From Desulfobaccales bacterium (GTDB lineage Bacteria > Desulfobacterota > Desulfobaccia > Desulfobaccales > 0-14-0-80-60-11): DNA of 64,000 nt. Shown piece after piece: positions 1 to 64,000 of the stretch. Position 1 is the first letter of the stretch; the number at the start of each line of letters is the position of its first letter. The position numbers and the translations under genes were made by a program. A model generated the notes under the pieces. That model did no database searches, had not been told where the DNA came from, and saw only the letters and a program-made list of their open reading frames with translations. The stretch lies in contig JBBFLF010000008.1 of NCBI GenBank assembly GCA_037481655.1, forward strand, positions 1-64,000, given 5' to 3'.

Positions 1-2
1 AG

Positions 3-119
3 CGCCATCCTGACTGGAAGGAGCGTCTGGCGGCGGCGGCCCCGGACCTCATCTGCTATCTGGCGCAGCAGGTCTTTGAGGGATTGCGGGTGGCGGCCCG
101 GGGGGCGGAGCGGGACTGA
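3..119 (+). CDS. C-terminal fragment of a phage-type protein upstream of the tail genes
   Basis: The frame is open from the left edge of the window and stops at TGA 117-119. The 38 visible residues are rich in Ala, Arg and Leu (DWKERLAAAAPDLICYLAQQ and onward) and look like the helical end of a small tail-assembly or head-tail protein. I cannot assign a family from this piece. The next tail gene lies in the -1 frame and that frame is also open upstream of its GTG, but no clean slippery heptamer sits in register, so I do not call a programmed frameshift. The real start is outside the window. Confidence 0.45.
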   Translation, partial: RHPDWKERLAAAAPDLICYLAQQVFEGLRVAARGAERD

Positions 120-160
120 GGGGGGGCCCGAGCAGCCCCTCCTGGCCCGATTGGCCGCTG

Positions 161-475
161 GTGACGGAGCTGGCGGCCATCGCCGAAGGGCGGCTGTGCC
201 AGGGGGAGAGGCGGCGGGCCTGCCAGGCGGCCAACGGGTCCTTCGCCATTTGGGCCTGCCGGGAGTGCCGGGAGTATGTGCAGGCGGAGAGCATCTCCCC
301 CTGGACCTGGCACCTCTTGTTCCTGCACCGTCTGCAGCAAGCCGGCTATCCCTTCCGGGCCAATGATCTCAGCCTGGAGACCTGGCTCTTGTTGGGAACG
401 GTGCGGGAGGTGCTTAACCGCTACGGGAAAAGGCCGCTTGCAACCGCGGGCCGCACACACACGAGGGCAGCATGA
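161..475 (+). CDS. small Cys-containing phage tail-region protein
   Basis: 104 residues from a GTG at 161. The frame stays open further left, so the start is uncertain. The protein has cysteines near positions 14, 21, 33 and 36 (an ACRECREY stretch at 32-39) and a helical C-terminal half. It directly precedes the tape-measure-like gene, and its stop overlaps that gene's ATG in an ATGA arrangement at 472-475, which implies translational coupling. Genes in this position in tailed phages and gene transfer agents usually encode tail-assembly chaperones. That role is inferred from position only; I do not recognise the family. Confidence 0.6.
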   Translation: MTELAAIAEGRLCQGERRRACQAANGSFAIWACRECREYVQAESISPWTWHLLFLHRLQQAGYPFRANDLSLETWLLLGTVREVLNRYGKRPLATAGRTHTRAA

Positions 476-1215
476 GCAAAGGGAACAATTTCATGGAGGA
501 GAGCCGCCGGGCCTTCCGGCAGCTTCAGGAGGAGATGGCGGCCTTCCAGGAGGAGTTCAGCCAGCGGCGCCTGGAGGCCTGGCAGCGGGAGATGCGGGGG
601 ATGCTGGACGGCTGGGAGCGTTTCCGTCGGGAGTGGCAGGGCAGTCTGGACCAGATGGAGAGCCAGGCGGCCTCCACCTTCGCGGAAGTGAGTGCCCGGG
701 GGGAGGCGGCGGCCCGGGAGCTGGCCGCCCAATGGCGCACCTCTCTTGCCGCCATGGCCGAAGAGGTCCAGGAGTGGGGAGAGGGGGTCCTGGAAGTGTT
801 TGACAGCCTCAGTCGCAACTGGCAGAGCGGCTTCGGCGGGGGAGGCGGCCTCTTTTCCTGGCTGGGATTTGACTTCGGCCTGGGGGGCATTTTCCACCAG
901 GGCGGCATTGTGGAGGCACACCGGGGCATGGTGGTGGGCCCCGAGGCGCTTTTGAGTGACGAACGGCTGGTCAAAGTGCAGACCGGAGAGGGCATCCTCC
1001 CCCGGGAGGTCATGGTGCGGCTGGGGGAGGAGAATTTTGAGGCCCTGCGCCAGGGCCGCTTCGGGGTGGTCCCCTCGGAGGGCGGGGCGGCGCCGCAGAT
1101 CACCATTCAGGTGCAGGCCCTGGACGTCCAGGGAGTGGCCGGCCTGGATTGGGACCGCCTGGTGCAGCGGCATATCCTGCCGGCCCTCAGCCGGGAAGCG
1201 GACCGACGCTGGTAG
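472..1215 (+). CDS. short tape-measure-like phage tail protein
   Basis: 247 residues. Residues 1-120 are a charged, helical, coiled-coil-like segment rich in Glu, Gln and Arg. A Gly-rich hydrophobic patch follows near 125-145 (FGGGGGLFSW). The C-terminal part contains FHQGGIV, then LPREVMVRLGEENFEALRQG, which resembles the C-terminal region of lambda-like tail tape measure proteins. Ordinary siphophage tape measures have 600 or more residues. At about 250 residues this one is close to the size reported for gene transfer agent tape measures and would fit only a short tail. It overlaps the preceding gene by 4 bases and lies 9 bases before the next. Confidence 0.7.
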   Translation: MSKGNNFMEESRRAFRQLQEEMAAFQEEFSQRRLEAWQREMRGMLDGWERFRREWQGSLDQMESQAASTFAEVSARGEAAARELAAQWRTSLAAMAEEVQEWGEGVLEVFDSLSRNWQSGFGGGGGLFSWLGFDFGLGGIFHQGGIVEAHRGMVVGPEALLSDERLVKVQTGEGILPREVMVRLGEENFEALRQGRFGVVPSEGGAAPQITIQVQALDVQGVAGLDWDRLVQRHILPALSREADRRW

Positions 1216-1224
1216 GGAGGCGAG

Positions 1225-1590
1225 ATGGCCAACGCCAAATTCGAGTGGACCCCGCCGGGGGGCAGCCGGCAAAGTTACACCTTACCGGTGAATTTCACCT
1301 ACGACTACCGGGAGCTGGGGGTGGACGACAGCGATCGGGAACGAGCCATTGACGGCACCCTGCGAAGTTACGCCCGTACTCTCAAGAGCCGTTGGGTCCT
1401 GACCTTCCGCCACATCAGCACCGCCCAGAAAGAGCAGTTGACGGCCATCAAGGCGGCTCAGACCGAGGTGGATTTCTACCGGGACGCGGAAGGGCCCCTC
1501 ACCCTGACGGGACTGTGGACCAACGACCTGGACTTCCGGGAGGTGGCCCCGGGATACTGGTCCGGCACCATCGTGCTGGAAGAGGTCTGA
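1225..1590 (+). CDS. small phage tail protein (tail tip/distal tail candidate)
   Basis: 121 residues, with an SD-like GGGAGGCGAG just before the ATG. The predicted fold is all-beta: alternating hydrophobic residues (YTLPVNFTYDYRELG, then RWVLTFRHISTAQKEQL) end in a Trp-containing strand close to the C-terminus. It sits between the tape-measure-like gene and the 530-residue tail protein, the usual place of a distal-tail or minor tail component. I see no enzymatic motif. The assignment rests on context and size, and I do not recognise the family by sequence. Confidence 0.6.
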   Translation: MANAKFEWTPPGGSRQSYTLPVNFTYDYRELGVDDSDRERAIDGTLRSYARTLKSRWVLTFRHISTAQKEQLTAIKAAQTEVDFYRDAEGPLTLTGLWTNDLDFREVAPGYWSGTIVLEEV

Positions 1591-1615
1591 AACCTTACAC
1601 CGCCGGGAGGCTCAG

Positions 1616-3208
1616 ATGCGTAAAGTGACCGCGGCCTATCAGGCGGAGGAGGGCCGCCTTCGGGGGGCCAGACCCCGGGTGAAGGCAGTGCTGGGGGGCA
1701 TCCCTCTGGATATCGGCCTGGCCCCTGACTCCGGAACCTTTGAGCACACCATCTATGGCGGGGAGCCGGGACGGCTGGTGCTGGAGGAAGGGGCCCTGGA
1801 GTATGCTGCCTGGACCTCGCCGGTCAGGGAGGTGCCCCTCAGGGAGATCACCGAAGCCATTGCCACCTGGGAGGAACACGTCCCTTACATGCAGGTGAGG
1901 GTATCGGTGCGCAGTGCCGGCACCCGGGAGGCGGTGCCCCAGGCCCCCTGGCAGTCCCTCACGGCCAAGACGGTGGTGCCGCTTGGGCCTTTTTTTCAGG
2001 TAAGGGTGGAATTCACCGACTGCACCTGGGCCGGGGAGGAGCCGGGATATGTGGCCGGCCTCGGTCTGGAAGGTCGGGTCACCATTCCCGAGACCGAGAT
2101 CGTCCATCCCGGAACCCTCCAGGTGGAGCTGGCCCGGGACTTCAGCCAGGTCCGGCCCGGCAGTCATCGGTTGGGGCTGGACAACCGCCGGGGACAATGG
2201 CTTGCCCATACGGCCCGGGCGGCGGCCCTGGGTCTGCTCGCCGCCGAGCGCTATGTGGAGCTGTATCACGGCTGGGAGCAGCCGGACGGTGAGGTGGAGT
2301 GGCTAAGACTATACCGGGGCACTCTTCAGGAACTGGCGGGGGTGGGCCATGCCTGGCGGGGGCGGCATCTGGCGGACCTCCTCAGCCGGGATTGGGTGGC
2401 CGCCCGGCTGCAGCGGCATGTGGGCGCTCCCGGACCTAACGGGGAACGCCGGCCTTTCCTTCGGGGGGCTTACCTGGCCCGGGCCGAGCTGGTGGCCAGC
2501 GTACCGGCGCAGGTAGGGGAGATCACCAAGCAGGGAAACGGCAGCGCCACCTTGAAGGTGTTGGGCACCTTTCGGGGCCTGGCGGATAAAACCTTTCTCA
2601 TCGAAGCTGAAACTGCCGGGGAAGTCGGGACGGCCACCTGCCGCTGGTCGGTGAACCAAGGCCAGAGCTGGCGGGAACGCCAGGTGCCGGCCACCGGGGC
2701 GGAAGATCCGCTGGAACTGGAGGACGGCCTGGCGGTGTATTGGGAATCAGGGAACGGCCCGGATTTCCAGGCCGGTGACCGCTTTTCCTTCACCGCCACC
2801 GCCCCCCGCTACCGGTACCGGGTCTGGGGCGGCCCCTTTGCCGCCATCACCGCAATCTATATCAACGGTGAGGAAACCTGGGAGGACCTGTCCGTGGAGG
2901 CCGCCACCGGGGAGATTATCCTGGTAGGGCGCACTGGGACGGTGGAGGCCCGGGTGGTGAAGGACGCCACCACTCATCCGGTGGACATCATCATGGACAT
3001 CCTGGCCGAGGTTGGTTTGGGTGACTGCCTGCATCGGGATTCCTTTGAGCTGGCCAAGAGCATGACCCCGGAATACGTCATCGGGGTGTGCTTTGAGAAC
3101 CTGCCGGCGGCCCAGGCCCTCAGGGAGATCCTGAAACGCACGCTCTACGATATGTGGGTGGATTTCGGCGAAATCAAGATCCGTCCTTATCTGGGGGAGG
3201 AGAGCTGA
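1616..3208 (+). CDS. phage tail/baseplate hub-like protein with a duplicated beta domain
   Basis: 530 residues, SD-like GGGAGG before the ATG. Residues 1-300 are beta-rich and likely structural. Residues about 301-395 form a compact domain (GNGSATLKVLG, then GEVGTATCRWS, then FQAGDRFSFTA) that recurs in the next gene at about residues 289-383. The C-terminal 130 residues (from AITAIYINGE to VDFGEIKIRPYLGEES) resemble hub or baseplate attachment segments, ending with a Leu-rich helix and a short strand. In GTA-type tail clusters a hub protein lies between the distal tail protein and the giant fibre, which is where this gene sits. No signal peptide or catalytic motif is seen. Exact family not recognised. 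Confidence 0.6.
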   Translation: MRKVTAAYQAEEGRLRGARPRVKAVLGGIPLDIGLAPDSGTFEHTIYGGEPGRLVLEEGALEYAAWTSPVREVPLREITEAIATWEEHVPYMQVRVSVRSAGTREAVPQAPWQSLTAKTVVPLGPFFQVRVEFTDCTWAGEEPGYVAGLGLEGRVTIPETEIVHPGTLQVELARDFSQVRPGSHRLGLDNRRGQWLAHTARAAALGLLAAERYVELYHGWEQPDGEVEWLRLYRGTLQELAGVGHAWRGRHLADLLSRDWVAARLQRHVGAPGPNGERRPFLRGAYLARAELVASVPAQVGEITKQGNGSATLKVLGTFRGLADKTFLIEAETAGEVGTATCRWSVNQGQSWRERQVPATGAEDPLELEDGLAVYWESGNGPDFQAGDRFSFTATAPRYRYRVWGGPFAAITAIYINGEETWEDLSVEAATGEIILVGRTGTVEARVVKDATTHPVDIIMDILAEVGLGDCLHRDSFELAKSMTPEYVIGVCFENLPAAQALREILKRTLYDMWVDFGEIKIRPYLGEES

Positions 3209-3259
3209 GGCAATGCCGACCTCGGCTGAGTTCCGGCAGAAACGGACATGAGGGGAGTT

Positions 3260-6200
3260 ATGGCGCGCATAGAGTGGGCCAGGGCCAGTCAGTTCAATTG
3301 GGTCTTTGACAACCTGGGGGGGGTGAGGCTGCAGGAGGCGGTGGCCGGGCGTTATGGGGGCGGCCTGGCCACCGTGGCGGCCGATGGCACGGTCCGGCTC
3401 TCTCCGCCTCTTCCCGGGGCCGGGCGGGTGTACTATGTCCGGGGGGTATGGCGTCAGGAGACGGTCTTCGGCTGGGAAGGGTTCTGGGCCGACCCCAGCG
3501 AAGGCGACCGGACAAATTATTTTTCGGGAGGCTCCTTCAGTAATCAGGCCGGGACCACCCTTATCACCCTGGGGACTCCCTTGCCTCCCGGCACCCCGGT
3601 CCAGGTCTATTACATCTATGACACCGGGGCACGCTCTGAGCGCTACGAGCCCCTGAACATCTACCCCTGTATCCGGCGGGCCTATCGCGGTCGGGAGGAT
3701 TTCACCTACGATTTCGCCGTCGATCGCTTCCTCGATCTTATGTCCTGCCTCCATTTCGCCGGCGAGCCGCAGGGCAAGGATAACTCCCCGGCCATCCGCT
3801 TTCTCTGGCAGGCGCTGCTGGCCCGGGAGCGGAGTTGCGAGCCTCCCCTGGTCCTCGACACCTTTGAGAGGCAGCTCTGGGAGAAGGGGCCCTTTCTCAT
3901 GTACCGGGGCACCACCCCGGGAGCTGAGTTTCAGGTCTTCCGCACGGAGTCCGAGGTGGGAGTCCGTAACCGCCTCCTCCATGTCCGGGCGCATCTGCCC
4001 GGTCTTTGGGACGGGGCCTGGTTCGGCTACGGCCTGGGGTGGTCCCTCACCACGCCGCCCTTCTCGCAACTCTCCCGGGTGAGTCTCCGGATGAAGGGGG
4101 CAGCCGGGTCCACCCGGGTGCATCAGGTGGCCAAATCCGGCAGCGGCAGTGCCACCCTGGTGCTTTTGGGGGATTATCAGCATCAGGAAAGACGGCTTTT
4201 TGTCATTCAGATCCAAACTGGGGGGGATATTGGCACCGCCACCTACCGCTGGTCCAAAGATGGTGGCCGCACCTGGGAGGAGGAAGGGGTGGTCACCGGT
4301 GACCGGGAGCACCCGGTGCCCCTGTACGGCGGGCTGGAGGTGGCCTGGGAAGGAGGAGCCGGCACTCACTTTTACTCCGGGGATTATTGGACCTTCTGGG
4401 GCGGGGAGCCGGCAGAGCATCCCCGCAGGCTTTTGGTGGTACTCAATAGTGCCGCCCCGGGAGCTGGTAATCCCTGGGGGCCGGAATATACTTTCGTGCA
4501 CGCCCTGCCGGACCGCTTTCCGGAGCTCACCCTCTTCGAGGTTCCTTTCAGCCAGTTCTGGCGTCGGGACAATCTCATTGATGACGGCGACCGGGTCCGG
4601 GCCACCTGGGGCACCTGGCATGCCGCCTCGCAGCCGGACCAGAGCCTCATCTTGCTTTACGACCGGGAGGAGACCGAGGAGATCTTCGGGGATCGTTATT
4701 ACACCCAGAGGTGTCTCGCCTGGAATCTCTCGGAGTATGCCACTGCCTTCGGGGCCTGGTGCGGCATTGATCCCGGGCGCTGTTCCTCCCAGGGCCGGAG
4801 CACTCTGAACTTTCTCCTGAAACCGGAGATCTCCGGCCTTTCCTCGATCACCATCCGGGTCAAGGTCAAAGACGCCCGGGGGAGCTATTTCTATCAGGAC
4901 AAAGTGGTGCAGGTGGGCGTGTGGCAGCGGGTCTCCGTGTCCCTGAGCAGCTTGCAACTGGAGAGCGGCAGCCTGCCCCTTACCCACCCTTTGCAGGCGG
5001 TGGATATCGGCATCCCCTCTCAGCCGCCCACCAACGGCACCTTTCTCCTTACCGACCTGAAATTCGATGAGCACCTGACCTTTGCCGGCGCATCGTATCT
5101 GCGTCTGCTGGAGTGCAAAATCGAGCAGCAGGGCCAGGAACTGCATGAATGGTGGCTGGACGAGGTGGGCCTCGATCTCCTGGCCACCGACCCTTATCCT
5201 TGGGTGCCCCGGCTGGCCATCTCTCTGAACCCCTGGGGGCAGAACCCCTGGCGGGGACCCACCCTGGTGCACTATGCCCACCCCCTGGGGCCGTATCTGG
5301 CCGGGGACACCGCCAAGCTGGACACCTTCCTCACCTTCCTGGCCGATGCCCAGAACCAGTACAACGCCACTTACTATGGCCAGAAAGGCCCCATCTTCCC
5401 GGTGCACACGAGAAACGACCTGGAAAATGTGCATCTCTGCGGGGAAGAGAACTTCAATAAGTTCACCTGGTGGCCCAAGTACCGGGACTACAAAAAGAAG
5501 GCCCTGCTCTACCTGTTCAACGGCAACTTCCAGGATTCCTCCGGGAACGGAGTGCATGGCCCGAGCTCCGGCCCCACCTATACCACCGGCATCAGCCAGC
5601 CGGGCAACACTTCTTTGGTGGTGGGTGGCAGCTCTTACAACATCTCGCACAACGCCATCATGAATTTCAACCGGGGGGAAATCACTCTCACCTTGCTGTT
5701 CAAGGCTCCGGTGGTGAGCGTGGTCGGCCGGCTGGTGTCCAAGACCGGGATTGGCAAAGCCTGGAGCATCCAGGCCCCTACCAATAGTTCGCCCCACTTG
5801 GTCCTGCGGCTCACCAACGGCACCAGTCATGACACCCAGGTGAGCAATGTCATAGACAATCAGTGGCACCTGGTGTCCTTCGTCCTGGACCTCCCCAACC
5901 GCACCGTCTATGCCTACAAGGACGGGGTGCTGGTGAACACCACCACTATCCCCTTCGATCCGGATGTGGACAGCACCGGCCAGTTGAGGTTCGGGTCCTG
6001 GGCCTCTGCCACCCCGGCCCACCTGGACATGTACTTGCAGGAGCAAAGGCTGGTGTCGGCTACTGAGCAGGCGGCCCGCTGGAACATCATCCGAGGCTTG
6101 GAAAACGGCTCCTCCTATCCGGAAGCCGGCTATGGCCTGGGCCAGTATTGGGCCTTCCTGCGCCTGGCGGAGTATTACTTCGTGAGCGGGGACAGCCGGG

Positions 6201-7288
6201 CCTGGAACATCCTTAACCCCTGGCTCACCTGGCTGGACCTGGCCGGCGCGGCGGATGGCTCCGGGTGGAAGTTCCCCCTCTACTTCTCCGAGTTCGGCCA
6301 AGCCTATGGCACCAGTTATGACCCCGGGGCGGCGGCCTCCCTGGCGGTGGGGTGCCTGTATATCTTCATGCGGAACGGGGACTCCCGGGCCAACACTTGG
6401 GCCAGGCGGATTTTGGATGACCTGAGAGTCAACCGGCAAAGCCCTCGGTACCAGTATCTCTACAAGTCGGACTATCACTATGCCTGGCTGAACGCCCTGG
6501 TGGCCCATGCCTTCGGGCTGGCGGTGACCGGCCGGCCGGGGCAAGCCTATGATTTTGCCGAGACCGCCAATGACCGGACGCACTTCCAGAACATGGTGCA
6601 GAAGTTTTTTGCCATGGCGGGGGATGAGAAACCCAATGTGCTGAACGCGGATTTGATCCCCTTTGCGGCGGTGGAGGACGCCGACATCTGGGACTATGCC
6701 CCCCACTACATCATGCAGCGGCAGATGGGGTCCATGGAGGGAGTGGTCCTGATGCTGCACGCGGCAGTGGACTGGGGGCTGTTCTCCGGGGACTGGAGCT
6801 GGTATGAGGCCCTGAAAGGCTTCATCCTGGCGGACCACCGGGTCGGGTTGGGCCCCCATCAGATCAGCCGCCTCTCCTATTCCCGCAGCGCTGCCGGGGT
6901 GAGAAATGTAATCCGCGTGCGGTTTGCCGATTTTGACCGCAATCCGGCCAGTTATGTGGAAGAGAAGGATGAGGCGGCGGTGCAGGCCTGGGGGGAGCAG
7001 GTTCTGGACGTGGATTGTCGCTATGGCGCGCCGGTCATCGTGGAAGACCCGGAGACCGCCCGGCTGATCGCCCAACGCCTGCTTACGCGGTTGTCGTTGC
7101 CTTGGGAGATGGTGCACCTGACCACTTGGCTGGAGGGCGTCCGCCTGGAAGTGGGGGATACGGTGGCCATTACCTCGGATTTCCACGGCTTTCATGGGGA
7201 GGAATTCACCCTCTTTGGCAAGGCCGTGGACCTGAACCGCCGCCGGGTGGAGCTGGAGCTGGCCCGGCCCGCCAAGGCTGTTAGCTGA
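3260..7288 (+). CDS. giant tail fibre/tip protein with LamG-like and alpha-helical toroid-like segments
   Basis: 1,342 residues from the ATG at 3260, chosen because AGGGGAG lies immediately upstream; an in-frame ATG at 3248 is the alternative. Approximate segments: 1-285 beta-rich N-terminus; 289-383 the beta domain shared with the upstream gene; 748-930 a LamG/concanavalin-A-like domain (ALLYLFNGNFQDSSGNG, then WHLVSFVLDLPNRTVYAYKD); 955-1190 a helical region with repeated aromatic motifs (YWAFLRLAEYYFVSGD, then YDPGAAASLAVGCLYIF) reminiscent of alpha/alpha-toroid glycan-acting proteins; 1200-1342 a C-terminal hub-like beta segment. The size and last-structural-gene position resemble the central fibre of GTA tails. 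Host-glycan binding or cleavage is an inference; I cannot identify catalytic residues with confidence. Confidence 0.7.
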   Translation: MARIEWARASQFNWVFDNLGGVRLQEAVAGRYGGGLATVAADGTVRLSPPLPGAGRVYYVRGVWRQETVFGWEGFWADPSEGDRTNYFSGGSFSNQAGTTLITLGTPLPPGTPVQVYYIYDTGARSERYEPLNIYPCIRRAYRGREDFTYDFAVDRFLDLMSCLHFAGEPQGKDNSPAIRFLWQALLARERSCEPPLVLDTFERQLWEKGPFLMYRGTTPGAEFQVFRTESEVGVRNRLLHVRAHLPGLWDGAWFGYGLGWSLTTPPFSQLSRVSLRMKGAAGSTRVHQVAKSGSGSATLVLLGDYQHQERRLFVIQIQTGGDIGTATYRWSKDGGRTWEEEGVVTGDREHPVPLYGGLEVAWEGGAGTHFYSGDYWTFWGGEPAEHPRRLLVVLNSAAPGAGNPWGPEYTFVHALPDRFPELTLFEVPFSQFWRRDNLIDDGDRVRATWGTWHAASQPDQSLILLYDREETEEIFGDRYYTQRCLAWNLSEYATAFGAWCGIDPGRCSSQGRSTLNFLLKPEISGLSSITIRVKVKDARGSYFYQDKVVQVGVWQRVSVSLSSLQLESGSLPLTHPLQAVDIGIPSQPPTNGTFLLTDLKFDEHLTFAGASYLRLLECKIEQQGQELHEWWLDEVGLDLLATDPYPWVPRLAISLNPWGQNPWRGPTLVHYAHPLGPYLAGDTAKLDTFLTFLADAQNQYNATYYGQKGPIFPVHTRNDLENVHLCGEENFNKFTWWPKYRDYKKKALLYLFNGNFQDSSGNGVHGPSSGPTYTTGISQPGNTSLVVGGSSYNISHNAIMNFNRGEITLTLLFKAPVVSVVGRLVSKTGIGKAWSIQAPTNSSPHLVLRLTNGTSHDTQVSNVIDNQWHLVSFVLDLPNRTVYAYKDGVLVNTTTIPFDPDVDSTGQLRFGSWASATPAHLDMYLQEQRLVSATEQAARWNIIRGLENGSSYPEAGYGLGQYWAFLRLAEYYFVSGDSRAWNILNPWLTWLDLAGAADGSGWKFPLYFSEFGQAYGTSYDPGAAASLAVGCLYIFMRNGDSRANTWARRILDDLRVNRQSPRYQYLYKSDYHYAWLNALVAHAFGLAVTGRPGQAYDFAETANDRTHFQNMVQKFFAMAGDEKPNVLNADLIPFAAVEDADIWDYAPHYIMQRQMGSMEGVVLMLHAAVDWGLFSGDWSWYEALKGFILADHRVGLGPHQISRLSYSRSAAGVRNVIRVRFADFDRNPASYVEEKDEAAVQAWGEQVLDVDCRYGAPVIVEDPETARLIAQRLLTRLSLPWEMVHLTTWLEGVRLEVGDTVAITSDFHGFHGEEFTLFGKAVDLNRRRVELELARPAKAVS

Positions 7289-7372
7289 AACTCCAGGAAT
7301 GTCCCTTATCGTTATCTTTGAATCCGGCAGTTCCCGGGAGCTCCGAGGACGGCCGACCCGAAGGATGAAAAT

Positions 7373-7657
7373 ATGAGCCTTGCAAGTTCCCTGGACTTCG
7401 GCCTGCCTTTTTTGGGTGCGATTCTAGTTGTGGTTGCGGGATACGGCCTCTGGCTGGGGCGGATCCTGCGCAGGCTGGACCGGAAACTGGAGCGGCTGCA
7501 GCACCACTGCCAGGCCTGCCGCCGCGAGGTGGCGGCCCAATTGGCCGGCCGCCTCCCATATGATCCGGAGCACACCGCCCTGTGGGAAGCGCTCCATTAC
7601 CATGGCCATCCCCCTCGGACCTTTTCCGGGGACGACGTGAGAATCATCGGCGGCTGA
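7373..7657 (+). CDS. small single-pass membrane protein at the end of the tail module
   Basis: 94 residues. A hydrophobic segment at about 10-28 (GLPFLGAILVVVAGYGLWLG) is followed by a basic coiled-coil-like stretch (RRLDRKLERLQHHCQACRRE). It follows the giant tail protein by 84 bases on the same strand and is the last gene before the HdrA locus. The position would suit a spanin- or holin-like accessory protein, but no lysis enzyme accompanies it and I recognise no family. The AT-rich leader (GAAAATATG) lacks a clear SD. Confidence 0.5.
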   Translation: MSLASSLDFGLPFLGAILVVVAGYGLWLGRILRRLDRKLERLQHHCQACRREVAAQLAGRLPYDPEHTALWEALHYHGHPPRTFSGDDVRIIGG

Positions 7658-7964
7658 CTCCGCCGTCGGCCAGAAATCCGGGGGTTACTGGGCAACCTGT
7701 GACCCCCGGACCCCAAACCCTCTCCACCTCACAGGCCAGCCTGCCTTAAAAATCTGAACGGGCCGGGCCAAAAACCTTACCTCTGACACCGGGAAGGTGG
7801 AGCAGAACCGCTCTTCCTTGCCAGCCCCAATTCTCCCCCTGGGCGTATTCGTGCTTGACGAGTCCCCCCTTTTCTATAAAATGCTCTAGTGGGTAATTTC
7901 ACAATTCATGGTCGCCGGAAGGGCAAGGGTGGATGCTTGGCCGGCGGCCCGAGGAAGGAACTGT
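7658..7964 (+). promoter_or_regulatory. intergenic region with a sigma70-like promoter for the hdrA-mvhD operon
   Basis: This 307-base gap separates the tail module from the HdrA fusion. TTGACG at 7855-7860, a 16-base spacer and TAAAAT at 7877-7882 form a good housekeeping promoter (TATAAA at 7875-7880 is an overlapping alternative). A strong SD (GAGGAAGGA, about 7952-7960) lies just before the ATG at 7965. I see no attachment-site repeat or tRNA fragment in the rest of the gap. Confidence 0.6.
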
Positions 7965-10900
7965 ATGGCGACACAGGCACAGCCCCAGGCTCCGGTAGGC
8001 AAAGTCATGGTCATCGGCGCCGGTATTGCCGGGGTTCAGGCCGCCCTGGACCTGGCCAATGCCGGATTTTACGTCTACCTGGTGGAGAAAAAGTCGGCCA
8101 TCGGCGGCGTCATGGCCCAGTTGGACAAGACCTTCCCCACCAACGACTGCTCCATGTGCATCATCTCCCCCAAGCTGGTGGAGTGCGGCCGGCATCTCAA
8201 TATCGAAATCCTCACCTTAAGCGAGGTGCAGGCCATCCAGGGGGAGCCGGGCAATTTCACCGTCACGGTGAAGCAGGAACCCCGTTACGTGGATGCGGCC
8301 AAATGCACCGGCTGCGGCGCCTGTGCTGAAGCCTGCCCGGTGGAGCTCCCCAATGAGTTCAACGTGGGCCTGGACAAGTCCCGGGCCACCTACCGCCTCT
8401 ATCCCCAGGCCATCCCGGCCACCTTCGCCATCAAGAAATACGACCGGGCCCCCTGTGTGAGGGCCTGCCCGGCCAATTTGAGCGCTCAAGGCTACGTGCA
8501 GCTCATCAAGGCGGGCAAATTCCCCGAATCCCTGAGCCTGATTATGGAGCGGCTGCCGCTTCCCGGCACCATCGGCCGCATCTGCCCCCACCCGTGCGAG
8601 ACCGACTGCCGGCGCCAGGAGATGGATGAACCCATCGCCATCTGCAGCCTGAAGCGCTTTGTGGCCGACCAGGTGGATTGGGACGCCCTGCCAGTGCCGG
8701 AAATCCAAAAGAACAACCAGCCCGTGGCCATCGTCGGCTCCGGCCCCGGGGGCCTCTCCTGCGCCTATCACCTGGCCCTCATGGGCTACAAGCCGGTGAT
8801 CTTCGAAGCCGCGCCCCAGCCCGGCGGCTGGTTGCGCTACGGCATCCCGGAGTACCGTCTCCCCCGCCAGGTCATCGACCGGGAGATCAACTACCTGACA
8901 AAGCTGGGGGTGGAGATCCGCTGCAACACCCCCATCGGCCCGGGCCGCACCATCAACGACCTTCTCACCCGGGACGGCTTTCGGGCGGTGTATCTGGGCG
9001 TGGGCTGTCAGGACTCTCTGCGCCTGCCGGTGCCCGGCGCCGAGGCCCAGGGGGTGCTCTGGGGGGTGGAATTCCTCAAAGACACCGCCTCCGGGAAGGC
9101 CCCGGACCTCAAGGGCAAGAAAGTCATCGTAGTGGGCGGCGGCAACGTGGCCATGGACGTGGCCCGCACCGCCAAACGCCTGGGCCCGGCGGACGTGAAG
9201 ATCGTCTGCCTGGAGACCCGGGAAGAAATGCCCGCCAACCCCTGGGAAGTGGAGGAGGCGGAAGCCGAAGGCATCCCCATCCTGCATCGCTGGGGCGTCA
9301 AGGAGATCGTGGCCGAGGGCGGCAAAGTCAAAGCCCTGGCCATGAAGGCGGTGGAGCGGGTCTTCGACGAGCAGGGCCGCTTTTCCCCCACCTACTTCGA
9401 AAATCAGACCCAGACTGAAGCCTGCGATGTGGTGATTCTGGCCATCGGTCAGAAGGCCAACCTCTCCTTCCTCACCCCGGAAGACGGCATTGAGCTGACC
9501 CCCCGGGGTCTCATCAAGGTGGATCCGGACACCAAGGCCACCAGCCGGGAGGGCGTCTTTGCCGGCGGCGATGTGGTCTCCGGCCCCTGGATCGCCATTG
9601 CCGCGGTGGCGGACGGCCGGGAGGCGGCCATCTCCATTGACCGCTATCTTAAGGGCCAGGACCTCAAGGCCGACCGGGAACTGCCCCTTCGGCCCATCAA
9701 GGACGGCCACTGGAACCCCATCCCCAAGGACGAGCCCAAAAAGCCCCGGGCCGCCATGCCCCATCTGCCGGTGGAGGAATGGCTGAAGGGCTTTAAGGAG
9801 ATCAACCTGGGCTTCGATAAGGAGCAGGCCGTGGCCGAGGCGGCCCGCTGCATCAACTGCGGCCTGTGCTCCGAGTGCATGCAGTGCGTCATTGCCTGCC
9901 AGGCCGGGGCTATCGCCCATAAGCAGGGCCCCCAGACCCTGGACCTCAACGTGGGCGCGGTGGTGCTGGCTCCGGGCTTCCAGACCTACGACCCCTCCAA
10001 GTACTCCACCTACCACTACGCCCAGTATCCCGGGGTGGTCACCAGCCTGGAGTTTGAGCGCATCCTCTCCGCCTCCGGGCCCTATGCCGGCCATCTCGTG
10101 CGGCCCAGCGACCACATGGAGCCCAAAAAGATCGCCTGGCTGCAGTGCGTGGGCTCCCGGGACCTGCACCACTGCGACAACAGCTACTGCTCCGCGGTGT
10201 GCTGCATGTATGCCATCAAGCAGGCGGTGATTGCCAAGGAACACTGCAAGGAATACACCCTGGACACCGCCATCTTCTTCATGGACATGCGCACCCACGG
10301 CAAGGACTTTGAGAAATACTACTGGCGGGCGGAGCAGGAGCACGGGGTGCGCTTCATCCGCTCCCGCATCCACAGCATTGACCGGGTGCCGGGCTCCGAT
10401 GACGTCTCCATCCGCTACGTCACGGAAAAAGGCGAGATCAAGGAGGAGACCTTCAACCTGGTGGTCCTCTCCGTGGGGCTGGAGTCCTCTCCCGACGCCC
10501 TGAATTTAGCCAAAACCCTGGGGGTGGAGATCAAACCCGACACCCGCTTCGCCGCCAGCTCGGTCTTTGCGCCGGTGAACACCAGCCGGGACGGCATCTA
10601 TGTCTGCGGCGTCTTCCAGGCCCCCAAGGACATCCCCCAGTCGGTGATGGAGGCCTCCGCCGCTGCCGCGGCTGCCGGGGAACTCCTGGCTGCCGCCCGC
10701 AACACCGCCATCAAGAAGCCGGAGATCCCCCCCGAGCGGGACGTCTCCGGCGAAGAGCCTCGCATCGGCGTCTTTGTCTGCAACTGCGGCATCAACATCG
10801 GCGGGGTGATCAACATCCCCAAACTGGCGGAATACGCCAAGACCCTTCCCAATGTGGTCTTTGTGGATGAAAACCTCTTCACCTGCTCCGCCGACACCCA

Positions 10901-12425
10901 GGCCAAGATCGTCCAGGCCATCCAGGAGCACAATCTCAACCGGGTCATGGTGGCCTCCTGCAGCCCCCGGACCCATGCCCCCATGTTCATGGAGACCATC
11001 CAGCAGGCGGGCCTCAACCCCTACCTCTTCGAGATGGCCAACATCCGGGACCAGGACTCCTGGGTGCACATGCATGAGCCCGAGGCCGCCCTGGAGAAGG
11101 CCAAGGACTTGGTGCGAGGCGTGGTGGCCCGGCTGCGGAATCTCGAGCCCCTCCACAAGATGGAGTTCCCGGTCACCAAGGCCGCCCTGGTCATCGGCGG
11201 CGGCGTGGCCGGCATGACCGCCGCCCGCTCCATCGCCGACATGGGCTTCCAGGCCTATCTGGTGGAAAAGACCGACAAACTGGGCGGCAACGCCTGGAAC
11301 CTGGTCCTCAGCCACCAGGGCCATGACTACCAGGGCTTCCTCACCGACCTCATCAAGGCGGTGGAGACCCACCCCAACATCGAGATCCTGTTCAACTCCG
11401 AGGTGGTGGAGACCGGCGGCTTCATCGGCAACTACCGCTCCACCGTCAAGACCCCCCAGGGCAACCGGGACCTGGAGCACGGCGTCACCATCATGGCCAC
11501 CGGCGGCAAGGCGTATGTGCCCACCGAATACCTCTATGGCCAGGATGAGCGCATCCTCCTGCCCTTCGACCTGGACAAGCTCATCGCCGTCAAAGATCCC
11601 AAGGTCGCTCAGGCCAAGCAGGCGGTCTTCATCCAGTGCGTGGGCTCCCGGGAGCCGGAGCGCCCCTACTGCAGCCGCCTGTGCTGCACCCACTCGGTGG
11701 AAAGCGCCCTGGCCTTAAAGGAGCTCAACCCCGAGATGGATATCTTCATCCTCTATCGGGATATGCGCACCTACGGCGAAAAGGAGCTCCTCTACAAGGA
11801 GGCCCGGGAAAAGGGCGTCATCTTCATCCGCTTCGACTTGAACAGCAAGCCGGTGGTGGAGAAGATGGCGGACGGCAGCCTCAAAGTCACCGTCACCGAC
11901 CCCATTTTGGGCATGCCGGTGGTCCTTAACCCGGATATCCTCACCTTGGCCTCCGCGGTGCTGCCCAATGACGTGGAGGATCTGGGCGAAACCTTCAAGT
12001 TGCCCCGCAACGCCGAAGGCTTCTTCAATGAAGCCCACGCCAAGCTGCGGCCGGTGGATTTCCCCACCGACGGCATCCATCTGGCCGGTCTGGCCCACTA
12101 TCCCAAACCCCTGGACGAATCCATCGCCCAGGCCAAGGCCGCCGCGGGCCGGGCCGCCACCTTCCTGGCTTTGGACACCGTCAAGGTGGGCGGCATTGTG
12201 GCCGTGGTGGATCAGGAAAAGTGCGCCGTCTGCCTCACCTGCGTGCGCACCTGCCCCTTCATGGTGCCGGTCATCGACTACACCGTGGACGCGGCCTACA
12301 TCGATCCGGCCAAATGCCAGGGCTGCGGCGTCTGTGTGTCGGAGTGCCCGGCCAAGGCCATCCAGCTGAAGCACTACACCGACACCCAGATCATCGCCCA
12401 GGAACTGGCCCTGGCCGCCAGCTGA
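7965..12425 (+). CDS. hdrA: HdrA-GltD-HdrA fusion: multi-flavin heterodisulfide reductase A-like electron-bifurcating protein
   Basis: 1,486 residues from the ATG at 7965; an in-frame ATG at 7908 lacks an SD. An N-terminal HdrA Rossmann motif (VIGAGIAGVQAALDLA) is followed by the HdrA Cys motif TNDCSMCIISPKLVECGRH and a ferredoxin motif CTGCGACAEACP. A GltD/NfnB-like insertion spans about 130-630: an Fe-S entry domain CVRACPANLSAQG and CPHPCETDC, an FAD site IVGSGPGGLSCAYHLA, a dinucleotide site VVGGGNVAMDVARTA and a terminal AGGDVVSGPW. HdrA resumes with CINCGLCSECMQCVIAC. A second complete HdrA follows (VIGGGVAGMTAARSIA), ending in two [4Fe-4S] motifs, CAVCLTCVRTCP and CQGCGVCVSECP. HdrA carries the bifurcating flavin and the GltD part suggests NAD(P)H as one partner. 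The partner MvhD gene follows 61 bases downstream. Cytoplasmic. Confidence 0.93.
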   Translation: MATQAQPQAPVGKVMVIGAGIAGVQAALDLANAGFYVYLVEKKSAIGGVMAQLDKTFPTNDCSMCIISPKLVECGRHLNIEILTLSEVQAIQGEPGNFTVTVKQEPRYVDAAKCTGCGACAEACPVELPNEFNVGLDKSRATYRLYPQAIPATFAIKKYDRAPCVRACPANLSAQGYVQLIKAGKFPESLSLIMERLPLPGTIGRICPHPCETDCRRQEMDEPIAICSLKRFVADQVDWDALPVPEIQKNNQPVAIVGSGPGGLSCAYHLALMGYKPVIFEAAPQPGGWLRYGIPEYRLPRQVIDREINYLTKLGVEIRCNTPIGPGRTINDLLTRDGFRAVYLGVGCQDSLRLPVPGAEAQGVLWGVEFLKDTASGKAPDLKGKKVIVVGGGNVAMDVARTAKRLGPADVKIVCLETREEMPANPWEVEEAEAEGIPILHRWGVKEIVAEGGKVKALAMKAVERVFDEQGRFSPTYFENQTQTEACDVVILAIGQKANLSFLTPEDGIELTPRGLIKVDPDTKATSREGVFAGGDVVSGPWIAIAAVADGREAAISIDRYLKGQDLKADRELPLRPIKDGHWNPIPKDEPKKPRAAMPHLPVEEWLKGFKEINLGFDKEQAVAEAARCINCGLCSECMQCVIACQAGAIAHKQGPQTLDLNVGAVVLAPGFQTYDPSKYSTYHYAQYPGVVTSLEFERILSASGPYAGHLVRPSDHMEPKKIAWLQCVGSRDLHHCDNSYCSAVCCMYAIKQAVIAKEHCKEYTLDTAIFFMDMRTHGKDFEKYYWRAEQEHGVRFIRSRIHSIDRVPGSDDVSIRYVTEKGEIKEETFNLVVLSVGLESSPDALNLAKTLGVEIKPDTRFAASSVFAPVNTSRDGIYVCGVFQAPKDIPQSVMEASAAAAAAGELLAAARNTAIKKPEIPPERDVSGEEPRIGVFVCNCGINIGGVINIPKLAEYAKTLPNVVFVDENLFTCSADTQAKIVQAIQEHNLNRVMVASCSPRTHAPMFMETIQQAGLNPYLFEMANIRDQDSWVHMHEPEAALEKAKDLVRGVVARLRNLEPLHKMEFPVTKAALVIGGGVAGMTAARSIADMGFQAYLVEKTDKLGGNAWNLVLSHQGHDYQGFLTDLIKAVETHPNIEILFNSEVVETGGFIGNYRSTVKTPQGNRDLEHGVTIMATGGKAYVPTEYLYGQDERILLPFDLDKLIAVKDPKVAQAKQAVFIQCVGSREPERPYCSRLCCTHSVESALALKELNPEMDIFILYRDMRTYGEKELLYKEAREKGVIFIRFDLNSKPVVEKMADGSLKVTVTDPILGMPVVLNPDILTLASAVLPNDVEDLGETFKLPRNAEGFFNEAHAKLRPVDFPTDGIHLAGLAHYPKPLDESIAQAKAAAGRAATFLALDTVKVGGIVAVVDQEKCAVCLTCVRTCPFMVPVIDYTVDAAYIDPAKCQGCGVCVSECPAKAIQLKHYTDTQIIAQELALAAS

Positions 12426-12486
12426 GCCTTATCCGGGGAGGGCCCCTTTGCCCTCCCCGCCACAATTTTTACATGAGGGAGACATC

Positions 12487-12948
12487 ATGACCGCCACCGA
12501 CTGGACCCCCAAGATCATCGCTTTCTGCTGCCGCTACTGAGCCTACAGCGCTGCGGACCTGGCAGGTTCGATGCGGTTGCAATACCCCCCGGAAATCAAA
12601 ATCATCATGGTCCCCTGCACCGGCCGGGTGGATATCCTCCACCTCCTCAAGGCCTTTGAAGGCGGCGCCGATGTGGTCTTTGTGGCCGGCTGCCTGGAGG
12701 GGGAATGCCACTACCTCGCCGGCAACATCCGGGCCCGCAAGCGGGTCACCAAGCTGAAGAAGGATCTTGAAGCCATCGGCTTTGACCCTGAGCGCCTGGA
12801 GATGTTCAATCTCTCCTCCTCGGAAGGGCCGCGCTTTGCCGCCATCGCCAAGGAGATGGCGGAGCGGGCCTATCGCCTGGGTCCCAGCCCGGTGCGCAAA
12901 GAGGCCCGGGAGGCCTGGCTGGCCAGCCAAAAAGCCGCCAGCGCCTAA
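12487..12948 (+). CDS. mvhD: MvhD/FrhD-like hydrogenase delta subunit, selenoprotein (TGA 12538-12540 read as Sec)
   Basis: The frame from the ATG at 12487 (SD GAGGGAGA) reads PKIIAFCCRY, then TGA, then AYSAADLAGSMRLQYPP, and runs open to TAA at 12948: 153 residues including one selenocysteine at codon 18. This is the MvhD N-terminal [2Fe-2S] motif in which the residue after CCxY is Cys or Sec. The later signature VPCTGRVD and AGCLEGECHYLAGN are also typical MvhD/FrhD motifs. Sec-containing versions of this subunit are known in methanogens and sulfate reducers. Downstream of the TGA is a 7-bp hairpin with a GGC loop, consistent with a bacterial SECIS. MvhD passes electrons to HdrA, here the fusion encoded immediately upstream. 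Gene callers that stop at TGA would report only a truncated protein from 12571. Confidence 0.93.
12554..12570 (+). promoter_or_regulatory. candidate SECIS hairpin of mvhD
   Basis: Stem CGGACCT (12554-12560), loop GGC (12561-12563), stem AGGTTCG (12564-12570), with one G-U pair. The loop starts 20 bases after the in-frame TGA, inside the spacing normal for bacterial SECIS elements, and opens with G as SelB recognition usually requires. It lies inside the coding sequence, as is standard in bacteria. Confidence 0.7.
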
Positions 12949-12960
12949 GTAGGAAAAAGG

Positions 12961-13018
12961 GAGTGGGGGAAGGGGCAGGGAGAGGGGGCAGGGGCCGCCG
13001 CTCCCTGACCCCTCCGCC
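12961..13018. repeat. G/C-skewed intergenic repeat, copy 1 (partial)
   Basis: Directly after mvhD. A run of GGGGAAGGGGCAGGG and AGAGGGGGCAGGGGCC is followed by CTCCCTGACCCCTCC, forming an imperfect palindrome. It shares this vocabulary and its intergenic placement with at least eight other stretches in the window. Its function is unknown; it could act as a transcription terminator or be a non-autonomous element. Confidence 0.5.
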
Positions 13019-13045
13019 GTCCCCATCCATCTTCGCTTGCGGGCA

Positions 13046-13128
13046 GAGGCGGGAGTCTGGCTCCCGCCTCGATTATTTCGGGGCCCCGCCTGAATAAAAA
13101 GGCCGGACGCAAACGCCTCCGGCCTTTT
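13046..13128. terminator. double hairpin, bidirectional terminator between mvhD and the thioredoxin-like gene
   Basis: First hairpin: GAGGCGGGAG / CTCCCGCCTC (13046-13070), 10 perfect pairs. Second: AAAAGGCCGGA / TCCGGCCTTTT (13097-13107 and 13118-13128), 11 perfect pairs flanked by A and T tracts, so it can terminate in both directions. It serves mvhD on the plus strand and the convergent thioredoxin-like gene on the minus strand, where the T-tract is TTTTTATT. Confidence 0.8.
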
Positions 13129-13200
13129 CCTTGCGCACCCAGTGGGATGTCCAGGTCAGGGCATGGGCGTGCCCCGCTTACGCCCCGTCCTGTTTGCCCC

Positions 13201-13698
13201 TTACAGGAGCGGCTGGATCATCTTCAGGAATTCCTCTTTTTTCCGGGTCCCCAGCACCTTGTGGGCAATGTTCCCCTGCTTGTCGATGATGAAGGTGGTG
13301 GGCACCACCTCCACCCCGCCGTAAGCCTTGGCCACCTTGTCATCCCCCAGCAGCACCGGATAGGTCACCCCCAGCTGCTTGATGAGGAAGCGCAACAGGG
13401 TGGGATCCGAGGACAGGCCGATGCCGAGGGTCTCGTAGCCCTTGCCCTTGAGCTCCTGGTTGATTTTCTCCAAATCCGGCATCTCATCCCGGCAGGGCCC
13501 ACAGTTGAAAGTGAAAAAGTTGATGAGCACCACCTTGCCTTTGAACTGGCTGAGGCTGTATTCCCTGCCCTCCAGGATGTCTTTGAGGGTGAAATCGGGG
13601 GCTGCCTTGCCCTGGGCCCCCGCCGCCCCAGCCAGCGCCAACAGCAGGGCGGTCACGACCAGCAGCGCTCCCAGCCGGGCGCCGGTTCTGTTCGCCAT
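13201..13698 (-). CDS. secreted TlpA/ResA-family thiol-disulfide oxidoreductase
   Basis: 165 residues. The SD AAGGAG is placed before the ATG. An N-terminal hydrophobic segment (LGALLVVTALLLALAGAAGA) ends in an AxA-like site near 28, so export to the periplasm is likely. The thioredoxin fold follows with APDFTL, FKGKVVLINFFTFNCGPC (active-site CGPC near residue 65), an AhpC/TSA-like middle, and the cis-Pro loop VVPTTFIID. It is a typical redoxin that reduces or relays disulfides outside the cytoplasm. It is monocistronic, convergent with mvhD and divergent from the FMN reductase. The exact partner is unknown; no cytochrome c maturation genes are nearby. Confidence 0.85.
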   Translation of the reverse strand: MANRTGARLGALLVVTALLLALAGAAGAQGKAAPDFTLKDILEGREYSLSQFKGKVVLINFFTFNCGPCRDEMPDLEKINQELKGKGYETLGIGLSSDPTLLRFLIKQLGVTYPVLLGDDKVAKAYGGVEVVPTTFIIDKQGNIAHKVLGTRKKEEFLKMIQPLL

Positions 13699-13803
13699 GA
13701 GTGTCTCCTTCTGCCAGCGGGATCAACTTCGCTGCCCCTTTTATAACAAATGCGCTTGCCCCTCGCAATTTTCCTGTGGGTCTCTTTCTCCTTTATCCTA
13801 CCC

Positions 13804-13832
13804 TTGACATCCCCTTTGTCCTCTCTCATATT
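13804..13832 (+). promoter_or_regulatory. sigma70-like promoter of the FMN reductase gene
   Basis: Perfect TTGACA (13804-13809), a 17-base spacer and CATATT (13827-13832). It lies about 58 bases before the ATG at 13890. Confidence 0.65.
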
Positions 13833-13889
13833 GGGAAGCACAAGCCATCCCGGCCAAGAGGTGCTTGGGGCCACAGTCAGGAGCAAATC

Positions 13890-14495
13890 ATGAAAATTCT
13901 CGGCATCTGGGGCAGTCCCCGCAAAGGCGGCAACTCCGAAATTCTCCTGCAGGCCTTCCTGGACGGCGCCGTCGAGGGGGGCGGGGAGGTGGAGCGCCTG
14001 GCCCTGAGGGAGCTGAAGATCACCCCCTGCCTGGAGATCTACCACTGCTTCAAGGACGGCACCTGCCCCATCAAGGATGACATGCTCCCCCTGTATGACA
14101 AGCTCCTGGAGGCCGAGGTGGTGGCCCTGGCCTCCCCCATCTTCTTTTATGGCGTCTCCGCCCAGGCCAAGGCCTTCATCGACCGCACCCAGGCCCTCTG
14201 GTCCCGGCGCTATATTCTCAAAAAGGACTTCCCCGGCCCGGAGCGCCAAGGGGTGCTCCTATGCACCGGCGCCACCCACGGCAAACTCCTCTTTGTGGGG
14301 GCCCGCCTCACCGCCAAATACTTCTTTGACGCCATCAACGTCACCTACGCCGCCGAAATCCTGGTTAGGGGCGTGGATGAAAAGGGCGCCATCCTGGGGC
14401 AGCCGGAGGTGCTGGAGCGGGCCCGCCTCCTGGGCCGGCGCCTGGCCCAGGGCGAGAAATTCGGCCCCATCAAACTCTCGCCCCTGGCGGTTTGA
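13890..14495 (+). CDS. NADPH-dependent FMN reductase/iron-sulfur flavoprotein-like protein
   Basis: 201 residues from the ATG at 13890 (SD CAGGAG); the open frame to the left is untranslated. It begins with the flavodoxin-like phosphate loop MKILGIWGSPRKGGNSEILL, which binds FMN. Cysteines at about 46, 52 and 59 (TPCLEIYHCFKDGTCPI) resemble the compact Cys cluster of archaeal-type iron-sulfur flavoproteins. The motif ASPIFFYGVSAQAKAFIDR matches the family's second conserved block. Cytoplasmic redox function is expected and the donor is unknown. The upstream promoter and the following repeat make it a single-gene unit. Confidence 0.82.
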   Translation: MKILGIWGSPRKGGNSEILLQAFLDGAVEGGGEVERLALRELKITPCLEIYHCFKDGTCPIKDDMLPLYDKLLEAEVVALASPIFFYGVSAQAKAFIDRTQALWSRRYILKKDFPGPERQGVLLCTGATHGKLLFVGARLTAKYFFDAINVTYAAEILVRGVDEKGAILGQPEVLERARLLGRRLAQGEKFGPIKLSPLAV

Positions 14496-14589
14496 GGGGA
14501 CCTGGGGGAACGCTTGGCATAACGCCGGGTTTGCTCAGGTAAGAGCCTTTTGCTTGTAATTTTCCAGGGAAAACCGGGGGTAATTTATC

Positions 14590-14672
14590 CACTCCCGCCC
14601 ACCCCCATAGGGGGTTGGGGATGGGGGTTTGGGGGAAGGGGCAGGGGTCGGCGACTCCTGGCCCCTTCCCCC
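14590..14672. repeat. G/C-skewed intergenic repeat, copy 2
   Basis: A CACCCCCATAGGGGGTTGGGG lead-in is followed by a long near-perfect palindrome at 14631-14672: GGGGGAAGGGGCAGGGGTC, loop GGC, GACTCCTGGCCCCTTCCCCC. The same CCCCCAACCCC/GGGGTTGGGG edge and palindromic core occur in other copies. It lies between two genes of the same strand. Confidence 0.75.
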
Positions 14673-14735
14673 AAGAGCTATCTGTCGTAGTCTTCATTTT
14701 ATTTCCAAGGAAAGTCATCCCAAAGGAGGCAAACT

Positions 14736-15122
14736 ATGCTGACCGTGGGCATGAAACATGAAAAGGAGATCACTACCGGCCCGGAGCACTCGGCCCGCAA
14801 TTTCTTCCCGGACCTGCCGGATGTCTTCGGCACCCCATATCTGGTGGGCCTCTTTGAGGGCGTGAGCGCCGAGCTCATGGCCCCGCACCTGGCCCCGGGA
14901 GAGCAGTCCGTGGGGGCCGGCATGGACCTCAAACACACCGCCCCCACCCCCTTGGGAATGAAGGTGCGGGCGGTCACCGAGCTGGTGGAAGTGGACAAGC
15001 GCAAACACGTCTTCAAGCTGGAGGCCTTCGACGAAAAGGAAAAGATCGGCGAGGCCACCCACGTGCGGTATATAATAGATGCAGCCAAGTTCATGCAGAA
15101 AGTGGAGGCCAAAAAGGGCTGA
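14736..15122 (+). CDS. hotdog-fold thioesterase, fluoroacetyl-CoA thioesterase (FlK)-like
   Basis: 128 residues with SD AAAGGAGG before the ATG. Hotdog features are visible: FGTPYLVGLFEGVSAELM (helix with the Thr and Glu positions used by FlK-type enzymes), VGAGMDLKHTAPTPLGMKVRA (His in the HTAPTP strand) and a final EATHVRYIID strand. The family hydrolyses or channels acyl-CoA thioesters; the substrate cannot be read from sequence. Its TGA overlaps the possible CTG start of the next gene (CTGA, 15119-15122), which suggests a coupled operon with the two genes downstream. Confidence 0.82.
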   Translation: MLTVGMKHEKEITTGPEHSARNFFPDLPDVFGTPYLVGLFEGVSAELMAPHLAPGEQSVGAGMDLKHTAPTPLGMKVRAVTELVEVDKRKHVFKLEAFDEKEKIGEATHVRYIIDAAKFMQKVEAKKG

Positions 15123-15898
15123 ACCCCGGGACCCTGTCCGGTCTGATCCCCCTGAAGGACTTTGAGGGCGGCTTCGGCTGGGACGCCCAGCTCCGCCAGT
15201 ACGTCCGCAAAAAATACCGGGCCGACCTGGAGGGTCTGGCAGACCTGGACCCGGCCCTCTTGGCCCGGCTCCTGGGCGGCGAGCTTCTGGAGGTCACCCC
15301 GTACGCCGGGGTGCGCTGGGTGCTCCATCTCAGGCCCTTCCGCCCCCTGGAGCTATTTTTCCTTTATATTGCGGATGAGGAATTCGGCCCGGACCTCAGG
15401 GTCTATTTCGGCCCCTTAAGCCGGGCGGTGCCCACCGAGGACGCCTACGTCTTCGCCTGGGATTACCTGGCGGTGCTGGCCCGCTATGGCCGGCGGGAAT
15501 ATCCTCTGGCTTTGGCGGCCCCGGCTCCGGAATGGCTGTCGGTGGCGGAGTTCGCCCCGCCTGAGGCCCGGCCCATCCAGGAGCAGGCCATCGGGGTGCG
15601 GGAGGAAGTGCTGCCGCGCCTTCAGGCGCCGCTGGTGGAGGTGGCCGTGGCCCGCCTGGAGAGGGGCCGCTGCCAAGCCCTACCCGCGGGCTGGCAGGTC
15701 ACCTGGCCTATCCTCGGGGATGCGGCCTTCCGCCTCACCCTGTCTGAAGGAGAGGTGGAGCTGGCCTTTGACCGTCACGGGGCCTGCAAATACACCCCCG
15801 AAATTCTCCTGAGCTTCGCCTGGCTCTATATCAATGCCCTGATCCGGGAGTATCGGCAGGTGGACCCCACCCTGCCGCGGCTGTCCCGCTACCTATGA
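15119..15898 (+). CDS. conserved-looking protein of unknown function, non-ATG start likely
   Basis: Up to 259 residues. The frame is coding-like from about 15137 (IPLKDFEGGFGWDAQLRQYV and onward), yet contains no ATG, GTG or TTG before TTG 15260. CTG at 15119, overlapping the previous stop, or CTG at 15137 is therefore the best start, and a TTG start at 15260 would discard a well-behaved N-terminus. The rest is alpha/beta with many aromatics (LFFLYIADEEFGPDLRVYFG, WDYLAVLARYGRREYP) and a C-terminal helix (LLSFAWLYINALIREYRQVD). No signal peptide or membrane span. I do not recognise the family. It is translationally coupled on both sides. Confidence 0.6.
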   Translation: MNPGTLSGLIPLKDFEGGFGWDAQLRQYVRKKYRADLEGLADLDPALLARLLGGELLEVTPYAGVRWVLHLRPFRPLELFFLYIADEEFGPDLRVYFGPLSRAVPTEDAYVFAWDYLAVLARYGRREYPLALAAPAPEWLSVAEFAPPEARPIQEQAIGVREEVLPRLQAPLVEVAVARLERGRCQALPAGWQVTWPILGDAAFRLTLSEGEVELAFDRHGACKYTPEILLSFAWLYINALIREYRQVDPTLPRLSRYL

Positions 15899-16086
15899 CC
15901 CTCTGCTGCCCTGAGTGCCGCCAGCCCCTACGCCTCCACCCCTCCTGACAGGGGCTGGCGGTGGTCTGCACGGCGTGCGGACGGGAGGTGGCCCCGGAAA
16001 CTTTCGCCCGTCTGGTCAGACAATCCAAAGAACGGCGGCACTCTGAGGGTCCCACCCCATCTGCAACTCCCGTGGCGCCGGATTGA
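15895..16086 (+). CDS. small zinc-ribbon protein with an in-frame TGA: candidate selenoprotein or fresh pseudogene
   Basis: The ATG at 15895 overlaps the previous stop as ATGA. The frame reads MTLCCPECRQPLRLHPS, TGA (15946-15948), QGLAVVCTACGREVAPETFA, and continues to TGA 16084: 62 amino acids if the first TGA is decoded. CPEC and CTAC are the two knuckles of a zinc ribbon, so both sides of the TGA belong to one protein. An 8-bp hairpin with a GGC loop lies 23 bases after the TGA, the same loop as the mvhD SECIS. The alternative is a recent nonsense mutation. The next gene, rpoZ, has its own promoter. Confidence 0.55.
15964..15982 (+). promoter_or_regulatory. candidate SECIS hairpin in the zinc-ribbon gene
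   Basis: Stem GTCTGCAC (15964-15971), loop GGC (15972-15974), stem GTGCGGAC (15975-15982), 8 pairs with one G-U. The loop begins 23 bases after the TGA. Caution: part of the stem is built from the CTAC zinc-knuckle codons, whose repeated TGC can create such pairing by chance. Confidence 0.4.
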
Positions 16087-16095
16087 GGCTCGCGG

Positions 16096-16123
16096 TTGCA
16101 ATCCGGCGGGCACCATTTATACT
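16096..16123 (+). promoter_or_regulatory. promoter of rpoZ with a flanking direct repeat
   Basis: TTGCAA (16096-16101), 16-base spacer, TATACT (16118-16123). A 9-base direct repeat GCACCATTT occurs at 16110-16118 and 16130-16138, straddling the -10 region, and could be an operator half-site pair. Confidence 0.5.
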
Positions 16124-16211
16124 TATAGTGCACCATTTGAAGTACCGGTTCGGGCCCCTTCACTGGGAGCCGCCGTGACCGGCGCCACATTCCAGTCATG
16201 GAGGGAGGTCT

Positions 16212-16448
16212 ATGGCACGCGTTACCATTGAAGATTGCCTGCGCCGGGTTCCCAACCGCTTTGCCCTGGTGCACATGGCGGCCAAACGGGTGCGCCAGTT
16301 GTATCGCGGCGCCCCGGTGCTAGTGCCGGGCAACAACAAGGAAATCGTCATGGCCTTGCGGGAGATCGCTGCGGGCAAGGTCATCCCCACCTCGCCCCTG
16401 CCCGCCCTCCCGGAGAAGACCCCCTACCGGGACGAGGATGCCGGCTAA
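16212..16448 (+). CDS. rpoZ: RNA polymerase omega subunit
   Basis: 78 residues, SD GGAGGGAGG before the ATG. It starts [20 protein letters not shown], the characteristic omega N-terminus, followed by the KRVRQL helix and [17 protein letters not shown], the conserved second helix. Omega stabilises the beta-prime subunit during RNA polymerase assembly. The ATG of the next gene lies inside its last codons (11-base overlap), so the two are co-expressed. Length is normal for the family. Confidence 0.9.
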
Positions 16449-17403
16449 TCTGCCGCCCGCCTATTTCGAAGCCGAAAAGCGCTACCGGGAGGCCCGGTCG
16501 GTCAGCGACAAGATCCGCTGCCTGGAAGAGATGCTGGCCATCATGCCCAAGCACAAGGGCACGGACAAGCTCCGGGCCGATTTGCGCCGGCGTCTCTCCC
16601 AGCTCCGGGAGATGGGGAGCGCCCGCCACGGTCCTGGGCGCCGGGCCCCGGTCTATCTCATCGACAAGGAGGGGGTGGGCCAGGTGGCCCTCATCGGCCC
16701 GCCCAATACCGGCAAATCCTCCCTCGTGGCCGCCCTCACCAAGGCCCAGCCCCTCATCGCCCCTTACCCCTTCACCACCCGCACCCCTTTGGCCGGCATG
16801 ATGCGCTTCGAAAATGTCCAGGTGCAGCTGGTGGACACCCCGCCCCTGGGGGGAGATTTCCTGGAGCCCTGGTTTCCGGATCTGCTGCGCCGGGCCGACG
16901 CCTGGGCCATTGTCCTGGCACCCCCCGCCGACCCCGTCGCCGAGCTGGACAAGCTGGCCGCCATCCTGGCCGGCTATCAGCTTGCCTTTACCCCCGCCGC
17001 CGGTCTCACCCGCCGCCCCGCGTTGATCATTCTCAACCAGGCGGACCTCTTCGACGACCCCGAGGAGGAGGCGCTATATCTGGACGTCTTAAGGGAGCGC
17101 CTGCCCACCTATCCCGTGTCCGCCGAGACCCGCCGGGGGCTGCCGGAACTTAAGCCCGCCCTCTTCGGCATCCTGGGCCTCATCCGGGTCTATACCCGGG
17201 CCCCGGGCAAGGCCGCCAACTACAACGCCCCCTTCGTGCTGCCCCGGAATACCACTGTCCTGGAGCTGGCCGGCCGCATCCACCATGACCTGGCCCGACA
17301 GTTCAAGTTCGCCCGGGTCTGGGGCCAGGAGACCTTCCCCGGCCAGCGGGTGCAGCGGGACTATGTCCTGAAAGAGGGCGACGTGGTGGAGATTCACACC
17401 TGA
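16438..17403 (+). CDS. DRG/Obg-family GTPase with C-terminal TGS domain
   Basis: 321 residues. Residues 1-65 are a helical N-terminus. The GTPase domain follows: G1 GPPNTGKSS near 85, G3 as DTPPLGG (instead of the canonical DTPG), G4 as NQAD (NKxD variant) near 201, and SAETRRG as G5. The last about 75 residues ([20 protein letters not shown] to [12 protein letters not shown]) are a TGS domain, as in DRG and Obg-like ribosome-associated GTPases. It overlaps rpoZ, which ties it to transcription/translation housekeeping. It lacks the Obg glycine-rich domain, so it is not ObgE. Confidence 0.85.
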
Positions 17404-17420
17404 GCCTGGGCACAAAAAAT

Positions 17421-17501
17421 GGGGGAAGAGAAGGCCAGGAATCGCAGCCTTCTTCCCCCTCTCCCACACCCTCTCCCCCAACCCCATCTATGGAGTGGGA
17501 T
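17421..17501. repeat. G/C-skewed intergenic repeat, copy 3, and likely terminator after the GTPase gene
   Basis: Palindrome GGGGGAAGAGAAGGC / GCCTTCTTCCCCC (17421-17459) is followed by CTCTCCCACACCCTCTCCCCCAACCCCATC, the same tail as in other copies. It comes right after the stop codon of the TGS GTPase gene, before a convergent gene. Confidence 0.75.
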
Positions 17502-17598
17502 AAGAGCCACGCAATTTCTCTCCCACCCTCCCCTCATAGCTCGCTCATGGCCGGCGCCGCGGTCTTTTGGGCCGACGCGCCTCGCTTCTGCCTGAGCT

Positions 17599-18543
17599 TC
17601 AAGCTCCGGGGAGAATATCCGCGTTGACGCCCCCCCAGCACAGCACCGGCCCGAACTCCTCCTGCCCCGGGCTCTGGGCCCAGACCTCCAGTTCCCAGCT
17701 CACCTGGGGCCCGGCCCAGGCGGCCAGCACCTCCTCCTCCAGAAACTCCCGGAATGCCTCCGCCTGCTCGGCCAAGGCCTCCTCCCCTTCCGCCGCCGCC
17801 GCCAGGAGCTCCTCCAGCTCGGCGGCAAAGTCTGCCCGCCACGGCGGTTCTGCCTGTCGCCGCCAGTCCTCTTCCGTCTTGACCCCCGGCAGAACAAAGG
17901 TCTCCCGCACTACCTGAGTCCAATCGGGCCAGCCCTGGAGAACCCCGAAGATGGCCCGGGAGGTGCGGCTCAGCAGCAGCGGCGCCCACGGCTGAGGGCT
18001 CTCCCCCACCATCTCCCGCTGCCACAAGGCGAAGCGCAGGCGGGCCAACCCCGGATCCACCATCTCCTTCAGCCCCGGCACCGTGCCGAACTGGGGCTGC
18101 GGCTCCCAGGGCTCCGGCGCCAGGATCTCCGCCAGCCAGGAGTGGCCCCGGTCCACCAGAGTCATCTGGGCCTCCTCATCGGCCTGGAGCTTTTCCAGCT
18201 GCCAGGCCAGGGTCAGGGCCTGGGCCTCCACCTTGGGCGCCGCGGGCTTCTCCTCCGGCGGCAAGCCCTTGAGTTCCCGGAGGATGTCCCCCACCTCCTC
18301 CTCCTGAGCCGCCAGAAAATCTTCAAAGGCCTTTTGCTGGGTGAGCTCGCCCGGCCGGTAGTGGGCCAGTTCTTTCAAGGGCCGCTCGGCTTCCTGGGGG
18401 AGGGCCCGGGTCTCGTAGGGCATGGCCGCCGGCCAGTTCGGGGCCACCCCCACCTCCAGATGCGGAAAGTACAAAGGCAGGGTCCAAAACTCCTCCCGCC
18501 AGGGAATGATCAGGGGAAAGGCAATGAGCCGCCAGCCGGGCAT
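17599..18543 (-). CDS. acidic protein of unknown function
   Basis: 314 residues from the ATG at 18543, chosen because GAGAGGAG sits 6 bases upstream; an earlier ATG at 18558 overlaps that SD. The protein begins MPGWRLIAFPLIIPWREEFW and is rich in Glu, Ala, Trp and Pro with long helices (EELEELLAAAAEGEEALAEQ near 240-260). It has no signal peptide, membrane segment, Cys cluster or nucleotide motif. I do not recognise it. It stands alone between a repeat-terminated GTPase operon and the GGDEF regulator on the same strand. Confidence 0.65.
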   Translation of the reverse strand: MPGWRLIAFPLIIPWREEFWTLPLYFPHLEVGVAPNWPAAMPYETRALPQEAERPLKELAHYRPGELTQQKAFEDFLAAQEEEVGDILRELKGLPPEEKPAAPKVEAQALTLAWQLEKLQADEEAQMTLVDRGHSWLAEILAPEPWEPQPQFGTVPGLKEMVDPGLARLRFALWQREMVGESPQPWAPLLLSRTSRAIFGVLQGWPDWTQVVRETFVLPGVKTEEDWRRQAEPPWRADFAAELEELLAAAAEGEEALAEQAEAFREFLEEEVLAAWAGPQVSWELEVWAQSPGQEEFGPVLCWGGVNADILPGA

Positions 18544-18700
18544 ATATGCTCCTCTCATGTCGTCGTGTGATCTGAAATCTCCGGAAGGGGGTCAGGGTGC
18601 GTGAATTTCGTGACCTTCTCCCCAGATCCCGTTGCCAACCCGTTGGCAGGGGACCTTCAGGCCATGCCGAGGCATTTCCCCCCAGGCCCGCTTTCAGTGC

Positions 18701-18746
18701 CCCTTTCCTCAAATCACCTTTGCCTGGGCATCAGGTGAGGAAAGGG
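18701..18746. other. long imperfect hairpin downstream of the GGDEF gene
   Basis: CCCTTTCCTC-AAAT-CACCT (18701-18719) pairs with AGGTGAGGAAAGGG (18733-18746), 14 pairs with a 5-base bulge. It lies just 3' of the response regulator stop on the minus strand. There is no T-tract, so if it stops transcription it is not a classic intrinsic terminator; it may protect the 3' end of the message. Confidence 0.45.
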
Positions 18747-18758
18747 AAGCCAGCGCCG

Positions 18759-20122
18759 TTATTCCCGGCACACCCGATTTTTGCCCCCCTGTTTGGCCCG
18801 ATACAACGCCCTATCCGCCGCCGCCACCAGCCCGGCGCCATCCCCGTGCGGCGGCAGCCCCGCCACCCCGATGCTCACCGTCACCGCCAGCTCCCGCTCC
18901 GGCAGCGGAATTTTCAGCTCTGCGATGCCGGCCCGGAGGCGCTCCGCCAGGATGGCCGCCTGCTCCGGAGGCGTCTGGGGCAGCAGCACGACGAACTCCT
19001 CCCCCCCATAGCGGCAGAGGATATCCGCCTGGCGCACTGAGCGTTTGAGGTACGCGGCCACGGTTTTCAACACCGTATCGCCTGCCGGGTGCCCCAGGCT
19101 GTCGTTCACCGCCTTGAAATCGTCCAGGTCCAGGAACAACAGGGAGAGGGGCCAGCCATAGCGCCGGCTCTGCCCCACCTGCTGGGTGAGCATCTCGTTG
19201 AAATAGCGGTAATTATAGAGGCCGGTGAGGCCGTCCCGGATGGCCAGGCTCTTGACTTCTTCAAAGAGGAGCAGGTTCCGTAAGGCCGCCTCCCCCTGGA
19301 GCAGGAAGATGCGGAAGAGCTCCGCCTCCTCCGGCTCAAAGGGCTCCGGCCGGGCCGCCAGTGCCAGGCCGGTAAGTTCACCCGCTGCCATTTCCCCCCG
19401 GAGCAGGGCCCAGCCACCCGGCGCCGTCCCGGGGGAATCCTCGGAACCTCCCAGGCAGTGCGCCAGCCAGCCCTGCCAGGCGGTCATGGCCGCCGGAGGA
19501 AGCTCGGGACGGTGGCGATGTGCCTCTCCCCGGATCTCCCCTTCCGACCGCCGAACAACCAGGCTGAGGCAGGCAAGGGGCAGGCTCTCCCAGATGAGCT
19601 CCGCCAAGCCCTGGACAAGCTCCTCGATGGACAAAGGCCCTGCCAAGCGCTCGCCGATGCGCCGGATCTGCAGCAACTCCTGGGCCCGGCGCTGGGCCAG
19701 GGCCTCCCGGGCCTGCTTCAGGTCCTCCAGCAGCTCCCGGTTGGCCCGGGTGAGCTGCCGCCGCTCCAGGGCCCGCTCCACCACCGCCGCCAGCTCCGGC
19801 AGCTTGAGCTCGGATTTCACCAGGTAGTCATAGGCCCCCAGCCGCAGGGCCGCCACCGCGCTGTCCAGGCCCCCCAGGCCCGTGAACAGGATGACCTCGG
19901 TGTCAGGACAGGTGGCCTTCAGCCGCCGCATCACCTCCAGCCCCGAGAGGTCCGGCAGGTTGAGGTCCAGGATGGCCACTGCCGGCTCCCCGTCCTTAAG
20001 GGCCGCCAGCGCCTCCTCCCCCCGCTGATGGGCCCACACCCCAAATCCTTGACCCCGCAGGAAGCGGGTCAGCACCTGGAGGAGGGCCGCATCGTCATCC
20101 ACCACCAGGATCTGGTCGGGCA

Positions 20123-20123
<1 letters not shown>
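18759..20123 (-). CDS. response regulator with GAF-like middle and GGDEF diguanylate cyclase output
   Basis: 454 residues from the ATG at 20123, which overlaps the nadB stop by one base. Residues 1-118 are a receiver domain (VVDDDAALLQVL acidic pocket, phospho-acceptor in AILDLNLPD, switch Thr/Ser in LFTGLGG, Lys in YLVKSEL). A coiled coil around 120-160 leads to a GAF-like segment (160-290). The GGDEF domain follows from about 295: RDGLTGLYNYRYF, DLDDFKAVNDSLGHPAGD and the active-site motif GGEEF preceded by an RxxD I-site (RQAD), so product inhibition by c-di-GMP is expected. It should make c-di-GMP in response to a partner kinase, which is not in the window. Confidence 0.9.
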
Positions 20124-21742
<1,619 letters not shown>

Positions 21743-21980
21743 AGTTGATGTCCTTTATGTAAGAAGATGACAGAATACTTTTCTAAAGTCTTAAGGGCAC
21801 GACCGCCGGTCATCCCGCCCCCTCAGATTTACCCGTCTTTCACAAGAGGGGTCACATGCCATCTCCTTTTTCCCATAGATTTCTGCCGATGAAAGGAGAC
21901 ATCCTGCCACCCTGCCATTGATGGGGCCCTCTGCCCGCCGGTATCTCAGCCAAGTGCAATCGCCACCATCCCAGGCGCCG

Positions 21981-22841
21981 CTACGGCGCGGCCTCCCCAC
22001 CCTCCAGAAGGCTTGCCAGGTTTCTATACAGGATCAGCTCCCGGGCCTCCGGCGGCAGGCCGGCCTCTTCCAGGTCCTTCAGGCAGCGGGAGGCGGTGAG
22101 CAGCGGGAAATCGGTGCCGAAAAGGATCTTTTCCGGCCCCACCATGTCACAGGCAGCCCGGTAGATGGCCGGACGGTAGAGGTAGGGGCTGGCAGCAGTG
22201 TCGAAATAGACCCGCCGGAAGACCTCCGGGGTCTCCTTTTTGCACAGGCCGTAAAAGGGCAGGCCGCCCCCCCAGTGGGCTAAAATCCAGGTGGCCTCCG
22301 GGGCCTGACGGATACAAGAGTACAGTTCCTCCAGGGGCACCGCCGCCTTGCCGGGATAAGTGTGGCCGATTCCTAAAGGATCATTGACGTGCACCGCCAG
22401 GGGCACCCGGTAGTGCTCACAGAGCTCCGCCAGGGGCAGGAGCGCTTCTGCCAGGGAGCCCCGGGGATCATCGGCGTACCAGGCCAGCTCCCCCACCCCC
22501 CGGAAGCCTGCCGCCAGGCAGCGCTCCACCTCCCGCACCGCCCCGGGCTCCAGAGGATTGACGGCGCAAAAGGGGATCACCACCTCCGGCCAGCGGCGGG
22601 CCGCCTCCAGCAGCACCTCGTGGTGCCGCCGCCAGAGGCGCTCCTGCCGCCAGGGGAAGCCCATGACCACCGCCCGCTCCACCCCGGCCTCGGTGAGGGC
22701 CGCCACCAGCTCCTCGGGGTCCACCAGCCGGGCCGTGGGGCTGCCGTACAGGACCCGGAAAGCGGGCTCCTCGGCGAAAAAATCCTCCCGCCGGCGGCAG
22801 ACTTCCGGCGGGAAGGCATGGGTATGTGCATCCCACAGCAT
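21981..22841 (-). CDS. amidohydrolase-2 family metal-dependent hydrolase
   Basis: 286 residues, start ATG 22841 with an AAGGA SD. TIM-barrel amidohydrolase features: metal ligands HTHAFP at the N-terminus, GFRGVGELAWYADD, VHVNDP, ILAHWGGGLPFY and the late FGTDFPLL Asp motif with following helices. The family includes decarboxylases and lactonases; the substrate is not predictable. A 238-base gap without recognisable features separates it from nadB. The gene is divergent from the L,D-transpeptidase, with only about 55 bases between starts. Confidence 0.85.
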   Translation of the reverse strand: MLWDAHTHAFPPEVCRRREDFFAEEPAFRVLYGSPTARLVDPEELVAALTEAGVERAVVMGFPWRQERLWRRHHEVLLEAARRWPEVVIPFCAVNPLEPGAVREVERCLAAGFRGVGELAWYADDPRGSLAEALLPLAELCEHYRVPLAVHVNDPLGIGHTYPGKAAVPLEELYSCIRQAPEATWILAHWGGGLPFYGLCKKETPEVFRRVYFDTAASPYLYRPAIYRAACDMVGPEKILFGTDFPLLTASRCLKDLEEAGLPPEARELILYRNLASLLEGGEAAP

Positions 22842-22896
22842 GGCGGCGGCATCCTTTTCCTTCCGCTGCCGCTAGTTTTCATATAAAATTTACCCC

Positions 22897-23805
22897 ATGT
22901 CAATAATCTTGACTCTCCTGTCCCGGTTCCTGGCCCTGATGGCGGCCCTGATCTTGGCCGCCCCCGCCTGGGCCGCCGGCCCCTTCCCCTACCGCCCGCC
23001 CCGCTATGCCGGCGACCCCGAGGCCATCACCGTGGTGGGGGAATTCCAGCGCCACCGGTTGGTGCGCTACGAGAACCTGTATGACATCGCCCGGCGCTAC
23101 GGCCTGGGCTTCTGGGAGCTGGCCCGTTACCATCGCCACCTGGACCACTTCTACCTCCCCTGGGACACGGAAATCGACATCCCCAGCCGCTGGATCGTCC
23201 CCGAACACCCTTCTCCCCCCGGCTATCTCATCAACGTGGCGGAACTCCGGGGCTACCGCTTCTTTCCTGAGAGGGGCGAGGTGCGCACCTACCCCATCGG
23301 CGTGGGCGTGTTGGAATACAAAACCCCCATCGGCCGCCGCTTCCGGGTGCAGAGCAAGGCGGAAAACCCCGGCTGGCGCATCCCTGCGAGCCTTCAGGCC
23401 AAATACGGCCGCGCCTTTTTGCCCCCCGGGGAGGACAACCCCATCGGCTCCCACTGGCTGGGCCTGGGCACCTACGGCCTGCACGGCACCCACGCCCCCA
23501 TGGGGGTGGGCCGCCTGGTGAGCCACGGCTGTATGCGCCACTACCCCGAAGACATCAAGGAGCTCTTCGACCTCACTCCCGTAGGCACCACGGTGGAGAT
23601 CATCTACGAGCCGGTGAAGTTCGGCTACCTCAAGGGCCGCATCTTTGCCGAGGTGCATGAGGACATCTACTTCCGCATCCCGGACCTTTTCCAGTATGCG
23701 GTCAAGAAGGTGGAGGAAAAAAGATTGGGATCGCGGATTAACTGGCTCCGGTTCTTGAAAGCGGTGGAGGAGCGCAGCGGCGCCCCCTTGGACATCAGCC
23801 GCTAA
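22897..23805 (+). CDS. exported L,D-transpeptidase with LysM-like N-terminal module
   Basis: 302 residues. A signal peptide at 1-27 (LALMAALILAAPAWA) is followed by a LysM-like segment (RYENLYDIARRYGLGFWELARYH). The YkuD catalytic domain covers about 110-240 with HGTHAPMGVGRLVSHGCMR, which contains the catalytic His and Cys. These enzymes make 3-3 peptidoglycan cross-links or attach lipoproteins in the periplasm. The start (ATGTCAATAATC) has no clear SD, but TATAAA lies 15 bases upstream, so the message may be nearly leaderless. Monocistronic. Confidence 0.93.
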   Translation: MSIILTLLSRFLALMAALILAAPAWAAGPFPYRPPRYAGDPEAITVVGEFQRHRLVRYENLYDIARRYGLGFWELARYHRHLDHFYLPWDTEIDIPSRWIVPEHPSPPGYLINVAELRGYRFFPERGEVRTYPIGVGVLEYKTPIGRRFRVQSKAENPGWRIPASLQAKYGRAFLPPGEDNPIGSHWLGLGTYGLHGTHAPMGVGRLVSHGCMRHYPEDIKELFDLTPVGTTVEIIYEPVKFGYLKGRIFAEVHEDIYFRIPDLFQYAVKKVEEKRLGSRINWLRFLKAVEERSGAPLDISR

Positions 23806-23893
23806 GCGCGGTCTTTGGAAGGGCGGTGGACCTTGATTTTCTGCGGCCCTTGCAGCTGGGGCCCGCACCTGAAGGCCGGCGTCACCTAGTTCC

Positions 23894-25252
23894 GTGAATC
23901 CCCCCTGCGACCTGCTCATCCACCACGCCACCATCCTCACCCTGGAGCCGGGAGTTGCGCCCCTGTTCCCTGGGTATCTCACCATCTCCAACGGCCGCCT
24001 CCAGTCCGTGGGGAAATGTGAGCCCGGCCAGCCCCTCCCCCCCGCCCGGGAATCCCTGGATGCCACAGGGCTCTTGGTCATGCCGGGCCTGGTGAACACC
24101 CACTGCCACGCCCCCATGGTGTGGTTCCGGGGCCTGGCGGACGACCTGACCTTGAAGGACTGGCTCACCCGGATCATCTTCCCGGCGGAGGGCCGCTGGC
24201 TGACCCCGGAGCGGGTCTGCCTGGGCGCAAAGCTCGCCGCCGCTGAACTCCTCCGGGCCGGCATCACCACCGTGGCCGACGGCTATTTCCATGAAGACCA
24301 AGTGCGCCGGGCCTTCGCCGAGGCGGGACTCAGGGCCGTGGTGGCCCAGGGCGTGGTGGACTTCCCCGCCCCCGGCGTCCCCGACCCTCAGGACAACCTA
24401 AGAGTGGCCCGGGAGTTCATAGAGGCCGGGGCGGATTTCCCCACTGGACTCCTCACCTCCACCCTCTTTTGCCACTCGCCTTACACTTGCGGCCCCGAGA
24501 CCCTCACCGCCGCCAAGGACCTGACCCGAAAGCGGCATCTCCCCTTTTTCATTCACTTGGCGGAGACCAAGGGAGAAGTGGAGGAATGCCGCAGGCGGAC
24601 CGGCCTCACTCCGGCCCGTTATCTGGACCGCCTAGGACTTTTGGATGAGAACACCGTGGCGGTGCACGCCGTCTGGCTGGAGCCCGAGGAAGTGGAGCTT
24701 CTGGCCGCCCGGGGAGTCAAGGTGAGCCACTGCCCTGCCAGCAACTGCAAGTTGGCCGCCGGGGTGGCCCCGGTGCCGGAGATGCTGGCCGCCGGGGTGA
24801 CGGTGGGACTGGGCGCCGACGGTGCCGCCTCTCACAACCGCCTGGACCTCCTGGCGGATATGTCCCTGGCGGCCCGGCTGCACAAGGTCCAACGTCTGGA
24901 CCCCACGGTGCTCCCCGCCCCTGAGGTGGTGGCCCTGGCCACCCGGGAGGGAGCCAAGGTCCTGGGACTGGAGCACCTGGTGGGCACCCTCTCCCCCGGC
25001 AAGGCCGCGGACCTCATCTGTCTGGACCTGAACCGCCCCCACCTGACGCCCCTGTATGACCCCTATTCCCACCTGGTCTATGCCGCCGGGGCGGCAGACG
25101 TCCGCCACGTCCTGGTGAACGGCCGCTTTCTCCTGCGGGACCGCCGCCTCCTCACGCTGGAGTGGCCGGAACTGGCCGCCCGCGCCCGGACGGAGGCCCA
25201 AGACCTGGCAGCCTACCTGCCTGGGCTTGCATCCACAGAAGGTAAACTTTAA
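23894..25252 (+). CDS. mtaD: amidohydrolase, S-adenosylhomocysteine/methylthioadenosine deaminase-like
   Basis: 452 residues from a GTG at 23894. The cytosine-deaminase-like barrel is complete: metal motif VNTHCHAPMVWFRGLADDL, ITTVADGYFHEDQVRRAF, His in FFIHLAETKGE, HAVWL, SHCPASNCKLAAGV and the catalytic Asp in LGADGAASHNRLDLL. The HCHAPM/FRGLADDL combination is typical of MTA/SAH deaminases, which deaminate SAH to S-inosylhomocysteine for recycling. Chlorohydrolase-like relatives look similar, so the substrate is probable, not certain. Followed by an unrelated gene 84 bases later. Confidence 0.85.
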   Translation: MNPPCDLLIHHATILTLEPGVAPLFPGYLTISNGRLQSVGKCEPGQPLPPARESLDATGLLVMPGLVNTHCHAPMVWFRGLADDLTLKDWLTRIIFPAEGRWLTPERVCLGAKLAAAELLRAGITTVADGYFHEDQVRRAFAEAGLRAVVAQGVVDFPAPGVPDPQDNLRVAREFIEAGADFPTGLLTSTLFCHSPYTCGPETLTAAKDLTRKRHLPFFIHLAETKGEVEECRRRTGLTPARYLDRLGLLDENTVAVHAVWLEPEEVELLAARGVKVSHCPASNCKLAAGVAPVPEMLAAGVTVGLGADGAASHNRLDLLADMSLAARLHKVQRLDPTVLPAPEVVALATREGAKVLGLEHLVGTLSPGKAADLICLDLNRPHLTPLYDPYSHLVYAAGAADVRHVLVNGRFLLRDRRLLTLEWPELAARARTEAQDLAAYLPGLASTEGKL

Positions 25253-25335
25253 GCTAATAAAAGATGGCCAGATAAAGGGTATAAATGGCACGCCTGATTT
25301 CGGCATGCAGGCGGGGCGCTGCCTGAAAGGACGGC

Positions 25336-26883
25336 ATGGAGGCCAGACGCACCTCCCTGAGGGCCACCCCCTTAAAGGACTATCTGCAATCTCTGGTGAC
25401 TTCCAGCGAGGTGGTGCGCCTCATCCATGATGTCACCTCCTGCTATGTGGAGTGCCACGACGCCCCCCACGAGGCTGTGCCCCCCCAAGCCCAGGGATTG
25501 GAGCTCTTTCCCTGTCTGCGCCTCTATTTCCAGCGCCACCTGGTGGAGCTCAAGGCCACCATCTTCCCCAATCTGGTCTCCCGGGACTGGGAGGGCCTGT
25601 CGCACCTCATCCGGTTGCATTCGCCTCACTTCCACCTGGACCTGCGCCTCTGGACCCCCCACACCACCTTTCTCCTCTCCCCCTTCCACATCCGTTTCCT
25701 GAGCATCCTCTTCGGCCGCCTGGTGCTGCAGCAGCTCTCCCTCACCCCCGGCGCCGAAGGTATCCTGGCCTACACCCCCTTCTCCCTGGAGGAGATGGTG
25801 GTGGCCGGCTATCTCCAGAGCCTGGAGGCGGTGCCCTGCGCCACCATCAAGCTGGACGCCCAGGACAACCCCTACATCGGCTCCATGCTGCACACCGGCG
25901 CCGACCTGAGGCGCTGCGAGATGCCGGGAATCCTGCAGGAAGAGGCGGTGGTCAACGCCTGGCGGCTTTTCAAGCGTCTCCTCTATTACTCCGTGGAGGG
26001 GGAGCGCCTCTTCACCGGCTTCGCTTTCCTCCCCACGGTCCAGCCCCTGGAGACCTATCGCAAGCGCTGGCCCTCCCTCCTCCTTTATGATGAGGCCGGC
26101 CGGGTCTCCTTGAGCGAAGGCTTGGCCGCCCTGAAGCAGTTTCTCCTCAACGCCGACGGCCGCACCACCTTCCTGGCCCTGTATGGCCAGCAACTGGTGG
26201 GCCTGCTGCACCTGAGCCAGGGCATCTACCGGCAACTGGCCTCCATCAAGGCCTGGCGCTCGGCTTTGCCCTTGGCCTCCATCTCCTCCCGAGGCCGCAT
26301 CTTCATCTGGGTGCCCCTGCGGGGCCGGCACAGCAGCCGCATCCCCTTAGGCGTCCTGGAATACCGCCAGGGGCATCTGCATATCCCCCTGTTTCAGGAC
26401 ATCTTCTGGCAGCGCCTGGAGCGCCAGTTGGCGGAGGTCTGCCCCGCCCCCCGGGAGTCCCGGCCGATGCCGGTTCTGAAAAGACTTCTGGAGATGATCC
26501 GCCGCAGCGGTCACGGCGCCATCCTTCTCTTGGGCCTGACCCCGGAGCAGCTGGCCGCCCCGGATCTCCCCATGGAGAACCAGGTGCGCCTCACCCCGCC
26601 CCCGCCTTTGAGCGCCCCCTGGCTGCCGCATTTTGCCGGCTTGGCCAAATCCGACGGCGCCCTGGTCTTTAACGACCGCCTGGAGGCGGTGCAGTTCCGC
26701 ACCCGCCTCAAGGCCATGGCCCCGCCTCTGCCGGTGGAACGGGATGATCTGGGGAGCGGCATGCGCCACCAGGTGACCCGGGAGTTCACTGCCTGCTACC
26801 CCAACGTCCTGGGGCTGGCCATCTCCCAGGACGGCTTCATCTCCCTCTACCGCCACGGCCGCCTCCTCAGCCGCCTGTACTGA
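25336..26883 (+). CDS. protein with divergent C-terminal diadenylate cyclase (DAC)-like domain
   Basis: 515 residues. Residues 1-370 are an unrecognised mixed alpha/beta region with several aromatic-rich stretches (LRLYFQRHLVELKATIFPNL). Residues about 385-515 follow the DAC order: GHGAILLLGL (entry strand), SDGALVFNDRLEAVQFRTRL (the DGA motif), GSGMRHQVTREFTACYPNVL (the RHR motif reads RHQ) and LAISQDGFISLYRHGRLL (the SEETG-type strand, also changed). DAC enzymes make c-di-AMP from two ATP. The altered second motif means activity is uncertain; the protein may be a c-di-AMP sensor, use another nucleotide, or be inactive. No membrane span or signal peptide. Solitary gene. Confidence 0.7.
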   Translation: MEARRTSLRATPLKDYLQSLVTSSEVVRLIHDVTSCYVECHDAPHEAVPPQAQGLELFPCLRLYFQRHLVELKATIFPNLVSRDWEGLSHLIRLHSPHFHLDLRLWTPHTTFLLSPFHIRFLSILFGRLVLQQLSLTPGAEGILAYTPFSLEEMVVAGYLQSLEAVPCATIKLDAQDNPYIGSMLHTGADLRRCEMPGILQEEAVVNAWRLFKRLLYYSVEGERLFTGFAFLPTVQPLETYRKRWPSLLLYDEAGRVSLSEGLAALKQFLLNADGRTTFLALYGQQLVGLLHLSQGIYRQLASIKAWRSALPLASISSRGRIFIWVPLRGRHSSRIPLGVLEYRQGHLHIPLFQDIFWQRLERQLAEVCPAPRESRPMPVLKRLLEMIRRSGHGAILLLGLTPEQLAAPDLPMENQVRLTPPPPLSAPWLPHFAGLAKSDGALVFNDRLEAVQFRTRLKAMAPPLPVERDDLGSGMRHQVTREFTACYPNVLGLAISQDGFISLYRHGRLLSRLY

Positions 26884-26954
26884 CGGCCTTTGAGTTCAGT
26901 AGCTCCGCCTTCCATTCCCTTCCAAACCGTGCCGGGGGACTGATGGGAAAATTT

Positions 26955-26984
26955 TTGACTTGGCGATTTTTTCTTTGGTAGAAT
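26955..26984 (+). promoter_or_regulatory. promoter of the NYN-domain gene
   Basis: TTGACT (26955-26960), 18-base spacer, TAGAAT (26979-26984). The surrounding sequence is AT-rich, unlike the rest of the window, and the ATG follows at 27021. Confidence 0.6.
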
Positions 26985-27020
26985 GCAATAAATATTTGGT
27001 GATCAGAAGGTCAATTAATA

Positions 27021-27572
27021 ATGCTAAATATGGCGATTTTCATTGATGGCGGGTATATGAATTCTCTTTTATCTAAAAATTTTAGCGGGGCACACATCGA
27101 CTACGCAAAGTTTGCTCAATGGATATCATATGATTTTCGATTATTAAGAGCTTATTTTTATGATTGCGACCCTTATATGTCGAGCCCACCCACTGATGAA
27201 GAAACAAAAAGATTTAAAAGGAAGCAATCATTTTTTAGTAAGATTTTAAGAATACCTTGCTTCGAGGTAAAGAAGGGAAGGGTCGTTGATCGTGGTAGAG
27301 ACAATTATGGAAATGTGATTGCTATCCAGAAACAAATAGATGTTCTTTTGGCAGTTGACTTATTAAAACTTTCATGGAAGAGAATTATTGCCTGCGCAGC
27401 AATTGTCACGGGAGACAGCGATTTTGTTCCCGCCATTCAGGCAGCCAAAGAGGAAGGGGTTTGCATCCGCCTTGTTCACGGACCAGACGGGACTTACCAT
27501 CGTAACTTGTGGGAGGTGGCTGACGAACGCCTGGAGATCAAACGGGCCCTGATAGAACAAATACGTCTTTAA
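27021..27572 (+). CDS. NYN/LabA-like (DUF88) PIN-fold nuclease-family protein, AT-rich
   Basis: 183 residues. NYN-domain features: MAIFIDGGYMNSLL with the first conserved Asp, KKGRVVDRGRDNYGNVIAIQ in place of the usual KxVD loop, QIDVLLAVDLLKLSW, and the last acidic cluster VTGDSDFVPAIQAAKEEG. The PIN-like fold usually binds or cuts RNA in a metal-dependent way. The gene is markedly AT-rich, with codons such as ATA, TTA and AAA that are scarce in the GC-rich neighbours, so it was probably acquired horizontally. It has its own promoter and a hairpin terminator: a single-gene insertion. Confidence 0.88.
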   Translation: MLNMAIFIDGGYMNSLLSKNFSGAHIDYAKFAQWISYDFRLLRAYFYDCDPYMSSPPTDEETKRFKRKQSFFSKILRIPCFEVKKGRVVDRGRDNYGNVIAIQKQIDVLLAVDLLKLSWKRIIACAAIVTGDSDFVPAIQAAKEEGVCIRLVHGPDGTYHRNLWEVADERLEIKRALIEQIRL

Positions 27573-27578
27573 ATAAAA

Positions 27579-27599
27579 AAGGTCACCTTGGGTGACCTT
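27579..27599 (+). terminator. hairpin terminator after the NYN gene
   Basis: AAGGTCACC, loop TTG, GGTGACCTT: 9 perfect pairs, 6 bases after the stop codon, preceded by an A-tract. The downstream T-tract is poor on the plus strand, so it may work better in the reverse direction. Confidence 0.6.
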
Positions 27600-27995
27600 A
27601 GTGGAAGAAGGTCTGGCACTCCAGCGAAGGCTCCCCAGCCTTCGGAACGGAGAAAATAGCTTAAGGATTACCCGGAATGCCAGAGAGGAAAAAGGCAGGA
27701 GCGTCCACCATGCGTGTTCCCTCCTGCTTCAAATCTTATTCACTGGTGCCCCGCCTGTCAAGACAAAAAGAAGGGAAAAAAGAGACCCTTGGCGACAATT
27801 TTCCCCGTTTTCCTCCCTTTCCTTTCCCAATTTCAGGTACTGGTGGCAGAGCCGAATACAGTCCTTAGTTCCAGACCCTTCACCGAGACTTCCCATTTTG
27901 TATCGGCCGCCTGGGTCCTTCGCTTAAGAAAATCACCTTTCTCCCGCTAGCCTCTGGTATCCCCAAATCTCAGTGTTAGATCTCGGTGTCCGCAG
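27600..27995. other. gene-free gap with one hairpin
   Basis: About 400 bases between the NYN gene and the convergent radical SAM gene. A perfect hairpin CGAAGGCT-CCCC-AGCCTTCG lies at 27625-27644. Short open frames here lack SD sequences and coding-like composition. Base composition is intermediate between the AT-rich NYN gene and the normal chromosome, which suits an insertion scar. I see no tRNA or known RNA. Confidence 0.4.
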
Positions 27996-29099
27996 TCATT
28001 TTAGGGCCGCTGCGTCCAGCCGCTGCGCCAGGCCCTGGGAGTCCGGTGCTTCCCCGAAGACCTGCCGCCAGACCCGGGGGCTCTCCATGCAGAGATACAG
28101 GGTGGCGGCCGGAAAGGCGGCAGTGAGCCATTCCCGGAGGCGGCCATACATCTCCAGCCGCCGGGTGTGGAAATAACGGAGCTTGCCGTCCGGCGCCAGC
28201 ACCATCTCCTCGGCGGCAAAGCGGCTTAACGGAAAGCGCTCCAGGATCTGGCGCCGCAAGGGCGGAGGGAAGCGCAAGGCCCCCAGGCTGATCCACACCA
28301 CCGCCCCGGCCGGCACTGCCCGGGCGAGACGGGCCACCGTCTCTTCATAGGCCGCCTCCCAGCCCTCACCCCAGATGAGGGGGTCAAAGTGAAAGGCCAG
28401 CCGGAAGCCCGCCGCCGCCGCTTGGGCCGCGGCCGTGAGGCGGGCGCCTAACGTGGCCGTGCCCGGCTCCAGCTCCCGGATCACCGCCGGCGGATTCAGG
28501 GACCAGGCGAAGATCACCCGGGGATTGGGCCCCAGCGGCAGGAGATGGTCGAGGGCCACTCCCTTGCTTTTGATCTCCAGCACCGCCCCTTGCTGCCGGG
28601 CAAAGAGAGGGATGAGCTGCGCATGCAGGCCGGTGAGTTCATCCAGGGCCAGGCTGTCCCCGAACTCCCCGGTGCCCAGGCGCCAGACCCCGCCCTGGGC
28701 CAGCCGCTCCTCCAGCTCCTGAAGGAGATCTTCCAGGTTCACAAACACGGTGAGGGCCGGCAGATTGAGATACCCCTGCAGGATGCAATAGCGGCAGTCA
28801 AAGGGGCAATTGAGGCCCACCTGCAGCACCTGGTAGCCGCAGCAGATATACTCCGGGGTGCCGGGGCAAGGCCGCCAGAAGAGCCCCCGCTGCACCACCA
28901 GGAGCAGGGTTTCCTTGGCCTGACGGGGCCACTTGGCGCTCAAACCGCCCCGGGGCCGCAGTGCCTCCCGCTCCGGAATGACGCTCACCGGCAATCCCCG
29001 AAGGCGGGCCAGCACCCGGCGGGTGGTCTCATAGGGCAGGGCCGCCTCCTCTACCCAGATGCGTTTCAGGCGCCTTGGCTTTCCCGCCTCCCCAGCCAT
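27996..29099 (-). CDS. spore photoproduct lyase-family radical SAM protein
   Basis: 367 residues from the ATG at 29099 (SD GAGAAGGG); the longer open frame to the right runs through a repeat. The radical SAM cluster motif is CPFDCRYCILQGYLN, the CxxxCxYC signature with the LQGYLN extension typical of SplB-like proteins. Upstream block CCGYQVLQVGLNCPF and downstream EIKSKGV, VIFAWSLNP and FHFDPLIWGEGWEAAYEE also match the family. True SplB repairs spore photoproduct in DNA; homologues are common in non-sporulating bacteria where the lesion or substrate is unknown. No sporulation genes are in this window. Confidence 0.88.
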   Translation of the reverse strand: MAGEAGKPRRLKRIWVEEAALPYETTRRVLARLRGLPVSVIPEREALRPRGGLSAKWPRQAKETLLLVVQRGLFWRPCPGTPEYICCGYQVLQVGLNCPFDCRYCILQGYLNLPALTVFVNLEDLLQELEERLAQGGVWRLGTGEFGDSLALDELTGLHAQLIPLFARQQGAVLEIKSKGVALDHLLPLGPNPRVIFAWSLNPPAVIRELEPGTATLGARLTAAAQAAAAGFRLAFHFDPLIWGEGWEAAYEETVARLARAVPAGAVVWISLGALRFPPPLRRQILERFPLSRFAAEEMVLAPDGKLRYFHTRRLEMYGRLREWLTAAFPAATLYLCMESPRVWRQVFGEAPDSQGLAQRLDAAALK

Positions 29100-29149
29100 G
29101 ACAGCCCTTCTCCCGCTGCGTATTTCTGATATAGTGGATGAAAAGCCGG

Positions 29150-29275
29150 AGAGGGTGGGGGACCCGCTGACCCCGCACCCTCCCCTCATACTCCCTTCCC
29201 GCCAACCCGAGGGGGTGGGGGAGAGGGTTCGGGAGAGGGGACAGTAAGCCACGCTCCCGTCCCCCCGCTCCCGAC
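29150..29275. repeat. G/C-skewed intergenic repeat, copy 4 (minus orientation)
   Basis: Read on the minus strand it has the family edge CCCTCTCCCCCACCCCCTCGGGTTGG and then a G-rich run. It lies between divergent genes and contributes the 5' region of the SPL-like gene. Confidence 0.65.
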
Positions 29276-29297
29276 ATGTCCTGCTGGAAAAAAGACG

Positions 29298-29507
29298 ATG
29301 CCCGTAAACCTGCTGCGCCGCCTCTGGCAGGCCTGGCGCCGGCCGCCCGGTCCCCGTCCCCCGGTCTGGGGAGACCAGCCCCCGGTGATCCTGGGCCTCT
29401 GCCGCCTCTGCGGCGCCGTGGTGCTGGAGGGTTGGCAAGTGGCCGACGCCGACGGCTACATCTGCCGCCGCTGCCACTCCCGGAAGCCGCCCTCCCCCGA
29501 AGACTGA
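29298..29507 (+). CDS. small zinc-ribbon protein of unknown function
   Basis: 69 residues. After a basic N-terminus (NLLRRLWQAWRRPPG) come two CxxC knuckles, CRLCGAVVLEGWQV and YICRRCHSRK, separated by 25 residues: a zinc-ribbon or rubredoxin-like knuckle arrangement. The start at 29298 has a weak SD (GGAAAAAAG). It is divergent from the SPL-like gene and convergent with the ornithine cyclodeaminase-family gene. Function not recognised; the Cys pattern makes a real gene more likely than a chance frame. Confidence 0.55.
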   Translation: MPVNLLRRLWQAWRRPPGPRPPVWGDQPPVILGLCRLCGAVVLEGWQVADADGYICRRCHSRKPPSPED

Positions 29508-29567
29508 GCCACCGCCCCCGACGGCCTCCGGCAACGCTATCCGGAGGTCCGACGTCCGTCTTTGCCC

Positions 29568-30560
29568 TTAGCGGCCCAGACCCAGGAAATCCTTCTCCTC
29601 CCCCAGCCCCTTTTCCTTGGCCCGGCGAAACACCGCCCACCCCAAGGCCAGGTCCTGGATGATGAGGCCGGTGGAGTCAAACACCGTAATCTCCCCGGGC
29701 CGTTCCCGTCCCGGCTTTTTCCCCGCCACCACCTCCCCAAGGCTGCCGTAGACCTGCTCCGGGGTCAGCTCCCCCCGGCTTAAGGGCACGTTGATCTCCC
29801 CGGAGTGGCGGGCCTGGGCCCAATCATCCACCACAATTTTGGCCGACTGGAGAATGGCCGGGTCCAGCTCCTGTTTGCCCGCGGCATCGGCCCCGATGGC
29901 ATTGATGTGGGTGCCGGGGCGCACCCACTCCCGGGCCACCAGGGGTGCCATGCTGGGGGTGGCGGTCACGAGAATATCCGCCGCCTCCGCCGTCTCTTTG
30001 GGGCTGGGCGCCAGGCTCACTTTCACCCCGTAGGCCGCCGCGGTCTCCTCCACCAGGCTGCGGGCCCGGGCCAGGGCGCAGTCGCAGATGATCACCTCCT
30101 CGATGGGGCGCACCTTGAGCACCGCCGCAATCTGGGTGCGGGCCTGGGCGCCGGCCCCGATCACCCCCAAGCGCCGGGACTCCGGCCGGGACAGCACCTC
30201 GGCCGCCAGGCCGCCCGCCGCGCCGGTGCGGTAGTTGGTGATGTGGGTGCCGTCCATATCCGCCCATTCCCGCCCGGTCTCCGGATCATTGAGCAGGATC
30301 TTGGCCATCACCGTGGGCAGGCCCACCTGAGGATTTCCCGGATGCACATTCACCCATTTGAGCCCGCAGACATGGACCTCGGGAAGAAAGATCTCCCCGT
30401 ACATGGCCCGGAAATCCCCCTTGGCCAGGGTGAGATAGGCCTTGGGAGGCATGTTCACCCGCCCCTCGCCGTAGGCCAGGAAGGCCTCCCGGGCCGCCCT
30501 CAGGGCCAGGTCCATATCCAGGACCTGCATCACCTCCGCCGCCGTCAGAACGAGACTCAT
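29568..30560 (-). CDS. ornithine cyclodeaminase/mu-crystallin family dehydrogenase (alanine dehydrogenase-like)
   Basis: 330 residues; SD GGGAGGA before the ATG. The N-terminal substrate domain has MPPKAYL and GLKWVNVHPGNPQVGLPTVMAKILL, with the Lys used in catalysis. The NAD domain has LGVIGAGAQARTQIAAVLKV and INAIGADAAGKQELD, a block shared with archaeal alanine dehydrogenases and ornithine cyclodeaminases. Activity could be alanine dehydrogenase, ornithine cyclodeaminase or another imine reduction; sequence alone does not decide. The gene upstream (30603-31118) lies 42 bases away on the same strand. Confidence 0.88.
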   Translation of the reverse strand: MSLVLTAAEVMQVLDMDLALRAAREAFLAYGEGRVNMPPKAYLTLAKGDFRAMYGEIFLPEVHVCGLKWVNVHPGNPQVGLPTVMAKILLNDPETGREWADMDGTHITNYRTGAAGGLAAEVLSRPESRRLGVIGAGAQARTQIAAVLKVRPIEEVIICDCALARARSLVEETAAAYGVKVSLAPSPKETAEAADILVTATPSMAPLVAREWVRPGTHINAIGADAAGKQELDPAILQSAKIVVDDWAQARHSGEINVPLSRGELTPEQVYGSLGEVVAGKKPGRERPGEITVFDSTGLIIQDLALGWAVFRRAKEKGLGEEKDFLGLGR

Positions 30561-30602
30561 ACGATCCTCCCGTCACTCACCGCCAGGTAAGATGCGCCTT
30601 TT

Positions 30603-31118
30603 TTACCCGATGACCGCCAGCAGCCAGGAAAGCAGGCGGGCCGTGGCCGGCGCCTCCAGATGCAGGATGACATCCGTCTCCTGGCAGGGCAGCCGCCGGG
30701 CCTTGAATGGACCCGTGACCTCGCATTCCACTTCCACAGGCCCGCTCTGCCGGCAGCGCAACACCGCCTTCTCCGAGAAGATAAACATCTTGCCCTCCGC
30801 CAGGTGGCTGGCGGCGAGGAGCAGGGGCTCCTCCCAGACCTCCTCCGGGGTCGTCGGGGGCGTCAGGGGCAGGGAATGCAGGACCGCAAAATTCCTCAGA
30901 GCTGCCTGCATCTCCCGTCCGGGGGAGAGGCTGAGCCTGAAGCGGATCAGGTCGGTGTCCGCCGCCGCCGGCATCGGGGTGCTTTCCAGGGGGGCCACCC
31001 GCAAAATATAGGGCGGCCGATCGTGGCAGTCCAGACTCACGGTCAGGGGCGGGGTCCCTCTCAAGGCCGCCGGCGCCCCTGGGAAGGTGGCCTCCCAAAA
31101 GGTACAAGTAAGATGCAT
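30603..31118 (-). CDS. conserved-looking protein of unknown function
   Basis: 171 residues, SD AAGGAG before the ATG. Mostly beta (LTVSLDCHDRPPYILRVAPL, EVECEVTGPFKARRLPCQET) with a short hydrophobic C-terminus (ARLLSWLLAVIG). There is no signal peptide or catalytic motif. The beta-strand pattern is vaguely like PilZ or C2-type sandwiches but lacks the PilZ RxxxR motif, so I assign nothing. Likely co-transcribed with the dehydrogenase gene and divergent from the IscU-like gene, whose promoter lies in the 100-base gap between them. Confidence 0.6.
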   Translation of the reverse strand: MHLTCTFWEATFPGAPAALRGTPPLTVSLDCHDRPPYILRVAPLESTPMPAAADTDLIRFRLSLSPGREMQAALRNFAVLHSLPLTPPTTPEEVWEEPLLLAASHLAEGKMFIFSEKAVLRCRQSGPVEVECEVTGPFKARRLPCQETDVILHLEAPATARLLSWLLAVIG

Positions 31119-31159
31119 CAGCTCCTTCGGACATTCCCGGCCCGGGACGGTCCGCCTCC

Positions 31160-31188
31160 TTGATTTCCGAGTATGCCGCTATTATAAT
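31160..31188 (+). promoter_or_regulatory. strong promoter of the iscU-iscS-like operon
   Basis: TTGATT (31160-31165), exactly 17 bases, and a perfect TATAAT (31183-31188). The predicted start point is about 31195, with SD GGAAGGA before the ATG at 31221. I see no IscR-type inverted repeat overlapping it. Confidence 0.75.
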
Positions 31189-31220
31189 TGAGACACCCAA
31201 AGAAAAGGAAGGATGGAACG

Positions 31221-31745
31221 ATGGCCTATTCCGAAATCGTCATGGACCATTTCAAAAATCCCCGCAATGTGGGCGAAATCCCGGACGCCGACGGCGTCGG
31301 CGAAGTGGGCAACCCGGTCTGCGGGGACATGATGAATGTCTATATCAAGGTGAAAGACAACGTCATTGAAGACGTCAAGTTCAAGACTTTCGGCTGCGGC
31401 GCCGCCATCGCGGTCTCCAGCATGATCACCACCCTGGCCAAGGGGAAAACCCTGGAAGAGGCCATGAAGATCACCAACAAAGACGTGGCCGAGGCTTTGG
31501 GAGGCCTGCCGAAAAACAAGCTGCACTGCTCCAACCTGGGGGCCGACGCCCTGCATGCCGCCATCAAAAATTATCTGGACCGCAAGGCCGGCAAGATCCC
31601 GGATCTGGCCAAGGATCGGGAGGAGCACATTAAAGGGGCCGGCGGCGAGGGCTGTTACTGTCCTTATTGCCACAAGGAGACCCTGGAGGAAGCCCCCTTC
31701 TGCCTGTTCTGTGGCTCCGAAATCCCCCACGAACACGATCACTGA
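31221..31745 (+). CDS. iscU: IscU/NifU-type Fe-S cluster scaffold with C-terminal zinc ribbon
   Basis: 174 residues from the ATG at 31221. The scaffold domain (1-130) has all three cluster cysteines: VCGDMM with the conserved Asp, FGCGAAIAVSS and LHCSNLGADAL. A short linker leads to a C-terminal zinc-ribbon CYCPYCHKE / FCLFCGSE and a His-rich end HEHDH, absent from classical IscU. IscU assembles [2Fe-2S] and [4Fe-4S] clusters from IscS-derived sulfur. The next gene is an IscS homologue, 26 bases downstream, giving a two-gene ISC unit without IscR, HscA or ferredoxin. The zinc ribbon may regulate or deliver metal (inference). Confidence 0.9.
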   Translation: MAYSEIVMDHFKNPRNVGEIPDADGVGEVGNPVCGDMMNVYIKVKDNVIEDVKFKTFGCGAAIAVSSMITTLAKGKTLEEAMKITNKDVAEALGGLPKNKLHCSNLGADALHAAIKNYLDRKAGKIPDLAKDREEHIKGAGGEGCYCPYCHKETLEEAPFCLFCGSEIPHEHDH

Positions 31746-31771
31746 GCCACAGACGGCGGGGAGGAATACTC

Positions 31772-32938
31772 ATGGCACTCATCTATCTGGATCACCTCTC
31801 CGGCACGCCTCTCCACCCCCGGGTGAAGGAGGCCATGATTGATTGTATCCAGAACGTTTTTGGCAACCCGGTGAGCGACCACCAGGTGGGGCAGCGGGCC
31901 GCCGAACTGCTGGAGCGGGCCCGGGAACAGGTGGCCGCTCTCATCAATGCCGACCCCGGGGAGATCGTCTTTGAATCCTGCGGCACCGAATCGGTGAACC
32001 ACGCCATCAAAGGCGTGGCCCTTGGTCTGAGGGAAAAGGGGCGCCGCATCATCACTTCCAATATCGAGCACAAATCCGTCCTCAATTCCCTGCGCACCTT
32101 GAGGCTCCTGGACTACCAGGTCACCTCCCTGGATGTGGATTCTTATGGGCTCGTGGACCCCGCCCAGGTGGAGAAGGCCATCACCCCGGACACCATCCTG
32201 GTGAGTATCATGCTGGCCAACAACGAGATCGGCACCATCGAGCCCATCGCCGACATCGCCGAGATCTGCAAAAAGCGCAAGGTCCTCTTTCACACCGACG
32301 CGGTGGACGCAGTGGGCGTCATCCCGGTGGACGTAAAGGAGCTGGGCGTCGATCTCTTGTCGTTGGCCGCCAACCAGTTCTACGGCCCCCCCGGCGTCGG
32401 CGCCTTGTACATCAAAAAAGGCACCCCGGTGTGGCCGCTTCTGGACGGCGGCGCCCAGGAGAACAAACGCCGGGCCGGCACCGAAAACCTCTTCGGCATC
32501 GTGGGCATGGGGGTGGCGGCGGAGGTGGCCAAAGCGGAGATGGCCGAACGCCTGCCCCGGCTTCAGCGCCTCCGGGACAAACTCCGGGAGGGGCTTTTGG
32601 CCCGCATCCCCGAGATTATCATCAACGGCCATCCCACCCAGTGCCTGCCCCACCTCCTGAGCGTCTCCATCAAGTACATCGAGGGCGAAAGCCTCATGCT
32701 GATGCTGGACGAGGAAGGCATTGAGGTGGCCACCCGCAGCGCCTGCGCCTCCGGGTCGCTCCGGGCCTCCCATGTGCTTATTGCCACCGGGCTGGATTTC
32801 GCCACCGCTCAGGGCACCCTCCTTTTCAGCCTGGGGCGGGACAACACCGAGGCGGAGATCGACCGGGTCCTGGAGGTCATGCCCGGTATCGTCCAAAACC
32901 TCCGGGATATGTCCCCTCTCTATAAACGGGCGCAATAG
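31772..32938 (+). CDS. IscS/NifS-family protein lacking the PLP-binding lysine
   Basis: 388 residues, SD GGGGAGGA before the ATG. Family blocks are present: YLDHLSGTPLHP, FESCGTESVNHAIKG, NIEHKSVLNS, ANNEIGTIEPI, FHTDAVDAVG, NKRRAGTENLFGIVGMG, and the persulfide Cys325 in TRSACASGS. The Schiff-base block, normally SxHKxxGPKG, reads AANQFYGPPG here: the PLP lysine is Gln202 (codon CAG 32375-32377), the preceding His is Asn201 and the later Lys is Pro. It should not form the internal aldimine. A precedent is the IscS of the sulfate-reducing archaeon Archaeoglobus fulgidus, which has Asp at this position and does not bind PLP. A role as IscU partner using sulfide is inferred. Confidence 0.88.
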   Translation: MALIYLDHLSGTPLHPRVKEAMIDCIQNVFGNPVSDHQVGQRAAELLERAREQVAALINADPGEIVFESCGTESVNHAIKGVALGLREKGRRIITSNIEHKSVLNSLRTLRLLDYQVTSLDVDSYGLVDPAQVEKAITPDTILVSIMLANNEIGTIEPIADIAEICKKRKVLFHTDAVDAVGVIPVDVKELGVDLLSLAANQFYGPPGVGALYIKKGTPVWPLLDGGAQENKRRAGTENLFGIVGMGVAAEVAKAEMAERLPRLQRLRDKLREGLLARIPEIIINGHPTQCLPHLLSVSIKYIEGESLMLMLDEEGIEVATRSACASGSLRASHVLIATGLDFATAQGTLLFSLGRDNTEAEIDRVLEVMPGIVQNLRDMSPLYKRAQ

Positions 32939-32945
32939 GAAATCA

Positions 32946-32983
32946 AAAGGGGGCCGGGCAATGCGCCCTGCCCCCTTTCTTTT
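32946..32983 (+). terminator. intrinsic terminator of the iscU-iscS-like operon
   Basis: AAAGGGGGC / GCCCCCTTT stem with an inner GGGC/GCCC hairpin, followed by CTTTT. It begins 8 bases after the stop codon. Confidence 0.8.
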
Positions 32984-33000
32984 GGCTGAACCGAAACGAA

Positions 33001-33125
33001 GAGGGGACCGGAGGTCATGGACCCCTGTCCCCTCTCCCACACATCCTCTCCCTACCCCATAAGGGGGGTTGGGAGGGGAGTCTGAGGGGAGGGCGGGGGG
33101 CCTGTGGTCCCCCGGCCCTCCCCTT
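33001..33125. repeat. G/C-skewed intergenic repeat, copy 5 (complete, two palindromes)
   Basis: Left palindrome GAGGGGACCGGAGGTC / GACCCCTGTCCCCTC (33001-33035), central CTCTCCCTACCCCATAAGGGGG, right palindrome GAGGGGAGGGC..GGGGGCC / GGTCCCCCGGCCCTCCCC (about 33085-33123). It gives the fullest view of the element: two hairpins around a CCCC/GGGG centre. It sits between convergent genes. Confidence 0.75.
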
Positions 33126-33156
33126 AGCTTTGATTAACCGGGCTCGATCTTTCCCC

Positions 33157-34356
33157 TCAGCCCCGCTCCACCAACCGGGGCAGAAGCTCCCAGCCCCGCT
33201 CCAGCACCAGTCCCGTGGCCGCGGCCGCGGCTTCCGTGTACGGCCGCTTAAGGTCCATATTCCGCCGGGAATCGTAGAGCACAAAGGGCACCGGCTCGCT
33301 GGTGTGCGTGCGCACCGAGATGGGGGTGAGGTGATCGCAGAGCACCAGCAAACGGAAATCCCCCAGCCGCCTTAGGCCCTGAATCAGGGGCCCCACCACC
33401 CGCCGGTCGAAATCCTCCACCGCCTGGAGCTTGAGGCGCGCCTCCCCTTTGTGGCCCGCCTCATCCGGCGCCTCCACGTGGATAAAGACGAAATCCCGGG
33501 TTTCCAAGGCTTCCAGGGCGGCATTCACTTTGCCCTCATAATTGGTGTCCAGATACCCTGTGGCCCCCGGCACCCGGATGGGGGTGAGGCCGGCATAGAG
33601 GCCGATGCCTCGGATGAGGTCCACGGCGCAGATCACCGCGCCGCTGAGCCCAAAACGCTCTGTCAGGGTGGGAAGCGCCGGTGGCCGTCCCTGCCCCCAC
33701 AGCCAGATGGAGGTGGCAGGCCGTTTTCCTTGGGCAAGGCGGCGGCGGTTGATTTCATGCTCCGCCAGGACCGGCCAGGAAGCCCGGATGAGCTCCCACA
33801 GAGGCTCCCGGCCGCCCTCCGGGGTCATCAGGGGCGCCACGTCCCGGCCACTCCAGTCATGGGGCGGATAGGTCTGCCAGTCCTCCCGGCCCCCCTCCCA
33901 GACCAGCAGGTGCCGGTAGCTCACCCCCGGGTAAAAGTGGCGGCCGTTCTGCCCCAGGGCCGCCTCGAGAGCGCCGATGAGCTCCCGGGCCTCGTCGCTG
34001 GAGATGTGGCCGGCGGCGTAATCCTCCATGATCAGGCGGCCGTCCTCGGCCGTGAGGGTCACCAGATTGCAGCGGAAGGCCACTTCCTCCGGCCGAAGCT
34101 CCACCCCCAGGGCGGCGGCCTCCAAGGGCGCCCGGCCGGTGTGATAACGGGCCGGATCATAGCCCATGACCGCCAGGTTGGCCACATCGCTCCCCGGCTC
34201 CATCCCCGGGGGAATGGTGCGGGCCAGCCCCAGCTCGCCCCGGCTGGCCAGAAAATCCAAGTTGGGGGTAGCGGCCGCCTCCAGCACGGTGCGGCCCCCC
34301 AGCTCCGGGATGGGGTAATCCCCCATGCCGTCGCCCACCAGAATCACGTATTTCAT
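33157..34356 (-). CDS. apgM: archaeal-type cofactor-independent phosphoglycerate mutase
   Basis: 399 residues. N-terminal MKYVILVGDGMGDYP carries the metal/phosphoserine-fold Asp; RTVLEAAATPNLDFLA, PPGMEPGSDVANLAVMGYDP (with the catalytic Ser in GSDVAN) and the late FVFIHVEAPDEAGHKGE / LLVLCDHLTPIS metal ligands define the aPGAM branch of the alkaline phosphatase superfamily. It interconverts 3- and 2-phosphoglycerate in glycolysis/gluconeogenesis; a homoserine kinase activity has been proposed for some relatives, which is notable because homoserine dehydrogenase lies 0.7 kb upstream on the same strand. Length is normal for the family. Confidence 0.92.
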   Translation of the reverse strand: MKYVILVGDGMGDYPIPELGGRTVLEAAATPNLDFLASRGELGLARTIPPGMEPGSDVANLAVMGYDPARYHTGRAPLEAAALGVELRPEEVAFRCNLVTLTAEDGRLIMEDYAAGHISSDEARELIGALEAALGQNGRHFYPGVSYRHLLVWEGGREDWQTYPPHDWSGRDVAPLMTPEGGREPLWELIRASWPVLAEHEINRRRLAQGKRPATSIWLWGQGRPPALPTLTERFGLSGAVICAVDLIRGIGLYAGLTPIRVPGATGYLDTNYEGKVNAALEALETRDFVFIHVEAPDEAGHKGEARLKLQAVEDFDRRVVGPLIQGLRRLGDFRLLVLCDHLTPISVRTHTSEPVPFVLYDSRRNMDLKRPYTEAAAAATGLVLERGWELLPRLVERG

Positions 34357-34457
34357 GGGATTGTGCTTATCCCCTTTTGCCAGGGTTCTTTGCTGATAAG
34401 GAATATTTATCCTATTTTGCTCCTTTGACCAAGAGGGACCCGCCGCCCTGGAAATGA

Positions 34458-34769
34458 TTAGTCTGCGGCTTCTTCCTGGGGCTTCGGCCCGGCGGTCCGC
34501 CTCTCCTCCAGCACGTGCTTGATCTCCGTCAGCGTCTCATTGATGCGGAAAAAGACGATGAAGATCTCGCAATACAGCCGCACCAGAAGCGGCCCGCCCA
34601 GCAAAATGACCAGCCCCCAGAACACAAAAGCCCCGCCGCCATGCTGGAGCGAGAGCCCCCGGGCCAGATACGCCAGCCCCACCACCACCGCCACTGCCGA
34701 CCCCACCCAGAAGACCGCCTGGATGAGGAGCGGCGTCAGCATGGTGCGGAAGGTGAGAAAATCCCGCAT
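34458..34769 (-). CDS. small membrane protein, DUF4282-like
   Basis: 103 residues from the ATG at 34769, selected by GGAGGC upstream. Two membrane segments (LIQAVFWVGSAVAVVVGLAYL and FVFWGLVILLGGPLLVRLYC) are followed by FIVFFRINETLTEIKHVLEE, the conserved cytoplasmic tail of DUF4282 proteins. Function is unknown in the family. It sits between apgM and a tiny Cys-containing gene, on the same strand. Confidence 0.75.
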   Translation of the reverse strand: MRDFLTFRTMLTPLLIQAVFWVGSAVAVVVGLAYLARGLSLQHGGGAFVFWGLVILLGGPLLVRLYCEIFIVFFRINETLTEIKHVLEERRTAGPKPQEEAAD

Positions 34770-34792
34770 GCCGCCTCCTTCCGTCTTGGGCC

Positions 34793-34975
34793 CTAGACCC
34801 GGCACTCACATTTGCCGTCCACCAGGAGGCAATACTCCTTTTTCTTCTCCTCCGGCAGGGCCTCATATTCCTCTTCGGTGAGGAAACAATCCAGGGGCAG
34901 GCTGGCCATGTCCTCCCGATAGGCGCTCCCCGGCAGGTAGATCTCACAATTGCGATGCACATACATCTTGGCCAT
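34793..34975 (-). CDS. small Cys-containing protein of unknown function
   Basis: 60 residues from the ATG at 34975 (SD GAGGTG), beginning MAKMYVHRNCEIYLPGSAYR and ending in CLLVDGKCECRV. Four cysteines (10, 30, 49 and the final CEC pair region) and acidic helices (TEEEYEALPEEKKKEY) suggest a metal- or redox-linked small protein. No family recognised. It lies about 110 bases downstream of homoserine dehydrogenase and 23 bases before the DUF4282-like gene, probably in one transcript with it. Confidence 0.6.
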   Translation of the reverse strand: MAKMYVHRNCEIYLPGSAYREDMASLPLDCFLTEEEYEALPEEKKKEYCLLVDGKCECRV

Positions 34976-35085
34976 CTCGGTCACCTCGCCTGGCACATGC
35001 CGATTGTTGACGTCTCTTCTGTTCAAGATGAGGCCCCTCACCCCGGCGGGCAAAGCTGCCCGTTCTCCCCCTGGCGGCGCCCCCC

Positions 35086-36411
35086 TCAGATCCGGGCGCT
35101 GTGCAGGTGCGGGTCCTCAATGCGATACATCACCGTGGGGGGGCTGACCACCGGCAGCCGGTCAATCTCCGCCAAGGCCTGCTGCACGTCCGCCTCCCTG
35201 GCCTCATGGGTGATCATGACAATGGGCACCGCGCCCTTGACCTCCCGCCCTTTCTGAATCACCGCGGCGATGCTGATCTGGTATTTGGCCAGCACCCCGG
35301 AGATCTGGGACAGCACCCCGGGCCGGTCCAGGGCGGCGAAGCGGAAGTAGTAATTGGTGATCACCTCCGCCAGGGGCTTGACGGGCCGCCGGCGGGTCAG
35401 GGCCGCCTCGGAGCCCAGGGGCGGCAGCCGCCGCCGGATCCCCAGGCTGTGGTTTCTGGCCACATCCAGAAGGTCGCTCAGCACCGCGCTGGCGGTGGGG
35501 AGCTGGCCCGCCCCGGCCCCGGAGAGCAAAAGCGGCCCTACCGCATCGCCGATGAGGTGCACCGCGTTCATGGCGCCGCTCACCCCGGCCAGCAGGTGGT
35601 CCCGGGGGATGAGGGTGGGATGCACCCGGGCCTCCAGCCGCTCCCCGTCGTTGCGGCTGATGGCCAAAAGCTTCACCGCATAGCCGAACTCCCGGGCAAA
35701 CTGCAGATCCAGGGGGTCCAGACCCCGGATGCCCGCCACGCTCACCGCCTCAAAGTCAATGCGGGTCTCGTAGGCCAGGGCCATGAGGATGGCCAGCTTG
35801 TGGGCCGCATCCACCCCGTCCACATCCAGGGAGGGGTCGGCCTCGGCATATCCCTGGGCCTGGGCTTCCGCCAGGGCCGTCTCATAGGGGAGATTGTCTT
35901 CCGCCATGCGGCTCAGGATGTAGTTGGTGGTGCCGTTAAGGATGCCCAGCAGCTCCTCCAGGCGGTTGGCCGCCAGTCCCTGGCGCAGGGCCAGGATGAT
36001 GGGGATGCCGCCGCACACCGAGGCCTCGAAGGCCACCTCCACCCCCGCGTTGGCCGCGGCCTCAAAGATGTCATTGCCGTGCAGGGCCAGAAGCGCCTTG
36101 TTGGCGGTGACCACGTGCTTGCCCCGCTCCAGGGCCGCCAGCACCAGCTCCCGGGCCGCCTCGGTGCCGCCGATGAGCTCCGCCACGATGTCAATGGCCG
36201 GGTCGTCCAGCAGGTCCTGGGCCCGGGAGGTGAACAGCTCCCGCGGCAGACCCGAGGCCGCCACCCTAGCGGCGTCCACCTCCGCCACCCGGCGCAGCAC
36301 CAGGGGCACCCCCAGACGGCGCCGGAAGGCCTCCGCCCGCTCCACCAGGAGCCGGGCCACCCCCAGGCCCACGGTGCCGCAGCCGATGACCCCGACGTTG
36401 ACCGCCGCCAC
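35086..36411 (-). CDS. hom: homoserine dehydrogenase with C-terminal ACT domain
   Basis: 441 residues from a GTG at 36411, one base after the preceding stop. NAD(P)-binding VGVIGCGTVGLGVARLL, catalytic region VCGGIPIILALRQGLAANRLEELLGILNGTTNYIL, AQAQGYAEADPSLDVDGVDAAHKLAIL with the catalytic Lys and Asp, and an ACT domain near 350-420 (DRPGVLSQISGVLAKYQISI). It reduces aspartate semialdehyde to homoserine for Thr and Met synthesis; the ACT domain implies feedback by threonine. It is coupled with the upstream aminotransferase gene. Confidence 0.95.
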   Translation of the reverse strand: MAAVNVGVIGCGTVGLGVARLLVERAEAFRRRLGVPLVLRRVAEVDAARVAASGLPRELFTSRAQDLLDDPAIDIVAELIGGTEAARELVLAALERGKHVVTANKALLALHGNDIFEAAANAGVEVAFEASVCGGIPIILALRQGLAANRLEELLGILNGTTNYILSRMAEDNLPYETALAEAQAQGYAEADPSLDVDGVDAAHKLAILMALAYETRIDFEAVSVAGIRGLDPLDLQFAREFGYAVKLLAISRNDGERLEARVHPTLIPRDHLLAGVSGAMNAVHLIGDAVGPLLLSGAGAGQLPTASAVLSDLLDVARNHSLGIRRRLPPLGSEAALTRRRPVKPLAEVITNYYFRFAALDRPGVLSQISGVLAKYQISIAAVIQKGREVKGAVPIVMITHEAREADVQQALAEIDRLPVVSPPTVMYRIEDPHLHSARI

Positions 36412-36412
36412 T

Positions 36413-37669
36413 TTAGCGCTCCACGGAAAAGAGGGCCAGTTCCTTGGCGAATTCCCGCTCCATGGCCTCGGCCACCGCCTTGATCTGGTCCTCCGGCATC
36501 TTCAGCATCTTCCTGAACCCCCGCACCGCCTGGTTGGTGCGGTGCACATTCTCCACCAGGGCGAAACGCACATAATCATCCCCGAACTCGCCAAACCCCC
36601 GCCCCGGGGAGACCGCCACCTTGGCCTCCCGGATACACAGAATGGAGAAAAGGAAGGACTTCATGTGATTGCGGAATTTGCGGGGGATCTTGGCCCAGAC
36701 GAACATGGTGCCCTTGGGCGGCTCCACCCGCCAGGGAATGCTGTTCAGCCCCCGACAGAGGGCGTCCCGCCGCTCCTTATAGGTGGCGACGATCTCCTCC
36801 ACGCAGTCGTACGGGCCGTTTAAGGCGATGATGGAGGCGATCTGGATGGGCTGGAAGGTGCCGTAATCCAGATAGCTCTTGATGCGGGTCAGGGCGTGCA
36901 CCAGGCGCTTGTTCCCCACCACAAACCCCACCCGCCAGCCCGGCATGTTGTAGCTCTTGGAGAGGGAGAAGAGCTCCACCCCCACGTCCTTGGCGCCGGG
37001 CACCTCCAGGAAGCTGGGGGCCCGGTAGCCGTCAAACACCAGATCGGCATAGGCGAAGTCATGGATGACATACATGTCGTGGCGCTTGGCGAAATCCACG
37101 ATCTCCCGGAAGAAATCCAGCTCCACGCACATGGTGGTGGGGTTGTGGGGAAAGGAGATGATGAGCATCTTGGGCCGGGGCCGGATGAGCTCGGTGATCT
37201 GCACCAGGTCGGCCAGGAAATCCCGCTCGTGGGTCAGGGGCACGCTCACCAGCTGCCCCCCGGCAATCACCACGCTGGCGGCATGGATGGGGTAGGTGGG
37301 GTTGGGCACCAGCACCACATCCCCGGGCATCACCGTGGCCAGGACCAGGTGCGACAGGCCCTCCTTGGCGCCGATGGTGGCGATGGCCTCGGTCTCCGGG
37401 TCGATGTCCACGTTGAAGCGGCGCTTGTACCAATCGGAGATGGCCACCCGGAGCTTGGTGATCCCCTTGGAGGCGGAATAGCGGTGGTTGCTGGGCTTGC
37501 CCGCCGCCTCAATGAGTTTGGCCACAATGTGCGGCGGCGTGCCCATGTCCGGGTTGCCCATGCCCAGATCGATGATGTCCTCTCCCCGCCTCCGGGCCTC
37601 CATCTTCAGGGCGTTGACGGTGGCGAAGACATAGGGGGGGAGCCGCTTCATGCGCGGGAATTCTTCCAT
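36413..37669 (-). CDS. PLP-dependent class I/II aminotransferase, AlaC/AlaA-like
   Basis: 418 residues from the ATG at 37669, preceded by GGAGGAGGTC; a TTG 12 bases upstream is not needed. Fold-type I motifs: [61 protein letters not shown] and the PLP lysine in [15 protein letters not shown]. The sequence is closest in style to glutamate-pyruvate transaminases (AlaC) and related LL-DAP/aspartate aminotransferases. Together with hom, an amino acid biosynthesis operon is clear, and aspartate or alanine metabolism is likely. The exact substrate is not decided. Confidence 0.9.
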
Positions 37670-37681
37670 GACCTCCTCCAA

Positions 37682-37986
37682 ACTACGGCACTCCGCCGCG
37701 AGCTGAGCCCCTTCCCTGCAGCCCCGGTCAGCCGGAGCTTCCCGGCCGGGGGATGGGGCCTCAAGCGCTAACCGGGCGGAATTGCCTTTGAATTTTATTG
37801 CATCAGCCTTTATCTGTCAAATGCACACATTTTATTAAAAATGAGCAAAAAGCACATAATTTGGAATTTTATAATACTTGCTTACTGCCGATGATTCAAT
37901 AAAAATGAAGGCATCCGGGGCATGGCCAGGCGCGCAGCTTTTCCTTCATGAATGCAAGGCTTACTCCGGGTGCGGGAGGTGCAAGG
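37682..37986. promoter_or_regulatory. divergent regulatory region between the aminotransferase and Mla operons
   Basis: About 305 bases with a strongly AT-rich centre (37780-37910). A perfect TATAAT at 37870-37875 points toward the Mla side; no good -35 box stands at 17 bases, so a regulator may be needed. The minus-strand promoter for the aminotransferase is not obvious. I see no tRNA or riboswitch. Confidence 0.45.
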
Positions 37987-38550
37987 ATGGCAGACTCCCC
38001 GGAATCCAGCCCCCAGGCAGGGCTCACTCGGCGAGTGGCGCTGGTGGCCCTGATCTGTCTCCTCTGGCTGGGATGCCCCACCCGGGAAAAACCCCTGAGT
38101 CCCCAAGCCGGTGCCTTCCGGCAGGAGATGCGGGAGACCCTCAGCTCCCTGATGGCCGTCCTGGTGGAGCCGGTCTGCCGCAACGATACCAAGGCGTGCG
38201 AGCAGGCCATCCTCAAACTTTATCCGGAGGCCCCCCAGGACACCATGACCTTTCCCTTCCGCCTGGGCATCATCAACCGGGACGGCGTCTTGATCTACAC
38301 CATCCCGCCCGTGAAAAACGTCGGCGAAGACTACTCCCAATACCAGGCGGTGCGGGAAGCCCTGAAAGGCCGGCGCATCAAAAACGCCCGTTTGTACGCC
38401 CCGGACGGCAAGGAAGTGTATCTCATCCTGGCCCCCATGTTCAAAGACCGGCAACTGGTGGGCCTGCTGGTGCTGCGCCTGGATCCCGCCCTCGTCCAGC
38501 AACGCTGGGGGCTCGGGGAAGAGGACTTCCTCGCCGTCGATCTCAACTGA
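37987..38550 (+). CDS. predicted lipoprotein with a small periplasmic sensor-like domain
   Basis: 187 residues from the ATG at 37987 (SD GGGAGGTG). The N-terminus has a twin-Arg start and a hydrophobic stretch ending in a lipobox: RRVALVALICLLWLGC, with Cys near 30. The mature part (about 40-185) has a helix followed by strands FRLGIINRDGVLIYTIPP and ARLYAPDGKEVYLILAPMF, as in single-Cache/PAS-like extracytoplasmic domains. There is no kinase or output domain. It precedes the Mla-type transporter by about 120 bases and may serve it, but this is context only. Confidence 0.65.
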   Translation: MADSPESSPQAGLTRRVALVALICLLWLGCPTREKPLSPQAGAFRQEMRETLSSLMAVLVEPVCRNDTKACEQAILKLYPEAPQDTMTFPFRLGIINRDGVLIYTIPPVKNVGEDYSQYQAVREALKGRRIKNARLYAPDGKEVYLILAPMFKDRQLVGLLVLRLDPALVQQRWGLGEEDFLAVDLN

Positions 38551-38673
38551 GGGTCTTGCTGCCGGGCCACCCCGGGAAAGGGGCGAGAGAAATGTGCCCA
38601 CAACCATGTCAGGTCGGGACCTCGGGGGACGGCACGGTGCCCGGCCGTGGTCCGGTTGGCTGAGGTGACCGGC

Positions 38674-39837
38674 ATGCCCGTATCCTCCCCGGAGACGCAT
38701 GCTTTTACGCTCAGCGTCAGCGGCGAGCCGGAAGGGGAGATCACCCTGCAGGTGCAGGGCCGCCTCACCCTGGATAACCTTACCGCCTTCCTGAGCGCCC
38801 TGGAGGCGGAAACCGCCCGTGTCCGGCCGCAGCATCTCCGGCTCGATTTGGAGCGTTTGGAGTATCTCGACACCGCCGCCACCCTGATGCTCCACCGGCG
38901 GGCCGCCGAGTATCGGGAGCGGGGCACCCCCTGTGAGTTCGTGCGCCTGAGCCCCGAAGCCCAGCGCATGTTCGCCCTCCTCTCCTGGGAGGAGTTTCTC
39001 GCCGCCCCGCCTCCGGCCCCCAAAAAACGGAGCTGGCTCCTGGAGCGCCTGGGGGATTGGACCCTTGCCTTCGTCGCCGATGTGGCCGAGCTCATCACCT
39101 TCACCGGCGGCCTCATCCTGGAGCTCCTCACCGTGCCTTTCCGGCCCCACCGGGTCAGGTGGGCCGACGTCATCACCGCCATGAAACGGGTGGGCGTGGA
39201 CGGCCTGCCCATCATCACCCTTCTCAGCTTTCTTCTGGGGCTGATTGTCGCCTTCCTCTCCGCCATGCAGCTTAAGCAGTTCGGGGCCAACATCTACGTG
39301 GCGGATCTCACCGCCATCGCCATGGTGCAGGAGCTGGGACCCATCATGACCGGCGTCATGGTGGCGGGCCGCTCGGGCTCCTCTTTCGCCGCCGAGATCG
39401 GCACCATGAAGGTCAATGAGGAGGTGGACGCCTTGGCCACCATGGGTTTTGACCCGGTACGCTTCCTGGCGGTGCCCAAGGTGCTGGCCTGCCTGGTGGT
39501 CCTGCCCCTCCTCACCTACTACGCCGACCTCTTCGGCATTCTCGGGGGCATGGTGGTGGGCGCCATCAGCCTTGACCTCACTATCTATACGTTCCTGAAA
39601 GAGGTGCAGTGGAGCATCACCCATTTTGACATCCTCTACGGCACCGCCAAAAGCCTGGTCTTCGCGGTGCTCATCGCCGGCATCGGCTGCCAGCGGGGCT
39701 TTCAGGTGCGGGGCGGCGCCGAAGCCGTGGGCACCGCCACCACCTCCGCCGTGGTGGCCAGTATCTTCATGATCATCGTGGTGGATTCCGCCTTTGCGGT
39801 GGCGCGCCAGTTTTTGCGCCCGTATACTTTGGTCTGA
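38674..39837 (+). CDS. mlaE: MlaE-family lipid transport permease with N-terminal STAS domain
   Basis: 387 residues from the ATG at 38674 (GAGGTG upstream; a GTG at 38647 is possible). Residues 1-105 form a STAS domain (LRLDLERLEYLDTAATLMLHRRA). The permease has about five membrane segments from 165 on, with the family block VQELGPIMTGVMVAGRSGSSFAAEIGTMKVNEEVDAL. In Gram-negatives MlaE works with MlaF, MlaD and the STAS protein MlaB; here MlaB is fused to MlaE. It moves phospholipids between the membranes. Its TGA overlaps the ATG of mlaF. Confidence 0.92.
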   Translation: MPVSSPETHAFTLSVSGEPEGEITLQVQGRLTLDNLTAFLSALEAETARVRPQHLRLDLERLEYLDTAATLMLHRRAAEYRERGTPCEFVRLSPEAQRMFALLSWEEFLAAPPPAPKKRSWLLERLGDWTLAFVADVAELITFTGGLILELLTVPFRPHRVRWADVITAMKRVGVDGLPIITLLSFLLGLIVAFLSAMQLKQFGANIYVADLTAIAMVQELGPIMTGVMVAGRSGSSFAAEIGTMKVNEEVDALATMGFDPVRFLAVPKVLACLVVLPLLTYYADLFGILGGMVVGAISLDLTIYTFLKEVQWSITHFDILYGTAKSLVFAVLIAGIGCQRGFQVRGGAEAVGTATTSAVVASIFMIIVVDSAFAVARQFLRPYTLV

Positions 39838-40643
39838 TGCCGGCTGCGGTTCCCGAAAGCCTTCAGGAGCAGCACCCCGCCGTGCCCGGACGGGACCCCA
39901 TCATCGTGGTGGAGAACCTCACCTGCGCCTTCGGGGAGCGGGTCATCCTGGAGAATGTCTCCTTTGAGGTCTATCGGGGGGAGATCTTTGTCATCCTGGG
40001 GGGGAGCGGCTGCGGCAAGTCCACCCTCCTCAAGCATCTCATCGGGCTCTATCCCCCGGCCGCCGGCCGCATCGTGGTGAACGGCATTGACATCACCACA
40101 GGCGATGAGCGGGCCCTGGCCCAGATGCGCCGGGAGATTGGGGTGCTCTTCCAGTCCAGCGCCCTTTTCGGCTCCATGACCCTGGGCCAGAATATCGCTC
40201 TCCCCCTGGAGGAATACACCGATCTTCCCCCCGAGGTCATCGACCTCATTGTGCGCCTGAAACTGCGTCTGGTGAACCTGGCGGGCTTCGAGGACTACCT
40301 CCCGGAGGAGCTCTCCGGCGGCATGAAAAAGCGGGCCGGCCTGGCCCGGGCTATGGCCCTGGATCCGGACCTCCTCTTCTTCGATGAGCCCTCCGCCGGT
40401 CTGGACCCCATCACCGCCGTGGGCTTGGACCAGCTCATCCTCAGGCTCAACGCCGGCCTCGGGGCCACCATGGTGGTGGTCACCCATGAGCTGCAGTCCA
40501 TCCTCACCATCGCCCATCGGGTCATCATGCTGGACAAAGACGCCAAGGGCATCATTGCCATGGGGGATCCCCACGACCTCAAGGAGCACTCCACCGATCC
40601 CCGGGTGCTGAATTTCTTCCACCGCCGGCCCCCTGAGGGCTGA
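39837..40643 (+). CDS. mlaF: MlaF-type ABC transporter ATPase
   Basis: 268 residues. Walker A is GGSGCGKST, the signature is LSGGMKKRAGLARA, Walker B is LLFFDEPSAGLDP and the switch His lies in VVVTHELQS. The LSGGMKKR form of the signature is characteristic of MlaF/Ttg2A ATPases. It powers lipid transport with MlaE and MlaD. Translation is coupled with mlaE (TGATG) and mlaD follows 14 bases later. Confidence 0.95.
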   Translation: MPAAVPESLQEQHPAVPGRDPIIVVENLTCAFGERVILENVSFEVYRGEIFVILGGSGCGKSTLLKHLIGLYPPAAGRIVVNGIDITTGDERALAQMRREIGVLFQSSALFGSMTLGQNIALPLEEYTDLPPEVIDLIVRLKLRLVNLAGFEDYLPEELSGGMKKRAGLARAMALDPDLLFFDEPSAGLDPITAVGLDQLILRLNAGLGATMVVVTHELQSILTIAHRVIMLDKDAKGIIAMGDPHDLKEHSTDPRVLNFFHRRPPEG

Positions 40644-40657
40644 AAAGGGCAAAAGCG

Positions 40658-41575
40658 ATGCTGAAACGGCAGGTTCCCCGGTTTGTCGTGGGCCTCTTCA
40701 CCCTCCTGGGTTTCCTTCTGGCCCTGGTGGCCATCATCTGGATCGGGGCCAGCCACTATTTCGAAAAGGGCCGCACCTATCTCACCTTCTTCGATGAGTC
40801 GGTCCAGGGCCTGCAGCGGGATTCCACCGTCAAATACCGGGGCGTGGACGTGGGCCGGGTGGTGGACATCCGGGTGGCCCCGGACAACCGCCTCATCATG
40901 GTGGTGATGCGCATCGACATGAAAGATGACCTCACCAAACGCCTGGCGGCCCAGCTCCAATTGGCAGGCATCACCGGCATCGTCTTCGTCAACCTGGACC
41001 TGCAGCGGCCCGAGGACCTGGCCCGCACTCCCAAGATCACCTTCCCCACCGAGTATCCGGTCATTCCCTCAAGGCCCTCGGAGATCAGCCGCCTGCTCCA
41101 GTCCGTGGACGTGGTGGTGAGCAAATTCGGGGAGATCGACACCCGGGGGGTGCTGGATCAGGTCAAGGCCACCGCCGCCCAGATTGAGATCTTCTTCCGG
41201 GGGGAGCGCATGAATGAAATCCTGAAAAAAGTGGAGGCCACCATCGGCAACCTCCAGAGCATCACCGCCCGGGTGGATAAACTGTTGGCCGAGGGCAAGG
41301 TGGACCGGGTCTTCGCCGAGGGAGCCGACGCCCTCAAGGAGGTGCGCCTGGTGGCCGCGGCCTTGAAAACTGAATTTGAGGAGCTGAATCTGCGGGATAC
41401 GGTGGCCCGGGTGAACCGCCTGGTGGCCGACATCAAATACACCGGCGCCAGCCTCAATCAGTCCCTGGAAAATCTGGATCTGCTCCTGGGGAGGTTGAAG
41501 GATAGGCCCTCGGACATCATCTTTGGCGGCAGCCCCCGGCCCCGCTTCAATGAAAAGCTGACGGTGCAGCCATGA
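40658..41575 (+). CDS. mlaD: MlaD/MCE-domain lipid-binding protein
   Basis: 305 residues. An uncleaved N-terminal membrane anchor (FVVGLFTLLGFLLALVAIIWI) is followed by the MCE domain near 35-120 (GLQRDSTVKYRGVDVGRVVDIRVAP, GITGIVFVNL). The remaining 180 residues are long amphipathic helices (MNEILKKVEATIGNLQSITA), as in MCE proteins that build hexameric hydrophobic tunnels. It carries lipids in the periplasm. Its end overlaps the start of the auxiliary lipoprotein gene by 4 bases. Confidence 0.92.
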   Translation: MLKRQVPRFVVGLFTLLGFLLALVAIIWIGASHYFEKGRTYLTFFDESVQGLQRDSTVKYRGVDVGRVVDIRVAPDNRLIMVVMRIDMKDDLTKRLAAQLQLAGITGIVFVNLDLQRPEDLARTPKITFPTEYPVIPSRPSEISRLLQSVDVVVSKFGEIDTRGVLDQVKATAAQIEIFFRGERMNEILKKVEATIGNLQSITARVDKLLAEGKVDRVFAEGADALKEVRLVAAALKTEFEELNLRDTVARVNRLVADIKYTGASLNQSLENLDLLLGRLKDRPSDIIFGGSPRPRFNEKLTVQP

Positions 41576-42225
41576 ACCGACAGACGCTGCTTCCCTGGTG
41601 GCTATTCCTGTCCCTGCTGGGCCTGCTCCTGCTAACCGGCGCCTGCAGCCGCCCCCCCATCCTGGTGCAGCGCTATATCCTGGAGTATCCGGCGCCAGCC
41701 TTCCCTCGCCAGGCGCCGCTGGCGGAGGCCGTCAAGGTGCATCAGTTCGCCGCCGCCGAGGCCATCAACACCACCGCCATGCTCTACCGGCCGGACGCCT
41801 ACCAGCGCCAGGCCTACGTCTATCACCAATGGCGCATCACCCCCGGGCCTTTGGTGACCGACAGCCTGGTCCGGGACCTGCGCCACGCCGGGCTATTTCA
41901 GGCCGTCTTCACCGAGGACTCCCCCGACCGGGCCCGCTTCCGGGTGGAGGGCGGGGTGACGGAGATGCAGGAGGAAAATCACCCCGCCGGCTGGCAGGCG
42001 GTCCTGGGCCTCAGTGTCACCCTCCTGGACACCAACTATCCCCCCAAGGAGGTGAGCCGCCGGGTGATGTTCCAGAAATCCTACCGGGCCGTGGAAGCCA
42101 TGCCCGACAAGACCCCCCAGGGATTGGCCGCGGCCATGAGCCGGGCCATGAGCCGCCTCTCCCAGGAAATTATCAACGACATTTACCGGGCCGCCGCTGC
42201 CCGCTTGGCGGAAAAGACCCCTTGA
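41572..42225 (+). CDS. ABC-type transport auxiliary lipoprotein (PqiC/MlaX-like)
   Basis: 217 residues. A signal peptide ends in the lipobox LLLTGACSRPP (Cys near 24). The mature part has RYILEYPAPAF, VKVHQFAAAEAINTTAMLYRP, the domain pattern of the ABC_trans_aux/PqiC family, and a C-terminal helix LSQEIINDIYRAAAARL. These lipoproteins sit at the outer membrane and partner MCE systems. It is the last gene of the operon (overlap ATGA with mlaD), followed by a palindromic repeat. Confidence 0.85.
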   Translation: MNRQTLLPWWLFLSLLGLLLLTGACSRPPILVQRYILEYPAPAFPRQAPLAEAVKVHQFAAAEAINTTAMLYRPDAYQRQAYVYHQWRITPGPLVTDSLVRDLRHAGLFQAVFTEDSPDRARFRVEGGVTEMQEENHPAGWQAVLGLSVTLLDTNYPPKEVSRRVMFQKSYRAVEAMPDKTPQGLAAAMSRAMSRLSQEIINDIYRAAAARLAEKTP

Positions 42226-42236
42226 GAAATGACTGT

Positions 42237-42331
42237 GGGGAGAGGGGGCCAGGGGCCGACGGCCCCTGCCCCCTCTCCCCAGCCCTCTCCCCAGCCCTCT
42301 CCCCCAACCCCTCAATATGAGTCGGAGAGGG
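42237..42331. repeat. G/C-skewed intergenic repeat, copy 6, after the Mla operon
   Basis: Palindrome GGGGAGAGGGGGCCAGGGGCC / GGCCCCTGCCCCCTCTCCCC (42237-42280) is followed by the C-rich tail AGCCCTCTCCCCAGCCCTCT, a tandem of about 12 bases repeated twice, and CCCCCAACCCCTC. It can fold into a very stable hairpin and may end Mla transcription. Confidence 0.8.
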
Positions 42332-42401
42332 AGTTTGCCAGGCGTCCGCTGGCGCCCGCCCCCAGGAGTAATTAAAAGGGGCAGTAATGGTATCTTGATC
42401 C

Positions 42402-42857
42402 ATGAAGCCAGACTGCGAGATGAATTGGGATAAAGTTCGGCAGCAGACCGTCACTCTCAAGCCCATCGGCTATGTGTCCGTGGCCGCGACCTCGGTGCCC
42501 CGGCATTACACGGTCTCCGAGCTGGAGGGCGAGCTGGTGGTGGACCCGGCCTATGAATTGGGACTGCGGGACATCCGGCCCGGCCAGCGGCTGGTGGTTC
42601 TCTTCCATTTCCACCAAAGCCCGCCCTTCACCCCGGAGCGTCTCATCCAGAAGCCGCCTCACCGGGAGGAGCGCTTAGGCGTCTTCAGCACCTGCTCCCC
42701 CCATCGCCCCAACCCCATTGGCCTTTCCATCCTCGAAGTGCTGGAAGTGCAGGGGAACCGCCTGCGGGTCAAGGGCCTGGACATGTACGACGGCACCCCC
42801 ATCCTGGACCTCAAACCTTATGTGCCCCCTGAGGGCTCGGATACTGGGGCCGCCTGA
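42402..42857 (+). CDS. TsaA/TrmO-like tRNA t6A37 N6-methyltransferase-family protein
   Basis: 151 residues. The VirR/TsaA beta-barrel pattern is clear: LKPIGYVSVA at the start, LRDIRPGQRLVVLFHFHQSPPF, RLGVFSTCSPHRPNPIGLSILEVL (the family SxxRPNPIG block) and VKGLDMYDGTPILDLKPYVP. TrmO methylates t6A in tRNA-Thr in Gram-negatives; bacterial and archaeal relatives of this short type are often of unproved substrate. Start ATG 42402 has a weak SD. Flanked by repeat copies 6 and 7. Confidence 0.88.
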   Translation: MKPDCEMNWDKVRQQTVTLKPIGYVSVAATSVPRHYTVSELEGELVVDPAYELGLRDIRPGQRLVVLFHFHQSPPFTPERLIQKPPHREERLGVFSTCSPHRPNPIGLSILEVLEVQGNRLRVKGLDMYDGTPILDLKPYVPPEGSDTGAA

Positions 42858-42874
42858 AAACTGGGGCGCCTCGG

Positions 42875-42965
42875 TGTGGGAGAGGGGGCCATGGGCCAAG
42901 GTCCCCCCATGGGTGGTGGGAGAGGAGCATCAGGAGTAGGGGGCCCTATGGTCCCCCGGCCTTCC
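42875..42965. repeat. G/C-skewed intergenic repeat, copy 7
   Basis: GTGGGAGAGGGGGCCATGGGCC, then AAGGTCCCCCCATGGGTGG and GGGGGCCCTATGGTCCCCCGGCC. Two short palindromes around a G-rich centre, between the TrmO-like gene and convergent msrB. The end runs into the msrB stop region. Confidence 0.6.
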
Positions 42966-43479
42966 CCTCCCCTCCGGCCGGGACGAACTTTAAGGCCACC
43001 CCGTTGATGCAGTAGCGCTTGCCGGTTGGCGGCGGCCCGTCGTCAAAGACGTGCCCCAGGTGGCTGTCGCAGCGGGCGCACAGGACCTCCGTGCGCGTCA
43101 TCCACAGGCTTTTGTCCTCCTCATAGCGCACATGCTCCGGATTCACCGGCGCAGAGAAGCTGGGCCAGCCGGTGCCGGAGTCAAACTTGTGCTCCGAGCT
43201 GAACAGGGGCAAATCGCAGGCGGCACAGTGATACACCCCGGCCCGTTTCTCGGGATAGAGCGGACTGCAGAAAGCCCGCTCGGTGCCCTTGCGCCGCATC
43301 ACCTCATACTGCTCCGGAGTGAGGAGCTTTTGCCATTCGGCCTCGCTCCGGATGAGCTTTTCCACTGCCATTTTCCTCTCCTGACCGGGGCCGCCAGCCC
43401 TTGCCAGGGCCACGCCCCCCACGAGGCAGGCCGCCGGCAGGAGCAAGCCCAGGATTCTCTTAAGAATAAGACCCCTCAT
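42946..43479 (-). CDS. msrB: exported peptide-methionine (R)-S-oxide reductase
   Basis: 177 residues. The N-terminus has a signal-like segment (ILGLLLPAACLVGGVALARA), so the protein probably acts outside the cytoplasm. The MsrB domain has two zinc-binding CxxC pairs (YHCAACDLPLF, VLCARCDSHLGHVF), the substrate loop FDSGTGWPSFSAPV and the catalytic Cys in RYCINGVALKF; the resolving-Cys position holds FCSPL. It repairs methionine-R-sulfoxide. An exported MsrB in a strict anaerobe suggests protection of envelope proteins during oxygen exposure. Confidence 0.93.
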   Translation of the reverse strand: MRGLILKRILGLLLPAACLVGGVALARAGGPGQERKMAVEKLIRSEAEWQKLLTPEQYEVMRRKGTERAFCSPLYPEKRAGVYHCAACDLPLFSSEHKFDSGTGWPSFSAPVNPEHVRYEEDKSLWMTRTEVLCARCDSHLGHVFDDGPPPTGKRYCINGVALKFVPAGGEGKAGGP

Positions 43480-43589
43480 TAAAGTTCTCCAATTTCAAGC
43501 CCTTGTCGCTTAAAGTTATTTTAAAAGGCGAGGGAGGCAAGGGGGTGGGTTTGTGCCCTGTGTCTGTCCTTGAACCCTCTGTTCGCCCC

Positions 43590-43660
43590 TTTGCTAGGGG
43601 ATTTGGGGGGGAGGGCCTGGGAGAGGGGGGCAGGGGGCACCGCTCCCTGGCCTCTCTCTC
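43590..43660. repeat. G/C-skewed intergenic repeat, copy 8
   Basis: CTAGGGGATTTGGGGGGGAGGG edge plus palindrome GAGAGGGGGGCAGGGGG / CTCCCTGGCCTCTCTC (43621-43659). It lies between pcm and msrB, both minus strand, with the element almost touching the pcm stop. Confidence 0.65.
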
Positions 43661-43668
43661 TGCACCCC

Positions 43669-44385
43669 TCACTCTCCTGGCCTTACCAGGGGCACGAAGC
43701 GCACCGGCAGGGAGCCCTCCTCCCGCAGTTCCCCGCCCACTTTGCGGTATTTCTTGAGATACTGCAGCCCCCCCGGCCTGCCTAAGGGAATCACCAGTCG
43801 GCCCCCCTCCTGCAGTTGGCCGATGAGAGCCGGGGGCACCTGGGGCGCCGCCGCGGTCACCAAAATGGCGGCAAAAGGCGCCTCTTCCGGCCAGCCGGCG
43901 TAGCCGTCCCCGGTGCGCACCTTGACCTGCGTATAGCCCAGCTCCTTCAAAGTGGCCTCGGCCCGGGCCGCCAGTTCCGGAAGGAGCTCGATGGTGAAGA
44001 CCTGCGAGGTGAGCTCCGCCAGCACCGCCGCCTGGTAGCCGGAGCCGGTGCCCACCTCCAGGACCTTGTCGCCGGACCGCACCTCGGCCCACTGGCTCAT
44101 GAGGGCCACGATGTAAGGCTGGGAGATGGTCTGGCCCTGACCGATGGGCAGCGCCTGGTCGGCATAGACAAAAGGCGCCAGCCAGGCGGGCACGAAGCGC
44201 TCCCGGGGCACTTTGCCCATGGCCGCCAGCACCCGGGGGTCGGTAATGTCCCGGGCCTTGAGCTGCTCCGCCACCATACGGGCCCGGGCCGCGGCGGTGG
44301 CCTCCGGACCCGCCGCCACCAGCCGCCAGGCCACCGCCAGCACCACCAGGAGAGCCACCGCCAGGATAAGGAATTTCCACTTCAT
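43669..44385 (-). CDS. pcm: protein-L-isoaspartate O-methyltransferase, membrane-anchored or exported
   Basis: 238 residues from the ATG at 44385, which overlaps the rsmG stop (ATGA). An N-terminal hydrophobic segment (KFLILAVALLVVLAVAWRLV) precedes the catalytic domain, so it is either anchored in the membrane or secreted. Domain motifs: RERFVPAWLAPFVYADQALPIGQGQTISQPY and SAM site VLEVGTGSGYQAAVLAEL, PCMT block FAAILVTAAAPQVPPAL. It repairs L-isoaspartyl damage in aged proteins. Together with exported MsrB next door this forms a small protein-repair group. Confidence 0.93.
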   Translation of the reverse strand: MKWKFLILAVALLVVLAVAWRLVAAGPEATAAARARMVAEQLKARDITDPRVLAAMGKVPRERFVPAWLAPFVYADQALPIGQGQTISQPYIVALMSQWAEVRSGDKVLEVGTGSGYQAAVLAELTSQVFTIELLPELAARAEATLKELGYTQVKVRTGDGYAGWPEEAPFAAILVTAAAPQVPPALIGQLQEGGRLVIPLGRPGGLQYLKKYRKVGGELREEGSLPVRFVPLVRPGE

Positions 44386-45146
44386 GACTCGTTTCCCTTC
44401 GGCCCCGGCCGTCGGGCCAGCACTACCAGGCGAGACTCTCCGGTCACCGGCAGGCGGTACGCCAGCTGCTCCAGGGGGGCAAGCCCCAGCCTCCCAGCCG
44501 CCGCCTCTCCCGCCCGCCATTCCGCCTCCGGCAGATGCGGGCCCTTCAGGGCCAGAGCCCGCCCCCCGGGGAGGAGCAGAGGTGCCGCCACCGCCAGGAA
44601 GTCCTTCAACTTCAGGGTCGCCCGGCTCAGAGCCGCCTCAAAGCGGGGCCCCCAGGCCGCCGCCAGCCGGGGGGTGAGGTACACGGGGGCAATCTCCACG
44701 CCCTCCAGGCCCCACAGACTCACCAGGTAATCCAGAAAAGCCGCCTTTTTCCCCCGGGACTCCACTAAAGTCAGGTGAAGATCCGGCCGGGCCAGCTTCA
44801 GGACCAGCCCCGGGAAGCCGGCGCCGCTGCCGATATCCGCCACCACCCGGGCCTCTCCCAGAAAAGGGAGGATGGCCAGGGAATCCAGAAAATGCCGAAT
44901 GATAATGTCCCGGTCAGCCGTCAGGCCCGTCAGGTTCACCCGGGCGTTCCAGCGTTTCAATTCCGCCAGGTACTGGCAAAACCGCCTAAGGAGGGGTTCC
45001 TCCAGGCTGAGGCCCAGCTCCGCCGCGCCTTTTGTAAGGAGCCCCTGCACCTCCTCAGGCGCCAGGTCCATCCCCACCCGGTCTGGGTGGGAGAGACCTG
45101 CGGGCGACCCCTTCCCGCTCCCCTGCCGGCCCCGTCGCTCCCTCAC
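44382..45146 (-). CDS. rsmG: 16S rRNA (guanine527-N7)-methyltransferase
   Basis: 254 residues if the GTG at 45146, overlapping the radA stop (GTGA), is used; ATG 45071 (MDLAPEEVQGLL) gives 229 residues, nearer the usual length and with a weak SD, so the true start is open. SAM-binding VADIGSGAGFPGLVLKLARP, LTLVESRGKKAAFL and SRATLKLKDFL are diagnostic of GidB/RsmG. The N-terminal helix has RWNARVNLTGLTADRDIIIRHFLDSLAI. It methylates G527 of 16S rRNA; loss gives low-level streptomycin resistance in other bacteria. Confidence 0.93.
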   Translation of the reverse strand: MRERRGRQGSGKGSPAGLSHPDRVGMDLAPEEVQGLLTKGAAELGLSLEEPLLRRFCQYLAELKRWNARVNLTGLTADRDIIIRHFLDSLAILPFLGEARVVADIGSGAGFPGLVLKLARPDLHLTLVESRGKKAAFLDYLVSLWGLEGVEIAPVYLTPRLAAAWGPRFEAALSRATLKLKDFLAVAAPLLLPGGRALALKGPHLPEAEWRAGEAAAGRLGLAPLEQLAYRLPVTGESRLVVLARRPGPKGNES

Positions 45147-46507
45147 GGCGTCAGCGTCCGGATGGCGGCGGCCAGGGTGTCCACCCCCACCAGCTCCAGG
45201 TCAAACCGCTCCCCCAAGCGCTCCACCTGGCGGGCGGCCAGAAGCGCCCGTTTGAACCCCAGCTTGGCCCCCTCCTTGAGACGCACCTCCGGCTGGCTCA
45301 CCGCCCGGACTTCCCCGGTGAGGCCGATCTCCCCGAAAATGATGGTGTCCGGCGGCACCGGCCGGTCCAGGAAGGAGGAGGCCAAAGCCAGGGCTACCCC
45401 CAAGTCTGCGGCGGGCTCCGCCAGGCGCACGCCCCCGGCTACATTGACGAAAATGTCTTGTCCCCCCAAGGAGAGGCCCACCCGCTTTTCCAGCACCGCC
45501 ACCAACAGCGACACCCTCCCCGGATCCACCCCCATGGCCTGGCGCCGGGGCAGGGCCAGAGACGAGGGCGACACCAGGGCCTGGATCTCCACCAAAATGG
45601 GCCGGGACCCCTCCAACGCCGGGATGACCGCCGAGCCGGGGGTCTCGAGCGAGCGCTCTGCCATGAACAGGGCCGAAGGGTTGGTCACCTCCACCAGACC
45701 CTGCTCCTGCATCTCAAACACCCCCAGCTCCTGGGTGGGCCCGAAGCGGTTCTTCACCGTGCGGAGCAGCCGGAAGGCATGGGAGCGGTCCCCCTCCAGA
45801 TACAGGACCGTGTCCACCAGGTGTTCCAGCACCATGGGCCCGGCCAGGGTGCCCTCCTTGGTGACATGACCGATGAGAAACACAGTGAGACCGGTGGCCT
45901 TGGCCTGCTGGGTGAGGCGAAAGGCCGTTTCCCGCACCTGGGGGAGCGATCCCGGCGCCGCCGGCAGCCCGGTGGTGTAGAGGGTCTGGATGGAATCCAC
46001 CGCCAAGACGACCGGCTGCACCTCCTCCAGGAGGCGCAGCAGGTTCTCGAGACAGGTCTCCGCGGCGAACCACAGGTGGGGGGAGGCGAGCCCCAGACGC
46101 TCACTTCTGAGCTTCACCTGGGCCTCCGATTCCTCCCCGGAGAGATACAGCCCCACTTCGCCGCCGGCGGTGAGGCGGTCCAGGGCCTGGAGGATGAGGG
46201 TGGACTTGCCCACCCCGGGATCGCCCCCCACAAGCACCACCGAGCCGGCCACCAGGCTCCCCCCCAGCACCCGGTCGAATTCCGCCAGGCCGGTGCTGCG
46301 GCGGGTCTCCGGCCGCACCGCCAGGCTGCTCAAGGGCTTGGGGGGCGCCGGCCGGGGCGTGGGCACCAGATGGGCCGCCGCCAGGGGATCGCTCTCCTCC
46401 GCCAGGGACCCCCAGGCCTGGCACTGGGGGCAGCGCCCCAGCCATTTGCCCGTCTGGTGGCCGCACTGCTGACAGACAAAGACGACTTTGCCGGCCCGGC
46501 TGCTCAT
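45143..46507 (-). CDS. radA: DNA repair ATPase RadA
   Basis: 454 residues. Zinc finger FVCQQCGHQTGKWLGRCPQC at the N-terminus, Walker A GGDPGVGKSTLILQAL near 90-105, Walker B VVLAVDSIQTL, the RadA-specific KNRFG motif in TVKNRFGPTQELGVF and the C-terminal Lon-like domain (VDPGRVSLLVAVLEKRVGL, DIFVNVAGGVRLAEPAADLGVALAL). It promotes branch migration in recombinational repair. It heads the radA-rsmG-pcm operon with 4-base overlaps. Confidence 0.95.
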   Translation of the reverse strand: MSSRAGKVVFVCQQCGHQTGKWLGRCPQCQAWGSLAEESDPLAAAHLVPTPRPAPPKPLSSLAVRPETRRSTGLAEFDRVLGGSLVAGSVVLVGGDPGVGKSTLILQALDRLTAGGEVGLYLSGEESEAQVKLRSERLGLASPHLWFAAETCLENLLRLLEEVQPVVLAVDSIQTLYTTGLPAAPGSLPQVRETAFRLTQQAKATGLTVFLIGHVTKEGTLAGPMVLEHLVDTVLYLEGDRSHAFRLLRTVKNRFGPTQELGVFEMQEQGLVEVTNPSALFMAERSLETPGSAVIPALEGSRPILVEIQALVSPSSLALPRRQAMGVDPGRVSLLVAVLEKRVGLSLGGQDIFVNVAGGVRLAEPAADLGVALALASSFLDRPVPPDTIIFGEIGLTGEVRAVSQPEVRLKEGAKLGFKRALLAARQVERLGERFDLELVGVDTLAAAIRTLTP

Positions 46508-46695
46508 GGGCGCCCTCCCGGATGGAGCCGGCCACTCCCGGCCGGTCCTGTGGCCTCAGCAAAAATCCCTGGCGGGTTTCATTCCCGCCCCACCCTCATT
46601 GTAAAGGAACCGGGGGAGGTTGGCCAGCCGGTCCCGGATGGGCATCCACTGGGGTTGCCCTTGCAATCCGACCCTCAGTCAGGAAAAATGTTAGG

Positions 46696-48195
46696 ATGCG
46701 CAGTGAATCGGTCTCCATGAATCCCAAAAGCCTCCTCCAGAACCTTAAATCCGGGGTCGCCCGGCTGGCGCTGCGTCCCTCCCTCCAAATGGTCTGGCAT
46801 CTGGCCCGACCAAGGGGCCTGGCGGTCTATCTGGTGGGGGGAACGGTGCGGGAGCTGCTCCTGGGCCGGCAATCCCCCGACCTGGACCTGGCGGTGTCCG
46901 CCCAGACCCTCACGCTGGCCCAGGACCTGGCCCGGGAGCTTCACGGCACTTATGTCCTCCTGGATGAACAGGAGCGCACCGCCCGGGTGGTGGCGGATGG
47001 CGACATCCTGGACCTGGCGGAATTCCGGGCCCCGGACATCATCGGGGATCTGAAAGGCCGGGATTTCACCCTGAACGCCCTAGCCCTGGAGCTGGGCGAG
47101 CTCCTCCGGGGCGGGCCCGTTACCCTCCTGGACCCCCTGGGGGGCCTGGCGGACCTGGCCGCCGGACGGCTCCGGATGGTGGCTAAGGACAATCTGCGGG
47201 CCGACCCATTGCGGCTCCTGCGGGCCTACCGTTTTGCCGCCACCCATGGTTTTGTGATCACCCCGGACACCCAGGCTGCCATCCGGACTCTCGCCCCCCT
47301 CATCGAGGGCGTAGCCGGGGAGCGCCTGCGCCAGGAGCTCTTTCCCTTGCTCGCCTCGCCCCGGGCCGGGCAGGTGCTGAGGCAGATGGACGACACGGGG
47401 CTTTTCTGCCACCTCCTGCCGGAGCTCTGCGACGGCAAGGGAGTGGCCCAAAACGGCTTCCACCACCTGGACGTCTTTGACCATGCCCTGGAAGCGGTGG
47501 CCTGCCTGGATGCCATCTTGGCGGCCCCGGACCGCTATTTTGCCTCGCTGGCATCGGAGCTGGCCCGCCAAGCCGAAGATCCCTGGTGGCGCTGGGTGGT
47601 GAAGCTGGCAGCCCTCTTCCATGACGTGGGCAAGCCCAAGGTCCAGGCCTGGCGCACCGACCCGGAGCGCTACACCTTCTACCACCACGAGCGGGTGGGG
47701 GTGGAGCTCTTCACCCAGGCGGCGAAGCGCCTGCGCCTCAGCCAGGCGGAGACCCGGGCCGTGGCCCAGATCATCTCCTGGCACATGCGCCCCTTCCTCC
47801 TCCTGCCCGCCTTCCGCCGGGGGGAGCTCACCCCCCGGGCCCTGGGGAGGATGGTGCGAGCCCTCAAAACCCACCTCTTGGCCGGCTTTGCCGTGGCCAT
47901 GGCCGACAGCCTGGCCGCCCAAGGCGGGCAGAAACCGCCGGACTCCGAGACCGCCCTGGCGGCGTTGGCCGACGAGGCCTGGCGCTTCCTCAAGGACCGC
48001 CTGGAGCCCCAGGAGCGGCAGCCCCGCCTGCTCACCGGCCATGACCTGAAGGACCTCTTCCACCTCCCTCCGGGCCCCCGTTTCCGCCACCTCCTCACCG
48101 CGGTGGAGGAGGCCCAATGGGAAGGGCGGGTGCGCACCCGGGAGGAGGCGGTGGCTTTAGTGAAGTCCCTCCTGCAACCGGACCGGCCGGCCTGA
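46696..48195 (+). CDS. cca: tRNA nucleotidyltransferase/poly(A) polymerase-family protein with HD domain
   Basis: 499 residues from the ATG at 46696 (46717 is an equally possible start; neither SD is strong). The nucleotidyltransferase head has LVGGTVRELLLGRQSPDLDLAV with the metal Asp pair, then GRDFTLNALAL, DPLGGLADLAAGRLRMV and RADPLRLLRAYRFAATHGF. An HD domain follows near 310 (ALFHDVGKP) with a late helix. This architecture is that of bacterial CCA-adding enzymes of the HD type, which also repair tRNA 3' ends; poly(A) polymerase activity cannot be excluded. Divergent from radA. Confidence 0.9.
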   Translation: MRSESVSMNPKSLLQNLKSGVARLALRPSLQMVWHLARPRGLAVYLVGGTVRELLLGRQSPDLDLAVSAQTLTLAQDLARELHGTYVLLDEQERTARVVADGDILDLAEFRAPDIIGDLKGRDFTLNALALELGELLRGGPVTLLDPLGGLADLAAGRLRMVAKDNLRADPLRLLRAYRFAATHGFVITPDTQAAIRTLAPLIEGVAGERLRQELFPLLASPRAGQVLRQMDDTGLFCHLLPELCDGKGVAQNGFHHLDVFDHALEAVACLDAILAAPDRYFASLASELARQAEDPWWRWVVKLAALFHDVGKPKVQAWRTDPERYTFYHHERVGVELFTQAAKRLRLSQAETRAVAQIISWHMRPFLLLPAFRRGELTPRALGRMVRALKTHLLAGFAVAMADSLAAQGGQKPPDSETALAALADEAWRFLKDRLEPQERQPRLLTGHDLKDLFHLPPGPRFRHLLTAVEEAQWEGRVRTREEAVALVKSLLQPDRPA

Positions 48196-48386
48196 TAAAA
48201 AATTTTTATTTTATTTCTTTTAGCAATTTATTTTTTGGGCGATTCATGGTATGTGCGTGTCGTTCTTTCCCCCGGTGGAATTTCAGGGGGCAAAAGGAGA
48301 TATCCTACTGTTTTTATTAACTTTTGTCATGCTGGCCTGACGGCGGTGAACTGAGTCGTTACATACCTCACCCCTGAGGAAACCCA

Positions 48387-49271
48387 ATGGAACGGAAGAC
48401 CTTGAGCCCCCTGGTGCCCCGGGAAGTACAGGCCGGCGCCCTCATCCGCCTCCGGGGTCTCTATCCTTCCCTGAAGGCGGCCTTGCGCAAAGTGGCGGAC
48501 CTGGTCCTGGCCAAGCCGGAGGTGGCCATCTATGCCTCGGTCAATGAAGTGGCCGCCGCCGCCAAGGTGAGCGAGGCCACCGTCATGCGCCTCTGCCGCA
48601 TCCTGGGGTTCCGGGGCTTCCAGGACTTCAAGATCGCCCTGGCCCGGGAGCTGGTCTCGCCCCTGCAGCGCCTCCACGAGGAAGTCTCCGAGGGGGACGA
48701 TCCCGCCACCATCGTGCGCAAGGTCTTCCAGGCCAACATCGCCGCCCTGCAGGACACCCTGGAGGTCCTGGACATGGGGGCCATGGCCGAGGCGGCCCGC
48801 CGCATGCTCACGGCCAGAAGCCTCCTCCTCATCGGGGTGGGCACTTCCGGCCCCATCGTCGAGGACGCGGCCAACAAATTCTTCCGCCTGGGGCTGAACG
48901 TCAAGGCCATCACCGACGCCCACCTCATGATGATGGCCGCCGCCCTCCTCACCCCGGAGGATGTGCTCCTGGCGGTCTCCCACTCCGGCAGCACCCGGGA
49001 CCCGGTGGACACCGCCCGGGTGGCCAAAGAGGCCGGCGCCGCGGTCATCTGCATCACCAACAATTCCCTGTCGCCCCTCACCAAGCTGGCGGACCTGGTC
49101 CTGGTCACCGCCTCCCGGGAAACCCGCTTCCGCCAGGAGGCCATGGCCTCCCGCCTCTGTCAGACGAGCATCATCGACAGCCTTTACACCCTCATGGCGG
49201 TGGCCCGCCCCGAGACGGCCCTGGAGAATCTGCGCAAAATCGAAAACGTCATCGTCACCAAGCAGTTCTAA
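48387..49271 (+). CDS. RpiR/MurR-family transcriptional regulator (HTH plus SIS domain)
   Basis: 294 residues, SD GAGGAAAC before the ATG. N-terminal HTH_6 (VADLVLAKPEVAIYASVNEVAAAAKVSEATVMRLCRILGFRGF) and SIS sugar-phosphate-binding domain near 130-260 (LLLIGVGTSGPIVEDAANKFFRLGL, LLAVSHSGSTRDPVDTARVA). RpiR regulators respond to sugar phosphates. The next gene, a class II aldolase, lies 23 bases after its stop and is the natural target and co-transcribed partner. The 190-base leader is AT-rich (TTTTTATTTTATTTC after the cca stop) but no operator is obvious. Confidence 0.92.
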   Translation: MERKTLSPLVPREVQAGALIRLRGLYPSLKAALRKVADLVLAKPEVAIYASVNEVAAAAKVSEATVMRLCRILGFRGFQDFKIALARELVSPLQRLHEEVSEGDDPATIVRKVFQANIAALQDTLEVLDMGAMAEAARRMLTARSLLLIGVGTSGPIVEDAANKFFRLGLNVKAITDAHLMMMAAALLTPEDVLLAVSHSGSTRDPVDTARVAKEAGAAVICITNNSLSPLTKLADLVLVTASRETRFRQEAMASRLCQTSIIDSLYTLMAVARPETALENLRKIENVIVTKQF

Positions 49272-49294
49272 GCCGCCCACGCCCCGGGGGAAGC

Positions 49295-49942
49295 ATGAAC
49301 ACCGGTCAGAAGCTCAAGCAGAAGGTGGTGCGCATCTGTCGCCTGCTCCACCAGAAGAACCTCATCGCCGCCACCGACGGCAATATCAGCGTCAAGTTCG
49401 GCGACGGCCTCCTCACCACCCCCTCGGGGGTCAACAAGGCCTTCCTGGAGGAGGAGCAGATCATCACCGTGGACTTCGCCGGCCGAGTCATTGAGGGCCA
49501 GGGCCAGCCCACCTCCGAGCTGGCCATGCACCTGGCGGTCTATCGCCTCCGGCCCGAGGTGGAGGCAGTCATCCACGCCCACCCCCCCTTGGCCACCGCC
49601 TTCTCCCTGGCCGGGGCCTCTCTGGAGCAATTCGTCCTCCCGGAGGTGGTCCTGAGCCTCGGGGTGATTCCCACCGCCGCTTATGCCACTCCCACCACCG
49701 CCGAGGTGCCCTTGGCCATCCGGGAGCTCATCAAGCACTATGATGCCCTCATCCTGGAGCGTCACGGCGCCCTCACCGTGGGCCGGGACCTGATTGAAGC
49801 CTACAACAAAATGGAGAAGCTGGAACACACCGCCCTCATCATCTTTGCCGCCCTGCAATTGGGCGGAGTGAGGCACCTTCCCCCCCACGAAGTGGAAAAG
49901 CTGCTCATGATGCGCTTCTCCCAGAAACTCCAGTCTTCCTGA
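49295..49942 (+). CDS. class II aldolase/adducin-family protein
   Basis: 215 residues. N-terminal GNISVKFGDGLLTTPSG (phosphate-binding Asn/Ser/Thr loop), a catalytic-acid/metal region EVEAVIHAHPPLATAFSLAG (HxHPP zinc ligands), VPLAIRELIKHYDALILERHGALTVGRDLIEAY (third His). It is the FucA/AraD-type fold, cleaving L-fuculose-1-phosphate-like or ribulose-5-phosphate-like sugar phosphates. With the RpiR regulator upstream it is probably part of a sugar-phosphate or methylthioribulose-type salvage route; the SAH/MTA deaminase-like gene at 24 kb makes the latter worth considering. Confidence 0.9.
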   Translation: MNTGQKLKQKVVRICRLLHQKNLIAATDGNISVKFGDGLLTTPSGVNKAFLEEEQIITVDFAGRVIEGQGQPTSELAMHLAVYRLRPEVEAVIHAHPPLATAFSLAGASLEQFVLPEVVLSLGVIPTAAYATPTTAEVPLAIRELIKHYDALILERHGALTVGRDLIEAYNKMEKLEHTALIIFAALQLGGVRHLPPHEVEKLLMMRFSQKLQSS

Positions 49943-50119
49943 ACCTAGGCCTATAAATCTGTCCGGCGGAAAGTCCAGAAGGATGGCCAGGCAGGTGGTC
50001 TCCTATTAGTAGGCTTTCCTCAAAGACAAATTCAAAGGTTAGGCCTCCGGGCCGCCTCATCTCAAATTCCCTCCTCCCACACATCAGTTGGGAGCCCGGT
50101 GCTTTCAGGAGGATTTTCC

Positions 50120-50473
50120 ATGCCTTATATTCCGCCGCCCCATCGGCCGCCCTTGGACAAACATATAGATCATCTGGCTGAGGCACTGGTCCGGGAAAGC
50201 GACAAACTCCCCGGAGAGGCGGCCGTGGCCGGCCTGCTGAACTACGCCCTCACCCGCCTCATCCTCAAAGTGGTGCAGCTCCGCTTCGGCACCTGGCGTT
50301 ACTGGCTCTTCGCCCTGGTCACCGGCGTGCTCCACAATGTGGCGGACGAACTCTATCGCCGGCTGGCGGCGCCCTACGAGAACCGCCAGCGGCAGCGTTA
50401 CGGCGATGTGGATCTGTACGCCGCCTTCCTCCAGGACCTGCAGCCTCCGGAACCGGAAGCAGATCCTAAGTAA
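50120..50473 (+). CDS. small conserved protein of unknown function (DUF6899-like)
   Basis: 117 residues from the ATG at 50120 (SD AGGAGG). MPYIPPPHRPPLDKHIDHLAEAL, then VAGLLNYALTRLILKVVQLRFG and HNVADELYRRLAAPYENRQRQRYGDVDLY resemble a family seen next to many kinds of bacterial and phage genes; the DUF number is from memory and should be checked. No catalytic motif. Single gene with a downstream hairpin. Confidence 0.7.
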   Translation: MPYIPPPHRPPLDKHIDHLAEALVRESDKLPGEAAVAGLLNYALTRLILKVVQLRFGTWRYWLFALVTGVLHNVADELYRRLAAPYENRQRQRYGDVDLYAAFLQDLQPPEPEADPK

Positions 50474-50489
50474 TTCCTGCCAGGGAAAA

Positions 50490-50526
50490 ATAATCTCCGC
50501 CCCTGGCCTCAGGGGTGGAGGTGCAT
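50490..50526 (+). terminator. hairpin downstream of the DUF6899-like gene
   Basis: CTCCGCCCCT (50495-50504), loop GGCCTC, AGGGGTGGAG (50511-50520): 10 pairs with one G-U, and flanking AATAAT/ATTATT can extend it. It lies about 20 bases after the stop. Confidence 0.6.
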
Positions 50527-50603
50527 TATTATGTGGGGGAATTATGACCCTGTCATCCCTCAGCGGTCTCAGGCCAAGGCCGGAAGGATTGGGGGGGCAA
50601 AGC

Positions 50604-50650
50604 TAAGAGAAAGGGTTAGGGCCTCATATTCTCTGGCCCCTCTCCCGAAG
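50604..50650. repeat. possible degenerate intergenic repeat
   Basis: AGAGAAAGGGTTAGGGCC and GGCCCCTCTCCC share the vocabulary of the G/C-skewed repeats but form a shorter, imperfect hairpin. Listed as a weak member. Confidence 0.3.
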
Positions 50651-50679
50651 AAGGGAAAAGTCTAAAAAAGGAGCACTAC

Positions 50680-51114
50680 ATGAATCTGCCGGAATATGTC
50701 ACCAAAGCGGAAGTGAAGCGCGTCTGCGAGGAGTTGGGTTTCCGGGATTGGTCGGCCCTCACCGACCCGGAGGTCCTGCCGGAAGAGGCGGAAAAGCTCT
50801 TGAAAATCGTCAATGTGGAAAACATGCCCGTCCGGCTGGAGGACTTCCGGGTGGGCCTGGAGGTGGAGCTGGAGCACGGCACCCGCTTTCCCGATGCCAA
50901 CGTCACCAACAACCACCCCGTCCTCACCGCCAAGATCGTCCTGGCGCATTTGAAGGAGACCCTGGATTACTACCAGCGCCTGGAGGTGGCGGAACTGGAA
51001 GGGGATCTCCTGAAATACATGCAGGCGGGCAATTTCGCCAAGGCGGCGGAAAAATACCGGGCCCTCCTGCAGGCCAAAAAAGCCTTGGCCGAAGTGGAGG
51101 CCCAGCAGGTTTAA
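50680..51114 (+). CDS. conserved protein, DUF5661-like
   Basis: 144 residues, SD AAAGGAG. The core VRLEDFRVGLEVELEHGTRFPDANVTNNHPVLTAKIVLAHLKETLDYYQRL matches the conserved block of a family of unknown function found in many anaerobes and phages. The C-terminal helical part (KYMQAGNFAKAAEKYRALLQAKKAL) looks like an extension. No catalytic residue recognised. Convergent with the cupin gene of the RiPP-like locus. Confidence 0.7.
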   Translation: MNLPEYVTKAEVKRVCEELGFRDWSALTDPEVLPEEAEKLLKIVNVENMPVRLEDFRVGLEVELEHGTRFPDANVTNNHPVLTAKIVLAHLKETLDYYQRLEVAELEGDLLKYMQAGNFAKAAEKYRALLQAKKALAEVEAQQV

Positions 51115-51207
51115 GGGAAGGCACGCCGGCGGGGTCACCGGCGCCCCTTAAGGGCCCCGGGGACCCCGCCCGGTCCTGCTGCAAGCCGAGGGCCCTCCGG
51201 CTTCAGG

Positions 51208-51549
51208 TCAATGATGGTGCCCCCCGGGGCTGTGACCGCCGGCGGCCAGATACACCGCCCGTTCCGAACCCGGGTTGGCCAGGGTGTAAGTTTCCTCCCC
51301 CACCAGATAGACGGCCTCCCCGGCCTTCAGGCGCTGCTCTCCCTCGGGGCCGCTGAGCATTACCTCCCCGGCCACCACGCAGATGATCTCCTCATGGCCC
51401 TTCCCCGGCTTCAGGACCCGGCCGCCCTGGCCCGGCTCCAGGTAACCGAAGATGAGATAACAGGCGTGGGTCCCCAGCTCAGCGAGGCCCAGGACGGTCT
51501 CGCCCCCCTCCTCCTTGGCTCGCTGCCACAGATCAAAGGTCCTTTTCAT
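51208..51549 (-). CDS. small cupin-fold protein of the peptide/radical-SAM locus
   Basis: 113 residues from the ATG at 51549 (SD GGGAGGA, 6 bases away), which starts inside the coding end of the radical SAM gene (17-base overlap). Single cupin domain: RVLKPGKGHEEIICVVAGEVMLSG, GEQRLKAGEAVYLVGEETYTLANPGSERAVYLAAGGH. His and Glu of the cupin metal site (GHEEI) are present; the final tail HSPGGHHH is His-rich. It could be a metal-dependent modifying or binding enzyme for the peptide product, or merely co-transcribed; no function is established. Confidence 0.75.
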   Translation of the reverse strand: MKRTFDLWQRAKEEGGETVLGLAELGTHACYLIFGYLEPGQGGRVLKPGKGHEEIICVVAGEVMLSGPEGEQRLKAGEAVYLVGEETYTLANPGSERAVYLAAGGHSPGGHHH

Positions 51550-53047
51550 TCTTCCTCCCAACAGAGGCGGGATTGACCCCGAAGCGGGCGCACATCACCG
51601 GGTCAGGGCCCAGGCCCTCCCCGGCCCGGAAGCGGCAGCCGCCCCGGCACTCCGCCACATATCCGCAGGCGGCGCACACCAGGTCGGTGATGGGATGGTG
51701 GACGAGGCGCCGCCAGCAGGTCTCCAGCCCCTCTCTCAGGTGTCCCAGGGGCCGGTGCGCGTAGAGACCGCACTTGGCCACCCGGCCGTCCGGCAACACC
51801 GCGCACAGGTGACGGCCGCAGGTCCAGCCCGGGGCGGCGCCGTGGGCTGCCTCCCCGAAGGCCAGGTCCAGATACGGCGCCGCCAGCTCCGGGGGCACCC
51901 AGAGATCAGGGTGCTTGGAGAGCCGACCCGAAACGCAGGGCACGTCCAGGCTCCATTCCCGCACCCCCAGCTCCCGAAGCCACCGGCCCATCTCATCCAA
52001 TTCGTGGAGATTGCCGGGATGCACCATGGTGGCCACCGAGACCGCCAAACCCCGATCCTGGGCGCGTTTCAGGCCCTCCACCGCCCGTTTCCAGGTGCCG
52101 GCCCCTCGGAGGCGGTCATGGCCCTCCATCAGGCCGTCCAGGCTCACCTGCACCTCCTGCACCCTAAGCTCCCGCACCCGCTCGGGGCTGAGCAGGGTGC
52201 CGTTGGTGAGGAGCACCGCCCGGATCTCATAATCCGGCAGGGAGCCATTGAGCTCCTGCCATTGGGAATACAGCAGGGGTTCCCCTCCTGAGAGGAGCAC
52301 CCTGAGCCCCTGCAGGTCGGTGAATTCCCGCAGCGCCGCCCGGGCCTCTGCCAACGGCAGGTCCGTGGCCCCGGCATCCCCCAGGTAGCAATGGGCGCAG
52401 CGCAGATTGCAGCGATCGGTGAGCATCAGCTCCAGGTAGCGCAGCGAGGGCACCGGCGCCGGCCGCCAGCGCAATACCCGGGGGGCGGGCTCCAGGCATA
52501 AGGCCAGGAGGGACTCCTTTAGGAGATAGTCCAAAAATTCCGGGTCCGCCTCCGTTGCCAACCCCGGGGTGGTGCCGTCGCAGCGGCTTAAGAACGCAAA
52601 CGCCTCCTCATTGACCTCGTAGAGCTCATCGGCCAGACGGTCATAGAGGCAAGGCACCTCCAGGCGCTTGAGGGAGACGTGTTCCGCCAGGCGCAGATAA
52701 GCGTGCTTCAGGGTATCCCGAAATAGCTCCTCCAGGGAGGCGGCGGACAATCGGCCCTGCACCAGCAATCCGGCCAGGGCCAGGCCTCCGCCGCAGGGCG
52801 GCGCCCCGGCCTCCCCCCGGGCAAAGTCGCAGCCATGCTGCCGGAAGGCGCAATACTGGCACAGCGCCTGCGCCACCGCCGCCATGGCCTCTGAGCCCGG
52901 CTTCGGAGCGGCCCCCTCCAAGGCCGCGGCCAGCTCCGAGCTCTCCTGGAGCAGGTGTGCCGCCACCACCCACCCGAGGCACTTCTCCGCCTCATCCCGC
53001 TCCGGGCGATAGAAAGCGCAGTAGTGACGGCAGATGCTGAGACTCAT
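51533..53047 (-). CDS. radical SAM/SPASM peptide maturase with Cys-rich N-terminus and PqqD-like RRE
   Basis: 504 residues from the ATG at 53047. Residues 5-90 are Cys-rich (CRHYC at 6-10, CQYCAF at 63-68, GCDF, PPCGGG). Residues about 125-190 resemble a PqqD-like RiPP recognition element (LYDRLADELYEVNEEAFAFL, CDGTTPGLA). The radical SAM core has CNLRCAHC (Cys213, 217, 220), a later LSGGEPLL and LLTNGTLL. The C-terminal SPASM domain has Cys410, 415, 426, 444, 458, 461, 467, 471 and 486 (CGYVAECRGGC). This is the layout of enzymes that cross-link or epimerise ribosomal peptides. A 20-codon Cys-rich peptide gene is encoded just upstream. Product unknown. Confidence 0.9.
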   Translation of the reverse strand: MSLSICRHYCAFYRPERDEAEKCLGWVVAAHLLQESSELAAALEGAAPKPGSEAMAAVAQALCQYCAFRQHGCDFARGEAGAPPCGGGLALAGLLVQGRLSAASLEELFRDTLKHAYLRLAEHVSLKRLEVPCLYDRLADELYEVNEEAFAFLSRCDGTTPGLATEADPEFLDYLLKESLLALCLEPAPRVLRWRPAPVPSLRYLELMLTDRCNLRCAHCYLGDAGATDLPLAEARAALREFTDLQGLRVLLSGGEPLLYSQWQELNGSLPDYEIRAVLLTNGTLLSPERVRELRVQEVQVSLDGLMEGHDRLRGAGTWKRAVEGLKRAQDRGLAVSVATMVHPGNLHELDEMGRWLRELGVREWSLDVPCVSGRLSKHPDLWVPPELAAPYLDLAFGEAAHGAAPGWTCGRHLCAVLPDGRVAKCGLYAHRPLGHLREGLETCWRRLVHHPITDLVCAACGYVAECRGGCRFRAGEGLGPDPVMCARFGVNPASVGRKNEKDL

Positions 53048-53092
53048 GGGAAGTTTTTGGCCCCTTGGGACGAGGGAAATTATATCAGCCAA

Positions 53093-53120
53093 TAAAAAAG
53101 GGGACGCCGGGGCGTCCCCT
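53093..53120 (-). terminator. intrinsic terminator between the peptide gene and the maturase gene
   Basis: On the minus strand AGGGGACGCC, loop CC, GGCGTCCCCT, then TTTTTTATT: 10 perfect pairs and a long T-tract. It begins 19 bases after the peptide stop and lies 45 bases before the maturase ATG. Partial read-through would give far more peptide message than enzyme message. Confidence 0.85.
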
Positions 53121-53139
53121 CGGGTCGGTCAGGTGCGAC

Positions 53140-53202
53140 TTAGCAGGACTTGGCGCACTTGCACAGGCCCTGGGAAGCCTTGGCCACTTTCTTGATCTTC
53201 AT
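53140..53202 (-). CDS. 20-residue Cys-rich precursor peptide for the radical SAM maturase
   Basis: ATG at 53202, TAA at 53140-53142. Translation: MKIKKVAKASQGLCKCAKSC. A basic leader-like half (five Lys in the first eight residues or so) is followed by a short core GLCKCAKSC with Cys at 14, 16 and 20. A strong SD (AAGGAGAGGG) stands about 8 bases upstream, the promoter is excellent and a terminator follows at once, so the small frame has every sign of an expressed gene. It is too short for normal gene callers. It resembles PqqA/MftA-type mini-precursors in scale; the Cys positions suggest thioether or metal-binding cross-links (inference). Confidence 0.75.
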   Translation of the reverse strand: MKIKKVAKASQGLCKCAKSC

Positions 53203-53230
53203 GATCCCTCTCCTTCATGGAGTTTTTCTA

Positions 53231-53259
53231 AACATAACTGTGTCAAGAGAGCCTGTCAA
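53231..53259 (-). promoter_or_regulatory. near-consensus promoter of the peptide/radical-SAM locus
   Basis: Minus strand: TTGACA (53259-53254), exactly 17 bases, TATGTT (53236-53231). A second TTGACA overlaps the spacer. Transcription should begin near 53224, 22 bases before the peptide ATG. The rest of the gap (53260-53434) shows nothing recognisable. Confidence 0.75.
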
Positions 53260-53434
53260 GTTAAAGGATGATGAGTTTCAGACCGGCGCAGGTTTTCCGG
53301 GTCAGGCCAAGCCCCTCCTCCTTTTCCCCCCGGCGCCCCTATCCCCATAAACTGCCCCGGCACCCCTTTCCTCCTTCCCTGCGCTGCCAGGCTTCCTTCC
53401 TTATGCCCCTCCCTATCCTCGCCCTTTCCACCTG

Positions 53435-54040
53435 TTAAAGGCGGATGGTCACCTGAGTGTGGGACTGGCGGGCCAGCTCCAGGAACTGGCGCAGCCGCTC
53501 CAGGCTGGCCAGCACCATGCCTTTCACCTGCAGGTGGTGCTGTTTCAGGTATTCCAGGAAGCGCTGCACTTCCGTCCGGAGGTTGCGGGCCTCATAGAGA
53601 TTGACGTCGGCCTTGAGACGCACCTGCCGGTGCTTGTCATTGAGAAGATTTAATGCCTGCCATTCCTCCAGGAGGGCCTGGAAATGAATATAGGCGGCGA
53701 TGAGCTCCCGGGCCGAGGCTGGATCCAGGGCCCCCAGCAGGCGGGCGGAGTGGCGGAAGACCGCAAATCCATTCCCCATGGCCGCCAGCCCGGCCATGGG
53801 CAAGTCTTCCATGTCCTCAGCCTTCTCCAGATCTTGGCCCACCAGGTGCTGGTAGCGTTCCCAGGCCTGGGAGAGCTCCGCCTCCAGGGCCTGAAAGAGA
53901 TTGATGAGGGTGCGGGCCTCCCGGGCTGCCCGCTCCCGGGCCAGGTGCCGGGCGGCGGCCGCCGCCACCCCCCGCCCCCCGAGAATGGCCCCCAGCACTC
54001 CTCCCCCCAGGGCCGCCAGCAGCGCAACCAAGGCGTCCAT
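53435..54040 (-). CDS. membrane-anchored helical protein of unknown function
   Basis: 201 residues from the ATG at 54040; the open frame further right runs through a repeat. N-terminal membrane segment MDALVALLAALGGGVLGAILGGRGVAAAAA, then long helices (ARTLINLFQALEAELSQAWERYQHLV, VNLYEARNLRTEVQRFLEYLKQHHLQ). The arrangement is that of a small anchored coiled-coil protein. No motif recognised. It lies upstream of the RiPP-like locus on the same strand but the promoter in between separates them. Confidence 0.65.
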   Translation of the reverse strand: MDALVALLAALGGGVLGAILGGRGVAAAAARHLARERAAREARTLINLFQALEAELSQAWERYQHLVGQDLEKAEDMEDLPMAGLAAMGNGFAVFRHSARLLGALDPASARELIAAYIHFQALLEEWQALNLLNDKHRQVRLKADVNLYEARNLRTEVQRFLEYLKQHHLQVKGMVLASLERLRQFLELARQSHTQVTIRL

Positions 54041-54094
54041 GCCCTCTTCTTCGGCCACCGGAGAGGAAAGCTTTACGAAGGAATGAGTGGAAGT

Positions 54095-54215
54095 GTCTGG
54101 GGGAGGGGCCAGGGGCCGTGGGCCCCTGCCCCTCCCCCAGAGCCCACACCCCAACCCCACAAGGAGGGATGGGGAGGGGGTTTGAGAGTATGGCGGAGGA
54201 TTGCGACCCCCCGGC
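54095..54215. repeat. G/C-skewed intergenic repeat, copy 9 (best palindrome)
   Basis: CTGGGGGAGGGGCCAGGGGCC, loop GTG, GGCCCCTGCCCCTCCCCCAG (54097-54140), then CCCACACCCCAACCCCACAAGGAGGGATGGGGAGGGGG and a second short C/G palindrome. It shows the same order as copy 5: palindrome, CCAACCCC centre, G-rich arm. Confidence 0.8.
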
Positions 54216-54228
54216 CTCCCCTCAATTC

Positions 54229-54594
54229 TCAGATCACGGAACCCCGCTCCAGCAGGTCTTCCAGAAGCTTGGAGGAATAGCCGTAGTGCATGGAGGGGGG
54301 TTTGGCCGCCGGTTCCTGGCGGTTTTGGCGGGGGGGAGCCGGCCGCCGGGGCAACTTTACCGGCTCCAGGTGCACCGGCACCGGGGATTTGCTCTTCACG
54401 AACCCGGCCCGGTAGCCGAAGATGTCAAAGACGGTGCCCTCCTGGAACCAGCCCAGGTGCTTGCCGTTCCAGCCGTAGAGCTTGTCCTGGTAAATGTAGG
54501 CCACCGGCCGGCCGTCCCAGGTGTAGATGGATTCCCCGTCCTCGGCGATGTAGGCCACCGGCTTGCCTTCCCGGTTATAGAGGGTTGTGTCCAT
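54229..54594 (-). CDS. small beta-repeat protein (4-fold beta-flower-like)
   Basis: 121 residues. Four successive short repeats: TLYNREGKPVAYI, SIYTWDGRPVAYI, KLYGWNGKHLGWF, TVFDIFGYRAGFV. Each has an aromatic, a turn with G and a hydrophobic strand, giving a small closed beta structure known as the 4-fold beta flower. The rest is Pro/Arg-rich linker (RRPAPPRQNRQEPAAKPP) and a short C-terminal helix. No enzymatic motif; likely ligand- or protein-binding. Related domains occur in bacterial cell-surface or toxin-associated proteins, but no such context exists here. Confidence 0.75.
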   Translation of the reverse strand: MDTTLYNREGKPVAYIAEDGESIYTWDGRPVAYIYQDKLYGWNGKHLGWFQEGTVFDIFGYRAGFVKSKSPVPVHLEPVKLPRRPAPPRQNRQEPAAKPPSMHYGYSSKLLEDLLERGSVI

Positions 54595-54645
54595 GGCAGC
54601 GTCACCGTTGATCCCACCGGTGGTCCCGGGCGCCCCGGTTGGGGG

Positions 54646-55083
54646 TCATTTCTCCTCCGCCAGGCGGCTGTGCTCGATTTTCATGCAGCGATCCATCACC
54701 ACCAAAAGCCCGGCATCCCGGGCTCTGGCCCCGGAGACCGGCTCCGCCAGCCCCAATTGCATCCATACCGCCTTGGCGCCCATGGCGATGGCCTCCTCCA
54801 CCACCCCGGGGATGGCCTCCACGTTGCGGAAGATATCCACCACCTCCACCGGGAAGGGCACGTCTTTGAGGCTGGGATAGCAGCGCTCCCCCAGGATCTC
54901 GGAGCAGCCGGGCCGAACCGGCACGATGCGGTAGCCGTGCTCCTTGAGATAGCGGGCCACCTGGTAGCTGGGCCGGTCGGGCTGCGGGGACAAGCCCACC
55001 ACTGCCACCACCCGGTAGTCCTGGAGGATCTGGCGGATGATCTCCGGGGTGCTGTGCCAGGTTTCCTGCGTCTCTGCCGTCAT
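54646..55083 (-). CDS. CoA-binding (Rossmann) protein, YccU-like
   Basis: 145 residues from the ATG at 55083 (SD GGAGGG). The fold is VVAVVGLSPQPDRPSYQVARYLKEHGYRIVPVRPG, then VPFPVEVVDIFRNVEAIPGVVEEAIAMGAKAVWMQLG and LLVVMDRCMKIEH: the CoA-binding domain found alone in YccU-type proteins. The family binds CoA or acyl-CoA; its physiological role is unclear. It ends about 50 bases before the beta-flower gene on the same strand. Confidence 0.88.
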   Translation of the reverse strand: MTAETQETWHSTPEIIRQILQDYRVVAVVGLSPQPDRPSYQVARYLKEHGYRIVPVRPGCSEILGERCYPSLKDVPFPVEVVDIFRNVEAIPGVVEEAIAMGAKAVWMQLGLAEPVSGARARDAGLLVVMDRCMKIEHSRLAEEK

Positions 55084-55164
55084 TGCAACCCTCCGCCCCC
55101 GTTTTGAGGGCATACGATACGGGATGCAGCCCCATGACCCGCGGCCTGCCCGTTCCCCTCCGCC

Positions 55165-55953
55165 TCAGGTGGCTGCCGGCACCGCCTCCTGGGGAGCCAG
55201 GGACAGGCTCTTGTCGTCGGAAATCTTGAAGACCATCTTGATGTATTTATAGCCGAAGCGCAACAGCTCCAGGTCGTCCTCCCAGATGCGCTGCTGGGTA
55301 TCGTCGTCCACCTGGAAGATGGTGAGGAAGCGGCTCTTGAAGATAAAGCGCCGGAACTGATCCAAGTCATACATGACCATGTAGAACAGGTCCTGCTCCC
55401 TCTCGGTGATGTCCGGCTTGCCGAAGCTGGAGCGCCTCAGCATCATGGCCTTCCATTCCCGGTTCATCTCGTCGTAGTAGTCCGCGCCCTGGTCCTTGCG
55501 CCAGGTCTCCACGTTCCACTCGTCCTGCTCCTCAAAGCCCTTGCAGTGAGGCTCCCGCACCAGGAAATAGAACTCATCCAGGCCCTCTTCGGTGATGAGC
55601 ACCCCCTGGCCCACCGGATAATAGCGGCAGGTGGCGGGACGATCGCTGTACACCAGGCAGCCGGTGACCGGCCGCACAAAGGGACACTTGCCGCCGTAGC
55701 GGGGCATGTCCATGATCACCAGGGGGAGGCCCGACTGCTCATGCTCCTCCCGGCGGGTATAGCGCTCCAGGAAATCCCCGGAGTCAATCCCCAGCCGGCC
55801 TTTGAGGCGCAGGATGTCGTAAGGGGTGAGGATGATGGTGGTCCTGCCGCAGCACTCGGTGAAACAGGGCACCCCGGGGTGGCACTTGAAGCGGAAGCGG
55901 CTCTCCGGGGTCATCTTCACCGGCCGCACCACCTTCATGTTCAGATCAACCAT
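55165..55953 (-). CDS. YkgJ-family CxxxCxxCC Fe-S/zinc cluster protein
   Basis: 262 residues from the ATG at 55953 (SD GAGGAAC). Cys cluster FKCHPGVPCFTECCGRTTI near 23-36, then ILTPYDILRLKGRLGI, KCPFVRPVTGCLVYSDRPATCRYYPVG and HCKGFEEQDEW: the full YkgJ pattern of about eight conserved cysteines plus the CRYYP motif. The family probably binds an Fe-S cluster or zinc; members often sit near flagellar or sulfur-energy genes. It lies next to the qmo operon on the same strand but is separated by the qmo terminator. The C-terminal 120 residues are helical and specific to this branch. Confidence 0.85.
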   Translation of the reverse strand: MVDLNMKVVRPVKMTPESRFRFKCHPGVPCFTECCGRTTIILTPYDILRLKGRLGIDSGDFLERYTRREEHEQSGLPLVIMDMPRYGGKCPFVRPVTGCLVYSDRPATCRYYPVGQGVLITEEGLDEFYFLVREPHCKGFEEQDEWNVETWRKDQGADYYDEMNREWKAMMLRRSSFGKPDITEREQDLFYMVMYDLDQFRRFIFKSRFLTIFQVDDDTQQRIWEDDLELLRFGYKYIKMVFKISDDKSLSLAPQEAVPAAT

Positions 55954-56105
55954 GGTCGTGTTCCTCAGGTCAGACTTCTGAAGTTCAACAAGGAGCAGCG
56001 CCGGGGCTTCCTGCCCACCATCGCCGCTGGATGAGGAAAACCGGGGTTGTGAGCTCCGGCTTCGGGTTTGTCTTATTGTACCGGAACCGAAAAGAAAGTG
56101 CCCGT

Positions 56106-56137
56106 AAAAAAGGGGGAAGGGCGCCACCGGCTTCCCC
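56106..56137 (-). terminator. terminator of the qmo operon
   Basis: On the minus strand GGGGAAG ... CTTCCCC (56137-56113) with a GC-rich inner loop, followed by a TTTTTT tract (56111-56106). A second palindrome CCCCGGGG / CCCCGGGG lies just upstream of it (about 56157-56182). Confidence 0.75.
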
Positions 56138-56201
56138 TCCCCCGTCATCCCATCTTCCCCGGGGCGACAACCAGCCCCGGGGCACGACCAACTTCCCTTG
56201 C

Positions 56202-57314
56202 TTAGAACCCGCGACCGGACATGCGGGCATACAACATGGCCACGGTGCGGTAGACCAGGTGCGCCATCTTGGTGTAGGGCGCAAAGAAGAACAGGATGAA
56301 CACGCTGGTCAGGTGCAGGAAATATACCGGATAGGCCAGGGAGGCAATCCCGGTAAGCCGGAAGAGCCAGGAGGCCGCGCCGGTGATCCCCACCGCCGCC
56401 ACGATGTAGATAAGCTGCCAGTCAAAGTAGGTGCCGAAGCCCGCCTTGTCGGCGTTGGCCTGCCGGGCCACAATGATCTGGTAGATGCCGTAGATCAAGA
56501 GCGCCGTGCCCAGCAGGGCCAACATCTTGAAGGGGCTGAAGAAGGGATAGGGCCCCGGCCAATGGAAGACCCACTCCCTCACAAAGGCCCACGCGGTCAC
56601 CAACCCCAGGGTGATGAAGCCGAAGAGCACCAGCAGGTGGTTGAGGCTGCGGGCGTAAGTGGTTTCACATTTCTTGAAACGGTTGTGCAGGAGAATGTCC
56701 TGGAGCACCGGGATCAGGTTCGCCAGCACGCCCCCCTGCAGTTTCACCGCCCAGGGGCTGGTGTTGATGTCCCGCCAGTAGCGGATGACCCCCTGGGCCA
56801 GGACGAAGACCGCAAAGCCCGCCGCGGCCATGAAGATGATGTCCACCATCCACCAGGGGAACATCTTGGAAAAGACGATGGGCCCCTCGGGGATGGCCAG
56901 GCGGCCGGTGATTTTAAGAGCAGCCAGGAGGAGCAGCACCGGGAAGCCCACCAAGAGGGGCAGGAAGCGGATGTCCCCCACCATGCGGGCCAGCTGCGGC
57001 GGGATGGCATAATTTTCGATGCACATCTGCCTCAGCACCCCCAGCACCTCTCCGGGCTTGGCGCCCCGGGGGCAATGGACCGTGCAGTCACTGCACTGAT
57101 GGCAGAGCCAGATGTCCGGGCTCTTGATGACGTCCTTGATCCCCCACTGGGCCTGGAGCATCTCCTTGCGGGGGAAGGGATGGTTTTCCGGGGTCAGATT
57201 GCAGACCACGGAACAGGTATCGCACTGATAGCACTTCTTGGCGTCCTGCCCCCCGGCGGCCATGATCCGCTGGACGAACTTCAGATCCGGTTTGATGAGG
57301 ATTTCGTCAGCCAT
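56202..57314 (-). CDS. qmoC: quinone-interacting membrane-bound oxidoreductase subunit C
   Basis: 370 residues. N-terminal HdrC-like ferredoxin domain with two [4Fe-4S] motifs, CYQCDTCSVVCNLTP and CHQCSDCTVHCPRG. A HdrE/NarI-like membrane part begins near 115 with about six spans (FLPLLVGFPVLLLLAAL, HLLVLFGFITLGLVTAWAFV). It carries heme b and links the quinone pool to QmoAB, which passes electrons to APS reductase. The gene order qmoABC downstream of aprBA is conserved among sulfate reducers. Final gene of the operon, terminator at 56106-56137. Confidence 0.96.
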   Translation of the reverse strand: MADEILIKPDLKFVQRIMAAGGQDAKKCYQCDTCSVVCNLTPENHPFPRKEMLQAQWGIKDVIKSPDIWLCHQCSDCTVHCPRGAKPGEVLGVLRQMCIENYAIPPQLARMVGDIRFLPLLVGFPVLLLLAALKITGRLAIPEGPIVFSKMFPWWMVDIIFMAAAGFAVFVLAQGVIRYWRDINTSPWAVKLQGGVLANLIPVLQDILLHNRFKKCETTYARSLNHLLVLFGFITLGLVTAWAFVREWVFHWPGPYPFFSPFKMLALLGTALLIYGIYQIIVARQANADKAGFGTYFDWQLIYIVAAVGITGAASWLFRLTGIASLAYPVYFLHLTSVFILFFFAPYTKMAHLVYRTVAMLYARMSGRGF

Positions 57315-57326
57315 GGATCATACCTC

Positions 57327-59492
57327 CTAAAATTCCTTGAAGGGGTTGGGGCCGATTTCTCTCACCCGGTCCACAAACTCCTGCAGGAGGGCGGGCAGGC
57401 GATCGAACTCGGAGATGGCGATCTGGAACTGCTGCACCCGGTCGGCTTCCAGCCCCAGCTTGTCCAGGGTTTCCGAGAGCTTGGTGAGCCGGTAGGCGCA
57501 CAGCTCGCTCCCCTTGGCGAAGTGGCACTGGTAGTCGTCCCCGTATTTGCAGCCCAAAAGCACCAAGCCATCCACCCCCCGGGAGAGGGCGTCGGACACC
57601 CACACCAGGTTGAAGGAGCCCATGCAGCGCAAGGGGATGAAGCGGATGTTGGGCGGCAGCTTCAGCCGATGCTGGGCCAGGGCGTCCAGGGCCGGGTAGG
57701 CGTCGTTTTCGCACACCAGCCCCACGATCATGAAGGGTGCCTTGGGATCCTCTTCGTCCTCGATCTCCTGCACCTCGATGGCCTTGATCATGGAGCCGAT
57801 GATGTCCACGCTGTAGTCCTTGAAGTTGACGATGCGCTCCGGACAGGCCCCCATGCAGGTGGCGCAGCGCCGGCAGCGGTTGATCTTGTAGAAGGGCGTG
57901 CCCTTCTCGTCCTCTTCAATGGCGCCGAAGGGGCATTCCTCGGTGCAGCGCTTGCACTGGGTGCAGCGTTGCATGAAGGGATCCGGGAAGGTGATGTCCC
58001 AGGCCCGGGGATGCACCGCCATGCCCGCCTCGATGTGCTGCAGGGCCTGGATGGCCTTCATGGCCGCGCCGGCGCCGTCTTCGATGGCCGCCGGCAGCCG
58101 CATGGCCTGCCGCACCGCGCCCGCGGCGTAGATGGCCGTCCGCCGGGTCTCATATTGGAAGCAGATGAAGTTGGAGTCGGCAAAGCCGTTGAACAGGTCC
58201 AGATCCGGCAAGCCCGGGCCCTGGCGGTAATCCAGGTTGATGACCGGGTTGTCCGCCGTGGCCGGCACCATGCCGGTGGCCAACACCACCATATCCGCCT
58301 CAAAGGCCACGTTCTGGCCCAGGAGGCTGTCGGTGGCCTTCACCAGGAGCTTGCCGCCTTTGGGCTCCACCCCGGTGACCTCGGCCTTGGTGAGCATGAC
58401 GCCCGGGTCGCTTTGGGCTTCCTTGTAGAAGAGCTCCGCCACCCCCGGCACCCGCATGTCCTTGTAGAGGATCATGGCCACCGCCTCGGGATTCTGCTGG
58501 CGCACATAGAGGGCCTGCTTCAGGCTGGTGGCGCAGCAGAAATCGGAGCAGTAGGGCAGATGCTCCGGATCCCGAGAGCCGGCGCACTGGATGAAGACCA
58601 CGTTCTGGGGCACCTTGCCGTCCGAAGGCCGGGTGATCTGGCCTTTCTTGGCCATCTCCTCCAGCTCCACGTTGGTGACCACATCCGGAGAGAGACCATA
58701 GCCCAGCTTGTCCAGCTTGCTGGCGTCATAGGGGCGCCAGCCTGCGGCCAGCACAATGGCGCCCACCCGGAAGGTCTCCTCCTCGCCGTTGCGGTTGACG
58801 GTGATGTCCAGCAGGCCCGGCTGGCCGGCGGAGGTGATCACCTCGGTGTTGGTCATCACCTTGATCTTGGGCTCGGCCAGGACCTCTTTCACCAAGGCGT
58901 GCACCGGGGAATCCACCAGGGAGGAATAGGGGTAGCTGGTAGGGGTGGACTTGAAGATCTTGGCCCCATAGCCGCCCAGCTGCGCCTCTTTCTCCACCAG
59001 CACCACCGGATAGCCCTGCCGGGCCGCGGTCAAGGCCGCGGACAGGCCCGCCGCGCCGCCACCGATGACCAGGATGGTCTTGGAGATCTCCTCGGTCTGC
59101 CAGGGCTCCGGCAGGTCCGCCTTTTTGATCTTGGCCGCGCCCATGCGGAGATAGTCCTCCGCCAGCATCTGGGTGGGCTCGTCGTTGGGCTCCTGGGTCC
59201 AGGCCACCAGCTCCCGGAGATTGACCCGCTCCACCAGGACGCCGGGGAAGTCGAACTCCTCGTACTTCACCCGGGGCGAGCAGGCGGCGATGAGCACGCA
59301 GTTGACGCCTTCGGCGATGTCGTTCTTGATCATCTCCAGGCCGTCGGGGCTGCAGAGGATGTCGTGCTCCTTGACCTCCGGGATCTTCCCTTCCTTTTTG
59401 GTGATCTTGGCGAGACTCTCGAAGTTCAGGGCGGCCCCGATGCCACAGCCTTTGCACAGATATGCCGCGTATTTCCGTTCTTCCAGTGCCAT
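57327..59492 (-). CDS. qmoB: Qmo complex subunit B (HdrA- and MvhD-like flavoprotein)
   Basis: 721 residues. Starts MALEERKYAAYLCKGCGIG. The flavin motif is VIGGGAAGLSAALTAARQG (near 140). Central HdrA-type Fe-S region includes QCAGSRDPEHLPYCSDFCC and TQCKRCTEECPFGAIEED / CRRCATCMGACPERIV ferredoxin clusters. The C-terminal 150 residues (VGLVCENDAYPALDALAQ, RCMGSFNLVWVSDALSRGVDGLVLLGC) are MvhD-like. QmoB is a cytoplasmic-side electron-transfer subunit between QmoC and AprAB. It overlaps no gene; qmoA ends 2 bases before it. Confidence 0.96.
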   Translation of the reverse strand: MALEERKYAAYLCKGCGIGAALNFESLAKITKKEGKIPEVKEHDILCSPDGLEMIKNDIAEGVNCVLIAACSPRVKYEEFDFPGVLVERVNLRELVAWTQEPNDEPTQMLAEDYLRMGAAKIKKADLPEPWQTEEISKTILVIGGGAAGLSAALTAARQGYPVVLVEKEAQLGGYGAKIFKSTPTSYPYSSLVDSPVHALVKEVLAEPKIKVMTNTEVITSAGQPGLLDITVNRNGEEETFRVGAIVLAAGWRPYDASKLDKLGYGLSPDVVTNVELEEMAKKGQITRPSDGKVPQNVVFIQCAGSRDPEHLPYCSDFCCATSLKQALYVRQQNPEAVAMILYKDMRVPGVAELFYKEAQSDPGVMLTKAEVTGVEPKGGKLLVKATDSLLGQNVAFEADMVVLATGMVPATADNPVINLDYRQGPGLPDLDLFNGFADSNFICFQYETRRTAIYAAGAVRQAMRLPAAIEDGAGAAMKAIQALQHIEAGMAVHPRAWDITFPDPFMQRCTQCKRCTEECPFGAIEEDEKGTPFYKINRCRRCATCMGACPERIVNFKDYSVDIIGSMIKAIEVQEIEDEEDPKAPFMIVGLVCENDAYPALDALAQHRLKLPPNIRFIPLRCMGSFNLVWVSDALSRGVDGLVLLGCKYGDDYQCHFAKGSELCAYRLTKLSETLDKLGLEADRVQQFQIAISEFDRLPALLQEFVDRVREIGPNPFKEF

Positions 59493-59494
59493 GA

Positions 59495-60754
59495 CTACCT
59501 CCCGCCCAGACTGATGAGGCTCTTGAGAGCGGCCCCGGTGCCTTCCTGCACCGACTTGGCCACATCCAAGGGGCTCTTCATGCTGCCCACCGCGGTGATC
59601 CCCTCGGGCAGGAGCTCCGGAATGATGAAGCCTTCCGGGGTGTAGGACAGGGGCAGGGGCAGGGGCGCGTTCTTGGTGGACGGCACCATGCCCACCGCCA
59701 GCACCACCAGATCATACGCCGCGGTGAGCTTGCCCTCGCCCAGGGTGTTTTCCGCCGTCACCACCACGTTGTCGCTGCCCACTTCCTGCTCCACCTTGGC
59801 GATCTTGCCCCGGATGAGCTTGACGCCAGCCATGTCCCGGACCTTCCAGAGGAACTGCTCATAGCGGCCGGGGCAGCGCAGGTCGATGTAGTAGATGTGG
59901 GCCTCGGCCTCCGGGTCCTGCTCCAGGAGGTAGGTGGCCTGCTTGAGGGAGGCCATGCAGCAGATGTAGGAGCAGTAGGGCAGGTGATTCTGGTCCCGGG
60001 AGCCGGCGCACTGCACAAAGGCCACCTTTTTGGGGGCCTGGCCGTCCGAAGGCCGCAGGATCTTGCCGCCGGTGGGGCCGTTGCTGGCCGCCAGCCGCTC
60101 CATCTGCATGTTGGTGATGACGTTTTTCACCCGGCCGAAGCCGAAGTTGTCGGCCTTGCTGATGTCATAGAGGTCCCAGCCGCCGGAGATGACGATGGCC
60201 CCCACCTTGACGTTCAGGGTCTGGGGCTGCATGTCCAGCTCGATGGCCTCGTAGGCGCAGGCCTCCTTGCATTTCTGGCCGCAGTCCCCCACGCAGGCCT
60301 CGGCGTCGATGACATACTTGAAGGGGAAGGCCATATCGTAGGGCAGGTAGGCCGCCTTGGTCTTGTCCAGGCCGTAGTTGAAGGTGTTGACCCGCTCCGC
60401 CGGACAGGCCTCGGCGCAGGCGTTGCAGGCCACGCAGCGGTCATTGACGTAGCGGGGTTTGAGGGTGATGGTGACGTCAAAATTGCCCGCCGTGCCCGAG
60501 ATCTGAGTCACTTCCGCCAGGGTGTAGAAGGTGATGTTGGGATTCTCCCGGATCCGGCGGAAATTGATCTCCAGGCCGCAGGTGGGCGGACAGAGTTTGG
60601 GAAAGTATCGGTGGAGCTGTGCGACCCGGCCGCCCAGATAGGGTTCCTTTTCCACCAGGATCACCTGGGTGCCGGCTTCCGCAGCTTCCAGGGCCGCGGT
60701 CAGGCCGCTCATGCCTCCCCCGATGACCAGAATCTTTTGATCAGCGGCGTTCAC
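59495..60754 (-). CDS. qmoA: Qmo complex subunit A (HdrA-like flavoprotein)
   Basis: 419 residues. FAD site LVIGGGMSGLTAALEAAEAGTQVILVEKEP, the HdrA-type Cys block FPKLCPPTCGLEINFRRI, ferredoxin-like VACNACAEACP, CVGDCGQKCKEACAYEA and QCAGSRDQNHLPYCSYICC. It binds FAD and Fe-S and partners QmoB. The upstream 308-base gap carries the aprBA terminator, so qmo probably has partial read-through or its own promoter. Confidence 0.96.
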   Translation of the reverse strand: MNAADQKILVIGGGMSGLTAALEAAEAGTQVILVEKEPYLGGRVAQLHRYFPKLCPPTCGLEINFRRIRENPNITFYTLAEVTQISGTAGNFDVTITLKPRYVNDRCVACNACAEACPAERVNTFNYGLDKTKAAYLPYDMAFPFKYVIDAEACVGDCGQKCKEACAYEAIELDMQPQTLNVKVGAIVISGGWDLYDISKADNFGFGRVKNVITNMQMERLAASNGPTGGKILRPSDGQAPKKVAFVQCAGSRDQNHLPYCSYICCMASLKQATYLLEQDPEAEAHIYYIDLRCPGRYEQFLWKVRDMAGVKLIRGKIAKVEQEVGSDNVVVTAENTLGEGKLTAAYDLVVLAVGMVPSTKNAPLPLPLSYTPEGFIIPELLPEGITAVGSMKSPLDVAKSVQEGTGAALKSLISLGGR

Positions 60755-61062
60755 ACCAATCCTCCTTCAGACATTCCGGACACCTCATAGGCGTGAGGGG
60801 GATTCCGGGGTCCGTGGCTCAGACCGGAGTTGTGGGTTCGGTTGGGGGATAGTTGCGGCGGAATTCATCGATCTCCCAAGGGGGGCCGGACGGCGGAACC
60901 TTAGGTGGCGGAGTCATGGCAGGAAAGACATCTTCTCCCCGCGCCGCCAGCGCCCGGGCACCTCCCTCCTGAGAAAAATGGCCGTGGCGGTGCAGACAAG
61001 ACCACGGCCATGGCATTACGGGCCCGGGGCCCATAGCGGGCCCCGGGGTCTGGCTCGGAAGT
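60755..61062 (-). other. aprA-qmoA intergenic region with terminator hairpins
   Basis: On the minus strand a GC palindrome (GGGCCCGGGGCC / GGGCCCCGGG, about 61021-61052) and a hairpin ATGGCCGTGG / CCACGGCCAT (61011-61002 and 60987-60978) are followed by TTTTTCTC. This is a clean intrinsic terminator of aprBA. A possible 32-codon frame from ATG 60917 to 60819 has no SD and is not called. Confidence 0.7.
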
Positions 61063-63027
61063 TTACTTCACCAGCTGCACGTAGGGCTTGGTCTCAAACT
61101 TCCACTCGTTGGTCTTGGGATCATACTGGGAGATGGTGAACACCCGCCACTTGTCGTCATCGATCTTCGGGAAGTCAGACCGGTAGTAATAACCCGGGTA
61201 ACGGGTCTCTTCCCGGAAGAGGATGTGACGCAGGTGGGCCTCACCGGCGATGATGCGGTGATACTGCTCCCAGGCCCGCATCAGCTCATGCAGATCCGCC
61301 GCGGCCATGCGCTGGGCGTCTTCCTTCAGGAAGGTGAGCCGCTTCAGGCCTTCCTCCAGCATGGGCTTGTTGGTCATGTACATGGTGGCGATGCCGCCCA
61401 CGTACTCGTCCATGATCTTCTGGAGGCGGGTCTGGATCTGCTTGGGCCGCAGATAGTTGGGGTTGATGTCCGGATGGGTGGTGTAGTCCTTGTACTTCTC
61501 GTAGATCTCGAAGGGCAGATAGATCTCGGCGATGACGTCGTCGATGTTCTGCGCCGGCTCGAGCTTGTCATCCTTGTGATCCAGGATGAAGGCGATGGCG
61601 GCCTTGGCAGCCATGCGGCCCTCAGCATGGGAGCCGGAGGAGAACTTGTGCCCGGAAGCGCCCACGCCGTCACCGGCGGTGAACAGGCCTTCCACGGTGG
61701 TCATGCGGTCATAGCCCCAGAACCAGTCATCGGGGGCGCCGAGATAGTTCTTGGAGGGACCGCTCACCCACAGACCGGCGCAGCCGGCATGGGAACCCAG
61801 CAGGTACGGCTCGGAGGGGATGATTTCGGAGGGCACCTTGTCGGGTTCCATGTTCATGGAGGCCCACAGGGAGGCGGCGGAGATGGACATGTCAAGGAAG
61901 TCTTCCCAGGCTTCCGCTTCCAGGTGCTTCAGCTCTTTCTTGGAGAGCACCTTGGCCAGCTCCTGCATCGCCTTGTCGGTGTGCATCAGGATGGGCCCGC
62001 GGCCTTCCCGCATCTCGATCATGGCGGCATGGTTCCGCAGGCAGGTGCCGGGGGAGTCGGCGTAGCCGGGGTATTCCTGCTTCACCCGCTCCCAGTTCTT
62101 GGTCATGTAGTCTTCGTTGTAGGCGTTGGTGGCCTGGGCCTTGAAGAACAGGAACCAGGCGCCCACCGGGCCGTAGCCGTCCTTGAACCGGGCCGGGACG
62201 AACCGGTTTTCCATCAGCACCATCTTGGCGCCGATCTCCGCGGGCATGGCGTAGGTGGAGCCGGCGTTCCACACCGGGTACCAGGCGCGGCCCTGACCTT
62301 CACCCACGGACCGAGGCCGGAAGACGTTCACCACGCCGCCGCAGGCCACCAGCATGGCCTTGCACTTGAACACGAAGGTCTTGTGCTCCCGGACGCTGAA
62401 GCCCACCGCACCGCACACCCGGTTGGAGTTGTTCTTGTCGGTCAGGAGCTTGACGATGAAGACGCGCTCGTAGATGTTCTCCATCCCCAGCGCGTTCTTG
62501 GCGGCCTCGGCCACGATGACCTTGTAGGACTCACCGTTGATCATGCACTGCCAGCGGCCGGAACGGCAGCATTTGCCGCCGTCTTTCAGGAGGGGCAGGC
62601 CCTCGTCCCGGGCCACCTGGCCGTCCACGGTGTGGCCTTCGGCGTCCTTCTGCCAGATGGGGAGACCCCATTCCTGGAAGTCATAGACGCTCTGGTCCAC
62701 GTGGCAGCCCAGGGAGTGCACCAGGTCTTCCCGGATGATGCCCATGAGGTCGGTGCGGACATACTTGACGTAGTCGTTCACCGGGTTTTCCGGGCCGATG
62801 TAGGTGTTGATGGCCGACAGACCCATGGCCACCGCGCCGGAACGATCCAGGGCCGCCTTGTCCACCAAGGTGACCTTGAGGCCCAGCTGCTTGGCATAGG
62901 CCATGGCTTCCACCGCCGCGCCGCAGGCCGCCATGCCGCCGCCCACGATGAGGAAATCGGTCTCAATGGTTTCCACCGGCGGTTTCTGACAATAGGACCA
63001 TTTGCAGAATTCTCTTTCCAGAGCCAT
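61063..63027 (-). CDS. aprA: adenylylsulfate reductase alpha subunit
   Basis: 654 residues, typical length. FAD-binding FLIVGGGMAACGAAVEAMAYAK, GAVAMGLSAINTYIG, SGRWQCMINGESYKVI and VACGGVVNVFRPRSVGEGQGRAWYP are the AprA signatures, followed by helical GAWFLFFKAQATNAYNEDYM. AprA reduces APS to sulfite and AMP at the FAD, with electrons from AprB. The oxidative and reductive forms cannot be separated here; with qmo and no sulfur-oxidation genes nearby, sulfate reduction is the likely direction. Cytoplasmic. Follows aprB by 33 bases. Confidence 0.98.
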   Translation of the reverse strand: MALEREFCKWSYCQKPPVETIETDFLIVGGGMAACGAAVEAMAYAKQLGLKVTLVDKAALDRSGAVAMGLSAINTYIGPENPVNDYVKYVRTDLMGIIREDLVHSLGCHVDQSVYDFQEWGLPIWQKDAEGHTVDGQVARDEGLPLLKDGGKCCRSGRWQCMINGESYKVIVAEAAKNALGMENIYERVFIVKLLTDKNNSNRVCGAVGFSVREHKTFVFKCKAMLVACGGVVNVFRPRSVGEGQGRAWYPVWNAGSTYAMPAEIGAKMVLMENRFVPARFKDGYGPVGAWFLFFKAQATNAYNEDYMTKNWERVKQEYPGYADSPGTCLRNHAAMIEMREGRGPILMHTDKAMQELAKVLSKKELKHLEAEAWEDFLDMSISAASLWASMNMEPDKVPSEIIPSEPYLLGSHAGCAGLWVSGPSKNYLGAPDDWFWGYDRMTTVEGLFTAGDGVGASGHKFSSGSHAEGRMAAKAAIAFILDHKDDKLEPAQNIDDVIAEIYLPFEIYEKYKDYTTHPDINPNYLRPKQIQTRLQKIMDEYVGGIATMYMTNKPMLEEGLKRLTFLKEDAQRMAAADLHELMRAWEQYHRIIAGEAHLRHILFREETRYPGYYYRSDFPKIDDDKWRVFTISQYDPKTNEWKFETKPYVQLVK

Positions 63028-63060
63028 TATGTTGTCCCTCCTTGAATTTGGGCAGCGTGG

Positions 63061-63483
63061 TTACTCGGTCCGGGCCGAGCCGGTGAAGAAGCCGGGTTTC
63101 CTCAGATCCTCGACCTTGGGCAGGGTCTTGCCCTTGAAGACGTCGATGGAGCCCTCCGGGGTGGTCCGGATGGGGAACTTGAACCGCTTCACGGTCTTGC
63201 CGTCCCGGAACTTGATGGTCCACATGATGGAGTCGGTGCCACGCAGCGGGAAGGTGCTGGAGCCCAGGGGCATAATGTCGGCATAGTGCCGCACCTCAAT
63301 GGCCTGCTGGGGGCAGATCTTCACGCAGTTGAAGCACTCCCAGCACTGCTCCGGTTCCTGGTTGTAGGCCTTCTTCTTCTCCGGATCCAAGACCATGAGG
63401 TCATTGGGGCAGATGTACTGGCATGCGGTCTTGTCCAGGGCTTTGCAGCCGTCACATTTTTCCACAATCACAAAACTCGGCAT
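63061..63483 (-). CDS. aprB: adenylylsulfate reductase beta subunit
   Basis: 140 residues. Two [4Fe-4S] clusters: CDGCKALDKTACQYICP and CWECFNCVKICP, with the spacing special to AprB. The C-terminal tail (GKTLPKVEDLRKPGFFTG) wraps AprA. It passes electrons from the Qmo complex to the AprA flavin. SD AGGAGG before the ATG. Its length is slightly under some relatives but the tail is complete. Confidence 0.98.
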   Translation of the reverse strand: MPSFVIVEKCDGCKALDKTACQYICPNDLMVLDPEKKKAYNQEPEQCWECFNCVKICPQQAIEVRHYADIMPLGSSTFPLRGTDSIMWTIKFRDGKTVKRFKFPIRTTPEGSIDVFKGKTLPKVEDLRKPGFFTGSARTE

Positions 63484-63593
63484 GGGAAAAACCTCCTGTT
63501 TAGGGTTGAATGGTGGTTAGCTGTCCCCAGGAAAGGGGCCCACGCCGCCTTTCCCAATATCTCCCGCCGCCCTCAGGGGCGGCTGGCCATCCC

Positions 63594-63929
63594 TCAGGCA
63601 ATCTCCTGGTTCCAGAAGGCGTCCCCCGCCTTCTCGAAGAGCTGGCAGAACTCCGTCATGACCTCCAGCTTCTTGCGCTTCACCACCATCTCGTAGATTT
63701 TGTCCTTGACGTACTTGGGCAAAAGCTCAATGGATTTGGTGGTGGCGGCGTCGAATTTGGCCATGGGAAAGAGCTTCAGCACCTTGTCCCGCTCCTCCGC
63801 GGTGCAGGGCACGGCCAGCACCTTCATGCCGGCCAGCTCTTCCTTCAGGAGGTCCGCCAGGCCGGCGGCCTGCAGCTCTTTGAAGCGCTCTTCGTTGATC
63901 CATATATTGATGGGGTATGTCTCTGCCAT
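63594..63929 (-). CDS. small conserved protein upstream of aprBA, function unknown
   Basis: 111 residues, SD GAGGAAGG. MAETYPINIWINEERFKELQ, ADLLKEELAGMKVLAVPC, LKLFPMAKFDAATTKSIELLP, MVVKRKKLEVMTEFCQLF. It has no cofactor motif apart from two Cys and is soluble and helical at its end. Small genes in this position between sat and aprBA recur in sulfate reducers, so a role in APS metabolism or complex assembly is plausible but unproved. I do not recognise a named family. Confidence 0.75.
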   Translation of the reverse strand: MAETYPINIWINEERFKELQAAGLADLLKEELAGMKVLAVPCTAEERDKVLKLFPMAKFDAATTKSIELLPKYVKDKIYEMVVKRKKLEVMTEFCQLFEKAGDAFWNQEIA

Positions 63930-63971
63930 GTCCCTTCCTCCTCAGCGTGATGACCGCCAGCAGCCTGGGGT

Positions 63972-64000
63972 TTAGAGAGGCTCGATGCTGAAGGCCGGCT
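63972..64000 (-). CDS. C-terminal end of a gene entering from the right, probably sat
   Basis: Minus-strand frame ending PAFSIEPL then TAA (63974-63972), open to the window edge. In sulfate reducers the gene before this small protein and aprBA is usually sulfate adenylyltransferase. Only eight residues are visible, so the assignment is positional. Confidence 0.35.

Follow-up and report, generated by a model that had tools for sequence, protein, structure and literature searches.

A widespread 20-residue cysteine peptide and its candidate radical SAM/SPASM maturase in bacteria and archaea

What is the role of a 20-codon gene that encodes a peptide with three cysteines and that lies beside the gene of a radical SAM enzyme? 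This question is raised by a locus within the 64,000-nucleotide stretch of DNA analysed here, which we refer to as the window. A preliminary description of the locus had proposed either a new RiPP family or a redox- or metal-binding peptide cofactor. Our analysis favours, with a probability of roughly 0.8, an unnamed RiPP family in which the precursor is modified by a radical SAM/SPASM enzyme with a RiPP recognition element (RRE), and in which the product serves as an intracellular cofactor-like or soft-metal ligand. The locus has the following parts.

53231..53259, minus strand: sigma-70-like promoter of the peptide gene, TTGACA-17-TATGTT, with hexamers and spacing kept in congeners
53206..53215, minus strand: Shine-Dalgarno sequence AAGGAGAGGG, 5' of the peptide ATG; strong Shine-Dalgarno sequences are common in homologues
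53140..53202, minus strand: putative precursor peptide MKIKKVAKASQGLCKCAKSC, 20 codons, with a basic, leader-like part (residues 1-8) and the core CKCxxSC (residues 14-20)
53098..53121, minus strand: intrinsic terminator of the peptide gene, a GC-rich, 10-bp hairpin
51533..53047, minus strand: RRE-radical SAM/SPASM maturase, 504 aa, with an N-terminal cysteine domain
52718..53047, minus strand: N-terminal cysteine-rich domain of the maturase (residues 1-110, with 7 Cys), which other loci encode on its own or as a cupin fusion
52487..52714, minus strand: predicted RRE, residues ~112-187 (AlphaFold pLDDT 95, and Foldseek)
51923..52441, minus strand: radical SAM core (PF04055, E=1.7e-21) with the cluster motif CNLRCAHC (C213, C217, C220), invariant in the maturase alignment
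51590..51820, minus strand: SPASM domain, C410-C426-C458xxC461x5C467x3C471-C486, invariant in 24 aligned maturases
51208..51549, minus strand: small cupin, 113 aa, overlapping the maturase stop codon

A scan of 3.2 kb gives this promoter as its one sigma-70-like site, against 0.3 expected. Two congeneric genomes retain the terminator and both hexamers at the same distance, with a varying spacer sequence, and more distant relatives retain the terminator as well. Among 127 homologous peptide genes, 80 have a promoter-like site on the 5' side (17 after shuffling) and 64 have a terminator-like site on the 3' side (6 after shuffling), and a strong Shine-Dalgarno sequence precedes 123 of 131 distinct genes. 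The promoter, Shine-Dalgarno sequence and terminator reported earlier for the 20-codon gene are all present in the window, and from these sequence signals the gene looks like an independently transcribed unit. An Rfam search of the window returned no RNA family, and a search of a plasmid collection returned no match. Upstream in the window, at 56202-60754 on the minus strand, lies a QmoABC/HdrA-like cluster, which fits a sulfate-reducer-like host.

We collected homologues of the peptide gene with DNA patterns of the form ATGANNRTNNNNARRNTN-N21-TGYMRNTGY-N9-TGYTRR. The peptides are nearly always 20 residues long and follow the consensus M-K-I-x-K-V-x-[KR]-x5-C-K-C-x2-S-C. Across 110 distinct 20-residue peptides, Met1, Cys14, Lys15, Cys16 and Cys20 are constant, the constancy of Met1 and the three cysteines being built in because the patterns impose their codons. 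Lys15 (restricted to MRN codons), Ser19 and position 8 are not fixed by the patterns, and here the peptides have Lys15 in 110 of 110, Ser19 in 103 and Lys or Arg at position 8 in 108; Lys5 is found in 109 and Ile3 in 104. Comparison of all pairs of 128 distinct genes gives 92,430 differences at third codon positions against 47,014 at first and 47,413 at second positions, and this approximately twofold excess is the pattern expected of a translated peptide.

Variation within the family is limited. The window peptide has Ala at position 17, and Jordarchaeia carry a 21-residue form that ends in CKCxSDC. One genome (G436; L277, 10186, minus strand) encodes near its maturase a divergent peptide, MKIRKVKHHLNGHCECKGSC, which has no evident Shine-Dalgarno sequence and is accompanied by a canonical copy in the same genome, indicating that CKC is not absolute. 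Peptides that start with M-T-I, M-S-I, M-V-I or V-R-I also occur, and leaving out such starts accounts in part for genomes that seem to have no peptide next to the maturase. A pattern that allowed TGN for each cysteine matched only TGY in true matches, so no selenocysteine or in-frame TGA core was found. No NCBIfam model matches the window peptide (E<=1) or five variants (E<=10).

The distribution of the peptide follows that of the maturase. A profile built from the 24 aligned maturases detects family members in 38 of 395 genomes from the window's phylum, with a clear gap between the weakest best match (E=4.7e-98) and other radical SAM proteins, none of which falls below 1e-60. The separate DNA pattern for the peptide picks out 38 of these genomes, exactly those that carry the maturase, and when reversed it has no match in any of the 395. 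The pattern had been loosened after M-T-I and M-S-I forms were seen in carriers, so that the sensitivity of 38/38 is not independent, but the absence of matches in all 357 non-carriers is. A stricter earlier pattern matched 15 genomes, all of them maturase carriers (hypergeometric p 3e-17, overstated, as are such p-values generally here, because the genomes are related). Counted by genus, maturase and peptide are each present in 23 of 245. A further 40 genomes have a peptide locus with no recognised maturase beside it, and 32 of them encode a single maturase elsewhere or beyond the fetched stretch; the remaining 8 are drafts with no maturase at E 1e-60 and are probably incomplete assemblies. 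Peptide frames unconserved near maturase homologues, or broken by mutation, had been named as evidence that would count against a RiPP; both were sought and neither was found. As far as sequence can tell, a conserved, gene-encoded precursor goes together with a candidate modifying enzyme, as is expected of a RiPP, and because the co-occurrence is exact, the proposed pair of enzyme and substrate can be put to a direct test in vitro.

A scan of GTDB species matched at least 118 stretches, about 101 of them with an in-frame peptide; most of the others match by chance and out of frame, which the variable gap permits. Among the matches listed, bacterial carriers include many Desulfobacterota/Deltaproteobacteria and Nitrospirota/Nitrospirae, as well as Nitrospinota, a Spirochaete, an Actinobacterium and a Bacillota genome, and archaeal carriers include Geoglobus and Mnemosynella (Archaeoglobi), Methanoperedenaceae and the Asgard groups Jordarchaeia and Helarchaeota. 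Most of 33 genomes examined have one peptide gene and four have two or three, counts that depend on the pattern, since further copies surfaced once other start contexts were allowed. The expectation that the precursor is encoded next to its maturase holds in the window but does not describe a strict gene cluster, as the peptide gene is often unlinked; in one single-contig genome (G024) it is ~21 kb from the maturase gene.

What kind of enzyme is the maturase? PF04055 is its sole Pfam match, and the CxxxCxxC core is joined by a seven-cysteine SPASM domain (CX9-15GX4C-CX2CX5CX3C-C) whose cysteines are invariant in the alignment. The AlphaFold model of the whole protein has a pLDDT of 89; Foldseek places SkfB at the top, with significant matches also to CteB, SuiB with bound precursor, PqqE and ChlB, and it ranks anSME, which converts Cys to formylglycine, as well. 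Sequence profiles likewise match SkfB, PqqE, CteB and SuiB. The PqqD-like segment has no match in Pfam or among PDB sequences. When residues 112-187 were folded alone (pLDDT 95), Foldseek matched them to the RREs of TbiB1, TruD, lasso B1, PbtF and SuiB, with weak E-values (best 0.019) and probabilities of up to 1.00; the model thus predicts a PqqD-like RRE fold. The RRE-radical SAM-SPASM layout first read from the sequence is therefore upheld by PF04055, the invariant SPASM cysteines and the fold match to leader-bound structures. Against NCBIfam, the maturase and five relatives give generic SPASM and radical SAM matches far under every cutoff, and by these profile scores the maturase is an equivalog of no NCBIfam family. 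No model matches the peptide either, and no named RiPP class fits; the preliminary description, too, could not match the CxCx3C core to a named class.

Residues ~1-110 of the maturase form a separate cysteine-rich domain that was missing from the first reading and that has no Pfam match. The domain is found near 89 of 124 maturase loci (a partly redundant set); counted by frame, it stands alone 65 times and is fused 28 times to the maturase and 3 times to the cupin. A cupin homologue lies near 42 of the 124 loci, a count limited by the flanks available. The cupin gene of the window (51549-51208, minus strand) does overlap the maturase gene, as had been described, and its match to PF07883 (E=4.1e-6) is slightly below the gathering score. 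The fusions of the cysteine domain with maturase or cupin tie the three proteins into one machinery. In Nitrospirota (L066 3942-3280; L104; L125; L291) the cysteine domain is divergent from the maturase and has a cupin either fused to it or encoded after it, and 2-oxoacid:ferredoxin oxidoreductase genes often follow. Archaea and some bacteria have short, one-repeat cysteine domains (CxxCxFYx...LEC[GA]A[FY]), for instance upstream of the maturase in L012 and at L034 6251-6487 and L092 1698-1934. Recurrent neighbours such as genes for 2-oxoacid:ferredoxin oxidoreductase, rubrerythrin and RuvA/RuvC differ between lineages, and we do not regard them as partners. In the neighbourhoods analysed there is no recurrent gene for an exporter, a protease or immunity.

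Nitrospirota also have dispersed paralogues of the peptide with His, or once Tyr, at position 17, giving cores such as CKCHSSC. A heavy-metal P-type ATPase is encoded near 7 of 13 His/Tyr17 loci and near 0 of 86 others, the single raw match among the latter (at L108) having no CPx motif and not being counted. All four of the ATPases tested score above the cutoff of the copper-translocating P-type ATPase model. Met-rich or SHOCT genes lie within 1.5 kb of 7 of 13 His/Tyr17 loci and of 0 of 85 others. A second, non-His17 peptide lies beside the maturase in six of these genomes (G413, G415, G438, G439, G443 and G445). The association of His17 with copper ATPases comes from one phylum and may reflect few ancestral events; we take it as a lead, not a proof. 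Of the redox- or metal-binding cofactor proposed in the preliminary description, the metal side thus gains circumstantial support from the CKCH paralogues that adjoin copper ATPase genes, and the redox side gains no such support.

Several known systems resemble this one in part. The maturases of sactipeptides and ranthipeptides (SkfB, CteB and their kin), the best structural and profile matches, share the RRE, the radical SAM domain, the seven-cysteine SPASM domain and a cysteine-rich precursor, a similarity of enzymes that suggests a linkage type only by analogy; here, in contrast, the precursor has 20 residues, is often unlinked, crosses domains and does not resemble a secreted antibiotic, and a cysteine domain and a cupin are added. 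PQQ biosynthesis (PqqA-PqqD-PqqE) likewise combines a tiny precursor, an RRE and a SPASM radical SAM enzyme, with a possible cofactor product in common, but our peptides have no conserved Glu-Tyr crosslink pair, the RRE is fused to the enzyme, and the maturase relatives tested score 50 to 83 bits with the PqqE model (cutoff 381), outside PQQ. Mycofactocin (MftA-MftB-MftC) offers a small conserved precursor and the logic of a redox cofactor; the maturase reaches 75 bits with the MftC equivalog model against a cutoff of 265, which excludes it from that system, and the peptide has no MftA-like C-terminus. Like methanobactin and other copper RiPPs, the His17 paralogues are cysteine-based peptides near copper genes; unlike methanobactin, the examined loci display no exporter and receptor set, and the enzyme is a radical SAM protein in place of an MNIO enzyme. 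The SbtA/SbtM thio(seleno)oxazole system and other Haft-type radical SAM peptide systems share the short cysteine peptide and the dedicated SPASM maturase, but the maturase scores 52.5 bits against a cutoff of 350, and the TGA-tolerant pattern found no selenocysteine form. A SPASM-matured RiPP is of a kind already known; what is new is the minimal size, the near-invariance across domains, the combination of one maturase with dispersed precursors and the set of cysteine domain and cupin.

We propose that a separately transcribed mini-gene would supply the 20-residue precursor, and that in all probability the RRE of the maturase binds its basic N-terminal part (MKIKKVxK) and the radical SAM/SPASM enzyme goes on to alter the C-terminal core CKCxxSC; co-occurrence alone does not prove such an enzyme-substrate pair. 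By analogy with the related enzymes, the modification would most likely consist of one or more cysteine thioether links, which we hold with moderate confidence. The N-terminal cysteine domain and the cupin would act as accessory proteins of the maturase machinery. With less confidence still, the mature peptide may stay in the cell as a cofactor-like or soft-metal (Cu(I)-type) ligand, or as a redox ligand. More tentatively, and at somewhat under even odds, one maturase might serve several dispersed precursors in trans, with CKCH peptides for copper and canonical CKC peptides for a general function, redox or metal-related, in anaerobic metabolism, making this a radical-modified peptide cofactor or ligand used at several sites in the cell and across domains.

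The arrangement of a short cysteine frame, a terminator directly 3' of it and then the maturase gene could also be that of a cis-acting leader peptide whose cysteine codons govern transcription attenuation of the maturase. This is highly improbable, and we reject it: amino acids are conserved over the whole peptide across domains while third codon positions vary, many genomes have the peptide gene downstream of the maturase gene, on a separate contig or ~21 kb off, and second copies occur in copper loci. An unmodified mini-metallothionein or metallochaperone, with the maturase acting on another target in the same metal-handling trait, would account for the likeness of CxCx3C to thiolate metal sites and for the His17 copies adjoining copper ATPases; it is nevertheless unlikely, given the exact co-occurrence with the maturase in 395 genomes, an RRE fold resembling leader-binding domains and a conserved MKIxKV N-terminus that looks like a leader and not like a metal site.

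A RiPP whose modification is other than a thioether is the strongest of these alternatives, and we regard it as quite possible though not as the better choice. Candidates are cysteine oxidation of the formylglycine type, a C-C or C-O crosslink via Lys15 or Ser19, or release of a small cofactor by cleavage, on the model of PQQ or mycofactocin; the ranking of anSME and PqqE by Foldseek, the invariant Lys15 and nearly invariant Ser19, neither imposed by the pattern, and the PqqA-like size all point this way, against which thioethers fit better with the three invariant cysteines and with the likeness to SkfB and CteB, both sactionine synthases, and no Glu/Tyr pair is conserved as in PqqA. The SPASM RiPPs known from Firmicutes are mostly bacteriocins, which speaks for an exported bacteriocin or signal; we consider this very improbable here, since most of the genomes examined have a single peptide copy, and since a sequence near-constant from bacteria to archaea and the lack of a recurrent transporter or immunity gene beside the maturase at the examined loci make an intracellular ligand likelier than an antibiotic. 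The reading as a new RiPP family is supported by the 38/38 co-occurrence, the conserved frame and the RRE-radical SAM-SPASM anatomy.

In the literature searched, mostly outside subscription titles, there is no description of the peptide or of this layout, and none of the PDB sequences describes the peptide; a term search in selected papers on RREs and radical SAM enzymes found no mention of cupins or of Desulfobacterota. RiPP mining relies on a precursor that adjoins its enzyme, and an unlinked 20-residue precursor is likely to be missed by standard mining and by gene callers. A sequence that stays nearly constant between Desulfobacterota, Nitrospirota and Asgard archaea resembles PQQ more than an antibiotic, and a true cofactor or metal ligand would add a peptide-based player to organisms of the anaerobic sulfur, iron and methane cycles.

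Some loci have further features of arrangement. Tandem or near-tandem duplicates of the peptide gene occur at L137, L018, L274 and L081, with Lys17 and His17 copies adjoining in the first two. In Desulfarculaceae-like genomes (L120, L033 and L137), a gene for an ArsP_1-type permease, identified by Pfam in L120, lies ~2-3 kb 3' of the peptide gene.
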